From NCBI GenBank assembly GCA_021846985.1, contig JAJZVX010000009.1, positions 56,390-120,389 on the forward strand: 64,000 bases of DNA, written 5' to 3'. The position numbers and the translations under genes were made by a program. Of the stretch, positions 1 to 64,000 are shown piece after piece. Origin of the DNA: Acidobacteriota bacterium. GTDB lineage: Bacteria > Acidobacteriota > Terriglobia > Terriglobales > Acidobacteriaceae. The notes beneath the pieces are model-generated. The model ran no database searches. It saw nothing but the letters and a program-made list of their open reading frames with translations, and was not told the origin of the DNA. Numbering within the stretch: position 1 is the first letter of the stretch; the number at the start of each line of letters is the position of its first letter.

Positions 1-154
1 CCTATATTCGAGAGAACAATGCGCAAATCGACTCCCCCTGCCAGCCATCTCACTGCAACTATGAGCCTAATGCACCGGGCAGGATTTCACCCGCCCGCCT
101 TCAGGCCCGTTTAATCTTGCCCCGGCCATACTCCTATCGGTGATACTGTCCTCC

Positions 155-865
155 ATGCGCGTACTGCTGGTTGAAGACGAGGCCCGCCTGGCCGAGAACC
201 TTGCCGCCGCCCTCCGCGACGGCCCCGGTTTCGCCGTTGACTGGGCGGCCGACGGCCTCTCCGCCATGGATTACCTCCGCGCCGCGGCCTACGATCTCGT
301 GATCCTCGACCTCATGCTCCCCGGCCTCGACGGCCTTGGTGTTCTCCAGCGGCTGCGCGCCCGCCACGACGCCACCCCCGTTCTCATCCTCACAGCCAAG
401 GAGGGCAAGGAATCCATCGTCCAACTGCTCAACGCCGGCGCAGACGACTATCTCTCCAAGCCCTTCGATCTGGGCGAGCTGATTGCCCGCGCCAAGGTTC
501 TCATCCGCCGCGGCAAAGGCGCCGCGCACCCTACGCTCCATGCCCTTGGCCTCACCCTCAACACCCTCGAGCAGACCGTCCTTCGCAACGGCATCCTGGT
601 CGATCTCTCCCCCACCGAATACCGCATCCTCGAGTACCTCATCCACCGCCCTCGCGCCATCGTCAGCAAGCGTGAACTCCTCGAACACCTGTACGACTTC
701 AACTGGGAACACCACTCCAACGTGATCGAGGCCCATGTTTCCAACCTGCGCAAGAAGCTCGACGCCGCCTCCCCCGCAGCCGCAGCCGAGCCCATCATTG
801 AGACCATGCGCGGCCGTGGCTATCGCCTCGCCGCTGAGCCGGAGCAGATGCATGCTCGCGGCTAA
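155..865 (+). CDS. OmpR-family response regulator
   Basis: Cytoplasmic DNA-binding response regulator of 236 aa. The receiver domain (about 1-118) has the acidic pair at E7/D8, the phospho-acceptor D52 in LVILDLMLP, T80 and K102 in SKPF. The C-terminal part is a winged-helix Trans_reg_C domain ending in ETMRGRGYRL. I chose the ATG at 155 because the receiver fold starts directly there (MRVLLVEDE); an ATG 15 bases upstream would add only five residues. The histidine kinase gene overlaps the last 14 bases, so the two are translationally coupled partners. The signal sensed and the target genes cannot be read from the sequence. Confidence 0.93.
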   Translation: MRVLLVEDEARLAENLAAALRDGPGFAVDWAADGLSAMDYLRAAAYDLVILDLMLPGLDGLGVLQRLRARHDATPVLILTAKEGKESIVQLLNAGADDYLSKPFDLGELIARAKVLIRRGKGAAHPTLHALGLTLNTLEQTVLRNGILVDLSPTEYRILEYLIHRPRAIVSKRELLEHLYDFNWEHHSNVIEAHVSNLRKKLDAASPAAAAEPIIETMRGRGYRLAAEPEQMHARG

Positions 866-2264
866 ACAATCCATTGCCTTCCGGCTCATCGCCGGCGTCC
901 TCGCCGTGGAGCTTTTTGCCTCCGCCGCCGTCATCCTCCTCTCCCTCGGCTACGAGCGGCACGTGCATTTCCACACCTTCGACATCATGCTCCATGGCCG
1001 TGCGGATACCGTCCTCGGCGCCGTCCAGGATGCCGAAGACGCGCAAGACAGCCTCATGCTCGACCGATCCGATCTGCACCTGCCAGCCGAGGATCTCTAC
1101 GAAGTGTGGAATGAAAGGGGCCGTCTTCTCGGCCGGTCGCCCAATTGGTCCGGCGCCTACGGCCTCGTTTTCGGCGATCGCCATGACCAGTTCGCCGCCC
1201 TCACCCTTCACGGCCTCCACTATCGCATTCTTCGCATCCATGGCTCCCGCATCGTCGATCCCGGAGAGCAGGGCGGCGGCAAGCTTCGCCATGTCCTCAT
1301 CTACTACGGCGCTCCCACCTATCATGTCTGGCATGCCATCAACCACGCTGTTACCGTCTACGCAATCGGCGCTATCCTGCTTCTGGCTGTAAGCGGCCCG
1401 CTCATCGCATGGCTGCTCCATCGCGGCTTGCTTCCCCTGCGCCAGCTTGCCGCCCTCGCCTCCCAGGTCTCCGTCGACTCCTGGGAGTTCTCGCCGCCTG
1501 AAAGCGCCCGCACCACTCGCGAACTCGCCCCGCTCACCCACGCTCTCCAGAACGTATTGACCCGCCTGGAGCGCTCCTTTGAGCAACAGCGCACCTTTGT
1601 CTCCGACGCCGCCCACGAGCTCAAAACCGCTGTCGCCGTCGTCAAGTCCTCGGTGCAACTGCTGGCCATGAAGCGCCGTACCCCCGCCGATTACCAGACT
1701 GGCCTCGAACGCTGTCTCGCCGACACCCAGCGGCTTGAGGATCTGGTCGGCAAAATGCTCGCCCTGGCACGGGTGGAAAGCACCTCCGCCGAAGATTCTT
1801 CGCCCGCTGCCGATCTCGCCGTCTGCCTTCAGCAAACCGTCCAGCGCCTCGAAAGCCTCGCTTGCATCCGCCAGGTCCGCGTCGATCTTGCCTCCGTTCC
1901 CGCCGTCTCCGTTCCTCTGGCGCACGACGACTGCTGTGAACTTTTTTCGAACCTCCTCCACAACGCCCTGCAGCACAGCCTGCCCGGCGCCGCCGTCGAA
2001 ATCCGTGCCCTCACCCAAGTCGGTGCTCTCGATCTCACCATTCAGGACCACGGCGACGGCATCGACCCCGCCGTGCTGCCGCACGTCTTCGAGCGGTTCT
2101 ACCGCGGCGACCCTTCCCGCGCCCGCTCCACCGGCGGCGCCGGTCTTGGCCTCGCCATTGCCCGCGCCCTTGTGGAGCGGGCCGGCGGCTCCATCTCCAT
2201 CGCCAGTCAGCCCGGTACGGGCACAACCGTCACCCTGCGCCTGCCCCTCGCGCCTTCACCGTAG
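852..2264 (+). CDS. Sensor histidine kinase
   Basis: Membrane sensor kinase of 470 aa, partner of the overlapping response regulator. It has an N-terminal transmembrane helix (about 10-30), a periplasmic region of about 130 residues and a second helix near 165-190. A HAMP-like linker follows, then the HisKA H-box DAAHELKT with H255. The HATPase_c domain shows the N box (LFSNLLHNALQHS), G1 (DHGDGI), F box (FERFYRGD) and G2 (GGAGLGLAIA). The ATG at 852 lies inside the regulator's last codons. The sensor domain is not a family I recognise. Overall layout resembles QseC/CusS-type kinases. Confidence 0.93.
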   Translation: MLAAKQSIAFRLIAGVLAVELFASAAVILLSLGYERHVHFHTFDIMLHGRADTVLGAVQDAEDAQDSLMLDRSDLHLPAEDLYEVWNERGRLLGRSPNWSGAYGLVFGDRHDQFAALTLHGLHYRILRIHGSRIVDPGEQGGGKLRHVLIYYGAPTYHVWHAINHAVTVYAIGAILLLAVSGPLIAWLLHRGLLPLRQLAALASQVSVDSWEFSPPESARTTRELAPLTHALQNVLTRLERSFEQQRTFVSDAAHELKTAVAVVKSSVQLLAMKRRTPADYQTGLERCLADTQRLEDLVGKMLALARVESTSAEDSSPAADLAVCLQQTVQRLESLACIRQVRVDLASVPAVSVPLAHDDCCELFSNLLHNALQHSLPGAAVEIRALTQVGALDLTIQDHGDGIDPAVLPHVFERFYRGDPSRARSTGGAGLGLAIARALVERAGGSISIASQPGTGTTVTLRLPLAPSP

Positions 2265-2367
2265 CCTCGTCCACCCGCGGTCTCCAGCATCCATGCCCGC
2301 TCTCCGTTCCACACTCTTTTCTGCCGTCCGTGCCGTCATGTCACGGGCCAACTTTCAGGAGCCTCCC

Positions 2368-3402
2368 ATGCAGATTCACAAAATCTCTCGTATCGTCTTT
2401 TTCGCCTTCGCTGGCGCGTTGCTGCTCTCCGCGCTGCCCCGCGCCACCGCCCAGCAGCCTTACAAGGTTCTTGCCCACTGGAAGCTCGGTGGCGACGGCT
2501 TCTGGGATTACCTCACCGCCGACCCCGCGGCGCACCGTCTCTACATCACCCACGGCCCGCGCGTCGAAGTCCTCGACACCCGCACCGGCAAGCCGATCGG
2601 CGCCATCACCGGCCTCCACGGCACCCACGGCGTCGCTCTCGACACGGCCGGCAGCTTCGGCTACATCTCCGATGGCGGCGGCAACGCCGTGGTGGTCTTC
2701 GACCGCGCCACCCTCGCCACTGTCGCCACCATCCCCGCCGGAACCAACCCCGACGGCATCGTCTTCGAACCGGCCACGCAGACCGTCTGGGCCTTCAACG
2801 GCCGCAGCCACAACGCCACCGTCATCAGCGCCGCCACGCGCAAGGTGCTGGCCACCATCCCTCTCCCTGGCAAACCTGAGTTCCCTGTCGCAGACGGCCG
2901 CGGAAACGTCTTTGACAACATCGAAGACAAAAGCGAGATCGTCCGCCTCGATGCCCGCTCCCTCAAGCTGACCGCCACCTGGCCGGCCGGGTGCGACTCA
3001 CCCAGCGGCCTGGCCATCGACGCCCCCGGCCATCGGCTCTTCCCCGTCTGCGGCGGTAAAAAAATGTCCGTCATCGACTCCTCGACCGGCAAACTCCTCG
3101 CCAACCCCGCCATTGGCAATGGACCCGACGCCGCCCGCTGGGACGCAAAGCACAAGTTCGCTTTTGCCTCGTGCGGCGAAGGCGTTCTCGCCGTGATCGA
3201 CGCCGCCGCGCCCGGCTATCCCACCATCGAGAGCCTGCCCACCCAGCGCGGCGCCCGCACCATGGCCTACGACGCCTCCACCGATCGCATCTACCTGGCC
3301 ACCGCCGAGTTCGGTCCGCCTCTCGCTCCCACCCCCCAGCAGCCCCATCCCTGGCCCAGCATCGTTCCCGGCAGCTTCACCATCCTTGTGGTCGGCCGCT
3401 GA
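2368..3402 (+). CDS. Secreted YVTN-type beta-propeller protein
   Basis: Predicted exported protein of 344 aa with a signal peptide (about 1-27, ending near ATAQQ). Repeated blades of the form VVVFDRATLATVATIPAG and VLDTRTGKPIGAI are typical of the YVTN/cytochrome-D1-like seven-bladed propeller family. I chose the ATG at 2368 because AGGAG sits at 2357-2361; an in-frame ATG at 2338 would put ten extra polar residues before the signal peptide. Such proteins often occur in Acidobacteriota as extracytoplasmic binding or scaffold proteins. The ligand is unknown. It lies 103 bases after the kinase and may be read with it. Confidence 0.85.
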   Translation: MQIHKISRIVFFAFAGALLLSALPRATAQQPYKVLAHWKLGGDGFWDYLTADPAAHRLYITHGPRVEVLDTRTGKPIGAITGLHGTHGVALDTAGSFGYISDGGGNAVVVFDRATLATVATIPAGTNPDGIVFEPATQTVWAFNGRSHNATVISAATRKVLATIPLPGKPEFPVADGRGNVFDNIEDKSEIVRLDARSLKLTATWPAGCDSPSGLAIDAPGHRLFPVCGGKKMSVIDSSTGKLLANPAIGNGPDAARWDAKHKFAFASCGEGVLAVIDAAAPGYPTIESLPTQRGARTMAYDASTDRIYLATAEFGPPLAPTPQQPHPWPSIVPGSFTILVVGR

Positions 3403-3520
3403 GCCTTCCTTCTCCCACCGCCGCTCCCGCTTGCGCGTTTTTGTCCCCGCGCATGGCCGGGAGCGGCTCTTTTGCGGCATCATAGAAGAAGCGCCTTCGG
3501 CCACCGGCCCGAGGAGCCCT

Positions 3521-3667
3521 ATGAAGCTTGTCCTTGGAATCCTTGCTCTCGTTTTCGTTGCCGCCACGCTGCTTGCCGATTACAAATGGCGCCAGTGGCT
3601 GGCGGCTCGCAAGCTCGATCGCCAGAGCTCCGGCGGCGCTGATCCCCCCCAGCGCCATCACCGCTAG
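3521..3667 (+). CDS. Small single-span membrane protein, 48 aa
   Basis: A 48-residue ORF with a strong ribosome binding site (GAGGAG at 3511-3516). Its hydrophobic N-terminus (about residues 2-20, VLGILALVFVAATLLA) is followed by a basic, polar tail (KWRQWLAARKLDRQ). This is the layout of a small inner-membrane protein with its C-terminus in the cytoplasm. No family is recognised. It sits between the YVTN protein and the first DsbA-like protein on the same strand. Its short length makes the call tentative, but RBS spacing and composition support it. Confidence 0.55.
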   Translation: MKLVLGILALVFVAATLLADYKWRQWLAARKLDRQSSGGADPPQRHHR

Positions 3668-3730
3668 TTGCGCCCCAGTTTCCTCTTTTCACCACTGTTA
3701 CCGCCGAACACCGGGAGCCGTCCAACCTGT

Positions 3731-4423
3731 ATGCTGCGATCCTTTGCCTTTCCCCTCCGGCCTTCCACCGGCTTCGGAAAAATTCGCCTCTTTCTCGGCT
3801 TTGCCGCGGCGGCGCTGCTGCTGGCCGGCGCCGCCAACGCTTGCGCCCAGTTCGGCCAGGAGGAAACCACCCAAGTCCACGATGCTTCCGCACTCCGTCC
3901 GCCCGCCGGCGCCCGCGTGGCCATCGTCGAATTCGACGACATGGAGTGTCCCGACTGCGCCCGCGCCAACCCTCTGCTCAAGGAGGCCGCGGCCCGGTAC
4001 AAAATCCCTTGGATTCGCCACGACTTCCCCCTGCCCTTCCACAGTTGGAGCTTCCAGGCCGCCGTCTACGCCCGTTGGTTCGACTCCAAAAGCAAGACCC
4101 TCGGCAACCAGTACCGCGACGACGTCTTCGCCAGCCAGATCTCCATCTTCAATCCCGGCTCACTCCGCCAGTTCACTGAGAAGTTTGCCTCCGCACACGG
4201 CCTGGCCCTGCCCTTCGAGGTTGACCCGCAAGGCAAGCTGGCCGCGCTCGTCAAGGCAGACTACGCCCTCGGCCTGCGCATCGGCATCGAGCACACGCCC
4301 ACCATCTGGATCGTGACCGCCAGGAGCAAGGGCGCTCCCTTCGTCGAGGTCGTTGACCGCAGCAGGCTCTATCAGTTGATCGATCAGGCCCTCCACAACA
4401 CGGCGTCGGCTCACAAGCGTTAA
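3731..4423 (+). CDS. DsbA-like thioredoxin-fold protein, CPDC active site
   Basis: Exported thiol-disulfide protein of 230 aa in the Thioredoxin_4/DsbA group. It has a signal sequence (about 17-39), a thioredoxin fold starting at VAIVEFDD, an active-site pair C73-P-D-C76, and the conserved cis-proline segment GIEHTPTIWIV. By family knowledge it would oxidise or isomerise disulfides of envelope proteins. The next gene is a clear paralog with CPAC in place of CPDC, so this is a tandem duplication with a changed redox dipeptide. I chose the ATG at 3731 because it leaves a compact signal peptide; GGGAG lies upstream at about 3713. Confidence 0.85.
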   Translation: MLRSFAFPLRPSTGFGKIRLFLGFAAAALLLAGAANACAQFGQEETTQVHDASALRPPAGARVAIVEFDDMECPDCARANPLLKEAAARYKIPWIRHDFPLPFHSWSFQAAVYARWFDSKSKTLGNQYRDDVFASQISIFNPGSLRQFTEKFASAHGLALPFEVDPQGKLAALVKADYALGLRIGIEHTPTIWIVTARSKGAPFVEVVDRSRLYQLIDQALHNTASAHKR

Positions 4424-4510
4424 TCCCCGCCCTGACCCCATATCCCGATGAATCAAACCTTTTTACCCATTTCGCCTGTTACAATTTCTTTGGAGATACG
4501 CCCCACTCCT

Positions 4511-5230
4511 ATGCTGAAATCCCATCATTTTCGCCCTCGGCTTGAGCGCGTTGTCCCGGGAGGCAGAAGCACGAATCTTCTGCGCCTCCTCGCCTGTGGC
4601 GCAGCCGCCATCGCTGCTGTTGCCGTCCTCACTCTCCCTCGCCTGGCCCTGGCGCAGTACACAACCAGGGTTCTCGATGCCTCCGCCCTTCACCCGCCTG
4701 CCGGCGCCCGCGTGGCCATCGTCGAGTTTTCCGATCCTGAGTGCCCCGCCTGTGCCACGGCCAATCCCACCCTCATGGCCGCGGTCGAGAAGTACAAGAT
4801 TCCGTGGGTACGCCACGATTTTCTCCTGCCCTATCACATCTGGAGTCCCGCCGCTGCCGTCTACGCGCACTGGTTCGACAGCCAGAGCAAAGCGCTGGGC
4901 GACGACTACCGCAATCAGCTCTTCGCCAATCAGCGCTTCATCTATAACCGCCTGCTCCTCCGCGACTTCACCTCCAATTTCGCCAAGAGCCACGGCATTG
5001 CCCTGCCTTTTGAGGTCGATCCACAGCACAAGTTCATGGCCGAAGCCGAGGCCGACACCGAGCTGGCTCGGCGTACCGGCATCGACCATACACCTACAAT
5101 CTTTGTTGTTACCTCCGGCAGCAAGGGTCCGCCCTACATCGAAGTGACTGACCTTAGCAAGCTCTACCAGATCATCGACGAGGCGATTGCCGACACGCCC
5201 GAGCCCGCCCGTAAGCCTCATCGCAAATAA
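4511..5230 (+). CDS. DsbA-like thioredoxin-fold protein, CPAC active site
   Basis: Exported protein of 239 aa, paralog of the preceding gene. Both share ALxPPAGARVAIVEF, the motif KYKIPW(V/I)RHDF, ALPFEVDPQ and the cis-Pro loop (GIDHTPTIFVV). The active site is CPAC. A signal/anchor segment spans about residues 26-49. Spacing between the two genes is 87 bases. A GGAG at about 4492 precedes the ATG at 4511. The dipeptide between the cysteines sets redox potential in this family, so the two copies may differ in direction or strength of reaction (inference). No DsbB/VKOR-like partner is visible in the window. Confidence 0.85.
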   Translation: MLKSHHFRPRLERVVPGGRSTNLLRLLACGAAAIAAVAVLTLPRLALAQYTTRVLDASALHPPAGARVAIVEFSDPECPACATANPTLMAAVEKYKIPWVRHDFLLPYHIWSPAAAVYAHWFDSQSKALGDDYRNQLFANQRFIYNRLLLRDFTSNFAKSHGIALPFEVDPQHKFMAEAEADTELARRTGIDHTPTIFVVTSGSKGPPYIEVTDLSKLYQIIDEAIADTPEPARKPHRK

Positions 5231-5253
5231 CCCTGGCAGCGCGGCAAGACCCG

Positions 5254-5280
5254 GCGGCGCATCCCATGCGGATGCGCCGC
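5254..5280. terminator. Hairpin between convergent genes
   Basis: Perfect 11-bp stem (GCGGCGCATCC at 5254-5264 pairing with 5270-5280) and a 5-base loop, placed between the plus-strand DsbA-like gene and the minus-strand membrane protein. There is only a short T-rich stretch, so it may be a weak or Rho-assisted terminator. Confidence 0.6.
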
Positions 5281-5296
5281 TTCTGGTTCAGTCTCC

Positions 5297-5689
5297 TTAT
5301 TGCTTCTTCTTCCACGCCCACTGGTCCAGCCCCACCAGAACCAGAACCGCCGTTGGCCAGAACCAGCCTCCGACGCCGTTGCCCGCCGCAATCACATCCA
5401 CGGAATAGGCGGCCAGCACCGCCAAAGCCATCCCGGCCACGGCCCCAACCGCGCCGCGCGCTCGGTAAGCCGCCCACCACGCCGCGATCACTGCCAGAGC
5501 CGCCAGCATCCAGACCAGAAAACCGCCCAGCTTGGCCTCCGAAGCCTGCGAGAGTGTGGCGCCAGCGATAAACGCAATCCCTACAAACGAGGCCACCCCT
5601 TTCAGGCTTCCCTGTGAAGACCCTCCGCCGCCATAGCGCCGCTGCATTGCGTCGCGTGCTGCCGCCCCAGCCACCCATGAAGGAATCAT
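5297..5689 (-). CDS. Small integral membrane protein of unknown function
   Basis: A 130-residue protein with four predicted membrane segments (VASFVGIAFIAGATL, GGFLVWMLAALAVIAAWW, GMALAVLAAYSVDVIAAG, FWPTAVLVLVGLDQW) and a KKKQ tail. I chose the ATG at 5689 because a near-consensus GGAGG lies just upstream on the minus strand (about 5696-5700); the longer reading frame to 5752 adds a cysteine-rich stretch with no support. No family is recognised. It lies downstream of the radical SAM gene on the same strand. Confidence 0.65.
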   Translation of the reverse strand: MIPSWVAGAAARDAMQRRYGGGGSSQGSLKGVASFVGIAFIAGATLSQASEAKLGGFLVWMLAALAVIAAWWAAYRARGAVGAVAGMALAVLAAYSVDVIAAGNGVGGWFWPTAVLVLVGLDQWAWKKKQ

Positions 5690-5778
5690 GCGCCCACCTC
5701 CTTTGCTTCCGCACACCTCCACACATGCGCAAGACCAGGAATTCCTGCCCATTTATATCCCGGATCCTCTGTGGATAA

Positions 5779-6813
5779 CTACTTGGCCGCGCCCTGAATC
5801 TGCACCAGTGCTGGCGCTCCTCCCGGCGAAACCGTCCGCGTCTGCGGCCCCCGCCAGTGGTCGATGTAGCTGATTTTGTGAACACATCCAATGGTGCAAT
5901 GCGGTGAGCAGGCCTTTGCCGTCACAAACTCCCGCTTCACGTCAGCCCGCGTGTACTTGGACAGCGGCACACCCGGATACCCGCGCTGCTGCGAGCAGTA
6001 ATGAACCAGCCCGTCCTCGCACACATATAGATACCGCGATCCCGCCCGGCACCGCCACACGTTCGGCCGCCCCTCGGCAATCGCCGCCTGAAAGTCGTCG
6101 AAACGCGAGTAGTTCACCTTCTTCCACCCGCTCATCTCGTCGTAGACCTTCTGCTCTTCCGGCTGTAGCGGCTTCAGTTGCCCGTCGCCGTCGTGGATGA
6201 TCCCGATCGTCGAGGTAAATCCCAGCTCCAGCGCCCGCTTGCCGATCACCAGAGCTTCCTGCGGATTCCGGATGCCCCCGCCCACCACCGAGTTGATGTT
6301 GACGTGAAATTCGGCATGATCGGCCAGCATCTCCAGCTTCTTGTCCAGCACCTTCAGGCTTTTTTTCGACACCTCGTCCGGCTCCAGGTTGTCGATGGAA
6401 ATCTGCATGTGGTCCAGTCCCGCCCGGTTCAGCCGCTCGATCCGCTCCGCATTCAGCAGATACCCGTTCGTGATCATCCCGGCTATGGCCCCGTTCCTGC
6501 GTATCCGCCGGATAATCTCGTCCAAATCCGGGTGCGTCAGCGGCTCCCCGCCGCTGATGCCCACCATCGCCGTCCCCAGCCGCCCCAGCGCGTCGATCCG
6601 CTGCAACATCTCTTCCACCGGAACCGGCTTCGACACCTTGTCGTACTCGTTGCAGTAACCGCAGCTCAGGTTGCAGAACCGCGCCGGCACAATCTGCGCC
6701 AGCACCGGGTGTCCGGTGTGCGCCAGTGCGCGCCCCACCATCGCCAGTTCGCGCGCCTTGCGCATTGCCGCAATCCATTGTCCGCGCGCCGTCTCCCGTT
6801 GCCGTTTCGCCAT
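5779..6813 (-). CDS. Radical SAM protein with SPASM-like C-terminus
   Basis: A 344-aa radical SAM enzyme. The cluster-binding motif is CNLSCGYC near residue 48, followed by the SAM-binding GGEP (GISGGEPLTHPD). The C-terminal third has further cysteines (WRCRAG, YVCEDGLVHYCSQQ, CSPHCTIGCVHK) in the style of SPASM/twitch auxiliary cluster domains. By family knowledge it cleaves S-adenosylmethionine to start radical chemistry, often on peptides. The substrate is not evident, and no precursor peptide or maturation partner lies beside it. HpnH is unlikely because the cysteine motif and C-terminus differ. Confidence 0.85.
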   Translation of the reverse strand: MAKRQRETARGQWIAAMRKARELAMVGRALAHTGHPVLAQIVPARFCNLSCGYCNEYDKVSKPVPVEEMLQRIDALGRLGTAMVGISGGEPLTHPDLDEIIRRIRRNGAIAGMITNGYLLNAERIERLNRAGLDHMQISIDNLEPDEVSKKSLKVLDKKLEMLADHAEFHVNINSVVGGGIRNPQEALVIGKRALELGFTSTIGIIHDGDGQLKPLQPEEQKVYDEMSGWKKVNYSRFDDFQAAIAEGRPNVWRCRAGSRYLYVCEDGLVHYCSQQRGYPGVPLSKYTRADVKREFVTAKACSPHCTIGCVHKISYIDHWRGPQTRTVSPGGAPALVQIQGAAK

Positions 6814-6869
6814 TGTCTCTATTCAATCACACGCCGCATCTTCAGCTGAGCGCGGTCTTCCACCGTCGC

Positions 6870-6902
6870 AAAAAGGGCGCCTGCAATGCCCCGCAGGCGC
6901 CC
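6870..6902 (-). terminator. Rho-independent terminator after the PDZ gene
   Basis: Perfect 10-bp stem (GGGCGCCTGC at 6875-6884 with 6893-6902), 8-base loop, and five T residues on the minus strand (A run at 6870-6874). It sits 26 bases past the stop of the PDZ gene and ends the sigma/anti-sigma/PDZ transcript before the radical SAM gene. Confidence 0.85.
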
Positions 6903-6927
6903 GTACTTTTTCCGGCTGCAATCTCGG

Positions 6928-7935
6928 TCAAAGGGGGTTGACCGGCGTCATTGCCGGCATCTCCTCGCTCGGAGGTTCAACCAGCGCATCGCGCTCCAAC
7001 CCTTCTTCATTCAGTTTGCCCACCCGCTTCCCATGCTCGGGAAAAATCTTCTCAGAACCTATGGCTCCGTGATGCTTCGAGTCCACCTGCAGTGTAAGCA
7101 CCTGTTGTTTCTTGCCGCGCAGAACCGTCACCTGTACCGGTTTGCCGCGATTGGCCCGCAGGGAGCGATCCCAGTCCGCTGTCGTAGCGATTGACTCCGC
7201 GTTGACATTCAGGATCACGTCGAAGGCCCGCAGACCCGCCGCTGCCGCCTCGCTCTTGCGCGCCACCCGCTTGACCATGACGCCGTGCGTTACGCCCAGA
7301 TACTCAGCCATCTGCGAGGTCAGCGGCTCCACAATCGCACCCACATTCAGACTGCTGCCAAAAAACGGTATGTGGAACCTGCTGCCGGCCGGCGCATCGC
7401 TGCCGTCGGACAGCATGCCCATTCGCGGACTTGTGGTCGGAAACACATCCACTCCCGACCATATCCGGTCCCATATGTCGTGTTCGATTGCCTGCCTGTC
7501 CGCCAGTTCCACTTCCACCGTGCGCACTGCGCCTTCGCGGCTGATCTCCAGGCTCACCTTTCGTCCCGGCGGGATCTCCCGCAGCATCCGCCGCAGTTGT
7601 TCGGCATTTTCCACAGTCTGGCCGTTCATCTGCAACACGACGTCATTCACGCGCAAGCCGGCATGCCCGGCCGGCGCATCGTGATCGATCAGCGTAATCA
7701 CCGCACCTTGCGTTTTCTGGAGCTTGAGCGCCTGGGTCTTTCCCTGATCCACGTCCGTCACGTCCACGCCGAGGTAGCCGTGCGTGCTGTTCGACCGTCC
7801 CACCATCGGGCTCGGCTCCTCCAGCAGCGGCGCCATGAGAGCCGCCTGCGCATGGCCCGCCGCAGGCATCCCCGCCAGCACTGCCGCCATGGCCAGTCCC
7901 ATCCTCAGCAACAGCCTCAAAGAAAAAACCTTCAC
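6928..7935 (-). CDS. Double-PDZ secreted protein (no protease domain)
   Basis: Exported protein of 335 aa with two PDZ domains. The first holds HGYLGVDVTDV and ITLIDHDAPAGHAGLRVNDVVLQMNG; the second holds GVMVKRVARKSEAAAAGLRAFDVILNVN. This is the tandem arrangement of HtrA/DegP, but the trypsin-like catalytic domain is absent. I chose the GTG at 7935 because it gives a proper signal peptide (VKVFSLRLLLRMGLAMA) and has GGAGAAG in front. An alternative GTG at 8058 overlaps the anti-sigma stop by 4 bases and would add 41 residues before the signal. In this operon it may act as a sensor or adaptor for the anti-sigma factor (inference). Confidence 0.82.
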   Translation of the reverse strand: MKVFSLRLLLRMGLAMAAVLAGMPAAGHAQAALMAPLLEEPSPMVGRSNSTHGYLGVDVTDVDQGKTQALKLQKTQGAVITLIDHDAPAGHAGLRVNDVVLQMNGQTVENAEQLRRMLREIPPGRKVSLEISREGAVRTVEVELADRQAIEHDIWDRIWSGVDVFPTTSPRMGMLSDGSDAPAGSRFHIPFFGSSLNVGAIVEPLTSQMAEYLGVTHGVMVKRVARKSEAAAAGLRAFDVILNVNAESIATTADWDRSLRANRGKPVQVTVLRGKKQQVLTLQVDSKHHGAIGSEKIFPEHGKRVGKLNEEGLERDALVEPPSEEMPAMTPVNPL

Positions 7936-8054
7936 CGCCACTTCTCCCGCAACGCGCGCGCCGCCTCTTCCTTCGCGCTCTGCGAGAATCGAGGAGGGCG
8001 GCTGTCTCTCTGGCCCGCGCATCGGGCGCTCGGCCGGTCCAACCAAACGCAGCT

Positions 8055-9029
8055 TCACTGGATCTCCGGCACCCGGCTCAATACCTGCCTCGAAACCGTT
8101 CGTATCTGCGGATTCTCGTCCGAAGTGGAAACCGTGTACAGCACCTGCCGCACGCTCGTATCCGCCTCCACCGGCTCCAAAATGTTGATCGCCGTGGTCC
8201 GAATCTGTGGATCGGAGTCGTTCAGCAGCGCATCCAGCACCGCGTCCCGCACCCGCGTATCGTCGGCCACATACGACTGAAGCCCCTCCAGCGCTTTCTC
8301 CCGCACCTGCGCGCTTTTGTCATAGCGCAGGGCCACCATCAGCGCATCGCGGATTCCCGCCGGCTTGCCGCCACGTCCTGAACGGCACTCTGCCGCCAGC
8401 AATTCCACCGAATGATCCCGAACCCCGGGCGAGGCTGCGTTTTCACTGGCCAGCATTAGCAGTTGCTGGATCGCCGGATCCTCCAGCGATCCCTGCATCC
8501 GCTGCGGCACCAACTGGTTATATCGCACCTCGACGATCCCGTTCTCCGGCTGCCGCTCGATACTGGAGATATTGGCGATCTCCGCGGGCGCTGTCTGCTC
8601 CACCCCATCCTGGGCAAGCGAGGCCTGGGCCTCCTGCGCGGCATGGGCCGCTTGTTTCTGCGCCCTTTGGTAGCCGCCCAAATATCCTGCACCAGCACCC
8701 ACGACCAGCAGCAAAAGGACTGCGGCGGGAGCCGCCTGCAAACTGGTCAGGTTCGTTCCGATCTTGCGCGCCAGCCGCTCGTACCACCGCGCCGGCGGCA
8801 AAGCATCAAGCGCTTCTTCCAGCCGCAGCCGTGACCGCGCCACCAGATTGGCATCCGGCTCCCGCACAGGGTAAGCATCGGCCAGCACCTTCAGCGCCAG
8901 AACCTGCTCCTCCTCTTTTGTGCAGTCAGGGCAGCTGGTCATATGCCGCTCCAGTTCGTGTTGCTGTTCATCCGGCAGCTCCCCATAGGCCGCCGCCACA
9001 ATTCCCTCGCGCGCTACTTCGCAATTCAT
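8055..9029 (-). CDS. Anti-sigma factor: zinc-finger, membrane helix, HEAT repeats
   Basis: A 324-aa protein with an N-terminal zf-HC2 anti-sigma motif (C3, H29-x3-C33-x2-C36 in ERHMTSCPDC). One transmembrane helix spans about 101-119 (AAVLLLLVVGAGAGYLG), and the extracytoplasmic half carries HEAT-like helical repeats (about 190-324, for example VRDAVLDALLNDSDPQIRTTAI). By family knowledge the N-terminus would hold the ECF sigma factor encoded 79 bases upstream. A large HEAT-repeat sensor domain is unusual for this class and suggests protein-protein sensing in the periplasm. It is probably co-translated with the PDZ gene. Confidence 0.85.
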   Translation of the reverse strand: MNCEVAREGIVAAAYGELPDEQQHELERHMTSCPDCTKEEEQVLALKVLADAYPVREPDANLVARSRLRLEEALDALPPARWYERLARKIGTNLTSLQAAPAAVLLLLVVGAGAGYLGGYQRAQKQAAHAAQEAQASLAQDGVEQTAPAEIANISSIERQPENGIVEVRYNQLVPQRMQGSLEDPAIQQLLMLASENAASPGVRDHSVELLAAECRSGRGGKPAGIRDALMVALRYDKSAQVREKALEGLQSYVADDTRVRDAVLDALLNDSDPQIRTTAINILEPVEADTSVRQVLYTVSTSDENPQIRTVSRQVLSRVPEIQ

Positions 9030-9108
9030 CGTTACGTCCTTCCAGCCTCAAAATACTGCTTCTTCCCCTGCTATCCGGCGCCTCCTCGAGGAGATCGCCC
9101 CGGGAAAA

Positions 9109-9741
9109 TCAACGCAACTCCGCCAGTTGTGTTCTCAACTTCTTGGTCGCCCGGAAAAGCGTGTTCTTGGCCGTCTCTTCCGTAGTGTTCAGCATCTCTC
9201 CGATCGTCCGCAGGCGGAGTCCATGGTAGTGCTTCAGTTCGAAAACCATCCGCTCGCGCGGTGTCAGCTTGTCGAGCGCCGCCTGAATGCGTTCGCCCAG
9301 CACCTTCCGGTCCAGTTCCTTGGCCGGATTGGAAAACGACCGATCGTCTGAAACCGACGCCAGCAGATCGATCTCATCGCCCGAACGGTCTACGATGACC
9401 GCATGATCTTCCCGGCGGGTCTTGCGCCGCCGCAGTTGGTCCAGGCAAAGATTAGTGACAATCCTGTAGATCCACGTATAAAAGGAGCACTCAAAGCGGA
9501 AGTTCCCAAGATACCGGTAGGCCTTCAGAAAGGCCTCCTGGTAGATGTCCTCCGCGTCGTGCTCACTGCCCGTCAGATGCAGCGCCAGACGGAGAACTTG
9601 CTGCTCGTACTGCCGCACCAGGGCGTCGAACGCCGTGCGCGAACCCGCCTGGGCCGCGCGGATCAACTCCGTCTCCGGCGCTTGCGCTCCCAGACGTTCG
9701 TCTTCCTTTTTCAGTCCGCTCGTCGATGTCGTGGCAGCCAT
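9109..9741 (-). CDS. ECF-family RNA polymerase sigma factor
   Basis: Sigma-70 family factor of 210 aa with region 2 (ALVRQYEQQVLRLAL, GSEHDAEDIYQEAFLKAY, TWIYRIVTNLCLDQLRR) and region 4 (LDKLTPRERMVFELKHYHGL, TIGEMLNTTEETAKNTLFRATKKL). It resembles RpoE-like factors. The start at 9741 gives the usual ECF length; an in-frame ATG at 9837 would add a low-complexity 32-residue leader. The downstream gene encodes its likely anti-sigma factor. Together with the PDZ protein this looks like an envelope stress response, with target promoters not identifiable here. Confidence 0.92.
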   Translation of the reverse strand: MAATTSTSGLKKEDERLGAQAPETELIRAAQAGSRTAFDALVRQYEQQVLRLALHLTGSEHDAEDIYQEAFLKAYRYLGNFRFECSFYTWIYRIVTNLCLDQLRRRKTRREDHAVIVDRSGDEIDLLASVSDDRSFSNPAKELDRKVLGERIQAALDKLTPRERMVFELKHYHGLRLRTIGEMLNTTEETAKNTLFRATKKLRTQLAELR

Positions 9742-9956
9742 CCCTGGGGAGGATTGTACCTTCCGCGCAGGCGGCCATGCCAAAGCGCCCGCCCCGTTTA
9801 CCGCGGAAGTGAGGTGGACTGCTGCTTGGGTCGCCATGAGGCCTCGGCTCCGGATGGAATTTCTTACCGCACTGGTCTAGACGGTTTTCAGCCCCGTTTG
9901 TGAGCAGATGAATCACCCGCCCGAGCCAGCCCGGCGGCCCTTTACACTGGAAGTAG

Positions 9957-10601
9957 ATGAACGAAAACCTCTTCGAAAACCCCGCGGCCCCTGCCTCTTC
10001 CGAGTGGTACATTGCCCACTGCGATGGCGGATCGCGCGGCAACCCCGGCCCCTCCGGCTATGGCGCCGTCATCCACGACCCCCAAGGCCGCACCGTCGCC
10101 CGCCTCAGCGAGTTTCTCGGTTCTCAAACCAACAACTACGCCGAGTACCAGGGCCTTCTCTCCGTTCTTCGCTGGGCCGCCCAGAATGCCGTCCGGCAGT
10201 TGCGCGTCGTCTCCGATTCCGAACTCATGGTCAAGCAGATGCAGGGCAAGTACAAGGTCCAGAGCCCCATCCTCCGTCCGCTCTGGGAAGAAGCCCGCTC
10301 CCTCGCGCGCCAGTTGGACCGTTTCGAAATCCGCCACACCCTCCGCGGCGGCAACCAGGAGGCAGACCGCCTCGCCAATCAGGCCATGGATAAAGGCACG
10401 GCGAAAAGCAGGGAACCAGGAACCGGGGGAGCCGGGAAACAAAAGGCCGGCGAACAGATCCAACCCCCGTTTGCACAATCCGGAAAAACGCCGCCGCAAC
10501 CGCCGCGCCAGGTCCTCGAGGGATTCGTAAAGAACGGCGTCGTCCACCTCCTCGACGGCACGCTCCCCGATGGCCTCTTCGTCAAGATCGTTCGCGAATA
10601 G
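9957..10601 (+). CDS. rnhA: Ribonuclease HI with C-terminal extension
   Basis: A 214-aa protein whose first about 145 residues are an RNase HI fold: HCDGGSRGNPGPSGYGAV (first catalytic Asp), NNYAEYQGLLSVL (Glu), VVSDSELMVKQM (Asp) and GGNQEADRLAN (last Asp). It degrades RNA of RNA-DNA hybrids. A basic, low-complexity linker (about 145-185) follows, ending in a short domain EGFVKNGVVHLLDGTLPDG. That domain resembles the AF2212/DUF104-type VKNGVI-x-LPDG pattern of small antitoxin-like proteins, and RNase HI does not normally carry it. GGAAG precedes the ATG. Function of the tail is unknown. Confidence 0.88.
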   Translation: MNENLFENPAAPASSEWYIAHCDGGSRGNPGPSGYGAVIHDPQGRTVARLSEFLGSQTNNYAEYQGLLSVLRWAAQNAVRQLRVVSDSELMVKQMQGKYKVQSPILRPLWEEARSLARQLDRFEIRHTLRGGNQEADRLANQAMDKGTAKSREPGTGGAGKQKAGEQIQPPFAQSGKTPPQPPRQVLEGFVKNGVVHLLDGTLPDGLFVKIVRE

Positions 10602-10799
10602 AGCCGTTCACTGATCCCGCATTACTTTCGTTTAAAGTCCAGCATCGGGCGGATAACCTTTTCTTGCGACTCGGCGTCGAACTACCATCAGTTGTTGATA
10701 GAAAGAAAATCGCGATGGTGCAATAAACAATGTCTGGCTCTCCTCGCTTGGTTCTCCTCGTACGGCGTGAGAAATTTCTTGTAGGAGACGATAACGCAC

Positions 10800-12227
10800 A
10801 TGAACATCAAGGTCATTCCCCCCGGCCGTGCTTGGGCATCCGCCCTTTTTCTCGGGTGCCTCCTCTTCGCCGCTCTGATTCTCGCGGCGTGCAACAGCAG
10901 TTCCTCTCCCAGCTCCTCGACAACGGCAGCCGTCAACGTCATGCTCAGCGACCCGGCCACCTGCCAGGCTCCCACCGGTCCCTTCTCTCATGTCTACGTG
11001 ACCATCAGCGATGTTCAGGCGAACGTGAGCTCGACGGCTTCCGCCACCGATAGCGGTTGGGTCGACCTGACACCCAATCTGCCCAGTTCTCCCCGGCAGA
11101 TCGATCTCCTCGGCCAGGCCAACAACCAGTGCTTCCTGGCGACTCTGGGCGACACGCAACAGCTCCAGCCGGGCTCCTATCAGCAGATCCGCCTGATCCT
11201 AGCCCCCGATTCCGCCAGTGTCTCCGGCAGCGCGTGCGGAAGCTCGGCAAACTGCGTCGTCCTCACCTCCGATTCCAGCGTCCATTCCCTCCTGCTCTCC
11301 AGCGAGGCTCAAACCGGCATCAAGATTCCCTCCGGCCAGATTGCGTCCGGCAGTTTCACCATCGCCGCCGGCGACACCAAGGATCTCGATATTGATTTCG
11401 ATACCTGCGACTCCATCGTCGAGGAAGGCAATGGCCAGTACCGCCTGAAACCGGTCCTGCACGCAGGTGAGGTCAACACCACTTCCACCTCGATCAACGG
11501 CAAGGTGATTGACAATGCCACCGGCAATCCGGTCAGCGGTTCCGTTCTCGTAGCTCTCGAGCAGAAGGACTCCACCGGAGTCGATCGTATCCAGATGTCC
11601 ACGCTTGCCGGCTCCGACGGAACTTTTGTCTTCTGCCCCCTGCCGGCGGGAAACTATGACATTGTGATCGTGGGCAGGCGTACTGACGGCGTGCTCTATC
11701 AACCGTCCATGGTTACCGGGGTTGCGGTGGGGACTACCACGGGCAACGTCAGCCTCTATCTGCCTGCGAATACCAGCACCAGCACGGCCACTCTCACCGG
11801 CAGCGTCACCTCGCAAAACACCGCCATGACCGGAACCATCGCCGACATCCAGCTCAGCGCTCTGGAGTCGGTCAACTCCACCATGTACACCATTCCTCTG
11901 CCGCCCACCTCCACGCAAAGCTCGGCTACCCTGGCGCTGGAAACGGCCGCGTCCTCAAGCTGCTCGCAGGGAACCGATTGCGCCTCCTACTCGCTCACGC
12001 TGCCCTCCGGCGGGGTCAACGCTGGCGCCTGGTCATCGAGCGGCGTCGCGCTCACGGCCAGCGCCGTATGGGCTAGCTACGTTGTCGATGGAATAGCCTT
12101 CGTGCCATCTTCCGGCGGCATCTCCGACTGCAGCCCCAGTGAAATGCAATCGTCGTCCCTCAACCTGGCGGCGGCGGGCCCATTCAGCCTGGCCGTACAG
12201 TCCATTGCCTTCACGCAATGCCAGTGA
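10800..12227 (+). CDS. DUF4382 lipoprotein with carboxypeptidase-regulatory-like domain
   Basis: Predicted lipoprotein of 475 aa. The signal sequence ends in lipobox LAAC with acylated C31, followed by a serine-rich linker. The DUF4382 domain (about 42-215) includes VNVMLSDPATC, VYVTISDVQAN and IDLL. A beta-sandwich of the CarbopepD_reg type follows (about 222-315, INGKVIDNATGNPVSGSVLVAL), then a Ser/Thr-rich C-terminus. AGGAGA precedes the ATG. DUF4382 proteins are common secreted proteins in Acidobacteriota and their function is not established. It stands alone between rnhA and the convergent zwf. Confidence 0.88.
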   Translation: MNIKVIPPGRAWASALFLGCLLFAALILAACNSSSSPSSSTTAAVNVMLSDPATCQAPTGPFSHVYVTISDVQANVSSTASATDSGWVDLTPNLPSSPRQIDLLGQANNQCFLATLGDTQQLQPGSYQQIRLILAPDSASVSGSACGSSANCVVLTSDSSVHSLLLSSEAQTGIKIPSGQIASGSFTIAAGDTKDLDIDFDTCDSIVEEGNGQYRLKPVLHAGEVNTTSTSINGKVIDNATGNPVSGSVLVALEQKDSTGVDRIQMSTLAGSDGTFVFCPLPAGNYDIVIVGRRTDGVLYQPSMVTGVAVGTTTGNVSLYLPANTSTSTATLTGSVTSQNTAMTGTIADIQLSALESVNSTMYTIPLPPTSTQSSATLALETAASSSCSQGTDCASYSLTLPSGGVNAGAWSSSGVALTASAVWASYVVDGIAFVPSSGGISDCSPSEMQSSSLNLAAAGPFSLAVQSIAFTQCQ

Positions 12228-12244
12228 ACCGCTGAACCACAGAA

Positions 12245-12276
12245 GGCCGGAACCCCCATTTCGCAGGGTTCCGGCC
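12245..12276. terminator. Hairpin between the DUF4382 gene and zwf
   Basis: Perfect 11-bp stem (GGCCGGAACCC at 12245-12255 with 12266-12276) and a 10-base loop between two convergent genes. No clear T run on either side; probably serves both strands. Confidence 0.6.
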
Positions 12277-12323
12277 CTCTGTCGCAGTCGTGCCTGCGGA
12301 CTGTCCTTCGTCCGCTGCGGTCT

Positions 12324-13886
<1,563 letters not shown>

Positions 13887-13919
13887 AACTGATCGACCTC
13901 CGATTGCTGAAATCCCCTG

Positions 13920-14825
13920 TTAATTCGCCTTCACCGCGTGTCCGCCGAATTCCTTGCGCATGATGGCCAGCATCCGGTCCGTGAAGTTGTTCTCCTCACG
14001 CGAGCGGATGCGCCGTATCACCGACTCCGTAATCACCGGAGCCGACACATTCAGATCGATCGCCTCGAACACCGTCCAGCGCCCCTCGCCGGAATCCACC
14101 ACATACGCCTGCAATCCATCGAGCGTCGGGTTCCCGGCCAGCGCCTCCGCGGTCAGGTCCAGCAGCCAGCTCCGCACCACGCTCCCGTAACGCCAGATCT
14201 CGGCCACCTGCGGCAGGTTCAGGCCGAACTCCTCTTTCTTTTCCAGGATCGTGAATCCCTCGGCGTAGGCCTGCATCAGACCGTACTCGATGCCGTTATG
14301 CACCATCTTCACAAAGTGGCCCGCGCCGCCCGGCCCCACATGGCCCCAGCCCTTGTCCGCCGCCGGCGCCAGCGTCTCGAAGATCGGCCGCAGATGCTCC
14401 ACCGGCTCCCGGTCTCCGCCGATCATCATGCTGTAGCCCTCTTTCAGGCCCCACACGCCGCCCGACGTGCCCACATCCACAAGGTGCAGCCCCTTCGCAG
14501 CCACTTCTTTGCTGCGGCGCATGGTGTCCTTGTAATTCGAATTGCCCCCATCGATCAGGATGTCGCCAGGGTTCAGTAACGGCTCCAGCTTGGCAATGGT
14601 TTCATCCACCGGCTTGCCCTGCGGCACCATGATCCAGATGGCCTTCCGGCCCTCCAGTTTCTCCGCCAACTCCTCCAGCGAAGGAACGCCCGCATTCCCC
14701 GACGCGCTCAGCCGCGCCACTGCCCCGGCATCGTAGTCGAAGCCCACCACCTGATGGCCGCCCAGCCGCAGGCGCTCCGCCATGTTGCCGCCCATCTTGC
14801 CCAGTCCAATCAATCCCAGTTGCAT
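13920..14825 (-). CDS. gnd: 6-phosphogluconate dehydrogenase, short decarboxylating type
   Basis: A 301-aa enzyme converting 6-phosphogluconate to ribulose 5-phosphate and CO2. N-terminal GLIGLGKMGGNMAERL nucleotide-binding motif, DGGNSNYKDT and VGTSGGVWGLKEGY substrate motifs, and HNGIEYGLMQAYAEG near residue 185. The roughly 300-residue length marks the short subfamily (GndA/YqeC type), which in several bacteria prefers NAD. Cofactor preference here is not proven. Located in a minus-strand run HAD, gnd, zwf with gaps of 21 and 33 bases, so likely one operon. Confidence 0.94.
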   Translation of the reverse strand: MQLGLIGLGKMGGNMAERLRLGGHQVVGFDYDAGAVARLSASGNAGVPSLEELAEKLEGRKAIWIMVPQGKPVDETIAKLEPLLNPGDILIDGGNSNYKDTMRRSKEVAAKGLHLVDVGTSGGVWGLKEGYSMMIGGDREPVEHLRPIFETLAPAADKGWGHVGPGGAGHFVKMVHNGIEYGLMQAYAEGFTILEKKEEFGLNLPQVAEIWRYGSVVRSWLLDLTAEALAGNPTLDGLQAYVVDSGEGRWTVFEAIDLNVSAPVITESVIRRIRSREENNFTDRMLAIMRKEFGGHAVKAN

Positions 14826-14846
14826 CTCGCCTCCTGTGCCTTGCGT

Positions 14847-15458
14847 CTATAAGACTCCCAGGCCCTTCAGTTCGTATCGCAGGGCATCGTCGCCCCGGAA
14901 CTGGATGGCCCGCATGCCCGCTTGCCGCGCTGCCGTTGTATTCTCTTCGCGATCGTCGATAAACAGAATTCGCTCCGCCGGCCGTCCCAGAATCTCCAGC
15001 GCCCGCGCGTAGATGGCGGCATCCGGCTTGCGCAGGCCCAGATAACAGGAGGTCAACGCCACTCGAAAGCAATTGCGCAGTCCGAAGGTGGTAAAACGGT
15101 ACTCGTTGGTCTCCCGCGCTTCGTTGTTCAGCGCTCCCAGCAGATACTGGTTGGATGCGGCCAGTTCGCGCAAGGTTCCGAGCGCGCCCTGGGGCAGTAA
15201 CTTCGATTGCCCGCAGATGGCCGCAAAAAACTCCTCCCGCGAAAAGCTTCGCGGCTCATAAAACACCGTCGCATCCAGATAACTTGTCGCGGTCATTGCG
15301 CCCCGTTCCCAGGCGCGGTAAGGCTCTCGGTGGCGGCTCTCGAAGGCTGCGCAATCCAGATGAAAACGTTCCAGCACCTCGCCGCGTTCGCGAGTATCCC
15401 AGCCATTCGTGAGCAATACGCCGCCCACGTCAAAGAGAATCACGTCGAAGGGGAACAT
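14847..15458 (-). CDS. HAD-superfamily (subclass IA) phosphatase
   Basis: A 203-aa HAD hydrolase with motif I as DVGGVL, a motif II threonine/serine near ALTSCYLGLRKPD, the motif III lysine in that same segment, and motif IV as FIDDREEN. The DxGG form of motif I, lacking the second Asp of DxDGT, recalls the YihX-like sugar-phosphate phosphatase group, where activity is usually modest. Substrate unknown. It opens the HAD-gnd-zwf run, so a phosphosugar is a reasonable guess (inference). Confidence 0.82.
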   Translation of the reverse strand: MFPFDVILFDVGGVLLTNGWDTRERGEVLERFHLDCAAFESRHREPYRAWERGAMTATSYLDATVFYEPRSFSREEFFAAICGQSKLLPQGALGTLRELAASNQYLLGALNNEARETNEYRFTTFGLRNCFRVALTSCYLGLRKPDAAIYARALEILGRPAERILFIDDREENTTAARQAGMRAIQFRGDDALRYELKGLGVL

Positions 15459-15599
15459 CGGCGCCTCTTTCCGGTTCGGCGAGACAAACGTCTCAATTTA
15501 CTGCTTCCAGCGCCACAGAACGCTTCGCTCACACGCATGGCTCCGGATCAAAGGCAAAAGCCGCCTCCGCGCGGCAGACTCAGTCTCTTCTGGCAGTGC

Positions 15600-16512
15600 T
15601 CAATTTATCCTGAACCACTCGCTGACCTGGCGATATATATCAGCATCGTCCTCGTGAAGACACAGCACATCCAGATTGGAGATACCCCCTGCAAATTGCT
15701 TTTGAGAGCGGCGCAGCAGGTAAAGGTTCAGGTCTTTCAGAACTTCCAGTGAAGTGGTTGACACCAGATGAAACCCGGGATCGTCCCACACCACGAAATA
15801 GGTGTATCCGATCGCTGCGAGTTCATCGAAAAGCGCGCGGGAGGAAATCTCGTCCTTCTCATCCTTGATATCATTCTCAAAGAGAACGGCTGGATGTCGC
15901 GCCTTCAGCCAGTCAAGACTGCCGCGCAGTATCTCCACGTCAAAGCCGTCGGTGTCGATCTTCACAAATCCGGCATCGTCCCCTGCGATATCACCAAGCC
16001 GGTGCGTTTCGACGGGCGCAGTTCCCGCCGCTTCTTCCCTGAATTTCGCCGTCCCCCCCCCAGTGATGCAGTCCTCCTTGCACGCTCCTTCCCGAGGCCA
16101 CCATCGCTTTCTTGAGTATGACCTCATTGGGAAGCTGCGTAACGTTTCGCGCCAGGATCTCAAAGTAGTAGTCGCTGGCTTCCACCAGGATAAGCTTGTT
16201 GGGCGCATAGGTGGCAATCAGCGCTGCCGTATCCCCAATGTTCGCGCCCACATCGACGATGGTAGCGCCAGGCCGTTTGGCGGCTACGAACTTCGCCGTA
16301 ATTCCAATGCAAAGATCCCGGTACGGTTGCTCTTTCTGCAATTTGAGCAGCAGATGCTGGCTGGGAATCTGCAAATCGTACGCGCCACACCGGATGCTGG
16401 TGAGATCCTGCCGGAAAAAATGCCGCTCCCGCCGGCGTCTGCGCCAGCCTCTGAGAAATGCATAAACCGGCCTGGGCAACTTTGACGCGATCCTTCCTGG
16501 CAAGCTTCTCAT
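15600..16512 (-). pseudogene. FkbM-family methyltransferase, frameshifted at a 9-G tract
   Basis: Two reading frames together give a full FkbM SAM-dependent methyltransferase. The N-terminal half (from the ATG at 16512) has IVDVGANIGDTAALIA and ends in GLHHWGG. The C-terminal half resumes with TAKFREEAAG and contains GFVKIDTDGFDVEILRGS, the hallmark FkbM motif. The switch occurs at a run of nine G on the coding strand (16053-16061); eight would restore one frame. This may be a sequencing error, a real mutation or a phase-variable tract. FkbM enzymes often O-methylate sugars of surface glycans. It follows rpiB by 28 bases in the tkt-rpiB run. Confidence 0.8.
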
Positions 16513-16540
16513 GCTGGAACTCCACACACCCGCACAGGCA

Positions 16541-17020
16541 CTAAGACCGGCCTGCGGAAAAGTCGCCGCACTGATACTTCGCTTCGATGGCCACAACCTT
16601 CTTCAGCCGGCGACCGTACCGCTCTTCCGCGGTATTGAAGTTCGCGCGAAGAAATGCATCCACCACGTCAAACGCCAGCGCCGGGCCAATGATGCGCGCC
16701 CCCAGCACCACCACGTTCATGTTGTCGTGTTCCACGCCCTGGTGGGCCGAGTAGGTATCGTGGCAAATTGCCGCGCGCACCCCCGGAATCTTGTTCGCCG
16801 CCACGCACACGCCCACCCCCGAGCCGCAGATGAGAATCCCCCGCGGCGCCTCGCCGCGCCGCAGCGCCAGGCCTACCTTCTCGGCAAAGTCGGGATAGTC
16901 CGAGGGTTCCGTGTTGTACGCGCCCAGATCCGCCACCTCGTGACCGGCCCCGGCCAGGTGCGCGCGCACTTCTTCTTTCAGGGCAAACCCCGCATGATCC
17001 GAAGCGATCACAAGCTTCAA
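16541..17020 (-). CDS. rpiB: Ribose-5-phosphate isomerase B
   Basis: A 159-aa RpiB/LacAB-type isomerase interconverting ribose 5-phosphate and ribulose 5-phosphate. Seen: ASDHAGFALKE at the N-terminus, the catalytic cysteine loop ILICGSGVGVCVAANKIPG and the motif EHDNMNVVVLGAR. Length is typical. It starts 15 bases after the transketolase stop, so the two form an operon in the non-oxidative pentose phosphate branch. Its reading frame overlaps any longer start of the following methyltransferase gene, which supports the shorter start chosen there. Confidence 0.95.
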   Translation of the reverse strand: MKLVIASDHAGFALKEEVRAHLAGAGHEVADLGAYNTEPSDYPDFAEKVGLALRRGEAPRGILICGSGVGVCVAANKIPGVRAAICHDTYSAHQGVEHDNMNVVVLGARIIGPALAFDVVDAFLRANFNTAEERYGRRLKKVVAIEAKYQCGDFSAGRS

Positions 17021-17035
17021 AGCAGACTCCTGTTC

Positions 17036-19033
17036 CTACCGCAGCAGTTTTCTGGCCCGTGCCGCCACATGCTCCGCGCTGAATCCCAGTTCCTTCATCA
17101 CGGTTGCTCCGGGCGCGGAAGCTCCAAAGCGGTCCAGCCCCACCACGTCGCCGTCGCCGCCCGTGTACTTCCACCATCCCAGCGTCGCTCCGGCCTCCAC
17201 CGCCAGCCTGGGCACGCCCGCCGCCAGCACGCTCCCCTTGTACTCCGCCGATTGCTCTTCGAAAAGCTTCCAGCTCGGAAAGCTGACCACGCGCGCCCGT
17301 ACGCCTTCGGCCCCCAGCAACTTCGCCGCGCCCAAAGCCGTCCATACCTCCGAGCCGCTGGCCAGCAGCACAATCTGCGCATCGGCCGCGTCCTGCAAAA
17401 CGTAGGCGCCCTTGCTCACTCCGGCATACACATCGTGGGCCGCCGGATCGATCACCGGCAAATCCTGACGGCTAAGAGCCATAAAACAAGGCCCGCTGCG
17501 TTCCAGTGCCAGCCGCCATGCCGCCGCGGTCTCGTTGGCGTCCGCAGGACGGAAGTCCGTCAGCCCCGGTACCGCGCGCAGCGCCATCAGATGCTCAATC
17601 GGCTCATGCGTGGGACCGTCCTCGCCCACCGCAATCGAGTCGTGGGTAAAGATAAACAGAGAGTGCACCTGCATCAGCGCCGCCAGCCGGATCGCCGGCT
17701 TGGCGTAGTCCGAAAATACAAAGAACGTCGAACCGAAAGGCACCAGCCCGCCATGCGCGGCCATCCCATTCACCGCGGCGCTCATGGCAAACTCGCGCAC
17801 CCCGAAAAACACGTTGCGGCCGGCTGCGTCCAGGTGAAAATTGGCGCCCGGCTTGAAGATCGTCTTGGTCGAGGAGGTCAGATCCGCGGCTCCGCCCACC
17901 AGTTCCGGCACCGCCTCCGCTATCGCGTTCATCACCGCGCCGCCAGCGTTGCGCGTGGCCATCGGCTTCTCCGGCGTAAAGCGGGGAATCGCCTTCTCCC
18001 ATCCCGCCTTGCGCACATCCCTCTGCACGCGCTCAAACTCCGCCGCCAGTTCCGGATGCGATGCCGCATATCCCGCAAAGACCTCCTTCCACGCGTCTTC
18101 CAAGTCTTTCCCGCGCGCCACAGCCTGCCGCCAGTTGGCCAGCGCATCGGCCGGTAGATAGAAGTTCTGATCCTCCGGAAAACCGAAAAACTTCTTGGTG
18201 GCGGCCACATCGGCCCCGCCCAGCGGCTCCCCGTGCGCCTTGTTCGATCCGGCCTTGGGGCTGCCGTAGCCAATCACCGTGCGCACGGCAATGATCGACG
18301 GCCGCCCTGTCTCCGCCTTGGCCTCGTCCACCGCCTTCTCCAGCGCCTCCAGGTCGTTGCCGTCGGCCACCCTTTGCACATGCCAGTGATAGGCCTTGAA
18401 GCGCTCCAGCGCGTTCTCCGTGTAGCTCAGTTCCGTGGGCCCGTCCAGCGAGATCAGGTTGTCGTCGTAAAACACAATCAGCTTGCCCAGTCCCAGCGTT
18501 CCGGCCAGCGATGCCGCCTCGTGCGAAACGCCTTCCATCAGATCCCCGTCGCCCAGCAGCGCATAGGTGGTGTGATCGACCACCTTGAACCCAGGACGGT
18601 TATAGACCGCGGCCATGTGCTTTTCCGCCATCGCCATGCCCACCGCCATGGCCACGCCCTGGCCCAGCGGTCCCGTGGTCACTTCCACGCCATCCAAATG
18701 GCCGCGCTCCGGATGGCCGGGCGTGCGCGAGCCCCACTGCCGGAAGCTCTTCAGGTCGTCCAGCGTCACCTTGTACCCGCTCAGAAACAAGCTGGAATAA
18801 AGCAGCGCCGAGGCATGCCCATTGGAAAGCACAAAGCGGTCCCGGTCCACCCACTTCGAGTGACCCGGGTTGTGCTTCATCACCTTGTGAAACAGCAGGT
18901 AGGCCATCGGCGCGCAGCCCAGCGGAGCGCCCGGATGGCCGCTCTTCGCCTTCTCCACCGTATCCACGGCAAGCAGGCGCAGGGTATCAATGGAAAGCTG
19001 GTCGAGTGAGTGTTCCGTGGATCTCGATGTCAT
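17036..19033 (-). CDS. tkt: Transketolase
   Basis: A 665-aa thiamine-diphosphate enzyme moving two-carbon units between pentose and other sugar phosphates, and a source of sedoheptulose 7-phosphate. Seen: [19 protein letters not shown] near residue 32, the TPP motif [13 protein letters not shown], and the pyrimidine-domain segment [17 protein letters not shown]. Full length for the family. First gene of the tkt-rpiB run; the non-coding block to 19500 separates it from the divergent sodA. Its sedoheptulose product links this block to the heptose genes near 42588-44996 (inference). Confidence 0.96.
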
Positions 19034-19500
19034 TGGTTTCTGGCGGTCCTTTCCATGCAGTGCATCCCGGGCCTTTCAATCGTCTGGCCGGCAGACCCCC
19101 TTGTGGGCTGTCCATCCGGCCCGCCGCTGCGCCCACGGCCTAATCGAGCAGCGTCAACCCGTACCCCTCCATTGTATCCAAGACCTCGCTCCTTTCCCGC
19201 CGCTCCCCCCGCCCTGCCGCCCTCCGATCAACAGAGCCGACGGGCGCAGGCGCGCCACCGCCTTCCTTCCAGATCGGCTCTCCGGCGCTTTCCCCGTTCC
19301 CCTCCTCAAGTTTCTTGGCTCATTCACGCATTCCCGCGCATCCTGCCCCTTCCCCGCCGCATCCATCTATGCATAGAGTCGTGTAGGCTCATGGAAACAA
19401 AACGCTTTGTCCATCGCGGCCAACGTCCGGCTTTCTTCACATCGACCGCGCGCCACGCCGCCTGCTAACCACCACAATCAAGAAAGAGGAGATTTCCCCA
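19034..19500. other. Divergent intergenic region tkt/sodA
   Basis: No convincing gene in these 467 bases; short open frames here are low-complexity and unsupported. It must hold promoters for both neighbours. A perfect 12-bp palindrome, TCTATGCATAGA, lies at 19366-19377, 124 bases before sodA, and could be an operator. AGAGGAG at about 19486 is the sodA ribosome binding site. Confidence 0.5.
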
Positions 19501-20124
19501 ATGGCATTTGAACTCGCCCCCCTCCCTTACGACTACGCCGCCCTCGAGCCCTATATCGACGCGGAAACCATGCATTTTCATCACGACAAACATCACCAGA
19601 CTTATGTGAACAACCTCAATGCCGCCGTCGCCAACCATCCCGAGCTGGCCGCCATGGCGGTCGACGATCTACTCCGCAACCTCGCCAAGGTTCCTGAGGA
19701 CATCCGCACTGCGGTGCGCAACAACGGCGGAGGCGTGGCCAATCACAACGCTTTCTGGCGCCTGATGGGACCGGTCGGCTCCGCAAACGTCGGCGGCGCT
19801 CCCATCGGGCCGATTGCCGATCAGATCGTCAAAGATTTTGGCGACTTCGAAACCTTCAAGAAAACCTTCAATGAGACCACCGCCAAGCAGTTCGGCTCCG
19901 GCTGGGGCTGGCTGCTCTTCACCGAGGGCAAGCTGAAGATCATCAGCACCGGCAACCAGGACTCGCCGCTGAGCCAGGGCCTCTACCCCATCCTCATGAA
20001 CGACGTCTGGGAGCACGCCTACTACCTCAAGTACCAGAACCGCCGCCCCGATTACCTCGCCGCCTGGTGGAACGTTGTCAATTGGGCCGAGGTCAACCAG
20101 CGCTTCGCTGTCGCCAGGGGATAA
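19501..20124 (+). CDS. sodA: Superoxide dismutase, Mn/Fe family
   Basis: A 207-aa cytoplasmic enzyme turning superoxide into oxygen and peroxide. Metal ligands visible: H in [14 protein letters not shown] in [11 protein letters not shown], and the D/H pair in NDVWEHAYY. The segment STGNQDSPL is usual in Mn-using members, and an Nramp manganese importer with a DtxR/MntR-type regulator is encoded 16 kb away, so Mn use is plausible but not shown. No signal peptide. Strong RBS upstream of the ATG. Confidence 0.95.
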
Positions 20125-20344
20125 CAACCGGCCTGATCATGCGCACGCGGGCCGGCGCCTCGCAACTCAGCCTGTGTTCGCACCTCCCGTCGCCATGCTC
20201 CGCCGCTCCATGCCCCGTTTCCAGGCGCATGGAGCGGACCATCCTTGTCTCGACGCCCTCCGAACCGCCTTGCCTCTTGCAGGCCTTCACCGTTCCCCCG
20301 CAACTCTTTTCTCTCTTTCTGTGTCTATCCGAGGGAGGAAACTT

Positions 20345-21100
20345 ATGAACCGGCGCATGCACAGGATGGCTCTTTTTGCGTTGCTGGGATTGTCGATCTC
20401 CGCCGCTCCGCTGGTGGCGGAATCCGGCCGCTTCACCATCGCGCAGAATGGACACCCGGTGGGAACGGCCACCTACTCCATCTCTCCCTCCACCCATGGC
20501 CTCAACTCCAGCTCGCTCGTTCACGTGTCGATGAAGGGCCTCGACTACTCGCTTTCAAAAACCGAGTCCCTCTCGCCCGCGCGCCAGCTCCGCCAGGTCG
20601 AATTGAGCGCCATCGTCAACACCTCGGCGGTTACCTTGAGCGTGGTTCCCCAGGGAACACTGTTTGTGATGGACATCTCGGCCGACGGGCGCAAGACCAC
20701 TAACCGCCTAGCACAACACCGCTCTGCCGTGTTGCTCCCCGATTTTGACCCGGGCGCCTTTGAAACCATGCTCGCTCTTGCCGCGGCCAACAACAACCGC
20801 AACCTCTGGGCCATAATCCCCATCCAGACCGGCTCCGTCGAACCGGTTCAGTTGGCCACCTATGCCGACCAGAGGGGCACTCTCGACGGCAAGCCGGTCG
20901 TCGTGCACCATCTGGTGGCCACCATCGGAGGAGCAGTCACCGACCTCTTCACGAATCCGCAAAACCACCTCATGCAGGCGGAACTGCCGCAAAAGGGCTT
21001 CTCCATGGTCCGCAATGGCTTTGTCCTCACCCAGCCCAGCAATCCGGGAGCGCCGCCGTCAACAGGCGCATCGGCTCCGCCGCAGTCTGTCACTCCTTGA
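20345..21100 (+). CDS. Secreted protein of unknown function
   Basis: A 251-aa protein with a signal peptide (about 1-25, MALFALLGLSISAAPLVA) and a beta-rich body (GRFTIAQNGHPVGTATYSIS, YADQRGTLDGKPVVVHHL). It ends in a proline/serine-rich tail. The ATG at 20345 has GAGGGAGGAA directly upstream. I do not recognise the family; the fold may resemble the DUF3108/LolA-like single-sheet proteins, but that is a guess. Its last 11 bases overlap the end of the convergent nucleotidase-like gene. Confidence 0.75.
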   Translation: MNRRMHRMALFALLGLSISAAPLVAESGRFTIAQNGHPVGTATYSISPSTHGLNSSSLVHVSMKGLDYSLSKTESLSPARQLRQVELSAIVNTSAVTLSVVPQGTLFVMDISADGRKTTNRLAQHRSAVLLPDFDPGAFETMLALAAANNNRNLWAIIPIQTGSVEPVQLATYADQRGTLDGKPVVVHHLVATIGGAVTDLFTNPQNHLMQAELPQKGFSMVRNGFVLTQPSNPGAPPSTGASAPPQSVTP

Positions 21101-21626
21101 CCACGGCAAAGTATTCGGCCACTTCCTGCCAGTTGTTCACCCGCGTGAATCCCGTCACGCCCACGTTGTGAGGCGCGGTATAGAGCAGCCCCTGCCCCTC
21201 GAAACGCAGCAGGTTCTTGGGCAGGTCGTCCACTAAATAATCAGCCCGGAGAATGTTCTTGTTGCCGCAGAAAACATAGTTTGCCGGCGGAATGAACGGA
21301 AAGTGCCGCCGCAGCCAGCGGTACTTCGACCCCAGCGAGTTGGGCACGCTCATCGCCTGCGTCGCAATGTACACCTCGAAACGCGTCGAAAGCTCCCGCA
21401 GCACGTCCTGCGCTCCGGGCATCAGCGCCAGATCCTCAAAGAAGTCCTCGGCATCGAGAAAGGCCCGCAGTTGTTCCCGCCGCTCATGCGGCGTGAACTC
21501 CCATAGCCCCTTGCCCGCAACATCCTGCGGCGTCACATCCTCGTCGAAGGTCTGGTTGTAACGGCGCAGATGCTCGGCCAGCGTATCGGCCATCACCTCG
21601 TCCATATCCACACAGATGCGTTGCAC
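21090..21626 (-). CDS. 5'-nucleotidase (NT5C-like) HAD hydrolase
   Basis: A 178-aa HAD protein of the 5'(3')-deoxyribonucleotidase type: motif I CVDMDEVMADTL, motif II near YIATQAMSVPNS, and motif IV region DYLVDDLPKNLL. By family it would remove phosphate from nucleotides or similar small phosphates. The GTG at 21626 was chosen because GGGAG lies about 9 bases upstream and the catalytic motif starts at once; longer starts add basic low-complexity residues. It converges with and overlaps the secreted protein gene by 11 bases. Confidence 0.8.
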   Translation of the reverse strand: MQRICVDMDEVMADTLAEHLRRYNQTFDEDVTPQDVAGKGLWEFTPHERREQLRAFLDAEDFFEDLALMPGAQDVLRELSTRFEVYIATQAMSVPNSLGSKYRWLRRHFPFIPPANYVFCGNKNILRADYLVDDLPKNLLRFEGQGLLYTAPHNVGVTGFTRVNNWQEVAEYFAVVKE

Positions 21627-21708
21627 TGCCGGTCTCCCGGGAGAGATGTTTGCTCCCTCCCAAGAAAAGGTTAGCAGGAAACAAGTGCCCTCGAGCAGGC
21701 CAGGAGTC

Positions 21709-22476
21709 CTACTTCCGGATCGCCCGGCCGCCCGCCGCTTTGGCCGCATCCGGCGCCTCCGGTGCGGCTGGCGCCATCGCCGCATCCCAGTAGAGCAGCC
21801 TTCCGCAACTGTCGCAGGTCAGCAGCTTGCCTTCGCGCAACTCGTTCCAGATCTGCGGACGCAGACCCATGCGGCAGCCGGTGCATTGCTGGTTCACGGC
21901 ACGCGCCAGGCCCGTGCCGCGCGCGGTGCTCATGCGGTCGTACCGCGCCAGATGGTCCGGCTCAATCCCCTGGCGCTGGCTCTCCCGTTCGGCGGCCAGC
22001 CGGGCCAGTTCGCCCTCGTACTCCTGCTGCCGCTGACCGGCGCGCGCCTGTGTCTTTTGCAATGCTTGGGTCATGTCCTCTGCAGCGGCGCGCGCCTGGA
22101 CGAGCGCTGCCTCCAGCGCCTCGGTCCGTTCCAGGCTGGCATACGCCTCGTTCTCCAGCCGCTCCGCCTCCGCCTCCGCAAAGACGATCTCATGTTCCAT
22201 CGCCTCGGCCTGCGCAGGCGTGGTCACCGAGTCCACCTGCCCGCGAAAGTGCGCGGCCTTCTGGCGATGCTTCGCCGTCTCTCGCTCCAGCCTGGCTCGC
22301 AGCGCTTCCTCTTGTTCGAGCCCGGCCAACGTCTCCGCCACCTTGCCCCGCGCGGACCCCAGGGCCGCCTCGGCCTGCCCCACTTCCACGGGCAGGGCGC
22401 GCACCGCCGCCCTCGCGCGCCCGCTCTCCAGGTCAATCTCCTGCAACTTCACGAGATGCTCGATCTGCGCATTCAT
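21709..22476 (-). CDS. Coiled-coil protein with C4 zinc ribbon
   Basis: A 255-aa protein with a long helical coiled coil (about 1-190, rich in A, E, R, L; for example [22 protein letters not shown]) followed by a C4 zinc ribbon: [13 protein letters not shown], then [13 protein letters not shown]. This is the zf-RING_7/CT398-like family found widely in bacteria, with suggested nucleic-acid or secretion-related roles but no firm function. The start at 22476 ([15 protein letters not shown]) matches the family; an upstream in-frame start at 22602 adds a low-complexity leader. Confidence 0.85.
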
Positions 22477-22694
22477 GGCTGCCTTGAAGTCTACGGCATC
22501 GGCCGCGTCTTCAGAAAATCCTGCCCGCGCTGGGGCCTCTTGCGCCCCTGCCCAGCTTGCCGCTGGCTCCCGCGCGCCTGCTGCCATCGCCGGCTCCCGC
22601 ACCCGGCCGAGAATCGATCTTCGCTTAACTTGAAACCTCTCTGCCCTGCTCTATAATGGCGCCTTGCCTGCCGGAATGGCAGGGGAGGCTTCTC

Positions 22695-23603
22695 ATGGAC
22701 GTCCTGCTTTACATCCTTCTGGCCATTGCGGCCATCTTCGTCCTCTCCCTCGTGCTGGGCAGCTTCTTTACCGTCAACACTGCCCAGGTCGCCGTGATCG
22801 CCCGCTTTGGCAAGTTTCTCCGCGTTGCCGACCCGGGATTGAACTGGAAGGTCCCCTTTATCGACGCGGTTGCCGGCATAGTCAGCCTGCGCGTGAATCA
22901 GATCACCCTCACCATGGAAACCAAGACCCGCGACAATGTCTTTGTCACCATCCCCATCTCGGTACAGAATCGCGTGCGCACCGAAAGAGTTTATGACGCC
23001 TATTACAAGCTGTCGGACCCCATGGCGCAGATCAAGTCCTATGTCGAGCAGGTCATCCTCGGTCACGTCCCCGGCATGACCCTCGACGAGGTCTTTGCCA
23101 GCCAGTCCAGCATCGCCGCCGCCGTCAAGCAGGAGCTTGATGCCGATATGGCCACCTTCGGCTACGAGATTGTCAACGTCCTGGTCACCGACATTGTTCC
23201 CGACGCCAAGGTCAAGTCCGCCATGAACGACATCAACGCCGCCCAGCGCGAACAGGTGGCTGCCAACGCCCGCGGCGAAGCCGAAAAAATCCTCGTCGTC
23301 AAGAAAGCCGAGGCGGAGGCGGAAAGCAAGGCCCTCCAGGGCCAGGGCATCGCCAACCAGAGAAAGGCCATCATTGAAGGACTGCAAGCCTCTGTCGAGC
23401 AGTTCCAGAAGGCCGTCGAAGGAGCTACCGCGCACGAAGTCATGCAGCTTGTGCTCGTCACGCAGTACTTTGACACCCTTAAATCCATCGGCGAAAGCGA
23501 CAAAACCAATACCCTCTTCCTGGCCCACTCCCCCTCGGCCGTCAAGCAAGTCTCCGATCAGATTCTCGAAGCAATGCTGGTGGCGCAGCGCGCCAATGAA
23601 TGA
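22695..23603 (+). CDS. Stomatin/prohibitin-like SPFH (band 7) protein
   Basis: A 302-aa membrane protein with one N-terminal helix (about 5-27) and an SPFH domain (VNTAQVAVIARFGKFLRVADPGLNW ... DVVFVTIPIS-like strand region). An alanine/glutamate-rich helix follows (ARGEAEKILVVKKAEAEAES), typical for oligomer assembly. It resembles QmcA/HflK-type proteins of membrane microdomains. No NfeD-type partner is adjacent, although SPFH genes are often paired with one. The ATG at 22695 has AGGGGAGG upstream. Confidence 0.9.
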   Translation: MDVLLYILLAIAAIFVLSLVLGSFFTVNTAQVAVIARFGKFLRVADPGLNWKVPFIDAVAGIVSLRVNQITLTMETKTRDNVFVTIPISVQNRVRTERVYDAYYKLSDPMAQIKSYVEQVILGHVPGMTLDEVFASQSSIAAAVKQELDADMATFGYEIVNVLVTDIVPDAKVKSAMNDINAAQREQVAANARGEAEKILVVKKAEAEAESKALQGQGIANQRKAIIEGLQASVEQFQKAVEGATAHEVMQLVLVTQYFDTLKSIGESDKTNTLFLAHSPSAVKQVSDQILEAMLVAQRANE

Positions 23604-23685
23604 TGCGCCCCGCGCACTGCGGACTATAATCCGTCTGTCCGCAAAACCGGCATCCAGCGCTCTGCGAAACCGCCAAGGAGGGTCC

Positions 23686-24549
23686 ATGACCGCTACCACC
23701 AGAAGAGACTTTCTCAAAGGCGCGGCCACCTGCGCCGCCGCGGCAGGTCTTCTTGCCGAAGCGCCTCTCGACCTCCACGCCAATCCCCTCGGCATGCCCA
23801 TCGGCTGCCAGACCTGGTACGTCCGCGACTGGATCGCCAAGGACTTTCCCGGCACCCTCCGCAAGCTCTCCGCCGCCGGCTTCCAGGCCGTCGAGCTTTG
23901 TTCTCCCTACGGCTACTCCGACGCCGGCTTCGGCGGCCTGGCCCAATACAGCGGCCCTCAACTGCGCCGCATCCTCTCCGATGCCGGCCTCGCCTGCGTC
24001 AGCTCCCACTTCGGCATGGAGGCCCTGCGCAAGAATCAGGACGCTGCCATCGCCTGGGCCAAAGACCTCGGCCTCACGCAGATGCTCGTGCCCAGCCTCG
24101 GCGGACCGCTCCATCCCACCATGGACGACGTCAAGCGCGCCGCCGGCGAATACAACAAGATGGGCGAGAAAGCCGCTGCCGCCGGCATCCAGCAGGGCCT
24201 GCACAACGAAGGCTTCGAGCTCTCCACCGTCGATGGCAAGCGCACCTACGACCTGCTCTTCCAGCTTCTCGACCCCAAGCTGATCAAGTTCCAGTTCCAG
24301 GTCTCCACCATCGCCGAGGGCTTCCACGCCGCCGATTACTTCACCCGCTATCCCGGCCGCTTCGTCTCCATGCACGCGCAGGGCTGGAACGCCAAAACCC
24401 GCAAAATCGTCCCCGTCGGCCAGGGCACCCTCGACTGGAAGAAAATCTTCACCGCCGCCAAAATCGGCGGCATCCGGAACTACTTCGTCGAAATGCCTTT
24501 CCCCCTGATGAAGGCTAGCGTCCCCTACCTGCGCGCGCTCAACGTCTAG
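23686..24549 (+). CDS. Tat-exported sugar isomerase/epimerase-like TIM barrel
   Basis: A 287-aa protein of the AP_endonuc_2/xylose-isomerase-like TIM-barrel family. The N-terminus has a twin-arginine signal (TTRRDFLKGAATCAAAAGLL). The barrel shows VELCSPYGY, LAWAK-like and GLHNEGFEL, with late conserved YPGRFVSMHAQGW and NYFVEMPFP. By family it may isomerise or epimerise a sugar or polyol in the periplasm. Substrate unknown. The RBS AAGGAGG is ideal for the ATG at 23686. A hairpin follows the stop. Confidence 0.86.
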   Translation: MTATTRRDFLKGAATCAAAAGLLAEAPLDLHANPLGMPIGCQTWYVRDWIAKDFPGTLRKLSAAGFQAVELCSPYGYSDAGFGGLAQYSGPQLRRILSDAGLACVSSHFGMEALRKNQDAAIAWAKDLGLTQMLVPSLGGPLHPTMDDVKRAAGEYNKMGEKAAAAGIQQGLHNEGFELSTVDGKRTYDLLFQLLDPKLIKFQFQVSTIAEGFHAADYFTRYPGRFVSMHAQGWNAKTRKIVPVGQGTLDWKKIFTAAKIGGIRNYFVEMPFPLMKASVPYLRALNV

Positions 24550-24550
24550 C

Positions 24551-24625
24551 CCCTGCCGCACCGTTCCGGCAGGGATTCCCCGTGCCCCCTTCTCTGCGCA
24601 GTTCAATCGCGCAAAGAGGGGAATC
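24551..24625 (+). terminator. Two adjacent hairpins before glpK
   Basis: The first hairpin has an 8-bp stem, CCCTGCCG at 24551-24558 with 24567-24574. A second longer one pairs GATTCCCC (24574-24581) with GGGGAATC (24618-24625), with an inner CTCTGCGC/GCGCAAAGAG arm. The first probably ends the upstream gene; the second could be part of the glpK leader. No strong T run. Confidence 0.5.
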
Positions 24626-24699
24626 GTGCGAACACCTCCAGTTTCTTGCCCCTACCCGCCTCCCCGTGTTTGACTGGTCACCGAAGGAAAGCCCGCACT

Positions 24700-26187
<1,488 letters not shown>

Positions 26188-26200
26188 AAGGATCGTGATC

Positions 26201-27754
26201 ATGCGCCGGGAAGCAATGTTGCACCGTCTCTGCGAGCGGCGGGAACCGTGGGACATCGTGGTTATTGGCGGGGGCGCCACCGGCATGGGCGTGGCCGTAG
26301 ACGCCGCCGCGCGCGGCCTGAGTGTTGCGCTCGTCGAGGCGCACGGCTTTGGCAAGGGCACCAGCAGCCGCTCCACCAAGCTTGTTCATGGCGGCGTACG
26401 CTACCTGGAGCAGGGCAACATCTCTCTGGTCATGTCCGCGCTGAAGGAGCGCGGTCTTCTGCGCCAGAACGCGCCCCATCTCGTCCACGATCTGGCCTTT
26501 GTGGTTCCCAACTACTCCTGGTGGGAAGCGCCTTTTTACGGCATTGGGCTGAAGCTCTACGACCTGCTGGCGGGCAAATACGGGTTTGGCGCCTCGCGTC
26601 TGCTCTCGAAAGAGGAGACTCTGGAGCGGCTTCCGGCGCTCGATCCGGCGGATCTGCTGGGCGGCGTGGTCTATTACGACGGCCAGTTCGACGATGCCCG
26701 CCTGCTCATCCATCTGGCCATGACCGCCGCCGACCACGGCGCCGCGCTGGTCAACTACTGTCCCGCCACGGCCCTCACCCGCGATGCCGACGGCTACATC
26801 AACGGCGTGATCGCCCGCGACGAGGAAAGCGGTGAAACCCTTTCCATTCCGGCGCGCGTGGTTGTGAACGCCAGCGGCGTCTTCACGGACGCGGTCCGCC
26901 GCCTGGCTGACCCCGCCGCCGAGCCGCTGCTTATCGCCAGTCAGGGCATCCACCTCGTCTTCGAGCGTTCCTTCCTCAAAGGCGACACCGCGCTCATGGT
27001 TCCGCGCACGAGCGACGGCCGGGTGCTGTTTGTCATTCCGTGGCACGGGCACGCCGTGGCCGGGACCACAGACACGCCGGTGGAGGCGCCCAGTCTTGAG
27101 CCGCGTGCCCGGGACGAAGAGATCGAGTTCATTCTTGAAACCGCCAGCCGCTATCTGACCCGTCCGCCCAGCCGCGGCGACATTCTGGCCGTGTACGCCG
27201 GTCTTCGTCCCCTCGTGAAGGGCGAAGGCAAGACTTCCGCGCTCTCCCGCGATCACGTGATTCACGTGGATGCCTCGGGCCTGCTGACGATCACCGGCGG
27301 CAAGTGGACGACCTATCGCCACATGGCCGAGGACTGCGTTGATCACGCCATCACGCTGGGCAAGCTGCGCGATCTTCCCTGCGCCACCCGGACTCTGCAC
27401 ATTCACGGCTACCTTGAAGACGCGGCCGCGCTTGGCGCGCTCCAGGTCTACGGTTCCGACGCCGAGGCCATCCAGACTCTGACCCGCGATCCGCAGCTCG
27501 CCGCGCGGCTCCATCCGGATCTGCCTTATACCGGCGCGGAGATTCTGTGGGCCGCGCGGGCGGAGATGGCGCGCACGGTGGAAGACGCGCTTGCGCGGCA
27601 CACGCGCGCCCTGTTTCTGAACGCCCGCGCCGCCATGGCCATGGCCGAGCCCGTGGCGCGGCTGCTGGCGCGGGAGCTGGACCGCAACGAGGCATGGATT
27701 CAGGCGCAGGAAAGCGAGTTCCGGACGTTGGCCGAGCAGTATCTCGCGCGGTGA
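26201..27754 (+). CDS. glpD: Glycerol-3-phosphate dehydrogenase, FAD type
   Basis: A 517-aa membrane-associated flavoenzyme oxidising glycerol 3-phosphate to dihydroxyacetone phosphate and feeding the quinone pool. Seen: FAD-binding IVVIGGGATGMGVAVDAAARG near residue 20 and KLVHGGVRYLEQGN. The late motifs are GLRPLVKGEGKTSALSRDH and TITGGKWTTYRHMAEDC. Length is standard. It follows glpK closely. The ATG at 26201 has AAGGATC upstream; a GTG two codons earlier is possible. Confidence 0.95.
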   Translation: MRREAMLHRLCERREPWDIVVIGGGATGMGVAVDAAARGLSVALVEAHGFGKGTSSRSTKLVHGGVRYLEQGNISLVMSALKERGLLRQNAPHLVHDLAFVVPNYSWWEAPFYGIGLKLYDLLAGKYGFGASRLLSKEETLERLPALDPADLLGGVVYYDGQFDDARLLIHLAMTAADHGAALVNYCPATALTRDADGYINGVIARDEESGETLSIPARVVVNASGVFTDAVRRLADPAAEPLLIASQGIHLVFERSFLKGDTALMVPRTSDGRVLFVIPWHGHAVAGTTDTPVEAPSLEPRARDEEIEFILETASRYLTRPPSRGDILAVYAGLRPLVKGEGKTSALSRDHVIHVDASGLLTITGGKWTTYRHMAEDCVDHAITLGKLRDLPCATRTLHIHGYLEDAAALGALQVYGSDAEAIQTLTRDPQLAARLHPDLPYTGAEILWAARAEMARTVEDALARHTRALFLNARAAMAMAEPVARLLARELDRNEAWIQAQESEFRTLAEQYLAR

Positions 27755-28688
27755 ATTCAGCCGCCGAAAAGGCGCAATTTTGACCGTTTTCGGGAGAAAA
27801 GCGAAAGTAAAGGGAAAATAGAGGCGAGCAAGTGATTCTTTTTTCTGTAGTTACTGATTTATACCCCCATGGGGTATAGGGGGGGGTAGGGGGTACATTG
27901 GCGGGTACGGACCGGGCGGATCTCTGACACTGCGGGAGGCAAGCCAGAGGCATGGATTGATTATGCACCCATGGCGAAAAACGGCCGCAGTTGAAAGGTA
28001 AAGAATACAAGTGGCTTGCGGCAGGGAGCGATTGACACCGCGGTGGAGTGAACCCCAGGGGCGGGACGGTTTCAAGGCTGACCGGCCGAGCGGAGGTATT
28101 TGCTGGAGCCAGGTCCGCCCGTCAGGGGCCACCGTTCACTTCAAGGCCCGGCTTCAACCGCAGGGCCTGCGCGTTACGCGGCTCACAGGGTGTGATGAAG
28201 GACGAGATTGCAGGAAAACCGTTCCTCGGCGGCTCAAGCCGCGTTGATCTCAAGGGCGCTTACGGCTGAAACTCGATTTGTGTCCTTTCCAAACCGGAGT
28301 TTCGCCACGGGCGGCTAACTCCCGCGTGGTTCAGCAAGCCGTTCAGATGGAGTCAGTTTTGTTTCCGCGATGGGTCAAGCACAATCGATTCGGCGCGGCG
28401 GCGCAAAGAAAGAGGCTAGATTTCCCGAAAGGACACAGAGAGTTTTGTATCTGCTTTTGAAAGTTTTTTGAGTGTTGCAGATCACAAATTTCTATAATTC
28501 ATCTATTTCTTATTCCTATCGTGTTAGTGTAGGCATAGCTTTCATAGATAACGAATAGACGCAAGTAACCGCGCCACTGCGGCCCGGGCTCTTGTTGTGG
28601 ATTGACAAAAGAAGACAGGGAAGCGGTCCCGGCATGTCCGCCAGTTCACTGCCGAATCTCCGGTTCTCTCTCTGACGGGATGCCGGTT
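27755..28688. other. Long non-coding stretch after glpD
   Basis: About 930 bases with no supported gene. It holds a CsoR-like palindrome (27860-27878) beside a G-rich run (27879-27893), then GC-rich text with only short open frames. The last 250 bases turn AT-rich. A TATAAT at 28493-28498 with TTGAGT 19 bases upstream is a possible promoter for the zinc-ribbon gene, which would leave a leader of about 180 bases. Confidence 0.5.
27860..27878. promoter_or_regulatory. CsoR/FrmR-like inverted repeat
   Basis: Perfect palindrome with 8-base arms, TATACCCC-CAT-GGGGTATA. A/T-flanked G tracts like this are the known operator style of the CsoR/RcnR/FrmR repressor family. No such repressor and no copper, nickel or formaldehyde gene lies next to it in this window, so the assignment is by pattern only. 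Confidence 0.4.
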
Positions 28689-29021
28689 ATGGAATTTGTC
28701 GACAGAACGCTCAAGTGCATTGACTGTGGCGCCGAGTTCGTATTCACGGCCGGCGAACAGTTATTCTTCCACGATAAACAGTTCAAGAACGATCCCAAGC
28801 GCTGCAAGCAGTGCAAGGCGAAGCGAGCCGGTGGCGGTCCCAGGGTGAGGCCCGAGACCCGCACGACGTGTTCCGAGTGCGGAGCCGAGACGACGGTGCC
28901 GTTCAAACCGACCCAGGGCCGTCCTGTCCTCTGCCGTTCCTGTTTTCAGCAGCAGATGTCCACTCCGCAGCCGCACCACAGTCCGAACATCCAGACCGAA
29001 CCGGCGCCGGAGCAGGACTGA
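28689..29021 (+). CDS. Small double zinc-ribbon protein (zf-trcl type)
   Basis: A 110-aa protein with two zinc ribbons. The first is the zf-trcl/zinc-ribbon family: TLKCIDCGAEFVFTAGEQLFF, DPKRCKQCKAKR. The second has TTCSECGAETTVPFKPTQGRP then LCRSCF. A disordered proline/glutamine-rich tail follows. Proteins of this kind are thought to bind nucleic acid and in some bacteria sit with cold-shock or RNA-handling genes; here there is no such neighbour. ATG at 28689 chosen as the family's start; an ATG three codons earlier is possible. Confidence 0.82.
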   Translation: MEFVDRTLKCIDCGAEFVFTAGEQLFFHDKQFKNDPKRCKQCKAKRAGGGPRVRPETRTTCSECGAETTVPFKPTQGRPVLCRSCFQQQMSTPQPHHSPNIQTEPAPEQD

Positions 29022-29170
29022 GCCGAAGATCGCTCATTCCATTGGACGAGGGCCTGCGGCATGCACCAGGGCAGGCGCTGCGCTATCGGCGCGGGCAAAG
29101 GCGCGGACGTCTGCCCTTTGGCGCCGCATGGTTTGACATTGCGGCGGGGGTGCGGGTGTTTTTTCGGATT

Positions 29171-30448
29171 TCACGCTTTGCGGCGCAGGGCGCGATGTCC
29201 AATGTCGCGCCGGTAATACATGCCCTCGAAGTGAATCTCTTCCAGCGCCTGATAGGCGCGGTCCAGCGCCTCCTGGAGCGATGCGGCCGCCGCCGTGACG
29301 CCCAGCACGCGGCCGCCGCTCGTCACCACCTGCCCGTCTTTCAACGCCGAGCCGGCATGGAAGACCTGCACGCCTGGAATCTTTGCGGCCAGCTCCAGTC
29401 CGGTGATGGGGAATCCTGTTTTGTAGCTGCCGGGATAGCCTCGGGAGCTGGCCACCACACAGGCTGCCGCGCCGGGCGCCCAGCGCAGTTCCGCCTCGGC
29501 GAGCCGTCCGTCCACGCAGGCCTCAAGCGCCTCCACCAGGCCGCTCTCCAGCCGCAGCAGGATGGCCTGCGTCTCCGGATCGCCAAAGCGCGCGTTGAAC
29601 TCCAGCACCTGCGGTCCTTTCGCCGTCATCATCAGCCCGCAATAGAGCACGCCGACAAAGGGGGTGCCCTCCCCGGCCATGCCGCGCACGGTGGGTTCGG
29701 CAATGTGCCGCAGGATCCACTCCTTCATTCCCTCGTCCAGCATCTCGTCGGTTGAGTACACGCCCATTCCGCCGGTGTTGGGACCGGTATCGCCCTCGCC
29801 GATCCGTTTGTGGTCCTGCGCCGGGGCCAGCGGGGCCACGTGTTTGCCGTCTGTGAGGCAGAGGAAGCTCAGCTCGTCGCCTTCCAGGAACTCCTCGATC
29901 ACCACCTGCCGCTCGGTCTCGCCCAGCAGCTTGCCGCTGAAGAGACCCTGGGCGGCTTCCAGTGCGGTGTGGCGCGACTCGCAGATGAGGACGCCCTTGC
30001 CGGCGGCCAGCCCGTCGGCCTTGACCACGATGGGCGGATGGAAGAGCTCCAGCGCCTTGGCCGCCTCGTGGGCGTTGGCGCACACGGCGTAGTTTCCGGT
30101 TGGAATCTGATGCCGCTGCAGGAAGCCCTTGGCAAATCCCTTGCTTGACTCGAGCATTGCCGCCGCCCGGGTTGGTCCGAAGACCCGCAATCCGCGCTGT
30201 TTCAGCGCATCCACCACGCCCAGCGAGAGCGGCAGCTCCGGTCCGACAATGGTAAGTTCAGGCCGCTCCTCCTCCGCGAGGCGCACCATGGCATCCAGGC
30301 TCTTCAAGTCCACCGGCAGGCACCGCGCCATGCGCGCGATGCCACCGTTACCCGGCGCACACACCACATCCGTCACCCGCGCGCTCCGTTTGACTGCCCA
30401 GGCCAGCGCATGCTCCCGGCCCCCCGAACCCAGAATTAAAACTTTCAT
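29171..30448 (-). CDS. purD: Phosphoribosylamine--glycine ligase
   Basis: A 425-aa ATP-grasp enzyme joining glycine to phosphoribosylamine in purine synthesis. Seen: VLILGSGGREHALAWAV at the start, TIVGPELPLSLGVVDAL, VVKADGLAAGKGVLIC, and the signature EFNARFGDPETQAILLRL. Full length. CAGGAA precedes the ATG. It stands alone here; purH, acting later in the pathway, is 29 kb away on the other strand. Confidence 0.96.
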   Translation of the reverse strand: MKVLILGSGGREHALAWAVKRSARVTDVVCAPGNGGIARMARCLPVDLKSLDAMVRLAEEERPELTIVGPELPLSLGVVDALKQRGLRVFGPTRAAAMLESSKGFAKGFLQRHQIPTGNYAVCANAHEAAKALELFHPPIVVKADGLAAGKGVLICESRHTALEAAQGLFSGKLLGETERQVVIEEFLEGDELSFLCLTDGKHVAPLAPAQDHKRIGEGDTGPNTGGMGVYSTDEMLDEGMKEWILRHIAEPTVRGMAGEGTPFVGVLYCGLMMTAKGPQVLEFNARFGDPETQAILLRLESGLVEALEACVDGRLAEAELRWAPGAAACVVASSRGYPGSYKTGFPITGLELAAKIPGVQVFHAGSALKDGQVVTSGGRVLGVTAAAASLQEALDRAYQALEEIHFEGMYYRRDIGHRALRRKA

Positions 30449-30706
30449 TGTTTGTTCCTGCTTTCTATGGTGTTCCCCGGCTCATAGAAAGGCTACCGCA
30501 GCCGGCCGGAGCAAGGAAGCCGCAGGCGGCACTCCGCTGGAATATTCCGCGGGGGCGGCGGCGGCCCGCGGCCCATGCCTGGGTCCGCAGCCATCGTTCC
30601 GGCCCTCCCTGCGCTGGCCCCCTTTGCGGGCCGGCGGAGGGGGTACGGACGGATGACGGACGGAGTGGCATCGCCATCCCTTCCGCGCCGGGCATTATCC
30701 TGAGGA

Positions 30707-31426
30707 GTGAGCGCCTCGCCATCCGCGTCTGGCCGCGTCCGGCTCCGCAGAAGCCGCCGCCGTTTTACGGCGCGCACAATCGCGCTCTGGATGGGCGCCG
30801 GCATTGTGTCTCTGTGGCTGCTGGCGAGTGTTTTGCTTCTCGCCGTCCGCTGGGTTGATCCGCCCACCACGGCGGTCCACATCGAACGCCGCCTTCAGGC
30901 CTGGATGCACCACAAGCCGTATCGCGAGCGCTACCAGTTCGTGCCCCTGAGCCAGATTTCGCCCAATTTGCAGCACGCGGTCATCGCCGCGGAGGACGCG
31001 CGTTTCTATCAGCATCACGGCTTCGATTGGCACGAGATTCAGATCGCCGCCGAAGACGACATGGAAGGCGGCCGAGTTCGGGGCGCCTCGACTCTTACCC
31101 AGCAACTGGTGAAGAACCTGCTTTTCGGCACCAGCCGCTCGATCATCCGCAAGGGGGCGGAGTTCACGCTTGTGCCGGTTGCCGAATTCGTTCTCGGCAA
31201 GCGGCGCATCCTGGAGCTTTATCTGAACGTGGTGGAGTGGGGTCCCGGTGTATATGGGGCGCAGGCGGCCTGCGCATACCATTACGGCATCGCGGCCCGG
31301 AACGTGAGCCGCGATCAGGCGGTCCGCCTTGCCGCCATTCTGCCGGCCCCGCTGAAGCGCCGTCCGGAGCGCATGAACCATTACAGTTCGCTTATTCTGG
31401 AGCGCATGCGCCAAATGGGGTGGTGA
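30707..31426 (+). CDS. mtgA: Monofunctional peptidoglycan glycosyltransferase
   Basis: A 239-aa GT51 enzyme polymerising lipid II into glycan strands at the inner membrane. One N-terminal helix (about 27-47), then the GT51 motifs: VIAAEDARFYQHHGFDW (catalytic Glu), RGASTLTQQLVKNLL, KRRILELYLNVVEWGPGVYG (second Glu) and RLAAILPAPLKR. No transpeptidase domain, so it is the MtgA type. The GTG start at 30707 has GAGGA abutting it, which is close; the exact start is uncertain. Confidence 0.93.
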   Translation: MSASPSASGRVRLRRSRRRFTARTIALWMGAGIVSLWLLASVLLLAVRWVDPPTTAVHIERRLQAWMHHKPYRERYQFVPLSQISPNLQHAVIAAEDARFYQHHGFDWHEIQIAAEDDMEGGRVRGASTLTQQLVKNLLFGTSRSIIRKGAEFTLVPVAEFVLGKRRILELYLNVVEWGPGVYGAQAACAYHYGIAARNVSRDQAVRLAAILPAPLKRRPERMNHYSSLILERMRQMGW

Positions 31427-31459
31427 CCGCCGCAGCCGGCTGGGTACCGGCTCCGGCGG
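31427..31459. terminator. Hairpin between mtgA and the convergent lipoprotein gene
   Basis: Arms CCGCCG-C-AGCCGG (31427-31439) and CCGGCT-C-CGGCGG (31447-31459) pair with a single C/C mismatch around a 7-base loop, directly after the mtgA stop. No T run. Confidence 0.5.
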
Positions 31460-31476
31460 CCATTTGAGCCGGGGCG

Positions 31477-32043
31477 TTACTGTGCACTGGAGCCGGACTT
31501 GCAATTTGGATGCGGATTTTTGAACACCAGTTCGACCGGCAGCCAGTTGGAGAGCTGTTTTTCGTTCAACTCGTCGTCGGTGGCCTGGGGCGTCAGCGAC
31601 GAGCGGGCAAGGGCCAGCCTGATCTTGACCTTGCCCTTCATGCAGTAACCTTCAAGGATCTGCGCCAGCCCCTTGTCCGCGGCATCCATGTAGTCGGCGG
31701 GAAGGCTGCCATCGGCGCCCGAGATGTCGATGGGGGCCATCACCATCTGGTTGGGGAGCGTGGCATTTTTGTCCGCTGAGGGGGCGTCGAATCTGACCAC
31801 CAGCGTTGCTCGATGTTCCAGGGCGTCCGGGTTGGCCGTGAACTTGATGATGGGAATCGTGATGCCCGCCCGGTTGGGCTTCAACTGTTTGGCGTCAAAC
31901 GCCAGCCGGTAGGGCTCACCCTTCCACTTTGGCCCGATCGGAATGCCCTCATTCCCAGTTCCCTGACTTTTGCATCCTGCCAACAGGGCCCATCCGCCCA
32001 TCGCCAGCAAGCCGGCCAGCGCCCATCCAAAAGTGTTTCTCAC
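31477..32043 (-). CDS. Lipoprotein of unknown function
   Basis: A 188-aa protein with a lipoprotein signal (WALAGLLAMGGWALLAGC, lipobox LAGC) and a beta-rich body (YRLAFDAKQLKPNRAG, ATLVVRFDAPSADKNATLP). The GTG at 32043 was chosen because AAGGAGG sits at the right distance; upstream extension would add a non-signal leader. No family recognised. Convergent with mtgA. Confidence 0.75.
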   Translation of the reverse strand: MRNTFGWALAGLLAMGGWALLAGCKSQGTGNEGIPIGPKWKGEPYRLAFDAKQLKPNRAGITIPIIKFTANPDALEHRATLVVRFDAPSADKNATLPNQMVMAPIDISGADGSLPADYMDAADKGLAQILEGYCMKGKVKIRLALARSSLTPQATDDELNEKQLSNWLPVELVFKNPHPNCKSGSSAQ

Positions 32044-32240
32044 CGAATCCTCCTTTGCCAATGCGACGATGCACACCGGTGTTTTCCGCTTTGCTCCGGG
32101 CCAGATGCCTGTTTCGGGCGTTGCCCCGCGCCGCGAGAGCGCGGCTTAGAGCAACGGCGCCGCCTGGAAACAAACTGAAAAACGTTCCAGCATACCATCC
32201 GCATGCCTCCTTGTTCCGGCGGAGGCCGCTGCGGGTATTT

Positions 32241-33512
32241 TTACTCCACCACCAGGTTCCGGAGAAAGTAGTCGTAGTCGGCCAGCGCCGACTGCTCGAT
32301 TGAGGCCGCCGCGTCCAGCAGGATCAGGTAGTAGAGATGGCCTGGAATTCGTCCTTGCAGCGCCTCGGGGCGGTAATCATGCAGGCTGTCGTTCTTGTCT
32401 GTCTTAGGGATCACGGCCGGGCTTTCGAAGATGAGCCCAGGAAACGCCGGCTGGTCGCGTTCGAAGACGATGATGCGGCCGTGCCCGTCGCCGTCCTTTC
32501 CATACATGCCTTCTTGCACGCCCGCCAGGCCAAAGCAACGGTCCGCGGGGCAGCGCGATGGGACAAAGGTCTGCGTTTGGCCGGGCGGCATAAACTTGCG
32601 CGCAAAATCCTCGAGGGATTGCCCTGGTTCCGGCTGCTTGACCAGCAGCAGGATGCCGGGACGCAGTTGCTGGGTGGTTCCCTGGTAGGCCCCCGTCTGG
32701 AATAGCGCCACGCAGGTGCTTTTTTGCAGGGCCAGCTGGTTAATCGTCCAGAAGCCCCGCAAGCGCAGGCGCACGCCGCAACTCGCGCTAGTCAGGGCCG
32801 GATCGTCCTTGTCGTCGCTTTTCCACACCTCTTTGGCCTCGTAGGTTCTGGCCGGATCGAAGGGGACCATGCGCTTGAGCGCGATCAGCGCCATCGGCTG
32901 CTCCTGGGCCGCCTCCTGGGCGTTGAGTTGTTTCAGGTAGCCCATCGCGCGCAGCGCGTGTTCCGGCATGTTGGTCCCCGTGGCGCAGTCAACGTAGTCC
33001 ATCCAGAAAGCTGCCGGCAACTGGTTCCACTTGTGTCCTCTCTCGATGGCCAGAAACGCATCGGCTCCCTCCGTTGATTCCAAAGTCTGGCACTTGAGCG
33101 CTGCCTGGAACCAGGCTGCCCGGATGTCCGCGGGCGCGAGCTTTTCCGCCTCGCCGAGCGCCCACATGGCGGTCTCGTGCGTGTCGGGGACGTCGAGGTT
33201 ATAGGCGTAGTGGGCCACCAGCCCCGTAAGCAGGGCCAGCTCCTCGTTCCGCGGGTGGCTTTTCAAGGCGGGGACCAGGAATCCGAGATCCTTTGTGAGC
33301 CGCGCCGCCGCCTGGTCTTTGGTTACGGGGTATTGCCCGTCGCTGCTCCACCGGCGGCAATAGGGCTCGAGCTGTTTGGCATCGTCCAGCGCCGCCAGCA
33401 CCGCCGTCTGGCGTGGCAGCTTATCGGCGTGGATCGCCGCCGCATCCGCCCGCGCACGGCGGGCGGATGCGAACAAGAAAAGGGCAAGGATCAAAACGCA
33501 TATCTTCCGCAT
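32241..33512 (-). CDS. Secreted protein of unknown function
   Basis: A 423-aa protein with a signal peptide (about 1-22, ICVLILALFLFASARRARA). The first half is helical and TPR-like (ELALLTGLVAHYAYNLDVPD, ETAMWALGEAEKLAPADIRA). The second half is a mixed domain with several cysteines (SRCPADRCFGLAG). ATG at 33512 has GAGGG upstream. I do not recognise the family. It precedes the lipoprotein gene on the same strand by about 200 bases, so the two may be functionally linked. Confidence 0.7.
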   Translation of the reverse strand: MRKICVLILALFLFASARRARADAAAIHADKLPRQTAVLAALDDAKQLEPYCRRWSSDGQYPVTKDQAAARLTKDLGFLVPALKSHPRNEELALLTGLVAHYAYNLDVPDTHETAMWALGEAEKLAPADIRAAWFQAALKCQTLESTEGADAFLAIERGHKWNQLPAAFWMDYVDCATGTNMPEHALRAMGYLKQLNAQEAAQEQPMALIALKRMVPFDPARTYEAKEVWKSDDKDDPALTSASCGVRLRLRGFWTINQLALQKSTCVALFQTGAYQGTTQQLRPGILLLVKQPEPGQSLEDFARKFMPPGQTQTFVPSRCPADRCFGLAGVQEGMYGKDGDGHGRIIVFERDQPAFPGLIFESPAVIPKTDKNDSLHDYRPEALQGRIPGHLYYLILLDAAASIEQSALADYDYFLRNLVVE

Positions 33513-33697
33513 CGTGGCCCTCACATTTCTGGAAGTGACCCCTAGTGTAGTTCAATTTTCCGGGCGGGTTCACACGGCGTACCGCGCGGGGCAGGGGCAT
33601 GAAACTGGCGGGGGAGAGAGGAACGGCGACGGCCCGCGCGGCAAGGCGCGGGATATGGGGCGTCTGGCAGGAGAAACGGCCCGCGGAGGCCGCCGCG

Positions 33698-35278
33698 TCA
33701 GTGCATTCCGGGCGGTGGAGCGGCATGCCGGGGCGGCTTCTTGAACATCCAGGTTGCCGCGGCGCAGAGAAAGGCCAGCAGCGCGGTCCAGCGGAAGATG
33801 TCGATGTAGGCCAGCAGCGCGGACTGCTGCTGCATGAGTCCGTAGATCATGCCCAGGGAGCCCGGGCGTGCGGCCTGGGGCCCCAGTTGGCGCCCCAGGT
33901 AGCCGGTGGCCAGCGCCACCTTCTGCTGCAACACCATGCTCGACGGCGCCAGATGCGCGCCGATCTCGTTCTGGTGCAGAGCCGCCCGGCGCACCAGCGC
34001 CGTGGTGGCCATCGAGATGCCCACCGAGCCGCCGATGTTCCGCAGCATATTCGACAGGCCCGTGGCGTTGCCCATCTCCTTGTTGGGGATGGTGACCATC
34101 ATCAGGGTGGCCATGGGCACAAACACAAAGCTGAGCGCAAATCCCGTGAGCGTGATGGGCAGCAGCAGGGTATAGGGTCCGATGTCCAGGTTGATTGTTC
34201 CGAAGATCAGCGAGCAGATGCCAAAGCCGATAAAGCCCATTGTCATCAGCTTGCGGTTGTCAAAGTGCGTTCCCAGCACGCCGATCAGCGGCGAGCCGAT
34301 AAACGAGCCGATGCCGCGCGGTCCCACCACCAGCCCGGCGGTAAAGGCCGTGTACCCGAGAATCTCCTGGTAGTAGAGCGGCAGGATGGCAATGGTGATG
34401 TAGATGCACATGCCCAGCATGGCGATGAGGATGCATCCCGTCCGGAAGTTGCGGTCCCGGAGCACGTGGAGGTCGAGGAGGCCGTCGCGGTGAGTCCACG
34501 AGTGCCAGATCCAGAGCAGCAGCGAAACCACCAGCACGGCCACGGCCCAGCGCAGCCACACCGCGCCAAACCAGTCGTCTTCCTGTCCCTTGTCGAGCAC
34601 GATCTGGAGGCAACCCGTCCACACCGCCAGCAGCCCGAAGCCGATATTGTCGAAGGCGCCCACCTTGGCGTGCTTGATGTAGGGCGGATCGTGGACAAAC
34701 CGGCTGATCATGAGGACCGCCAGGAGTCCGACCGGAATGTTGATGTAGAAGGCATAGCGCCAACTGAAGGTGTCGGTGAGCCAGCCGCCCAGGGTGGGTC
34801 CGATGACCGGCGCGACCACGATTCCCAGACCGTAAGCGGCCATGGACATGGAGCGTTTTTCAATGGGAAAGCTTTCCAGCAGAATGGCCTGCGAGAGCGG
34901 CTGCAGGGCGCCGCCGCCGGCTCCCTGGAGTACCCGTGCCAGCAGAATCACGCCCAGCGTGGGCGCCGCGCCACAGAAAAACGACGCTAGCGTAAAAATC
35001 ACCACGCAGGTCAGCAGGAAGCGCTTGCGGCCAAAGCGCCGGGCAAACCAGTTGGATGCCGGCAAGATGACCGCGTTCGCCACCAGGTAGCTGGTGAGCA
35101 CCCAGGTGGCTTCGGAGTTCGACGCCGAGAGGCTGCCCGCGATGTAAGGCAGGGCGACGGACGCAATGGCGGTGTCCAGCACCTCCATGAACGTCGGCAA
35201 CATTACCGAAAGCGTGACCAGCCAAGGGTTTACACCCTGTGTCAGGAGGTAGCGGGCGTGAGCGGCGTCGGTCGGCAT
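33698..35278 (-). CDS. DHA2-family MFS drug exporter (EmrB/QacA type)
   Basis: A 526-aa transporter with about 14 membrane spans. Seen: the first-helix motif FMEVLDTAIASVALPYIAG, motif A-like WFARRFGRKRFL, motif C-like GIVVAPVIGPTLGGWL, and ARVLQGAGGGALQPLSQAIL. It probably pumps hydrophobic or cationic drugs out by proton antiport. No EmrA-type membrane-fusion gene or TolC is beside it, so it may work alone or with a partner elsewhere. The ATG at 35278 removes a low-complexity upstream extension and has GGGGAAAG upstream. Confidence 0.92.
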   Translation of the reverse strand: MPTDAAHARYLLTQGVNPWLVTLSVMLPTFMEVLDTAIASVALPYIAGSLSASNSEATWVLTSYLVANAVILPASNWFARRFGRKRFLLTCVVIFTLASFFCGAAPTLGVILLARVLQGAGGGALQPLSQAILLESFPIEKRSMSMAAYGLGIVVAPVIGPTLGGWLTDTFSWRYAFYINIPVGLLAVLMISRFVHDPPYIKHAKVGAFDNIGFGLLAVWTGCLQIVLDKGQEDDWFGAVWLRWAVAVLVVSLLLWIWHSWTHRDGLLDLHVLRDRNFRTGCILIAMLGMCIYITIAILPLYYQEILGYTAFTAGLVVGPRGIGSFIGSPLIGVLGTHFDNRKLMTMGFIGFGICSLIFGTINLDIGPYTLLLPITLTGFALSFVFVPMATLMMVTIPNKEMGNATGLSNMLRNIGGSVGISMATTALVRRAALHQNEIGAHLAPSSMVLQQKVALATGYLGRQLGPQAARPGSLGMIYGLMQQQSALLAYIDIFRWTALLAFLCAAATWMFKKPPRHAAPPPGMH

Positions 35279-35500
35279 CTTTCCCCAGGGGTCGTCTTGA
35301 GGGTAAACGATTCCCCCCGCCGCTGCCACCCAGCGCCCTCCGCGGCGCACCGGACAGGCTGGTGGTCTTTGGCCTGGCGGCAGGCCTGAGGGTCTGGGGT
35401 GAACGTCAAGATCAGGGAAAAGCCATGTCCCGGCGGCTGAAGGCGTGCACATTCAAAAATCGGGACTTTTACCGCGGGCGGCAGGGAGCGAAAAGAACGA

Positions 35501-36829
35501 TCAGGCGGCGGCAACCGTTTGCCAGAGCAGCCATGCGTTCAACACCGCAATGGCGGCGGCCACGGCCCAGGAGAGCGCCTGGAGGAGGCGGCTATTCACA
35601 AACTCGCCCATCAGCTTGCGGCTGCCGGTGAACAGCACGAGGGGAACAACGGCAAAGCTCAGTTGCAGCGAGAGGATCACCTGGCTCAAAATCAGCAGGT
35701 TTTCCGTTCCCTTTTCTCCGGCGAAGGCAACCACGAGCACGGTGGGCACAATGGCCAGGGAACGGGTGAGCAAGCGGCGCATCCAGGGAGCCAGGCGGAA
35801 GTGGATGAAGCCTTCCATCACCACCTGTCCGGCCAGGGTTCCGGTGATGGCGGAGTTCTGTCCGCTGGCCAGCAGGGCCACGCCAAAGAGCGTGCTGGCA
35901 AAGCTGGCCCCGACCAGCGGGCTGAGCAGTTTGTAGGCGTCCTCGATGGCGGCCACGTCGAAGTGTCCGCTGCGGTTGAAGACGGCGGCGGCCACAATCA
36001 GGATGGCGGCGTTGACAAAGAGCGCGACGGTGAGGGCGAGGACGGAGTCGATGTTGGCCATCAGGATGGCCTCGCGCTTGCCTTCGGGCGTGCGCTCGTA
36101 GTTCCGGCTCTGCACAATGGAGGAGTGGAGGTAGAGGTTGTGGGGCATCACGGTGGCGCCCAGGATGCCCACGGCGATATAGAGCAAGGCGGGATTGAAG
36201 GCGATCGTCGCGGAGGGGAGGAAGAAGCTGTGCATCACCTGCCCGTAGGCGGGATGGGAGAGAAACATCTGAATGCCGAACATTGCGATGATGGTGCCGA
36301 TGAGGGCGATCACGAGGGCTTCCAGCCGCCGGAATCCCCAGCGCTGCAGAAGCAGCAGTATCATCACGTCCAAGCTGGTCAGCAGCACGCCGATCAGAAG
36401 CGGAATGTGGAAGAGAAGCTGGAGCGCGATAGCCGAGCCGATCACCTCGGCCAGATCGCATGCGGCGATGCCGATCTCCGCAAAGACCCAGTAGACAAAG
36501 CTGACGCGGGGACCGAAGCGTTCGTTGCAGAGCTGGGCCAGATCGCGGCCGGTGGCCACGCCGAGCTTCAGCGAGAGGCTTTGCAGCAGAATGGCCATCA
36601 GGTTCGAGGCCATGATCACGAACAGCAGGGTGTAACCGAAACGTGAGCCACCGGCAATGTCGGTGGCCCAGTTACCGGGGTCCATATAGCCGACCGAAAT
36701 CAGGAAGCCCGGCCCGACAAACCCCGCCAGCCGCCTCCAGAACTGTGGAGAGCGCGAGAGGCGTACGGTGGCGTTGACCTCGGGAAGGGAGGGAGCAACG
36801 AGTCCGGGTTGGGCTACCAGTGTGGCCAT
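35501..36829 (-). CDS. mntH: Nramp-family Mn2+/Fe2+ transporter
   Basis: A 442-aa, 11-span metal importer. The signature DPGNWATDIAGG in the first helix and MPHNLYLHSS in the sixth helix are the metal-binding residues of the family. It would bring in Mn2+ or Fe2+ with protons. The ATG at 36829 begins MATLVAQPG. It lies 85 bases downstream of a DtxR/MntR-type regulator gene, and a palindrome in that gap (36885-36900) is a plausible operator. Confidence 0.94.
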   Translation of the reverse strand: MATLVAQPGLVAPSLPEVNATVRLSRSPQFWRRLAGFVGPGFLISVGYMDPGNWATDIAGGSRFGYTLLFVIMASNLMAILLQSLSLKLGVATGRDLAQLCNERFGPRVSFVYWVFAEIGIAACDLAEVIGSAIALQLLFHIPLLIGVLLTSLDVMILLLLQRWGFRRLEALVIALIGTIIAMFGIQMFLSHPAYGQVMHSFFLPSATIAFNPALLYIAVGILGATVMPHNLYLHSSIVQSRNYERTPEGKREAILMANIDSVLALTVALFVNAAILIVAAAVFNRSGHFDVAAIEDAYKLLSPLVGASFASTLFGVALLASGQNSAITGTLAGQVVMEGFIHFRLAPWMRRLLTRSLAIVPTVLVVAFAGEKGTENLLILSQVILSLQLSFAVVPLVLFTGSRKLMGEFVNSRLLQALSWAVAAAIAVLNAWLLWQTVAAA

Positions 36830-36884
36830 AGAACCTGTGGGGAAGAGATCGCAGGGATCACTCAACCACAGTATGCCACAAGAT

Positions 36885-36900
36885 GTTAATCATGGTTAAC
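36885..36900. promoter_or_regulatory. Palindrome upstream of mntH, likely MntR-type operator
   Basis: GTTAA-TCATGG-TTAAC, a perfect 5-base-arm inverted repeat in an AT-rich patch, 56 bases before the mntH ATG and just after the regulator gene. Position and partner gene suggest metal-dependent repression of mntH. The match is to the general style of DtxR/MntR operators, not to a proven consensus. Confidence 0.5.
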
Positions 36901-36914
36901 TATTTTTGTTATTT

Positions 36915-37589
36915 TTACTTATTTTTATTCTCTAGCTTCAGCCAGATGGCCTCAGCGGCTGGGCGTCCGAGAATCAAATCTCCTTTATTTATATGAATTG
37001 AAACGGTTTCGTCGTAATTTTTGGCGGCGACCAAGAGGCTGAGGCCGGGGTCGATCCCGGACCGATGGAGAAAGAGGAGGAGGTTAGGATCACGCTCCTG
37101 CAGGCTGACGACGGAGTAACGGCAGCCCACGGCTGCCTCGGAGAGGGGGAGTTCGCCGCGATTTTTGCGTTCTTCGGGGCTTTCGGGAAGGACGAAGTTG
37201 CCGTGCGGGCAGGCGCCGGATTCGCCCAGTTTTTCGCGGAGCTTGGCTTCGAAGGCTGGGGAGACGGCGTGTTCCAGGCGCTCGGCCTCTTCGTGAATTT
37301 CGTACCACTCCATGCCGAAGATCTCTGCGAGCATGCGCTCGATCAGATGATGGCGGAGGGCGGTATGGAAGGCGATCTCGCGACCGGCCGGAGTGAGGCG
37401 CACGATGCCGTCCGCGCCCACCTCGACAAAGCCGCCGCGTTTGAGGCGTTTCAGCGCCATGGTTACGGCCGGGGCGGAGACTTTGAGCCAGTGGGCCAGC
37501 AGGGTGGGGATGACCTGCCGGCCCTCGGCATCGGCTTCGAGGATGGCCTTGAGATAGTCCTGCTGCGAGGCGTGGATGGTTTCTTTCAT
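36915..37589 (-). CDS. mntR: DtxR/MntR-family metal-dependent regulator
   Basis: A 224-aa regulator. The N-terminal winged helix reads QQDYLKAILEADAEGRQVIP and ALKRLKRGGFVEVGADGIVRLT. The Fe_dep_repr dimer and metal domain has GMEWYEIHEEAERLEHAVSP and GACPHGNF. A C-terminal FeoA/SH3-like domain follows (LLLFLHRSGIDPGLSLLVAA). With Mn2+ or Fe2+ bound it would repress mntH. It lies 32 bases after the peroxiredoxin-like gene, so the metal and redox genes may share a transcript. Confidence 0.88.
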   Translation of the reverse strand: MKETIHASQQDYLKAILEADAEGRQVIPTLLAHWLKVSAPAVTMALKRLKRGGFVEVGADGIVRLTPAGREIAFHTALRHHLIERMLAEIFGMEWYEIHEEAERLEHAVSPAFEAKLREKLGESGACPHGNFVLPESPEERKNRGELPLSEAAVGCRYSVVSLQERDPNLLLFLHRSGIDPGLSLLVAAKNYDETVSIHINKGDLILGRPAAEAIWLKLENKNK

Positions 37590-37621
37590 GGGCGCCAAAG
37601 ACAGTCTACGACGTTGTGGTG

Positions 37622-38269
37622 TCAGGCGCGGTCGAGGGCGGCAAGAGCTTCTGCCGGCTCGGGGCGGACGCGGAAGTCGGCATGCGCTTCGGCAAACACG
37701 ATGCGGCCATCCTGGCCTGTGACATAGGTGGCCGGAAGCGGCAGCCGCCATGCCGCGTCTCCGTTGATAAAGGGGAGGTTGACGAGGATCGAAAGGTAGT
37801 ATTCGCGGAGATAGGAGGGAACGGCATAGGCAAGGCCGAACTGCTCGGCAAAGGCGCAGCCCGGATCGGAAAGCACCGGATAGGGAAGCCCGTGCTGGCC
37901 CACCATGAAGTCGCTCTGCCGCGGCGTTTGGGGACTGATGGCCACCAGCAGCGCGCCCCGCTCGCGCAGCGCAGGGTAAAGGTCGCGCCATGTCTCAAGC
38001 TCGGTCACACAATAAGGACACCACCGCCCACGGAAGAACTTGATGACCAGCGGACCGAGAGACAACAGGTCAGTGCTGCGCACCACGCGCCCGCAGGCGT
38101 CCTCGAGGGCAAACTCCGGAGCCAGCGCCCCAACCGGCAAAATCCTCTCTTCGATCTCGGAGGCGAACAGCTCGGCGACGGCTCGTTCACCGACGGCCAA
38201 CCGTTCCGCCTGCACCAACTGGCGCGTATTGGCCGTAATCTCGTCGAGTTGGTTCTGAAGGGAGGTCAT
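37622..38269 (-). CDS. AhpC/TSA-type peroxiredoxin-like protein
   Basis: A 215-aa thioredoxin-fold protein with FRGRWCPYCVTELETW, i.e. a CxxC active site inside an AhpC/TSA-type domain (APEFALEDACGRVVRSTDLL, LLVAISPQTPRQSDFM). It probably reduces peroxides or acts as a disulfide reductase in the cytoplasm; no signal peptide. It starts 19 bases after the ffh stop. ATG at 38269 has GAGGT-like GGGAGG spacing on the minus strand. It is next to mntR/mntH, consistent with an oxidative-stress theme. Confidence 0.85.
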   Translation of the reverse strand: MTSLQNQLDEITANTRQLVQAERLAVGERAVAELFASEIEERILPVGALAPEFALEDACGRVVRSTDLLSLGPLVIKFFRGRWCPYCVTELETWRDLYPALRERGALLVAISPQTPRQSDFMVGQHGLPYPVLSDPGCAFAEQFGLAYAVPSYLREYYLSILVNLPFINGDAAWRLPLPATYVTGQDGRIVFAEAHADFRVRPEPAEALAALDRA

Positions 38270-38288
38270 GGGCGTAGAGGGGGGTGGA

Positions 38289-39683
38289 TCAGCGTCCAAA
38301 CTTCTGGCGTGGTCCCAGGCCCAGCCCCGCCAGGCCGCCGCGCATCATGTTTCTGGCCAGTCCGCCGCGCCCCATTTGCTTGAAGACTTTGGCCATCTGG
38401 GCGTACTGGCGGAGGAGCTGGTTGACGTCCTGCACGGAGGTTCCGCTGCCGGCGGCGATGCGTTTGCGCCTTGAGCCGGAGATGATCTCGTGGTTGAGGC
38501 GCTCTTTGGAGGTCATGGAGTTGATGATGGCTTCGAGGCGCACGAACTGCTTTTCGTCCACGTTTTTGGCGGCCTGCTGCATGCCGGCAAAGGGGCCCAC
38601 GGAGGGCATCATTTTGAGGATGGACTCCATGGAGCCCATTTTTTTGATTTGGCGGAGCTGGTCGCGGAAGTCCTCCAGCGAAAATCCATCCCCCAACAGC
38701 GCCTTCTTCGCGAACTCCTCCGATTTTTTGCGGTCGAGGGACGACTCGGCCTTTTCGATGAGCGTCATGATGTCGCCCATGCCGAGGATGCGTCCGACGA
38801 TGCGGTCGGGATGGAAGGGCTCGAAGGCGTCGGGTTTTTCGCCGACGCCGATGAATTTGATGGGCTGGCCGGTGACGTGGCGAATGGAGAGGGCCGCGCC
38901 GCCTCTTGCGTCGCCGTCCATTTTTGTCAGCACGACGCCGGTGAGGCCGAGGCGCTGGTGGAATTCGAGGGCGGAGTTGACGGCGTCCTGACCGGTCATG
39001 GCGTCGGCCACAAAGAGGATCTCTGCGGGCGTCAGCAGTTTTTTCAACTGCTCCATCTCTCCCATCAGATCCTGGTCCACGTGGAGGCGTCCGGCGGTAT
39101 CGACGATGAGCGTGTCGAAGCCCATATTGCGGGCCTCGCGGCGGGCCTCCTGCGCGAGGCGGGCGACGAGGCTGGGACCGGCCGCCTCGCCCCGTGTGTC
39201 TCCCTCGTAGAGCTTGGCCTCAATCGACTTCGCCACGACCTTCAACTGCTCCCGCGCGGCCGGCCGGTAGACGTCCACGGAGACCAGCAGCGGGCGGTGG
39301 CCGCCTTTTTTGAGCCAGGCCGCGAGTTTACCGGCGGTGGTGGTCTTGCCCGAGCCCTGCAGGCCCGCCATGAGGATGACGGTGGGCGGCTGCGAGGCAA
39401 ATTTAAAGCGCGCTGTGTCTTTGCCCAGCAGCGCCATCAGTTCGTCCCGGACGATCTTGATCACCTGCTCGGAAGGCGAAAGGGCGGTCAGAACCTCCGT
39501 CCCCACGGCCTTGGCGCGGATGTGCTCGATGAGGTCGCGGACCACGTTCAGATTCACGTCGGCCTCGAGCAGCGCCACGCGGATTTCGCGCAGGGCCTCG
39601 GTGATGTTCTCTTCGGTGAGCGTGCCCTGCCCGCGGAGGGTTTTGAAGGCGCGCTGCAATTTTTCGGTTAGATTGTCAAACAT
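38289..39683 (-). CDS. ffh: Signal recognition particle protein Ffh
   Basis: A 464-aa SRP54 GTPase that binds signal sequences of membrane proteins with 4.5S RNA. N domain, G domain with AGLQGSGKTTTAGKLA, DTAGRLHVD and GVVLTKMDGDARGG, then the methionine-rich M domain (SMESILKMMPSV, RMRK-like IISGSRRKRIAAGSG). C-terminus MMRGGLAGLGLGPRQKFGR. Full length. First gene of a minus-strand run ffh, peroxiredoxin, mntR, mntH. Confidence 0.97.
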   Translation of the reverse strand: MFDNLTEKLQRAFKTLRGQGTLTEENITEALREIRVALLEADVNLNVVRDLIEHIRAKAVGTEVLTALSPSEQVIKIVRDELMALLGKDTARFKFASQPPTVILMAGLQGSGKTTTAGKLAAWLKKGGHRPLLVSVDVYRPAAREQLKVVAKSIEAKLYEGDTRGEAAGPSLVARLAQEARREARNMGFDTLIVDTAGRLHVDQDLMGEMEQLKKLLTPAEILFVADAMTGQDAVNSALEFHQRLGLTGVVLTKMDGDARGGAALSIRHVTGQPIKFIGVGEKPDAFEPFHPDRIVGRILGMGDIMTLIEKAESSLDRKKSEEFAKKALLGDGFSLEDFRDQLRQIKKMGSMESILKMMPSVGPFAGMQQAAKNVDEKQFVRLEAIINSMTSKERLNHEIISGSRRKRIAAGSGTSVQDVNQLLRQYAQMAKVFKQMGRGGLARNMMRGGLAGLGLGPRQKFGR

Positions 39684-39827
39684 AGGTCAGATACAAGTGT
39701 ACCGTGACCGCGTAAAGCACCGGAAAGTCCTGCCACGAACCTTGCGGGGCGTCGGCAGGAACCGCTGGGGGCGTGTTAATATCGGAAACTTGAACCTGGC
39801 CGGAGCGGTTCCGCCGGAGATAACTCC

Positions 39828-40355
39828 ATGATTCTTTATTTGATGCGCCATGCAAATGCCGGTCTGTCCCGGGAAAACCCAACTCTGGACGCCAAGCGGG
39901 GCCTTATCAAAGAGGGGAAAGAGCAGTGTGTGCTGATGGCACGCGTGCTCAGCGCCCTGAAGGTGCAAGTGGACGCGATCGTGTCAAGCCCGTTGAAGCG
40001 GGCTCTGCAGACGGCCCAGTTTGTCGGGACGGAACTTGGTTTTGAAGGCAAGGTGGAGATCGGCAACGCGCTGGCCCGGGGAGCAGACTTCGGCGACTTC
40101 CTGGAAATGCTCGCCGCCTATGGCGACCGCGAAGGCGTGCTGGCGGTGGGCCACAATCCCACCCTCTTCCAGTTTCTGGGACGTCTGATTACGTCGAACG
40201 GCGGAGCCAGTATCCGGATGCGCAAGGGCGCGGTGGCCTGCGTGGACTTCAAAAACCACCCCCCGCGGTTGCACTGGCTCATCGATCCCCGCTCGGCGCG
40301 GGCGCTTTGTGACAGCATGCAGAAGAGCTCCCGGACGAAGTCCTCGCGGAAGTAG
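39828..40355 (+). CDS. sixA: Phosphohistidine phosphatase SixA-like
   Basis: A 175-aa histidine-phosphatase-superfamily protein. The catalytic RHA motif is in LYLMRHANAG, a second part reads SSPLKRALQTAQFV, and the distal histidine is in VLAVGHNPTLFQFLGRL. SixA acts on phosphohistidine of ArcB-like phosphorelays in E. coli; here the target is unknown. GGAG precedes the ATG. It heads the plus-strand glycosylation operon but its relation to that operon is unclear (112-base gap). Confidence 0.87.
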   Translation: MILYLMRHANAGLSRENPTLDAKRGLIKEGKEQCVLMARVLSALKVQVDAIVSSPLKRALQTAQFVGTELGFEGKVEIGNALARGADFGDFLEMLAAYGDREGVLAVGHNPTLFQFLGRLITSNGGASIRMRKGAVACVDFKNHPPRLHWLIDPRSARALCDSMQKSSRTKSSRK

Positions 40356-40466
40356 CCGGCCGCCCTACCCGCGAAGCGCTCGTTCGCCGTGCGCCTGCTT
40401 CGAACCATCCCTTTCCACCAGGCGATTGCCCCGGCTGGTATCCTTGTTTTCGACGGAAAGCCGTTT

Positions 40467-42464
40467 ATGACCAACGATTCGACAACACATCTTTGCCCCC
40501 AGACGGGCCCTTCGGTGCGCGCCACCTGGGCGTTTTTACTGGCTATCTTTGCCATCGTTTATTTTGCCGCCATCTTCACGCCCCCGCTGATGGACGACGT
40601 GGACTCCACCCACGCCCAGGCGGCGCAGTACTTTGCCGAGAACAGCGACTGGATTACGGCCAAGGTTGACGGCATTCGCTATATTGAAAAGCCGCCGCTG
40701 CCCTACTGGACGGTTGCCATCGTCTTTCACCTTTTTGGGGAGAACGTGTTTTCGGCGCATCTGCCCAACGTGCTGGGAATGCTGGCGCTGGCGTGGCTGG
40801 CGTGGTACTGGACGCGCCAGGGCTGGGGTCCGCGGGCAGGCTTGTATGCGGGGATGGCGGTGCTGACCTCCATCGGGCCGTTTCTTTTTACGCGCTTCAT
40901 TATTCCTGAAGCCATTCTGAGCCTGCTGCTGCTCTTTACCCTGTATTGTCTGCTGACGGGTCTGGAGTGGGACCGTCCGAACCGCTTTTACTGGATGTGG
41001 GCGGCGCTGGCGCTCGGCGTGCTCACCAAGGGACTCATCGCTCCCGTGTTTTTCGTGGGCGCGGCCGTCCCCTACCTGCTGCTGACCGGACAATGGCGCC
41101 GCTGGCGCCGTCTCAAGCCGCTCACCGGACCGCTCCTCTTCCTGGCTATCGCGGCCCCGTGGCACATTCTCTGCGGGTTGGCCAATCCCGACCAGGGCCA
41201 TGCCGTCGGCAACCATCCCACCATCGGAAACGTCCACGGTTTCTTCTATTTCTACTTCATTAACGAACACGTGCTGCGCTTCTTCAGCCTGCGTTATCCC
41301 CACGACTACAACAAGCTCCCGCAGTCCATCTACTGGCTTGGGCACGTGGTCTGGCTTTTTCCCTGGAGTCTGTTTCTGCCCGCCGTGCTGGCGCTGGCGT
41401 GGAAGACCCGGCGCCGCTGGTTGCAGCATTTGCGGCCGGATGCGGGCCAGACTGTGGACTTCTACCTCGACTACGCCACGCGCGAAGACGTGGCCACCTA
41501 TTCTGCCCGCGTGAAGTTCCGGGTGCGGACGATGTGGCTGCTGAGCCTGTTCACGGGGTGGACGCTGGTCTTTTTTGCCATCTCGTCGAACCAGGAGTAC
41601 TACACCTTTCCGGTATGGACGCCACTGTTCATTCTCATCGCCGCGGTGGTGGCGGGCATCGAGGAGAAGGGGGGCACCGGCCGGGACGCCGCAGACGAGC
41701 CGCTGCTCTCCAGGAAGTGGCTTACGGGCGGGCATGCGGTGTTTACCGCGCTGGGCGTGACGTCGGCGATAGCGCTGGCCTGGGGGTTGTGGGTTTCGCG
41801 CGGCATTCCTCCGGCGGACGATATTGGCACGCTGCTGGCGCATCGCGGGGTGGCCGACTATACGCTTTCGATGTCTCACCTCTTTGATCTGACCGGCGCG
41901 GCCTTCGCGTCGCTCCGGCTGCCGGCGGTGCTGGCGGCCATTGCTCTGCTGGTGGGCCCGGCGGCGGGATGGGTGCTGCGCCAGCGGCGCCGGGATATGG
42001 CCGCCACCATCAGCGTGGGTCTCACGGCGGCGGTTTTTCTGATTGCGGCGCACATTGCCTTTGCGCGCTTCGACCCCATGCTGGGATCGAAGCGGATGGC
42101 CGACGCCATCATCCGGTACGGCGCGCCCACGGACCGCCTCATCGTCTACGGGGAGCAGTCGGAAGCCTCTTCGGTCATCTTCTATACCCACAACTTTCTG
42201 CACAGCTACACCCTGATGGTGTGTCCGCGCTGCGGCCAGCACGCTGAGAATCCTCCCATGCTGTGGGGCTCCTGCTATCCGGACGCGCCCGATATCTTCC
42301 TCGACAATCAGAAGCTCTCCAGAATGTGGGGCGCCGGCAGCCGCAAGTGGCTTTTTGCCGAGGATGTCAACCGCGCAAAAGTGGAGCAGTTACTGGGCAA
42401 GCGGCTCTATCATGTGGAGTCGCTGGCCGACAAGGAGCTGTGGACTGACCGGCCGCTACAGTAG
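40467..42464 (+). CDS. ArnT/PMT-like membrane glycosyltransferase
   Basis: A 665-aa polytopic enzyme of the GT39/GT83 PMT_2 group. Conserved periplasmic loop with an acidic pair (PPLMDDVDSTHAQAAQ) and SDWITAKVDGIRYIEKPPLPYW, the signature of ArnT-like enzymes that use polyprenyl-phosphate sugars. About 11-12 membrane helices, then a soluble C-terminal domain with paired cysteines (MVCPRCGQHAENPPMLWGSC). It would transfer a sugar to lipid A-like lipid, glycolipid or protein on the outer face. GGAAAG precedes the ATG at 40467. Confidence 0.88.
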   Translation: MTNDSTTHLCPQTGPSVRATWAFLLAIFAIVYFAAIFTPPLMDDVDSTHAQAAQYFAENSDWITAKVDGIRYIEKPPLPYWTVAIVFHLFGENVFSAHLPNVLGMLALAWLAWYWTRQGWGPRAGLYAGMAVLTSIGPFLFTRFIIPEAILSLLLLFTLYCLLTGLEWDRPNRFYWMWAALALGVLTKGLIAPVFFVGAAVPYLLLTGQWRRWRRLKPLTGPLLFLAIAAPWHILCGLANPDQGHAVGNHPTIGNVHGFFYFYFINEHVLRFFSLRYPHDYNKLPQSIYWLGHVVWLFPWSLFLPAVLALAWKTRRRWLQHLRPDAGQTVDFYLDYATREDVATYSARVKFRVRTMWLLSLFTGWTLVFFAISSNQEYYTFPVWTPLFILIAAVVAGIEEKGGTGRDAADEPLLSRKWLTGGHAVFTALGVTSAIALAWGLWVSRGIPPADDIGTLLAHRGVADYTLSMSHLFDLTGAAFASLRLPAVLAAIALLVGPAAGWVLRQRRRDMAATISVGLTAAVFLIAAHIAFARFDPMLGSKRMADAIIRYGAPTDRLIVYGEQSEASSVIFYTHNFLHSYTLMVCPRCGQHAENPPMLWGSCYPDAPDIFLDNQKLSRMWGAGSRKWLFAEDVNRAKVEQLLGKRLYHVESLADKELWTDRPLQ

Positions 42465-42587
42465 GGCCGTGCGACCCTCCGTGGGGCCGTTTTGCGCCCG
42501 CAGGATAGAATTGTCTGGAGGGCGCATCCCGGGGGAAAGAACGCCGGCCTGCGGCTGGCTTGCGCCCGGATTGCGGCAACGACGCGG

Positions 42588-43625
42588 ATGATCATCAGCA
42601 AAACACCATGCCGCCTCAGCTTTGCGGGGGGCGGCAGCGATATAGAGAGTTATTATCGCGAGAACGGCGGCGCGGTGGTCAGCGTGACCATCGACAAGTT
42701 CGTCTATCTCACCCTGCAACAGAAGTTCGACCATCACATTCGCATTGGTTACTCGCGCACCGAAGAGGTTGAGCGGGTCGCCGACATTCAGCATCCCATC
42801 GTACGCCACTGTCTGAATCTGCTTGGTCCGCGGCAAGGCATCGAGATCACCTCGCACGCCGATATTCCCTCTCGCGGCAGCGGGCTGGGCTCGTCGAGCT
42901 CGTTCACGGTGGGTTTGCTCAACGGCCTGCACGCCTTCCAGGGACGCCATGCCGCGCCGCAGGCGCTGGCGGAAGAGGCCTGCCATGTGGAGATCGAGCT
43001 ATGCGGCGATCCGATCGGCAAGCAGGACCAGTTTGCCGCCGCCTTTGGGGATCTGCGGATGTATCACTTTCACCCCGATGGATCGGTGAAGGTGGAGCCG
43101 CTCATTTGCCGGGCGCGGACCCTGGAGAAGCTGCAGCATAACCTGCTCATGTTCTATACGGGGATTACGCGCGCCGCGGGCGAAATTCTGCGCGAAGAGA
43201 TGCAGGCACTGGGGCGGGAGCGGCAGGCCATCGCCTCCATGCGGCGGATTGTGGAACACGCGCACGCTGTTCGCCATGAGTTAGAAAGCGGCAACCCGGA
43301 CGGGGTGGGTGAAATTCTGCATGAGAGCTGGATGCTGAAGCGCAGCCTGGCCAGCGGCATCACCAGTCCTGAGATCGACGGCTGGTATGAGTCGGCGCGC
43401 CAGGCGGGAGCCATGGGGGGCAAGATTCTGGGCGCGGGCGGAGGAGGCTTTCTTCTGCTCTATGTGGACAGCGAAAAACAGCCCGCCGTGAAGCAGGCGC
43501 TGCGCCATCTGCGGAGAATTCCCTTCCGCTTTGAGAACGAGGGGAGCAAGATTATCTTCTATCATCCCACCACGCTCGATCCGGAGCGTGACGAAGACGA
43601 GCGCGAGTACCGGTCCGGCCTCTGA
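42588..43625 (+). CDS. hddA: D-glycero-D-manno-heptose 7-phosphate kinase-like GHMP kinase
   Basis: A 345-aa GHMP kinase: SKTPCRLSFAGGGSDIESYYR at the start, the ATP loop SRGSGLGSSSSFTVGLLNG, and the C-terminal KILGAGGGGFLLLYV. This pattern matches HddA, which puts a phosphate on C1 of heptose 7-phosphate in GDP-heptose synthesis. The next gene encodes the guanylyltransferase and phosphatase of the same pathway. Start at ATG 42588 because the kinase fold begins right there. Confidence 0.9.
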   Translation: MIISKTPCRLSFAGGGSDIESYYRENGGAVVSVTIDKFVYLTLQQKFDHHIRIGYSRTEEVERVADIQHPIVRHCLNLLGPRQGIEITSHADIPSRGSGLGSSSSFTVGLLNGLHAFQGRHAAPQALAEEACHVEIELCGDPIGKQDQFAAAFGDLRMYHFHPDGSVKVEPLICRARTLEKLQHNLLMFYTGITRAAGEILREEMQALGRERQAIASMRRIVEHAHAVRHELESGNPDGVGEILHESWMLKRSLASGITSPEIDGWYESARQAGAMGGKILGAGGGGFLLLYVDSEKQPAVKQALRHLRRIPFRFENEGSKIIFYHPTTLDPERDEDEREYRSGL

Positions 43626-43655
43626 GTCCGGCGCACGGCAAGAAAGGCACGATAG

Positions 43656-44996
43656 ATGGAAGCAGTCATCCTGGCGGGGGGCAAAGGCTCTCGGCTCAGC
43701 GGGCGCAGCAACGGACTGCCGAAGCCGCTGGTGCCGGTGGGGGGAAAAGCGCTCATCGAGCACCAGTTCGAGCTGCTGGCGCGCTGCGGGGTGCGGCGGG
43801 CGACGCTGCTCTGCGGCTTCGGCGCGGCCGCCGTGCGCGGCCACTGCGGCGACGGCGCGCGCTGGGGACTGCAACTGAAGTATGTGGACGAGAGCGCGCC
43901 CCTGGGAACGGCCGGGGCGGTGATGGCGGCGCTCCCGGAGTTGCCGGAGCAGTTTCTGGTGCTTTACGCGGACACCATGGTGAACGTGGATCTGGACCGG
44001 ATCTGCGCCGCGCACGCGGCCAGCGGCGCCCAGGCTACGCTCTTTCTGCATCCCAACGATCATCCGTGGGACTCGGATCTGGTGGAGACGGACCAGAATG
44101 GACGTGTAGTGGCGATTCACAGCTACCCGCACCCCGAGGGTGCGCTGCTTCCCAATCAGGTGAACGCGGCGCTGTATGTTCTGAAGGCCTCGTCCCTCAG
44201 CGGCTTTGCGCTTCCCAGTCAGCCGCTGGATTTTGCCAGGCACGTCTTTCCTGAGCTCCTGCGCCGCGGCGTGCATCTCCACGGCTATCGCAGTCCGGAG
44301 TACATCAAGGACGTGGGAACCCCCGAGCGGTTGGACCACGTGGAGGCCGACCTGCGCAACGGCGTCGTGGCGCGGTCAAGCCTGAGCGTCCGGTGCCCGG
44401 CGGTCTTTCTCGATCGCGACGGGACGATCAACGAGGAAACTTCGTACATTACGCGGCCGGAACAACTGAAGCTGATCCCGGGGGCCGGGGAGGCCATCCG
44501 CCGGCTGCGCGACTCCGGCTATCGCGTGGTGGTCGTCACCAACCAGCCCGTAGTGGCGCGGGGCGACTGCACGGAGGCCGAACTGCGGCGCATCCACGAC
44601 TGCATGGAGATGCAATTGAGCCGCGAGGGTGCATTTCTCGACGGCATCTACGCCTGCCCGCATCATCCCGACAAAGGCTTCGCGGGTGAGCGGCCGGAAC
44701 TGAAGTTTGCCTGCGATTGCCGCAAGCCGGCGGCCGGTCTGCTGGCGCAGGCGGTGGCGGAGCTGAACCTGGACCTGTCGCAGAGCTGGCTCATTGGCGA
44801 CAGCACGAGCGACGTGCAGACAGCCGCGAACTGCGGGGTGCGGTCGGTGCTGCTGCGCACCGGCCGGGCAGGGCGCGACGGCCGCTACGCAGCCGCGCCG
44901 GATTTTGAATTTGAAAACCTGCTGGAGGCAGCGCAATTTATCGCGGAGAGTCAGCCGGCAGTGGAGAGATCGAACGCATGCATTGGCTTGCTCTAG
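43656..44996 (+). CDS. Fused heptose-1-P guanylyltransferase (HddC) and GmhB phosphatase
   Basis: A 446-aa two-domain enzyme. Residues 1-about 240 are a sugar nucleotidyltransferase (AVILAGGKGSRLSGRSNGLP, KPLVPVGG, VLYADTMVNVDL, EYIKDVGTPERL), HddC-like. Residues about 248-430 are a HAD phosphatase of the GmhB type: FLDRDGTINEETSYI, VVVVTNQPVVARG, zinc-type CPHHPD ... CDCRKP, and IGDSTSDVQTAA. GmhB removes the C7 phosphate, HddC adds GMP, giving GDP-D-glycero-alpha-D-manno-heptose. These are normally separate genes. Overlaps the next gene by 19 bases. Confidence 0.88.
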   Translation: MEAVILAGGKGSRLSGRSNGLPKPLVPVGGKALIEHQFELLARCGVRRATLLCGFGAAAVRGHCGDGARWGLQLKYVDESAPLGTAGAVMAALPELPEQFLVLYADTMVNVDLDRICAAHAASGAQATLFLHPNDHPWDSDLVETDQNGRVVAIHSYPHPEGALLPNQVNAALYVLKASSLSGFALPSQPLDFARHVFPELLRRGVHLHGYRSPEYIKDVGTPERLDHVEADLRNGVVARSSLSVRCPAVFLDRDGTINEETSYITRPEQLKLIPGAGEAIRRLRDSGYRVVVVTNQPVVARGDCTEAELRRIHDCMEMQLSREGAFLDGIYACPHHPDKGFAGERPELKFACDCRKPAAGLLAQAVAELNLDLSQSWLIGDSTSDVQTAANCGVRSVLLRTGRAGRDGRYAAAPDFEFENLLEAAQFIAESQPAVERSNACIGLL

Positions 44997-46186
44997 CCCT
45001 GGCCGCGGTTGCGGGCATCGGCACTCTATCGTCAACCGTTTTCCTGGCCCTGGCCCTCATCGGCGCGCGCCGCTTTTACGCCATTGCCCGCGAGCAGATA
45101 AAGTTTGACGCGACGCTCGACGACCGCCAACTCCCCTTCGTCTCCGTGCTCAAGCCGCTGCACGGGCTGGAGCCGCAACTCGAAGAAAATCTGGAGAGCT
45201 TCTTCACCCAGGATTATCCGGCCTACGAGATCCTCTTCGCGGTGGATTCGGACGGCGACGAGGCGCTGGGAGTGGCGCGCAAGGTGATGGCGCGGCATCC
45301 CGGGCAGGAAGCGCGCATCGTGGTCAATGGCGAGCCGCCCTGGCCCAATCCCCCGGCTTACTCGTTCTTCCGCATGACGGAGCAGGCGCGCGCCCAAATC
45401 CTCGTGACCAGCGACAGCGACGTGATTGTGGAGCGCGACTATCTTCGCCAGGTTGTGCCGCCGCTGCTGCGGGAAAACACGGGCATGCTGACCTGTGTCT
45501 ACCGCGGCCTCAATACAGGCGGATTCTGGTCCCTTATGGACTCCATCGGCATGAGCGTCGAGATGACGGCCGGCGTGCTCATCGCCAATTGGATGGAAGG
45601 CATGAAGTTTGGTCTCGGTCCCACCATCGTTGTGCGGCGCGACGCCCTCGATGCGATCGGCGGCTACCGGACCATCAGCGATTATTTCTCCAACGATTTC
45701 GTCATCGGCAACTTTATCGCCGCCAAGGGATTCGACGTGGCCATCTCGCGCCACATCATCGCCCACGTGGTGCCGCCCATGACCTTCCGGCGCATGTGGC
45801 AGCGCCAGGTGCGCTGGGCGGCGGGCACGCGCCGGTCGCGTCCGCTGGGTCACCTGGGCACGGGTCTGGTATTCGCGGTGCCCTACGGCATTCTGGCCCT
45901 GCTGGCGGGCGCGATGCTCGGCCATGCGGGCCTGGGCGCGGCGGTGCTGGCGTGGTCGATCGTGAACCGCATGGTCGAGGCGCAAGCCATCGGCTGGGGC
46001 GTGGTGCGCGACCGCGCGTGTCTGCGCAAACCCTGGCTTTATGTTGTCCGCGACACGCTGGGATTCGCGGTGTGGGTGGCGAGTTATCTCAAGCGCAGGA
46101 TCACCTGGCGCAACGGACGCTTTGAGTTGGCGGACGACGGCCGGGTCCGCATGCGCGACCGCGATGGACGCATTGTGACCATCTAG
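44978..46186 (+). CDS. GT21 ceramide-glucosyltransferase-like enzyme (HpnI type), copy 1
   Basis: A 402-aa membrane glycosyltransferase: N-terminal helix (about 1-28), GT-A domain with PFVSVLKPLHGLEPQLEENL, LFAVDSDGD, VTSDSDVIVERDYL and SNDFVIGNFIAAKG. The catalytic RQVRW motif is followed by TRRSRPLGHLG, then C-terminal membrane helices. These are the D1-D2-D3-(Q/R)QxRW features of GT21. Family members put a sugar from a nucleotide donor onto ceramide, diacylglycerol or hopanoid. Donor here may be GDP-heptose made by the two preceding genes (inference). Confidence 0.86.
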   Translation: MHWLALALAAVAGIGTLSSTVFLALALIGARRFYAIAREQIKFDATLDDRQLPFVSVLKPLHGLEPQLEENLESFFTQDYPAYEILFAVDSDGDEALGVARKVMARHPGQEARIVVNGEPPWPNPPAYSFFRMTEQARAQILVTSDSDVIVERDYLRQVVPPLLRENTGMLTCVYRGLNTGGFWSLMDSIGMSVEMTAGVLIANWMEGMKFGLGPTIVVRRDALDAIGGYRTISDYFSNDFVIGNFIAAKGFDVAISRHIIAHVVPPMTFRRMWQRQVRWAAGTRRSRPLGHLGTGLVFAVPYGILALLAGAMLGHAGLGAAVLAWSIVNRMVEAQAIGWGVVRDRACLRKPWLYVVRDTLGFAVWVASYLKRRITWRNGRFELADDGRVRMRDRDGRIVTI

Positions 46187-46253
46187 GACGCGGAAACCGG
46201 GGCGCGCGCACAGCGCGCGCGCCATCACGAAACGGAACCTTCAGCCGGATCGG

Positions 46254-47456
46254 ATGGGAATGCTCTTCGGATTTGACATTGCTGACGCCCTGCGCCTTCT
46301 GGCCGTAGCGGGAATCGTCACCTCCACGGTCTACAGCCTCATGGTGGCCGCGGCGGCTTTCCGCTTTCGCCGCCGCATGCGGAAGAACCGCGCTGCGGCA
46401 GCGCGGCGGAGCGCTTTCCTGCCGCCGGTAAGCGTGCTCAAGCCGATGCACGGCGACGAGCCCAATCTGGAGCGGAACCTGGCCAGCTTTTTCGAGCAGG
46501 ATTATCCGGACTACGAAATTCTTTTTTGCGCGCGCCAGGAAAACGACCCCGCGCTGGCGGCGGTGCGGCGCGTGATGGCGCGCTACCCCCAGGTGCAGGC
46601 GCAAATTCTCATCTGCGGCGAGCCGCCCTGGCCCAATGCCCGCACCTATTCGCTCGAATTCATGCGGCGCCAGGCGCGCCACGCCATTCTTGTCACCTCC
46701 GACAGCGACGTGAGCGTGGGTCGCGACTACCTGGCCCGGGTGGTGGCGCCGCTCGCCGACCCCCAGGTGGGCATGGTCACCTGCCTCTACCGCGGCATTG
46801 CGCACAACGGACTCTGGGCGCGGCTGGAAGCCATGGGCATGAGCGTGGAAATGTCCTCCGGCGTACTGGTGGCGGAGATGCTCGAAGGCATGAAGTTTGC
46901 GCTCGGCCCCTCCATGGCGATCCGCCAAAGCACGGTGGAAAAGATCGGCGGACTGGAGAAGGTGGCGCAGTTTTACGCTGACGATTTTATCCTCGGCAAA
47001 TGGACTGCGGCGGCAGGGGAGCGAGTTGATTTGTCAACGTACATTGTCGAACACCACGTGATGAACAGCGGGTTCAGCGGCAGCATGGCGCACCAGCAGG
47101 GCTGGGCAACGAGCACGCGCTTTTCGCGCCCGCTGGGCCATGTGGGCGAGGTGCTCACCTATGCTGTGCCCTATGGACTGCTGGCGCTGGCGGCCTTTGG
47201 CGCGGCACACGCCTGGGCGCTGGGAGCAGGTCTGGCGGCGTTGACGGTGTTCAATCGGATACTGCTCTGCCTGCTGGTTGCCGGGCTGGTGGTGAAGGAC
47301 CGCGCAGCCGTCCGCAGGGCGTGGCTCTACCCTGTCCGCGACCTGCTGGGTTTCGTTTTCTGGGTGGGCAGCTACCTGGCGGGAAGGCGCCTGCACTACC
47401 GCGGCGAGCCCTGCGAATTGATGGCCGAAGGGCGGCTGCACAAGGTGGCGGAGTAA
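46254..47456 (+). CDS. GT21 ceramide-glucosyltransferase-like enzyme, copy 2 with altered motif
   Basis: A 400-aa paralog of the preceding gene, same layout: VSVLKPMHGDEPNLERNLASF, VTSDSDVSVGRDYL, YADDFILGKW, then HQQGWATSTRFSRPLGHVG. The D1 aspartates are replaced by CARQENDPA and the Arg of (Q/R)QxRW is Gly (HQQGW). That Arg is needed in characterised GT21 enzymes, so this copy may have another substrate, need a partner, or be catalytically weak. ATG at 46254 or 46260. Ends 11 bases from the convergent hspR. Confidence 0.85.
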   Translation: MGMLFGFDIADALRLLAVAGIVTSTVYSLMVAAAAFRFRRRMRKNRAAAARRSAFLPPVSVLKPMHGDEPNLERNLASFFEQDYPDYEILFCARQENDPALAAVRRVMARYPQVQAQILICGEPPWPNARTYSLEFMRRQARHAILVTSDSDVSVGRDYLARVVAPLADPQVGMVTCLYRGIAHNGLWARLEAMGMSVEMSSGVLVAEMLEGMKFALGPSMAIRQSTVEKIGGLEKVAQFYADDFILGKWTAAAGERVDLSTYIVEHHVMNSGFSGSMAHQQGWATSTRFSRPLGHVGEVLTYAVPYGLLALAAFGAAHAWALGAGLAALTVFNRILLCLLVAGLVVKDRAAVRRAWLYPVRDLLGFVFWVGSYLAGRRLHYRGEPCELMAEGRLHKVAE

Positions 47457-47467
47457 GGCAAGCCCGC

Positions 47468-47875
47468 TCAGGGCTTACGGGGGTTGGCTGGCTTGGCCAC
47501 CATGGCGGGCTGCTTGCGCAGCGGCACAATGGCGCCGGTGGCGCTGGGCGCGGCCTGCTGAAAACGCGCCAGCATCTCGGTGCGTACGTACTCGACAAAG
47601 CTCTGCATCTGGCGGTTCATTTCCTCCATGCGCTCGCGCATCTGGAGGATGATGGCGATGCCGGCGATGTTGACGCCGAGGTCGCGGGCGAGGTTGAGGA
47701 TGAACTCCAGCCGCTCCAGGTCCTCGTCGGTATAGAGCCGCGTGTTGCCCTCGGTGCGCGACGGCTTCAGCAGACCCTCCCGCTCGTAGAGGCGGAGGGT
47801 CTGGGGATGGATCTCGTACATCTCGGCGACGGCCGAGATCATGTACGCGCCTTTGGATTTGCGTTTGGCTGTCAT
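47468..47875 (-). CDS. hspR: MerR-family heat-shock repressor HspR
   Basis: A 135-aa regulator with a MerR helix-turn-helix (MISAVAEMYEIHPQTLRLYE, REGLLKPSRTEGNTRLYT) and a helical stretch (DLGVNIAGIAIILQMRERMEEM). This is the HspR type, which represses dnaK operons by binding HAIR repeats and is itself helped by DnaK. dnaJ and dnaK lie upstream on the same strand, and a HAIR-like site precedes dnaK. In many genomes hspR is the last gene of that operon; here it is separated by about 3 kb of accessory DNA. Confidence 0.88.
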   Translation of the reverse strand: MTAKRKSKGAYMISAVAEMYEIHPQTLRLYEREGLLKPSRTEGNTRLYTDEDLERLEFILNLARDLGVNIAGIAIILQMRERMEEMNRQMQSFVEYVRTEMLARFQQAAPSATGAIVPLRKQPAMVAKPANPRKP

Positions 47876-47923
47876 CGGTCTTCAACCTATGCGGCTTGAA
47901 AAAACATCGCGACTCGGGATAGA

Positions 47924-48114
47924 TCAATCTTTAGCAGATCGCTGACTCGATTCTGCGTCTTCGGATTTCCCAGAAAAATGATACGCTCGTGAGCCAATCT
48001 CACCCTCAAACCACACGAATATATCCATCAAGTACTTCTCCTCCCGAACAAGTACTTCTCCTCCCGAATTCGGCCACCTGAGAACGGAACGTACGTAGGG
48101 TCAAACAGTCCCAT
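47924..48114 (-). pseudogene. Small gene broken by a 20-bp tandem duplication
   Basis: From the ATG at 48114 the frame reads MGLFDPTYVPFSGGRIREEKYL, then runs into a 20-bp exact duplication that shifts it to an early stop. Removing one copy joins it in frame to MDIFVWFEGEIGSRAYHFSG and a charged tail ending at 47924, giving a protein of about 55 aa. Either half could still be translated: the second has its own ATG at 48028 behind GGAGGAG. The frame overlaps the end of the upstream small gene by 14 bases. Function unknown. Confidence 0.5.
48029..48068. repeat. Exact tandem duplication of 20 bases
   Basis: The unit CAAGTACTTCTCCTCCCGAA occurs twice head to tail (48029-48048 and 48049-48068) with no mismatch. 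Twenty is not a multiple of three, so it breaks the small gene above. Perfect identity points to a recent event or an assembly slip. Confidence 0.9.
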
Positions 48115-48307
48115 CCGGGGATTCTCGTAGGGCAAAAGAACAGACGTCGAATCCCTTACTCTTCCAGTAGCCAAGAGCAAACGCCTCGTCGGAGGAGAGC
48201 TTCGAGAAGCGGTGTGCGTGGACCCCGCGCAGACCCTTGCTGAAGTCATATTCGGGTCTCATATCGCCTTCATTCGCTTCTATCTTCTTTCTAGCGGCTT
48301 GACTCAT
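48101..48307 (-). CDS. Small protein with antitoxin-like EYDFSKG motif
   Basis: A 68-aa ORF, MSQAARKKIEANEGDMRPEY followed by DFSKGLRGVHAHRFSK and a short tail. The segment R-x-EYDFSKGxRG is common at the N-terminus of small antitoxin-like proteins in many bacteria, but the rest does not match a CopG or similar domain, so it may be degenerate. It overlaps the broken small gene by 14 bases, suggesting a former two-gene unit. GC content here is below the window's norm. Confidence 0.45.
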   Translation of the reverse strand: MSQAARKKIEANEGDMRPEYDFSKGLRGVHAHRFSKLSSDEAFALGYWKSKGFDVCSFALRESPDGTV

Positions 48308-48479
48308 ACTGGAACCTCGCTGCTGGGGCCGCCCTCCTTGCGCGGATGATACAAATGCATTCCTTGCACCCAGTGTGCGCCACGAACAGCACTCTTGCCA
48401 AGAATGACAAAACAAGTGTAACCGGCTTGGATTCAAGCCGTGGAATGAAGGTTGTCCGGAATAGCGATAGCACGAGGGC

Positions 48480-48526
48480 CACTGCTGTCCAAATTGGCTG
48501 GAGACAGCCCATTTTGGACAGCAGTG
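48480..48526. repeat. Long near-perfect hairpin
   Basis: Arms of 21 and 22 bases (left begins CACTGCTGTCCAAA, right ends TTTGGACAGCAGTG) pair around a GAGA loop with one bulge and one mismatch. A smaller perfect hairpin, GGCTTG-GATT-CAAGCC, lies at 48424-48439. It is 19 bases past the stop of the next gene on the minus strand, so it could act as a terminator, but there is no T run and the form is more like a dispersed repeat (REP/MITE-like). Confidence 0.7.
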
Positions 48527-48544
48527 AGTGCAGGGGACGGAAAC

Positions 48545-48982
48545 CTACTTTTGCTCTTCGGTATGCTCGATTGCGTGTTTGTGCTGTTTAACGAAACGCG
48601 CCTCCTGCCTGCTCGTTTCCGTAACTTCTGCTCCGTCTTTTGATCCCATCTCGAAAATTCTATTCAGAAACTCTGTATTTCCATACTTGCGAAAAGTGAG
48701 CTCTGAATGTCTAGGCGTATGGTCATCCGTCGTATCCCGAACAAGAAACTCTACCCTAATTTTATCGTTCGCACTGCTGGCGGTCATGATGGAAAGCTCC
48801 GAATCTTGCATCATCCGGAAGATATAGTCGCCGGGCGGTAAGGTGGCGTTGCCGACCACGAAGCTGTGGTCAATGTGCGCCCGAATTTGGTTTGTAATCT
48901 GAGCATGCAGCCATGGTGCGCCTGCTATTACAAAAAACAAAGTGACAAAGGTTGTCGCTAACATTCTCAGGCAGCTTTTCAT
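48545..48982 (-). CDS. Secreted small protein of unknown function
   Basis: A 145-aa protein with a signal peptide (about 1-27, MLATTFVTLFFVIAGAPWLH) and a beta-rich domain: AHIDHSFVVGNATLPPGDY, FRMMQDSELSIMTASSAND, RHSELTFRKYGNTEFLNRIF. Proteins of this general form recur in Acidobacteriota; no function is known to me. AAGGAG lies just upstream of the ATG at 48982. The gene is less GC-rich than its neighbours. Confidence 0.75.
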   Translation of the reverse strand: MKSCLRMLATTFVTLFFVIAGAPWLHAQITNQIRAHIDHSFVVGNATLPPGDYIFRMMQDSELSIMTASSANDKIRVEFLVRDTTDDHTPRHSELTFRKYGNTEFLNRIFEMGSKDGAEVTETSRQEARFVKQHKHAIEHTEEQK

Positions 48983-49460
48983 GAGCAACTCCTTGCATTG
49001 ATTTTGGTCCCTGCTTTCCGTTCTGGAACGCAAGGCCATGGAACGAATATACAGCAGATCAGCCGTGTCCGGCGCAGTACGAGCTTCCGGAGGGTTCCGA
49101 TGTGAAAGACCCCAAGGGGAGTAAGCGAAGAGGTCTCGCAGGTCTCAAAGGCGGGCAAGACGCAGAAGGGACTCAATCGGGCAGCGCTTCGGTCTTCACA
49201 ATCTCCGCCACTCACTTTCCAATTGGCAGGTGGCCCGATCAAAAACCGCAATAAGTTGTACTCGCGGGTGCCCCACTCTCGCCACGCCTTTGTTTTTGTG
49301 GCTAGGGTGGGATAGGTAAGTCTCACCTCATAGGGCCGGATCAATAAAATGGCTCTTTGCGAGAAAGTGTAAGACCCCCTGTTTTTGCAGGGGTTTTGAG
49401 AGACAGGGCTCCCTGTAGCGCGTTCAGTCCGATGCGGCAGAATTGCTCCGAGGGCTCTTC
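48983..49460. other. Non-coding stretch with hairpins and a shared 21-bp repeat
   Basis: No supported gene. Features: an interrupted inverted repeat CCCAC-n4-GCCAC / GTGGC-n4-GTGGG at 49272-49311; a 21-bp sequence at 49327-49347 found again at 58404-58424; and a 6-bp hairpin CCCCTG-TTTTTG-CAGGGG followed by TTTT at 49376-49397 that looks like a terminator on the plus strand. This reads as a patch of repeats and insertion debris. Confidence 0.55.
49327..49347 (+). repeat. 21-bp repeat, copy 1
   Basis: Identical to 58404-58424; core ATAGGGCCGGATCAATAA. Flanks differ. Both copies lie in non-coding, repeat-rich stretches, so it may be the edge of a lost mobile element. Confidence 0.75.
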
Positions 49461-49673
49461 CTATAGGCGATTTCCAAAGATGGTCTTCGACCAGACAAGG
49501 GACGTCTCATAGCCACTCCGGCACACATACGCTCTGTCTTGTTCAAACCAGTGCGTAGCTGCCGGGAGCATCTTCATGGAAAAAAACCGTGCTGACTTCT
49601 CGAAATCGACGCCATGGATGCGAAGATCACGTCGAGCTTTTTCATCGTCCCGCTCAAACAACTCTGACTGCAC
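49461..49673 (-). pseudogene. BrnT-like toxin fragment
   Basis: An open frame of about 70 codons just downstream of dnaJ reads LFERDDEKARRDLRIHGVDF then EKSARFF. This matches the N-terminal half of BrnT toxins (FEWD-x-KA-x2-NL-x-KHGV-x-FE-x-A). The rest, after a run of seven T on the coding strand, no longer resembles BrnT and ends early. No BrnA antitoxin follows. I read it as a decayed toxin gene. A GTG at 49673 could start it. Confidence 0.5.
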
Positions 49674-49690
49674 TCTGACCCTGCCCCCCC

Positions 49691-50884
49691 TTACAACCTC
49701 TCGAACAGCGCCTTGCGCGGATCGCCCGGATTCAGCCTGGCCAGCTCCCGCATGATCTCGCGGCTGCGCTCGTCCTGCAAGTGTGGCACCGTCACTTCCA
49801 CGGTCACGATCTGATCGCCGCGCTGGCCGGGGTTCTGGGCGTTTTCGACGCCGCGCTCGCGCATGCGCAGCTTCTGTCCGCTCTGGGTGCCGGGGGGGAT
49901 CTTCAACTGGGCGCGGCCGTCGATTGTGGGCACATCGACCTTGGCGCCCAGGGAGGCTTCCGGGACGGTGACGGGGACGGTGACAAGGATGTCGTCGCCC
50001 GCGCGCGTGAAGACCGGGTGCGCGCCGGTACGGACGATCAAGAACAGATCCCCGGTCGGGCCGCCGTTGAGACCGGCGTTGCCTTTGCCCTGGAGGCGGA
50101 TGCGCTGGCCATCGCGGGTGCCGGGCTTGATGCGGAAGTCGACGGTTTCCGACCGGGGCACCACGCCTTCGCCATGACAGGTGGCGCAGGCGTGGGCGGC
50201 GCGGCCGGAGCCGTTGCAGCGCGGGCAGGTAATGTTGAACTTCATCCGCCCGCCCATCTGCGTCACCTGGCCCGTGCCGTTGCACTCCGGGCAGGCGACG
50301 GCGCCGCTGGTCGAGGCCTGGCCGTGGCACGTGGGACAAGTCTCGTGCCGGTTGATCTGGATACGCGCCTGTCCGCCGTGGATGGCCGTCCAAAAATCGA
50401 CGGTGGCCTGGTACTCGATGTCAGTGCCGGGCTGCGGGCCGCGCGGCCGCTGCGCCTGCTGGGCGCCGGAGAAGATACCGGAAAAGATGTCTTTGAAGCT
50501 GCCCCACGCCGGAGAGCCAGCGCCCGCGGACGGCGCGTGCGGCATGCCCGCGCCGCCGGTGAAGCCGGAGAAGTCGAAGCCGTCAAAGTCCACCGGCGCG
50601 CGGTGGCCGCCCTGCTGGCGGGCGTAGGCCTCGGCGGTGGCCGGGTCGATCTGGTCGGAGTAGAAGCCCACCTGGTCGTAGATCTTGCGCTTCTTCTCGT
50701 CGCTCAGGATGTCGTTGGCCTCGGAGATCTCTTTGAACTTTTCCTCGGCGCGCTTGTCGCCGGGGTTGACGTCCGGGTGGTATTTGCGCGCGGCTTTGCG
50801 GAAGGCCTTGCGGATCTCCTCCGGCGTCGCCGTCTTCTTCACGCCTAGCGTGGCGTAATAATCTTTGCTCTGGGTCGTCGCCAT
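49691..50884 (-). CDS. dnaJ: Chaperone DnaJ
   Basis: A 397-aa type I Hsp40: J domain ([20 protein letters not shown], with the HPD in [10 protein letters not shown]), a Gly/Phe-rich linker ([14 protein letters not shown]), the four CxxCxGxG zinc repeats ([31 protein letters not shown]) and the C-terminal substrate domain. It delivers clients to DnaK and triggers ATP hydrolysis. It is 1.9 kb from dnaK; toxin-antitoxin genes lie between them. No grpE is seen in the window. Confidence 0.96.
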
Positions 50885-50985
50885 TTGTGTTTTCTTAATC
50901 CAGTTCAGTCATCGAAGATCGCTGATCGAGTTTTTGCATCGTCCCTTCCGCAGAATGCCTGAAATACTCGGTAAAGTCTCATGCT

Positions 50986-51321
50986 TCACGGGTATTTGAG
51001 CACCAGGCAACCTTCGTTCCCGCCCTCGAAGACATGAAGTCTTTGAACGGCATTTCGTAAAACAAATTCCGCGCGCATGGTTGTGCAATTTCCTACTCGC
51101 AGCCAGATTACTTTAGGCGGACACCCAAACAAGGCGCTCCGCTGAGAGAAATCGGAATCCTTGGATACGATCACAAAACCATTTTCTTCCGCATACCGCC
51201 ATATCTCATGGTCTGAGGAGCCGCGCAAACCGCAGTCTCTCGGATGAATTGAGCTGGGGTAGACGTCCGCTAACGATCTCACCAGCCTATGCGACAAGTT
51301 CTCGTCGAACAGAAGTTTCAC
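50986..51321 (-). CDS. DUF5615 PIN-like toxin
   Basis: A 111-aa protein of the DUF5615/Mut7-C-like PIN family: KLLFDENLSHRLV, GLRGSSDHEIWRYAEENGF, VIVSKDSDF and PPKVIWLRVGN. The acidic residues D6, E7 and the D of SKDSDF are those expected of a PIN-type RNase. Overlaps the DUF433 antitoxin gene by 4 bases (stop/start), the classic type II toxin-antitoxin layout with the antitoxin first. Confidence 0.88.
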   Translation of the reverse strand: MKLLFDENLSHRLVRSLADVYPSSIHPRDCGLRGSSDHEIWRYAEENGFVIVSKDSDFSQRSALFGCPPKVIWLRVGNCTTMRAEFVLRNAVQRLHVFEGGNEGCLVLKYP

Positions 51322-51542
51322 AGTTGCACGATCTCAACTCTGCGCTCAGCGTCGGCAGCATAGGCCAGACATGCGCGAATATCGGTTTCGCTCAAATCGG
51401 GAAAATCGGCAAGTATCTGCTCCTGCGTCATACCTGCGGCCAGATAGTCAAGGATGTCGTAGACGGTAATGCGCGTTCCGCGAACGCATGCCTTGCCGCT
51501 GCGTCTGCCCGGATCGATGGTGATGATTTTTGCGTAATCCAT
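51318..51542 (-). CDS. DUF433 antitoxin
   Basis: A 74-aa DUF433 protein: ITIDPGRRSGKACVRGTRIT then VYDILDYLAAGMTQEQILAD and FPDLSETDIRACLAYAA. DUF433 proteins fold as small winged helix domains and pair with DUF5615 toxins. GGGAGGGAGG lies before the ATG at 51542. With the 4-base overlap to the toxin gene this is a complete TA pair, inserted between dnaK and dnaJ. Confidence 0.9.
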   Translation of the reverse strand: MDYAKIITIDPGRRSGKACVRGTRITVYDILDYLAAGMTQEQILADFPDLSETDIRACLAYAADAERRVEIVQL

Positions 51543-51579
51543 TGAAGCCTCCCTCCCCTCCGCGTTCCTCTTCATTCCA

Positions 51580-51864
51580 TTATGCCGCAACCTCGAACTG
51601 CTCGATCTTGGGTCGCCTCTTACGCGAGGCGTGCCAAATGTCATAGCTCATCTGCATCTCGCACCACATGCTGTCGTGAGTTCCGAGGGCCGCCGAAGGC
51701 CGCAGCGACATGTCCGCCGAAATGCCGGCGGCGCCGTTGAGGAAGCGCGAGAGCGTCGTGCGCGAGACGTGCAGCCTTTTCGCCGCGGTGGTCATATCCA
51801 TGTAGCCCAGCGCGTCGCGGAGAATCTTGCCGGGGTGGGGCGGGTTGTACATACGAGATGTCAC
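51580..51864 (-). CDS. higA: HigA-type antitoxin (Xre family)
   Basis: A 94-aa HigA/VapI-type regulator: NPPHPGKILRDALGYMDMTT then AAKRLHVSRTTLSRFLNGAA, GISADMSLRPSAALGT and WCEMQMSYDIW. These are the usual HigA features. HigA normally follows a HigB RNase gene of about 90-110 codons; none is present. Instead its start overlaps by 4 bases the stop of a 257-codon gene of unknown family. The DUF433 gene follows after 37 bases. Confidence 0.88.
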   Translation of the reverse strand: MTSRMYNPPHPGKILRDALGYMDMTTAAKRLHVSRTTLSRFLNGAAGISADMSLRPSAALGTHDSMWCEMQMSYDIWHASRKRRPKIEQFEVAA

Positions 51865-52634
51865 TTCGTTGCACCGATTTCTTGAAGGTGTTCGTAGAAT
51901 TTCTTGCCCTCAACAAGCAATCCGAACGGCTGATGCGCAATCGAGCCGTTTCGCGCCATCATCGTTTCGACCGCCGCAATGAGTCCTAGCGACTGTAATC
52001 TCGCGAGTGAGGCACGCGTTGTCGTATGTTCTCGGGAGTCGAAGTGGTTAAAATGCATAGACCAATTAGCGGCTATTTGCTGACTCCACTCACCTGAGAG
52101 CCAGCCATGCTGGAGGAACTGGGATTGCTTATCGTAAATCATTCTCAAGAGATCGATATCCGCATCTTTCAGTTCCACAGCTGCCCGCATCATGTCATCG
52201 AGGCCTTCTGGCTCAAGATCATTCTCTTTGACGCCGTTTACGATGACGCGTGCCAGTCGCTTCAATCGATCCTTCAATGATGTTTGCATTGCGCGGAGCG
52301 CGAGCGCGGAGATCGCCTCTGCAAACTTTGGATCGTTTGACAATGACTCAATTCGCTCGCGGAGTTCCGCATGATTTTCACGAAGATCCTTCAGATCATT
52401 GCGTACTGCTGTGATTGCATAAATCAGATTACTCGCGTAGCTCGCTCCGGCCATGCCACGAATTCGTTGCAGCAGGCTTATACCCGCGCTGGATGAAGCC
52501 ATCGGACCAGCTATTCCGCAAAGCGAAAGCAAATCGCCGATTATTCCGGCGAACTCGCCTCCAGGAGTTTTTTCAATCTCCTCGAAGTTGAGTTGAGCCA
52601 GTGCCGCGTCGGTTCGTAAATCAAACTGCCCCAT
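51861..52634 (-). CDS. Unknown 257-aa protein coupled to HigA antitoxin
   Basis: No family recognised. The protein has a Gly/Ser-rich hydrophobic segment (about 26-55, GEFAGIIGDLLSLCGIAG), a coiled-coil segment (about 68-100, ITAVRNDLKDLRENHAELRE) and helical stretches (RLKRLARVIVNGVKENDLEP, AAVELKDADIDLLRMIYDKQ). The C-terminal part looks like a winged-helix (TTRASLARLQSLGLIAAVE, LLVEGKKFYEHLQEIG). Base composition is lower in GC than the neighbours, suggesting transfer. The ATGA overlap with higA implies co-translation, so it may be the toxin or effector of that antitoxin. Confidence 0.7.
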   Translation of the reverse strand: MGQFDLRTDAALAQLNFEEIEKTPGGEFAGIIGDLLSLCGIAGPMASSSAGISLLQRIRGMAGASYASNLIYAITAVRNDLKDLRENHAELRERIESLSNDPKFAEAISALALRAMQTSLKDRLKRLARVIVNGVKENDLEPEGLDDMMRAAVELKDADIDLLRMIYDKQSQFLQHGWLSGEWSQQIAANWSMHFNHFDSREHTTTRASLARLQSLGLIAAVETMMARNGSIAHQPFGLLVEGKKFYEHLQEIGATK

Positions 52635-52740
52635 CGTTCGCGCCCACTTTCTTCCATTGCCAAAAGCAACCGCAGATCCTTCGACTTCCTCCGCTGCGCT
52701 CCGGTCGCTCAGGTGACACAGGTTGAGAGCAGCTACGAGT

Positions 52741-52771
52741 CGGGGTGGGCGACTGGAAATCGCCCACCCCG
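52741..52771 (-). terminator. Hairpin after dnaK
   Basis: Perfect 12-bp stem CGGGGTGGGCGA (52741-52752) with 52760-52771 and a 7-base loop, 35 bases past the dnaK stop. No T run on the minus strand, so it may work as a weak terminator or 3' stabiliser. Confidence 0.65.
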
Positions 52772-52772
52772 C

Positions 52773-52804
52773 TGACTTGCCGACTTGCTGACCTGCTAAC
52801 TTGC
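52773..52804. repeat. Four tandem 8-base repeats after dnaK
   Basis: Units TGACTTGC, CGACTTGC, TGACCTGC and TAACTTGC follow each other without gaps between the hairpin and the dnaK stop. Differences of one or two bases per unit. Confidence 0.75.
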
Positions 52805-52805
52805 T

Positions 52806-54734
52806 TTACTTCTTCTCGTCCACGTCCACGTACTCGGCGTCGATGACTTCGCCTTCCTTCTTGGCTTCGCCCTCCGGGGGCGCTGCGGCGCCACCCTCCG
52901 GCGGCGTGCTCGCGGCGGCCGCCTGAGCGGCGTTGGCCTTGTAGAGGACCTCGGCCAGCTTGTGGCTGGCGTGGGTAAGCTTCTCGTGCTGGTCCTTGAG
53001 CTCGGTGGTGGACGGCGAGCCCTCGAGAGTTTTCCTGGCCTCGGCCAGGGCGGATTCGACTTCGCCCTTTTCCGGACCCTGGATCTTGTCGCCGTTCTCC
53101 TTGAGCATTTTGTCGATGTTGTAGACCAGGCCGTCGAGGGCGTTGCGGGCTTCGATCTCCTCGCGCTTCTCCTTGTCCTCGGCGGAGTGGGCTTCGGCTT
53201 CCCTGGCCATCTTCTCCACCTCGTCCTTGCTCAGGCCGGAGCTGGAGGTGATGGTGATGCGCGTGTCCTTGCCGGTGGCGTTGTCCTTGGCCGTCACGTT
53301 GAGGATGCCGTTGGCGTCGATATCGAAGGTGACCTCGATCTGGGGGATGCCGCGGGGGGCGGGGGGAATGCCGCCCAGCTTGAACTTGCCCAGGGTACGA
53401 TTCTGGGCGGCCATGGGGCGTTCGCCCTGCAGGACATGGACCTCGACCTCCGTCTGGCTGTCGGCGGCGGTGGAGAAGGTCTCGGTCTTCTTGGTAGGGA
53501 TGGTGGTGTTGCGCGGGATCATGGGCGTGGCCACGCCGCCCAAAGTTTCAATGGACAGGGTCAGGGGCGTCACGTCGAGCAGCAGCAGATCCTTGACCTC
53601 GCCGGCCAGGACACCGGCCTGGACGGCCGCGCCCACGGCGACGACCTCGTCCGGATTGACGCCGCGATGGGGCTCTTTGCCAAAGAGCTTCTTGACCAGT
53701 TCCTGGATTTTGGGCATGCGCGTCTGCCCGCCCACCAGCACGACTTCGTCGATATCGCTGAACTGCACGCCAGCGTCGGCGATGGCTTTTCTGCAGGGGT
53801 CGAGGGAGCGCTCGAGCAGATCCTCGACAAGCTGTTCGAGTTTGGCCCGGGTGAGCTTGCGGACCAGGTGCTTGGGACCGCTGGCGTCGGCGGTGATAAA
53901 GGGCAGATTGATCTCGGTTTCGATGGTGGTGGAAAGCTCGATCTTGGCCTTTTCGGCGGCGTCCTTGAGGCGCTGCAGGGCCATCTCGTTGCCCTTGGAG
54001 GTCAGATCGAGGCCGTTCTCCTGCTTGAATTCGGCGATCAGCCAGTCGACGATGCGCTGGTCGAGATTGTCGCCGCCCAGGTGGGTGTCCCCGTTGGTGG
54101 ACTTGACTTCAATCACACCTTCGCCTACTTCGAGGATGGAGATGTCGAAGGTGCCGCCGCCGAAGTCGTAGACGGCGATGGTCTCGTCCTTCTTCTTGTC
54201 CAGGCCGTAGGCGAGGGCGGCCGCGGTGGGCTCGTTGACAATGCGCTTCACGTCCAGGCCCGCGATTTTGCCGGCGTCCTTGGTGGCCTGACGCTGGGCG
54301 TCGTTAAAGTAGGCCGGCACGGTGATCACGGCCTCGGTAACGGTCTCGCCGAGATAGGCTTCGGCGCTCTTCTTGAGTTTCTGGAGGATCATGGCGGAGA
54401 CTTCGGGGGGGGTGTACTCCTTGCCATGGGCAACTACGCCGACGTGGTCGCCCTGCTGCACGACTTTGAAAGGAACCATCTTCATCTCGTCGTTCACTTC
54501 GTTGTAGCGGCGGCCCATGAAGCGCTTGATCGAGAAGATGGTGTTCTCAGGGTTGGTGATGGCCTGCCGCTTGGCGACCTGGCCAACCAGGCGTTCGCCG
54601 CTTTTGGAGAAGGCGACGATGGAGGGCGTGGTGCGGGCGCCTTCCTCGTTGGGAATCACTTTGGGCTCGCCGCCCTCGAGGACGGCGACGCAGGAGTTGG
54701 TTGTGCCGAGGTCAATGCCGATGATCTTTGCCAT
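52806..54734 (-). CDS. dnaK: Chaperone DnaK (Hsp70)
   Basis: A 642-aa Hsp70. ATPase domain with [36 protein letters not shown] and [17 protein letters not shown]. The substrate domain is followed by a disordered C-terminal tail rich in A, P, G and E, ending in the conserved acidic EYVDVDEKK. It folds and protects proteins with DnaJ and GrpE. Expression is probably controlled by HspR through the HAIR-like site 49 bases upstream of the ATG. Confidence 0.98.
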
Positions 54735-55071
54735 GGATACCTGCCTGTTTCGAGAGAGATGGAGACAGGATCAGAATGGCAGATTGAGTGACATGTTGTC
54801 AAGATTATTTGACTGAATTAAAGTAAAGCACTGCATGAATACCCGCCCCACGGCTATCGTCCGGGAGGCCTGTCCGGTGCAATCTGTGTGCAACTAATTT
54901 GGAAAGAAGGATATAGGCGAGTGGGCAGGGCTGGCATGGGGTAGCCGGACCGGTCCGGCAGCCGGCTGTCCGGCTTGGGGGCGGGGCGATCGGCGGGTTT
55001 GTTCCCGCAGCCGTTTCCAGCACCTTGCGAAGGCTATCCCTGTCCGGGCCTGCCTGTCGTACCATGAGTGC
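54735..55071. other. Divergent intergenic region dnaK/nnr
   Basis: No gene. It carries the dnaK promoter and HAIR-like operator on the left side. A TTGACA on the minus strand (54797-54802) overlaps the operator and could be the -35 box; a matching -10 is weak (CATTCT, spacing 18). The right part is GC-rich with nothing clear for nnr. Confidence 0.5.
54783..54803 (-). promoter_or_regulatory. HAIR-like operator for HspR upstream of dnaK
   Basis: On the minus strand the 21-base site reads CTTGACA-n7-ACTCAAT. The HAIR consensus is CTTGAGT-n7-ACTCAAG, so the arms match 5/7 and 6/7 with exact spacing. It lies 49 bases before the dnaK ATG and overlaps a TTGACA -35 box, as expected for repression. 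hspR itself is encoded 7 kb downstream. Confidence 0.78.
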
Positions 55072-56727
55072 GTGCAAGTTCTCTCCGCCGCCGAGATGCA
55101 GGCCTGCGACCGGGCCACCTCCGATCGCTTCGGCGTTCCCTCGCTCGACCTGATGCGCGCCGCCTCTTCCACTGTGGCGGCATTTGTCCGCGTCCAGTTT
55201 GGCGGCGCCCGCCGCGTGACCGTTCTGTGCGGCCGCGGCAACAACGGGGGCGACGGCATGATGGCGGCGCGTCTGCTGTCTGGGGCCGGACTTGAAGTCA
55301 CCACGCTTCTTCTGGGTCCGCCGGACCGGCTGTCAGGGGACGCCGAGACGGCGTGGGGCGAACTGCTCGCCAGCGCCCGGCCCGGGACGGTTCAGGTGAT
55401 CGAACGAGCTGGAGACCTGGCTCGCTTTGCCCATTTGCTTGAGGCCGATCTGGTGATCGACGCGGTTCTTGGCACCGGCTTCAAGCCGCCACTCAAGGGG
55501 CTGGCGCTGGCCGTGCTGGAATGGCTCCAGCCCAGCGCCGCGCCTATTCTTGCGGTGGATCTTCCGTCGGGCTGGCCGGCCGACGACACCGCGGCGATGC
55601 AGTCCATTCCCGTCTATCCCGCCGACGCCGTCCTCACCTTCACGGCGCCCAAGCCGGCCCATGTTTTTGGCCACCTGACGCGCCGCTGGGACCAGCCGGT
55701 GGTGGTAGCGCCCATCGGTTCGCCCGATGCCGCCCTGGTTTCCACGCAAAGTCTTCGCTGGGCAGGTTCGTCGCTCGCACTGGCGCAGGCCGCGCGCGCG
55801 GCGACCGCGCACAAGGGCGACTTTGGTCACGTTTTGGTGATCGGCGGCGCAATGGGAACTGCCGGCGGCAAGGCCGGAGCCCCGGCCATGGCGGCCCTTG
55901 CGGCACTGCGCGCCGGAGCTGGCCTGGTTACGGCCGCGGTGCCCGCGCCGGCGCTTCCGCTGGTAGCAGCCGCGGCTCCGGAGCTGATGACGTGGCCTCT
56001 GGACGCGAGCGCCTCCGGCTGCATCTCAGAAAAGAATCTGGCTCCGGAGTTTCTGGCGCCGCTTCTGGCGGGCAAGACGGTTTTGGCGGTGGGGCCCGGC
56101 ATTGGCCAGAGCGTGGAGACGGTCAAATTTGTGACGGGTCTTCTGGCGTCCAGCGGCCTGCCGGCCGTGATTGACGCCGACGCCCTCAACATTCTTGCCG
56201 CCGAGCCGGTTCTGCTGGCCAAGCTTGCCCGCAAGCGCACGCTTATTCTTACGCCCCACCCCGGCGAGATGGCGCGCCTGGCCGGCATTCGCAGCGCGGA
56301 GGTGCAGGCCCAGCGGCTTGAGGTGGCGCGCAATTTTGCCCAGCGCACCGGTGTGACGCTGGCGCTCAAGGGAGCGCGCACGCTCATTGCCCACCCGGAC
56401 GGCGCGGTGGCCGTGAACACGTCGGGCAATCCCGGCATGGCCAAGGGGGGCAGCGGCGATGTGCTCACCGGCCTGATCGCCGGCCTGCTTGCGCAGCATC
56501 CCGGCGAACCGGGGCGCGCCGTGGAAGCGGCGGTTGCGCTGCACGGTCTGGCTGCCGATTTGGCGGCGCGCGCGGCCGACGAGCACACGCTGCTGGCCAC
56601 CGATGCTCTGCGGCACCTGAGCGCAGCCTTCCACTTTCGCCCGCGCGCCGCAAACGGATATCTTTGGTTGCAGGGGATGCCGGCGGAGGCGCAGCAGGCA
56701 GCAACCCCTCGAGGGGCATGGAGATGA
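55072..56727 (+). CDS. nnr: Bifunctional NAD(P)H-hydrate epimerase/dehydratase
   Basis: A 551-aa repair enzyme for damaged NAD(P)H. The N-terminal YjeF epimerase domain (about 1-215) has VLCGRGNNGGDGMMAARLL and DLVIDAVLGTGFKPPL. The C-terminal ADP-dependent dehydratase domain has GHVLVIGGAMGTAGGKAGAP, VIDADALNIL, LTPHPGEMARLAG and TSGNPGMAKGGSGDVLTGL. GTG start at 55072. The stop overlaps the tsaE start by 4 bases, a pairing common in bacteria. Confidence 0.95.
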   Translation: MQVLSAAEMQACDRATSDRFGVPSLDLMRAASSTVAAFVRVQFGGARRVTVLCGRGNNGGDGMMAARLLSGAGLEVTTLLLGPPDRLSGDAETAWGELLASARPGTVQVIERAGDLARFAHLLEADLVIDAVLGTGFKPPLKGLALAVLEWLQPSAAPILAVDLPSGWPADDTAAMQSIPVYPADAVLTFTAPKPAHVFGHLTRRWDQPVVVAPIGSPDAALVSTQSLRWAGSSLALAQAARAATAHKGDFGHVLVIGGAMGTAGGKAGAPAMAALAALRAGAGLVTAAVPAPALPLVAAAAPELMTWPLDASASGCISEKNLAPEFLAPLLAGKTVLAVGPGIGQSVETVKFVTGLLASSGLPAVIDADALNILAAEPVLLAKLARKRTLILTPHPGEMARLAGIRSAEVQAQRLEVARNFAQRTGVTLALKGARTLIAHPDGAVAVNTSGNPGMAKGGSGDVLTGLIAGLLAQHPGEPGRAVEAAVALHGLAADLAARAADEHTLLATDALRHLSAAFHFRPRAANGYLWLQGMPAEAQQAATPRGAWR

Positions 56728-57197
56728 GCGAGGCCGCACCCGCCGCTGCCGGCAAGGTGTACGAATTCACAACCGAGAGCGGCGCGGACACGGTCGAGGT
56801 GGGCCAGAATCTGGCCGCGCTGCTTGCGCCTCCGCAACTGCTCATTCTGCGCGGCGATCTGGGCGCGGGCAAAACCACGCTGGTGAAAGGCATTGCGCAG
56901 GCGCTGGAGGCGGCCGAAGCCGGCGAGGTGACCAGCCCCACCTTCACGTTGCTGCACGAATACGAGGGGGTGCAGGATGGCCGTCCGGTGAAGCTCTACC
57001 ATCTCGACGTTTACCGTTTGGAGGGCGAGCGCCAGTTGGAGACTCTGGGCATCGACGACCTGCTCACGCCGGATGCGCTTGTGCTGGTGGAGTGGGGCGA
57101 GAAATTCAAGAGCATTCTCAAGGCCGCCAGCGGCGAAATTTTCATTGTGGCGCAGGGCGGCGACCGGCGTCACATCACGGTAACGCTGAAGGGGTAA
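56724..57197 (+). CDS. tsaE: tRNA t6A synthesis ATPase TsaE
   Basis: A 157-aa P-loop protein, part of the TsaBDE complex that makes t6A37 on tRNAs reading ANN codons. Seen: Walker A in LRGDLGAGKTTLVKGIA, SPTFTLLHEYEG, YHLDVYRL and VLVEWGEKF. The ATG at 56724 has GAGGGG at about 10 bases and overlaps the nnr stop (ATGA); another ATG lies two codons upstream. tsaB and tsaD are not in the window. Confidence 0.94.
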   Translation: MSEAAPAAAGKVYEFTTESGADTVEVGQNLAALLAPPQLLILRGDLGAGKTTLVKGIAQALEAAEAGEVTSPTFTLLHEYEGVQDGRPVKLYHLDVYRLEGERQLETLGIDDLLTPDALVLVEWGEKFKSILKAASGEIFIVAQGGDRRHITVTLKG

Positions 57198-57231
57198 TTG
57201 GCGGGCGGGGGCGATTTCATAGAATGGGCCT

Positions 57232-58245
57232 ATGATGCGCATCTGCTTCGACCGGGTTTACCAGACCCTTGCCGGCATCCTGGTTCAGGAAGGATTTGAG
57301 ACGGGCCGCGCGGAGGCCTGCGCGCGCCTTTTTGCGGAGACCACGCGCGACGGCGTGTACACGCACGGCATCAACCGGTTTCCGCGGTTTGTTGCCACTC
57401 TTCGCAATGGCAGTGTCGATGCGGCGGCCGAACCGCGGCGGGTCGCGGGCATGGGCGGTCTGGAGCGGTGGGACGGATGCAAGGGGCCGGGCAACCTGAA
57501 TGCGCAGGCGTGCATGGCGCGCGCCATGCACCTGGCCCGCACGCACGGCGTGGGATGCGTGGCGCTGGGCAACACAAACCACTGGATGCGGGGCGGCACG
57601 TACGGCTGGCAGGCGGCAGAGGCGGGTTTTTTGGGCATTTGCTGGACGAATACCATGCCCAATCTGCCGGCGTGGGGCGGCGTGGAGCCGGTGATCGGCA
57701 ACAATCCGCTGGTGATGGCCGTGCCCCGGGCGGCGGGGCCGGTGGTGCTGGATATGGCCATGTCGCAATTTTCCTATGGGGCGCTTGAAAGCTATCGCAA
57801 GCGCGGCGAGATGCTGCCGGTGGATGGCGGCTTCGACGCGGCGGGGCGGCTGACGCGCGATCCGGGCGCGATCGAGGAGTCGTGGCGGCCGTTGCCGGTG
57901 GGGTATTGGAAGGGCTCGGGGCTGAGCGTGGTGCTGGACATGATGGCGACGATGCTGGCTCTGGGCCGGGCGACGCACCAGATTTCCGGCGATCCTGTTT
58001 TCGAGAGTGGTCTCTCGCAGGTTTTTATGGCGCTGCACCGGGAAGGGCTGGGACCGGAGGAGGAAGGCGAGCGGATCGCGGACGGCATTGTCGAGTGGCT
58101 GCACCGTGCCAAGCCGGCAGAGCCGGGCAGCCGGGTGAGGTATCCGGGCGAGCGAACGCTTGTGATCCGCGCGGAAAACGAGAAGCTGGGACTGCCGGTG
58201 GAAGAGGCCGTCTGGGAGACGATTCTGGGGCTGCGGACGGCGTAA
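57232..58245 (+). CDS. Malate/L-lactate dehydrogenase-family oxidoreductase (YiaK-like)
   Basis: A 337-aa NAD(P)-dependent enzyme of the Ldh_2 family. Catalytic His region DGVYTHGINRFPRFV, VALGNTNHWMRGGTYG, IGNNPLVMAVPR and GYWKGSGLSVVLDMMA match 2,3-diketo-L-gulonate reductase (YiaK/DlgD). It probably reduces a keto acid from sugar breakdown. No YiaK-type sugar operon is around it, so the substrate is open. Starts 34 bases after tsaE with tandem ATG codons. Confidence 0.87.
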   Translation: MMRICFDRVYQTLAGILVQEGFETGRAEACARLFAETTRDGVYTHGINRFPRFVATLRNGSVDAAAEPRRVAGMGGLERWDGCKGPGNLNAQACMARAMHLARTHGVGCVALGNTNHWMRGGTYGWQAAEAGFLGICWTNTMPNLPAWGGVEPVIGNNPLVMAVPRAAGPVVLDMAMSQFSYGALESYRKRGEMLPVDGGFDAAGRLTRDPGAIEESWRPLPVGYWKGSGLSVVLDMMATMLALGRATHQISGDPVFESGLSQVFMALHREGLGPEEEGERIADGIVEWLHRAKPAEPGSRVRYPGERTLVIRAENEKLGLPVEEAVWETILGLRTA

Positions 58246-58946
58246 GGCGGGCAGGAAGCGTCCGGGGCCGGGCCGGGCCCGCACCAGGCTGTTGCCAAGA
58301 ATCAGCCGCGAGACTCTCAAGAGAATGCGGCGGCGCACAGGCATCAGAGGGAAGAGTTGGCGGCCGCACGGGTGCTTGCCGAAATCAGGAGATCTTCTCG
58401 GGACTCATAGGGCCGGATCAATAAGGGCGGACCTGGGCGCGTGCCGCCCTGCATGGAGGGCAGATCGAGAACATCTTCCTCTTGAGCTGCCGGTACCGGT
58501 AGCTCTTGGCGCCGTATCTGGAGTGCCCCGCGATCGCCGCCGCCCGCGTCCCCGGGATACCCAACTGGAGACATGGGGTTAGGCAGCGGCGGATGACGGC
58601 GCGTGGGAGTAAGAGGAGGCGGACTTTATCGCCGCGGGAACGGGGCGGGCAGCAGCCAGGCGCAAGCCGTGATGTAGAATTTGCACCATCTGGCGCAACC
58701 TGTGGCTCTGCCGCGCGAGGCGAATGGCGCGCTCGCTGGAGGCGGGTTTTTTTTCGCCCTCCAGCGGCGTGGCGACGCGCCACCCCACGCGGGCGATTGC
58801 CGGCGATTTGTCCCACGCCCGAGCAAAGCCGGGAATGGCTTGCGGAGGCGGGATTCACGGCGACTCGGGCGGTGGGTTGGGCGGGTTGCCGTCCGTATCC
58901 TTTCGGTCTCATCGCCAGGGATACCAAATCATTCTGGAGACTACAC
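58246..58946. other. Non-coding stretch with repeat remnants
   Basis: About 700 bases without a supported gene. It contains the second copy of the 21-bp repeat (58404-58424). Short frames next to it on the minus strand have cysteine/arginine-rich text (YRYRQLKRKMFSICPPC) that could be leftovers of an insertion element, but I cannot name one. The last 20 bases hold the RBS of the DsrE gene. Confidence 0.5.
58404..58424 (+). repeat. 21-bp repeat, copy 2
   Basis: Identical to 49327-49347; core ATAGGGCCGGATCAATAA. Found in another gene-free stretch 9 kb away. Confidence 0.75.
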
Positions 58947-59303
58947 ATGAACGTCCTCATTCTTTTCAATCGCGAACCTTACGACAGCACCGACGTAACC
59001 TGGAACGGCCTGCGGTTGGCCGGCAAGCTGGCGGACGGCGGACACGCGGTGCGCCTGTTTTTGATGAACGACGCCGTAGACCTGGCGCGCGACGCCTGCC
59101 GTCCGCCGGAGGGCTACGACCAGGATCTGGGAAAGATGCTGAAAGAGCTGATCGCCCGCGGCACGGCAGTGAAGGTGTGCGGAACCTGTATGGCGCGCTG
59201 CGGCATTCACAAGAATCATCCCTACTTCGAGGGAGCCGAGAAATCCACCATGCAGGCGCTGGCCGACTGGGTGGTGGAGAGCGACAAGGTGATCTCGTTC
59301 TGA
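58947..59303 (+). CDS. DsrE-family sulfur-relay-like protein
   Basis: A 118-aa DsrE/DsrF-like protein: MNVLILFNREPYDSTDVTWN, AGKLADGGHAVRLFLMNDAV, and a cysteine cluster VCGTCMARCGI in the position of the active loop. Family members carry sulfur as persulfide or act as thiol-dependent accessory proteins. The three close cysteines are consistent with sulfur handling. Partner genes (DsrF/DsrH/TusE) are not adjacent. TGGAGA precedes the ATG. Confidence 0.83.
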   Translation: MNVLILFNREPYDSTDVTWNGLRLAGKLADGGHAVRLFLMNDAVDLARDACRPPEGYDQDLGKMLKELIARGTAVKVCGTCMARCGIHKNHPYFEGAEKSTMQALADWVVESDKVISF

Positions 59304-59539
59304 GGTTATGAACGGGATCGGGAAGACACGGCCGTCCGGGTCACAGAGTCGAGCCCCGGCGCGCCCGGCAGATGCCGAGCCTGCCGTGCTGAGAGCGGCG
59401 ATGCGGCGGCCTGGGCGGGTCTTTTCCCAACCCACCGCTGCTAATCTTGAAGCAGGATTGCCGCCGGAAGAGGCCGCGCCGCGCAGGATCGCGGCTGGGC
59501 GAAACCATGCAGAACCGGCAGCTTACTGGGGGTGGAAAG

Positions 59540-61126
59540 ATGAGTGCAGAAAAGCCGATCCGGCGGGCGTTGCTGAGTGTTACGGACAAAACCGGCCTGG
59601 TGGACTTCGCCCGGACGCTGTCCGGCCTGGGCGTTGAGTTGATCTCGACCGGGGGCACAGCCCGCGCCCTGCGCGAGGCGGGCCTTGCCGTGCGCGACAT
59701 CAGCGACCTCACCGGCTTTCCGGAGATGCTCGACGGCCGCGTGAAGACTTTGCATCCCAAGGTCCACGGCGGCCTGCTTTACATGCGCGGCAACGCCGAG
59801 CACGAAGCCGCTGTCGCCGCCCATGGCATTCAGCCCATCGACATGGTGGTGGTGAATCTCTACGCCTTCGAGAAGGCCGCCGCGCAGCCCGGCGCCTCCT
59901 TTGGCCACCTCATTGAAAATATCGATATTGGCGGTCCTTCGATGGTTCGCTCCGCGGCCAAGAACTTCGAAGATGTGGCCATTGTGACCCGGGTTTCGGA
60001 TTACCCCGCGCTCATGGACGAGATGCAGAGCGCCCACGGCGCCCTCAGCCGCGAAACCCGCTGGCGCCTCGCCCGCCAGGCCTTTGCCACCACCGCCGCC
60101 TACGACTCGGCCATCGCCAGCACGCTGGAACGCATCGCCCAGGCTCCGGCCGCCGGCCAGCCGGCCGCGCCCGAGGCCGACGCCTTTCCGGCCACTCTCC
60201 GCATCCAGCTTCCGCTGGCCCAGCCGCTCCGCTATGGCGAGAATCCGCACCAGCGCGCGGCACTTTACGCCGACGGCTCCGGCCTTGGCGTCGCAGGAGC
60301 CAAGCAGTTGCAGGGCAAGGATCTGAGCTATAACAACCTGGTTGATCTCGACGCCTGCTGGGAGCTTGTGCAGGAGTTTGACGAGCCGGCCGTGACCATC
60401 GTCAAGCACACCAATCCCTGCGGCGCCGCCACCGGCTCCAGCCTTCTGGAGGCTTACCGGAAAGCTCTTGCCTGCGATCCCGTCTCCGCGTACGGCAGCG
60501 TGATCGGCATCAACCGCGAGGTCGACGCGGAGGCCGCCGAAGAGATCGCGAAGCTTTTTGTGGAGGCCATCGCCGCTCCGGCTTTCAGCCCCCAGGCCGT
60601 GCAGGTCTTCGCCGCCAAGAAGAATCTTCGTCTAGTGCAGGTGCAGTCCGCGCCGGCGCGGCCGGTGGTCAAGCAGGTTTCCGGAGGTCTCCTGCTGCAG
60701 GATGCCGACGCTGGCCGCATCCGCGCCGCCGAGCTGGGCGCCAGCCTCAAGGCCGTGACCGCGCGGACGCCCTCGCCCGACGAACTGCGCAGCCTTCTTT
60801 TTGCCTGGAGGGTGTGCAAACACGTCAAGTCCAACGCCATTGTCTATGCTCGCGACGGTCAGACGCTGGGCATTGGGGCCGGCCAGATGAGCCGCGTGGA
60901 TGCGGCGCGTTTCGGGGCCATGAAGGCGGCGCTGCCTCTCCCGGGCTGCGTAGCCGCCTCCGACGCTTTTTTCCCCTTTCCTGACGGTCTTGAGGCGGTG
61001 GCCGAGGCCGGGGCCATGGCGGTCATCCAGCCCGGCGGCTCGGTTCACGACAAGGACGTGATTGCGGCCGCAGAGAAGCTGGGGGTAGCCATGGTCTTCA
61101 CCGGCATGCGCCACTTCCGGCACTAA
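59540..61126 (+). CDS. purH: Bifunctional purine biosynthesis protein PurH
   Basis: A 528-aa enzyme doing the last two steps to IMP: AICAR formyltransferase and IMP cyclohydrolase. N-terminal MGS-like cyclohydrolase domain ([47 protein letters not shown]); C-terminal AICARFT domain with [29 protein letters not shown] and [15 protein letters not shown]. The ATG at 59540 follows GGTGGAAAG; upstream in-frame text is not part of the family. Confidence 0.96.
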
Positions 61127-61167
61127 GGCCGTGCGGATGCACCGCCGAGGCCGTCCCGTCTGGAGGC

Positions 61168-61183
61168 GCGGAGTTCGCTCCGC
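61168..61183 (+). terminator. Short hairpin with TTCG loop after purH
   Basis: GCGGAG-TTCG-CTCCGC, 6-bp stem closed by a very stable tetraloop, 42 bases after the purH stop. No T run follows. Confidence 0.45.
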
Positions 61184-61383
61184 ATCTCCGCATCTGGCCG
61201 TGTTTCAACCCTTTCTCTCTCCAAATTCCAGGATTCGGCAAAGACGCAGCGACAAATGACGGGTAGAATCGTCTTTAACGCAGGCAGAACCGCTCTTACT
61301 GGCTGCCTGTCAGGCCTCTGCGCCGTCCAGGAGCGGGTTTTTCCCGACTTTTGCCCGGCCCGGAGGGTGTGGACCCCCAAGGA

Positions 61384-63540
61384 ATGATGAAAACTGAAAA
61401 TCGTGTGCTGCGTTCGTGGCTGGTGTTGGCCGCCGTTTCGCTCCTGCTCTTCCCCACCTGCGCCACCGCGCGGCCCGCCGCGGAGAACGCCGCCAAGCCC
61501 GCCAACACCAAGGCAGGCCAGACGGCTCCGGCGGCTCCGCAGGCCCCCGAGGCGACACCTTCTGTGAGCGATCGGGCGTCCGCCTACTATCATCTCGGGC
61601 TGGCCGCCATTTATGAAGATGAGGCGGCCTCGACCGGCCGTCCCGAGGACATTGATTTTGCCATCGAGGAATACAAGAAGGCGCTCAACGACGACCCCGG
61701 CTCCGCCACGCTGAGCAATGAACTGGCCGAGCTCTACTTTCGCGCCGGCCGCACCAGCGAGGCCGAGGCGACCGCCCGCGCCCTGCTCAACGATCACCCC
61801 GACAACGTCACCGCGCACAAACTTCTCGGGCGCATCTACCTCCGCCAGCTTGGCGAGGGCATGAACGGCGTTTCCTCCTCCTCGCCATCGGGCAACGTTC
61901 TGGACCGCGCCATCGCCGAGTTCGAAAAGATCGTGTCTCTTACGCCCAAGAGCGTGGAGGACCACATGATTCTCGGCCAGCTTTACACGGTCAAACACGA
62001 CTCCGTGAAGGCAGAAGAGCAGTTCAAGGTTGCGCAGTCGATCGAGCCGGACTCCGAAGAGGTGGTGCTCAACCTTGCCCGGCTTTACTCGGAGAGCTCG
62101 AATCTGCAGCGCGCCGCCCAGGTCATCGAGGCCGTTCCGGCCAACGACCGCACCGCACACATGGAGGCCGTTCTCGGCGCCACCTACGATCAGATGAAGC
62201 AGCCAGCCGAGGCTATCGCGGCCTACCGCCGCGCTCTGGAACTTGAGCCGGGCGATCTGGGCACGATGAATGCGCTGGCGGAGGCCCTGCTCAACAGCAA
62301 TCAGCTCGACCATGCCCTCGACGAGTATCGCCAGATCGCCCAGGCGGACCCTGAAAACGCCGGCGCCCTCGTCCACATCTGCGAAATCCAGCGCCGCCAG
62401 GGCAAGTACGAGCTGGCTCTCGCCACCGCGCGCAAGGCGGTTGCCAAGGATCCCAGCTCGCTGGAGGCGGGCTACAACGAAGGTCTTCTCTTCGATGTTC
62501 TGGGCCGCTATGACGACGCCGTGGCCACCTACCAGCACATGGTCGATCTCACCTCCCACGCCAACGGCGCCTACACGGCAGAGGAAAAGAACAACCGCAG
62601 CATTTTTCTGGAGCGTCTGGGCTCGGTTGATCACGAGCTGGACCGCGTGCCGGACGCCATCGCCGCCTATCAGAAGCTGATTGACATGGGCGGCGAATAC
62701 GCTCTGCGCGGCTACCAGGGGCAGATTGATACCTACCGCGACGCCAAGGAGTTCGACAAGGCGTTCGCGGTCGCCCAGAACGCCGTCAACGCCGACCCTG
62801 GCAACAGCGATCTCAAGCTCATCCTGGCCGGCGAGCTTCTTGATGTGGGCAAGGATGAGCAGGCCTTCTCGATGGCCAAGAGCCTGCTGCAGAACTCCGA
62901 CAAGGACCGCTCGATCTGGCTCACCCTGGCCCAGATGTACATCCGCGTGCGCCGCTGGAAAGACGCCGATGACGCCATCAACCACGCCGCCCCCATGTCC
63001 ACCAAGAAGGACGACCGTGTGGCCCTCCTCTTCGTCCGCGGCGAGCTGGCCGAGCGCCAGAAACATACCGAGCCTGCCGAGAAGTTCTTCCGCCAGATCC
63101 TCGAACTGGACCCCGACAATGCCCTCACCCTCAACTATCTTGGTTACATGCTGACCGACAAAGGCCAGCGCCTGCCTGAGGCTCTGGCCATGATCCGCAA
63201 GGCCGTGGATCAGGATCCCTTGAACGGCGCCTATCTCGACTCTCTCGGCTGGGCCTATTTCAAGATGGGCCAATATGAACTGGCCGAGGAAAACCTCCGC
63301 CGCGCCGTCGAGCGCGACCGCACTGACCCCACCGTCCACGAACACCTCGGCGATCTCTACGAGAAGACCGGCCGCATCCGCCTCGCCGCCGCCCAGTGGC
63401 AGCTCTCTCTCGACGAGTTTGCCAAGTCCTCGCCCCTTGACATCGAACCCGGGGACGCGGCCAAGGTCCAGAAGAAGCTCGACAGCGCCCGGGTCAAGCT
63501 GGCCAAGGAAGACAGCGCGCTCGGCGCCGCCAAGCCGTAA
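61384..63540 (+). CDS. Large exported TPR-repeat protein
   Basis: A 718-aa protein with a signal peptide (about 1-30, LRSWLVLAAVSLLLFPTCA), an Ala/Pro-rich linker, and from about residue 60 on a long array of TPR units. Clear examples are DRASAYYHLGLAAIYEDEAA, MKQPAEAIAAYRRALELEPG, AGALVHICEIQRRQGKYELA and GWAYFKMGQYELAEENLRRA. Such proteins act as periplasmic or outer-membrane scaffolds in assembly of complexes. Start at 61384 or 61387 (tandem ATG after AAGGA). Partner unknown. Confidence 0.88.
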   Translation: MMKTENRVLRSWLVLAAVSLLLFPTCATARPAAENAAKPANTKAGQTAPAAPQAPEATPSVSDRASAYYHLGLAAIYEDEAASTGRPEDIDFAIEEYKKALNDDPGSATLSNELAELYFRAGRTSEAEATARALLNDHPDNVTAHKLLGRIYLRQLGEGMNGVSSSSPSGNVLDRAIAEFEKIVSLTPKSVEDHMILGQLYTVKHDSVKAEEQFKVAQSIEPDSEEVVLNLARLYSESSNLQRAAQVIEAVPANDRTAHMEAVLGATYDQMKQPAEAIAAYRRALELEPGDLGTMNALAEALLNSNQLDHALDEYRQIAQADPENAGALVHICEIQRRQGKYELALATARKAVAKDPSSLEAGYNEGLLFDVLGRYDDAVATYQHMVDLTSHANGAYTAEEKNNRSIFLERLGSVDHELDRVPDAIAAYQKLIDMGGEYALRGYQGQIDTYRDAKEFDKAFAVAQNAVNADPGNSDLKLILAGELLDVGKDEQAFSMAKSLLQNSDKDRSIWLTLAQMYIRVRRWKDADDAINHAAPMSTKKDDRVALLFVRGELAERQKHTEPAEKFFRQILELDPDNALTLNYLGYMLTDKGQRLPEALAMIRKAVDQDPLNGAYLDSLGWAYFKMGQYELAEENLRRAVERDRTDPTVHEHLGDLYEKTGRIRLAAAQWQLSLDEFAKSSPLDIEPGDAAKVQKKLDSARVKLAKEDSALGAAKP

Positions 63541-64000
63541 GGGGGCGCGAGCCTGGATTTTCGGGCCCTGGATCGCACCGGGCCGGGCCCTAACCCGCCG
63601 CTCTACGGTTGCGTATCCAGTGGGTGCTGCGCTTTTTCATAGAACTCGTCCTGCAGCTTTTGGGTAGGTGGCCCGGTCATAAAATAACCAAGAACCTTTG
63701 TGCCCCGTTCATCGCGCTTTTGCGATGAGCGGGCGGGATGAAGCCAGGCATTTCTCCCGCCACGGAGACAACCAACCCCGCCGCCTTGCAGAACATTCTC
63801 TCCCGTCGTGGCACAATGGCCTTGCAGACTGGCTCCGGCAGGCGCAAAACGCCCCGCCGAGCCGTTGGGACGAGGCAGAGCTGGACCCCCTGTACCTTTG
63901 AACTCACCTACTTTGTGTGTTAAGCAGTAGGGACTCGGCCGCCGATCAGGAGCGCCAACTACCCCCTGCGCCAAGCGAGCACCTGGGGGGGACCTGCGCC
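63541..64000. other. Non-coding end of window with hairpins
   Basis: No supported gene. A GGGCCC-rich hairpin (63563-63590) likely ends the TPR gene. A second hairpin pairs TCATCGC (63709-63715) with GCGATGA (63722-63728), extended by C/G flanks to about 63703-63733. On the minus strand a short frame ends at 63603 with MTGPPTQKLQDEFYEKAQHP, which reads like real coding text but is only about 25 codons and may be a remnant. Confidence 0.45.

Follow-up and report, generated by a model that had tools for sequence, protein, structure and literature searches.

The locus described here raises the question of which protein has taken the place of the toxin HigB in front of a HigA-family antitoxin, and whether this protein is held by HigA. 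The window, by which we mean the whole stretch of 64,000 nucleotides from an Acidobacteriota bacterium that was analysed, carries on its minus strand the order dnaK, P257, HigA, DUF433, DUF5615 PIN-like and dnaJ, P257 being the 257-residue protein in question (Table 1). The original prediction for this locus had recognised a 257-codon gene directly before a HigA-family gene, and this was borne out by the reading frames and by the match of the antitoxin to NCBIfam TIGR02607 (76.5 bits, E 1e-21; cut-off 47.7). It had overlooked the DUF433/DUF5615 pair after HigA, as well as the dnaK and dnaJ genes that flank the whole insert.

Table 1. Features of the dnaK-dnaJ interval, in positions of the window
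Feature	Position	Strand	Basis or remark
dnaK	52806..54734	(-)	ORF; upstream flank of hot spot
P257 (257 aa, Abi-alpha-like mosaic protein)	51861..52634	(-)	ORF, relatives and model
P257 residues 25-65, Gly-rich, moderately hydrophobic segment	52440..52562	(-)	Low model confidence
P257 residues 101-160, conserved core (RLKRLA..NGV, LDDMMRAAVEL)	52155..52334	(-)	Column entropy 0.90-0.91
P257 residues 161-238, hypervariable, exchangeable, predicted winged-helix module	51921..52154	(-)	
HigA-family antitoxin gene without HigB	51580..51864 from GTG, 51852 from ATG	(-)	TIGR02607
DUF433 protein, likely antitoxin of the next gene	51318..51542	(-)	PF04255, 92.5 bits
DUF5615 PIN-like protein, likely toxin	50986..51321	(-)	PF18480, 113.5 bits
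dnaJ	49691..50884	(-)	ORF; downstream flank of hot spot

The two genes overlap, as had been claimed, but not by an ATGA with the ATG of higA: at the junction (GCAACGAAGTGACATCTCGTATG) a GTG start of HigA overlaps the stop of P257 by 4 nt (GTGA), and the ATG follows 8 nt past that stop. HigB is indeed missing, since tblastn with five HigB queries found none in the dnaK-dnaJ interval of the window, and P257 itself has no match to the HigB family PF05015 in Pfam. A G+C content below that of the surroundings applies to part of the pair: the two kilobases of P257/HigA have 0.556-0.559, as against 0.585-0.696 per kilobase elsewhere across 49-58 kb and 0.51 at 48-49 kb, and third-position G+C is low in P257 (0.53) but not in HigA (0.82), with values of 0.87-0.89 in dnaK and dnaJ. 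The kilobase at 48001-49000 is the lowest in G+C of the whole window and contains small ORFs between dnaJ and a MerR-like gene. A scan of the locus for terminators and promoters returned the same numbers as in shuffles; a perfect 11-bp inverted repeat without a T run, past the dnaK stop (52742-52770), was spotted by eye and is absent from that scan. The DUF433/DUF5615 pair (50986-51542), in which the DUF5615 gene has a GTG start and a 4-nt overlap with the DUF433 stop, forms a second, separate TA-like module of the same interval, and similar pairs occur elsewhere in the hot spot described below (L049, L056, L064, L077).

P257 belongs to an accessory, sporadic family. Among 5.8 billion proteins 306 relatives were found at E <= 0.001, a profile search yielded 360 relatives out of 7999 scored candidates, and none of the 120 relatives listed in either protein search has a precomputed Pfam domain. 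With the window's own genome counted, P257 occurs in 5 of 60 relatives, 17 of 80 genus genomes (15 of these 17 copies being close relatives), 15 of 398 genomes of the family and 3 of 396 of the phylum, and those of its carriers that have a name are bins of Acidobacteriota or Acidobacteriaceae. An origin as a phage or plasmid gene was considered and set aside, as there was no match in IMG/VR (degenerate patterns), PLSDB or INPHARED.

Where the original prediction had a hydrophobic Gly/Ser segment, a coiled coil and a winged-helix-like C-terminus, P257 has a Gly-rich N-terminal segment, a long helix and a winged-helix C-terminus, the last of these as a feature of the AlphaFold2 model. In residues 25-65 the mean glycine content of the family is 0.20 vs 0.054 after this segment; the best 19-residue hydropathy is 1.58 in the window protein, and 49 of 108 members reach 1.6. 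The model is mostly helical, with pLDDT of 44-57 up to residue 60. An alignment of the 108 members divides the protein into conserved stretches (residues 101-160 and 239-251, entropy 0.9-1.1) and hypervariable ones (residues 161-210 and 223-238, entropy 2.4-2.8), and the C-terminal part varies independently of the N-terminal one: across 5778 pairs, identity in residues 1-100 rises with identity in residues 101-160 (r 0.83) but is uncorrelated with identity in residues 161-240 (r 0.07). An N-terminal identity over 0.75 is combined with a C-terminal identity under 0.3 in 299 of the pairs, and the reverse case (C at least 0.75, N under 0.45) occurs in 11. By clustering, the N-terminal parts fall into 9 classes and the C-terminal parts into 24, five of the latter being joined to more than one N class. 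The same mosaic is seen in 15 genome loci (N-middle r 0.79, N-C r -0.03; in this comparison the proteins of L032 and L062 include some residues ahead of their likely start), hence chimaeric metagenome assemblies are unlikely as the sole cause. For example, the P257 proteins of L042 and L040 share 76% of their N-terminal, 92% of their middle and 21% of their C-terminal residues, while those of L033 and L040 are 42% identical in the N-terminal and 81% identical in the C-terminal part. On a direct reading of these alignments, the C-modules appear to have been exchanged by recombination, and we infer that the C-terminal module is a sensor.

The nearest described protein is Abi-alpha (PF14337, former DUF4393) of Enterococcus faecalis prophage 6, which an excerpt of PMC6356687 presents as a prophage gene and, by experiment, as an abortive-infection protein. 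Profile comparison and structure prediction, both suggested with the original prediction, yielded a weak match to this family and the C-terminal winged helix mentioned above. P257 scores 13.8 bits against PF14337, under the curated cut-off of 29; hhalign gives a score of 33.0 and P 6e-4 at a probability of only 27.7%, for residues 123-251, that is, the winged-helix half, which is a common fold. The best score in 100 column shuffles was 21.6, and none of the 108 members bridges to Abi-alpha at E 0.01. Both proteins are similar in length (about 250-272 aa), and their AlphaFold2 models, compared by eye, have the elements in the same order, namely N-terminal helices, a conserved core and a C-terminal winged helix. 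In contrast to Abi-alpha, P257 has exchangeable C-terminal modules, an adjoining HigA and a fixed site between dnaK and dnaJ, besides falling below the cut-off of the family.

Among the anti-phage systems of PADLOC-DB 2023 there is no credible match to P257; the best (E 0.0064) is between its long-helix region, residues 64-124, and a stretch of Cas12d, and this match, like those to LmuB and PDC-M22B (E 0.006-0.04 for the three), was taken as one of long helices. A RelE/HigB-like toxin was rejected as well, as no such match exists in Pfam, NCBIfam or PADLOC and the model is mostly helical. NCBIfam NF045477 (E 0.073 for P257) was dropped after a search of 6 genomes that was empty and in which its controls were silent too. 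Foldseek found nothing at E <= 0.001 for P257 in PDB and BFVD, nor for the Abi-alpha model in BFVD; five weak viral matches (A0A291AUV8, K9MCD3, A0A6J7XFI0, H9YPD2 and A0A6J5LII9) are common to both BFVD lists and were not taken as evidence. The locus shares with the HigBA type II module a TIGR02607 HigA directly behind the partner gene, and differs in that the place of HigB (PF05015) is taken by an unrelated, mostly helical protein of 257 aa. A promiscuous type II antitoxin network, as far as an excerpt of PMC10440598 describes it, likewise joins one antitoxin family to different toxin partners, whereas the antitoxin here is HigA and control of the partner is a prediction. Toxin-antitoxin-chaperone (TAC) modules carry a SecB-like chaperone gene, whereas the chaperones flanking this locus are DnaK and DnaJ.

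The site itself is conserved. dnaK lies upstream of P257 in all 12 close loci with upstream sequence, with a small ORF in between in three (L042, L006, L034), and dnaJ lies downstream in 12 of the 14 with downstream sequence, the exceptions being L027 and L040, in the latter of which dnaK and dnaJ are separated. Of the 80 genus genomes, 65 yielded a dnaJ; 52 regions upstream of it were newly examined and added to the earlier loci, giving a sample of 42 intervals with dnaK and dnaJ side by side. TA-family genes are present in 28 of these (in L058 only as DUF433 fragments), P257 in ten, nine of which also have a TA-family gene, and 13 intervals of 94-469 nt are empty of these families. None of the 42 intervals is 500 nt or longer without a TA-family gene or P257. 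The HigA, HigB, RelE and XRE query library behind these counts was built from ORFs of the same intervals, and examples were then confirmed by Pfam/NCBIfam (HigB PF05015, RelE PF06296, HTH antitoxins, HigA TIGR02607), while DUF433 and DUF5615 outside the window were assigned by similarity to the window genes. The dnaK-dnaJ interval is thus a toxin-antitoxin hot spot; a role of this interval as a store of TA and defence genes was not found in the literature searched (open-licence PMC only).

Within this hot spot, HigA follows P257 directly in nine of the 14 close loci with downstream sequence (the window, L010, L031, L032, L033, L040, L041, L042 and L062; the contig of L034, cut behind P257, is outside the 14). 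In two further loci (L006, L091) HigA stands behind a HigB after P257, and in three there is no adjacent HigA, P257 being followed by nothing (L061), by DUF433 (L011) or by a fragment of another XRE gene (L027). Of the 11 HigA copies near P257, 9 lack HigB, vs 2 of 25 copies of this site without P257, the two being L052 and one copy in L088 (Fisher's exact p 2.8e-5, a value that is only descriptive because related sequences are not independent). Not counted among these 36 copies are the fragmentary HigA of L071, one duplicate (L050/L011) and loci cut by a contig end. On their tree the HigB-less state needs 4 changes vs 9.6 in shuffles. One clade of eight copies (support 100/100) is never found with HigB, and seven of the eight lie behind P257; a profile made from six of them retrieved exactly these eight from 80 genomes (E <= 5e-57), with the next match only at E 2.6e-30. 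The HigA of the window falls elsewhere on the tree, into a clade of seven of which four members, its nearest relative (L086) among them, have HigB. The copy in L040 shares the -4/+8 start geometry of the window, and the P257 before it is 37% identical over residues 32-256. By the placement of the window copy, that of L040 and the clade of eight, HigB has therefore probably been lost beside P257 at least three times. The pairing of P257 and HigA is real, a chance association being unlikely, and the arrangement was not found in the literature searched (open-licence PMC only). The HigA proteins of L010, L031 and L062 begin with the first part of a different XRE antitoxin, one like that of L027/L049; a deletion that joined two adjacent TA modules may have left this trace.

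Seven distant homologues (L028, L029, L030 and L035-L038) lie away from dnaK-dnaJ, and two of them have defence genes as neighbours. In L028 a gap of 270 nt separates the homologue from the SIR2 (PADLOC E 3e-150) and HerA (E 1e-241) genes that follow it. In L035 it shares a same-strand run with a HamB-like helicase gene (E 1e-43) and one unassigned gene, and GajA (E 1e-257) and GajB (E 1e-242) lie close by, hence it is found among Gabija/Hachiman-like genes. At the other five (L029, L030, L036, L037, L038), PADLOC found among ten neighbours only a methyltransferase-like gene, in L029. Homologues sit directly before HigA in most of the close loci, but none of the seven distant ones has a clear HigA by tblastn with seven HigA queries (best match 30%, E 0.001, in L029). 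The three genomes of L029, L036 and L038 come from two genera and carry relatives that are very similar to each other, each at a site of its own, perhaps by recent transfer. A convergent neighbour in L029 (6895-7284, +) has a weak match to an Xre/MbcA/ParS antitoxin domain (19.2 bits vs a cut-off of 24.5).

The reading that we tentatively favour, with a confidence that stops a little short of even, is that P257 is a mosaic protein of the dnaK-dnaJ TA hot spot, likely an abortive-infection effector related to Abi-alpha, predicted to be held by HigA in the usual place of HigB; the toxicity of P257, its role in defence and its control by HigA are putative. Several lines agree with the anti-phage effector held by HigA that the original prediction had put forward, namely the absence of HigB where P257 is present, the HigA clade found almost only behind P257, the weak kinship to Abi-alpha and the defence genes beside two distant homologues. 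However, HigA and other TA genes fill the interval also in the absence of P257, and P257 occurs at some loci with a full HigBA or with no HigA next to it.

A possible if doubtful explanation is that P257 travels in the hot spot as an Abi-alpha-like defence system of one gene, with HigA being no more than the left-over half of an older HigBA that P257 displaced. HigBA modules do occupy the same interval without P257, the clade of the window HigA still has HigB in part, L006 has the order P257-HigB-HigA while L061 has P257 alone, HigA copies without HigB exist also away from P257 (L052, L088), and the distant relatives of P257 lack a clear HigA. An orphan would be expected to decay, yet the nine HigB-less frames behind P257 are intact, and their dN/dS is 0.06-0.32 (0.06-0.16 for the window copy and 0.08-0.32 for the HigB-less clade; rough values, with dS often above 1), and this clade has stayed with P257 across diverged species. 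The window copy was measured mostly against HigB-bearing copies, and its low dN/dS could predate the loss of HigB; it has a proline where its six relatives in the clade have leucine, and in third-position G+C it differs from P257 (0.82 vs 0.53).

The original prediction could also be taken to mean a plain type II TA pair, in which P257 is toxic in normal growth and is complexed by HigA. The gene order, the overlap and the missing HigB are all of this kind, but P257 without HigA in 3 of 14 close loci and the distant loci without a clear HigA make such a pair improbable, as does the finding that a single HigA type serves P257 proteins of different N- and C-modules, so that a tight one-to-one fit of HigA and P257 is not seen. 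Least probable of all is that P257 acts as a transcriptional regulator, through a MarR/PadR-like domain, on the TA genes or on the chaperone operon.

If P257 is an Abi-alpha-related effector held by HigA, its C-terminal winged-helix module, the most variable part, may recognise a cue of infection, such as a phage product or a nucleic acid, and this recognition would free the Gly-rich N-terminal segment or change its arrangement. That segment would then attack the membrane and so bring the infected cell to a halt, consistent with the early lysis observed with the Enterococcus Abi-alpha. Until infection, HigA would repress the gene pair, bind P257, or both. The dnaK and dnaJ flanks, together with the conserved core and tail of P257, would offer the homology through which recombination could bring in new alleles. 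A bolder version, which we consider rather unlikely, regards this part of the dnaK-dnaJ operon as an immune locus that exists in different alleles, with an Abi-alpha-like effector, an exchangeable C-terminal sensor and a HigA that was recruited from HigB to an unrelated partner at least three times. If true, a classical RNase-linked antitoxin can pass to an unrelated abortive-infection effector, and the control of P257 by HigA would represent a novel design of toxin-antitoxin-like defence. There would also be a natural allele set at one fixed chromosomal site, in which the modules predicted to sense infection vary separately from the remaining protein, and with such a set what Abi-alpha-like proteins sense becomes directly testable.

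Two of the intervals hold cargo genes of the hot spot, DUF2971 and DUF4760, in L064 (147-1076) and L080 (678-1193; interval coordinates). In L067, L072, L075, L076 and L040, dnaK and dnaJ are oppositely oriented and about 4.6-5.1 kb apart, hence the chaperone locus is rearranged in part of the genus; the gene that lies between them in these five loci is presumably a drug transporter.
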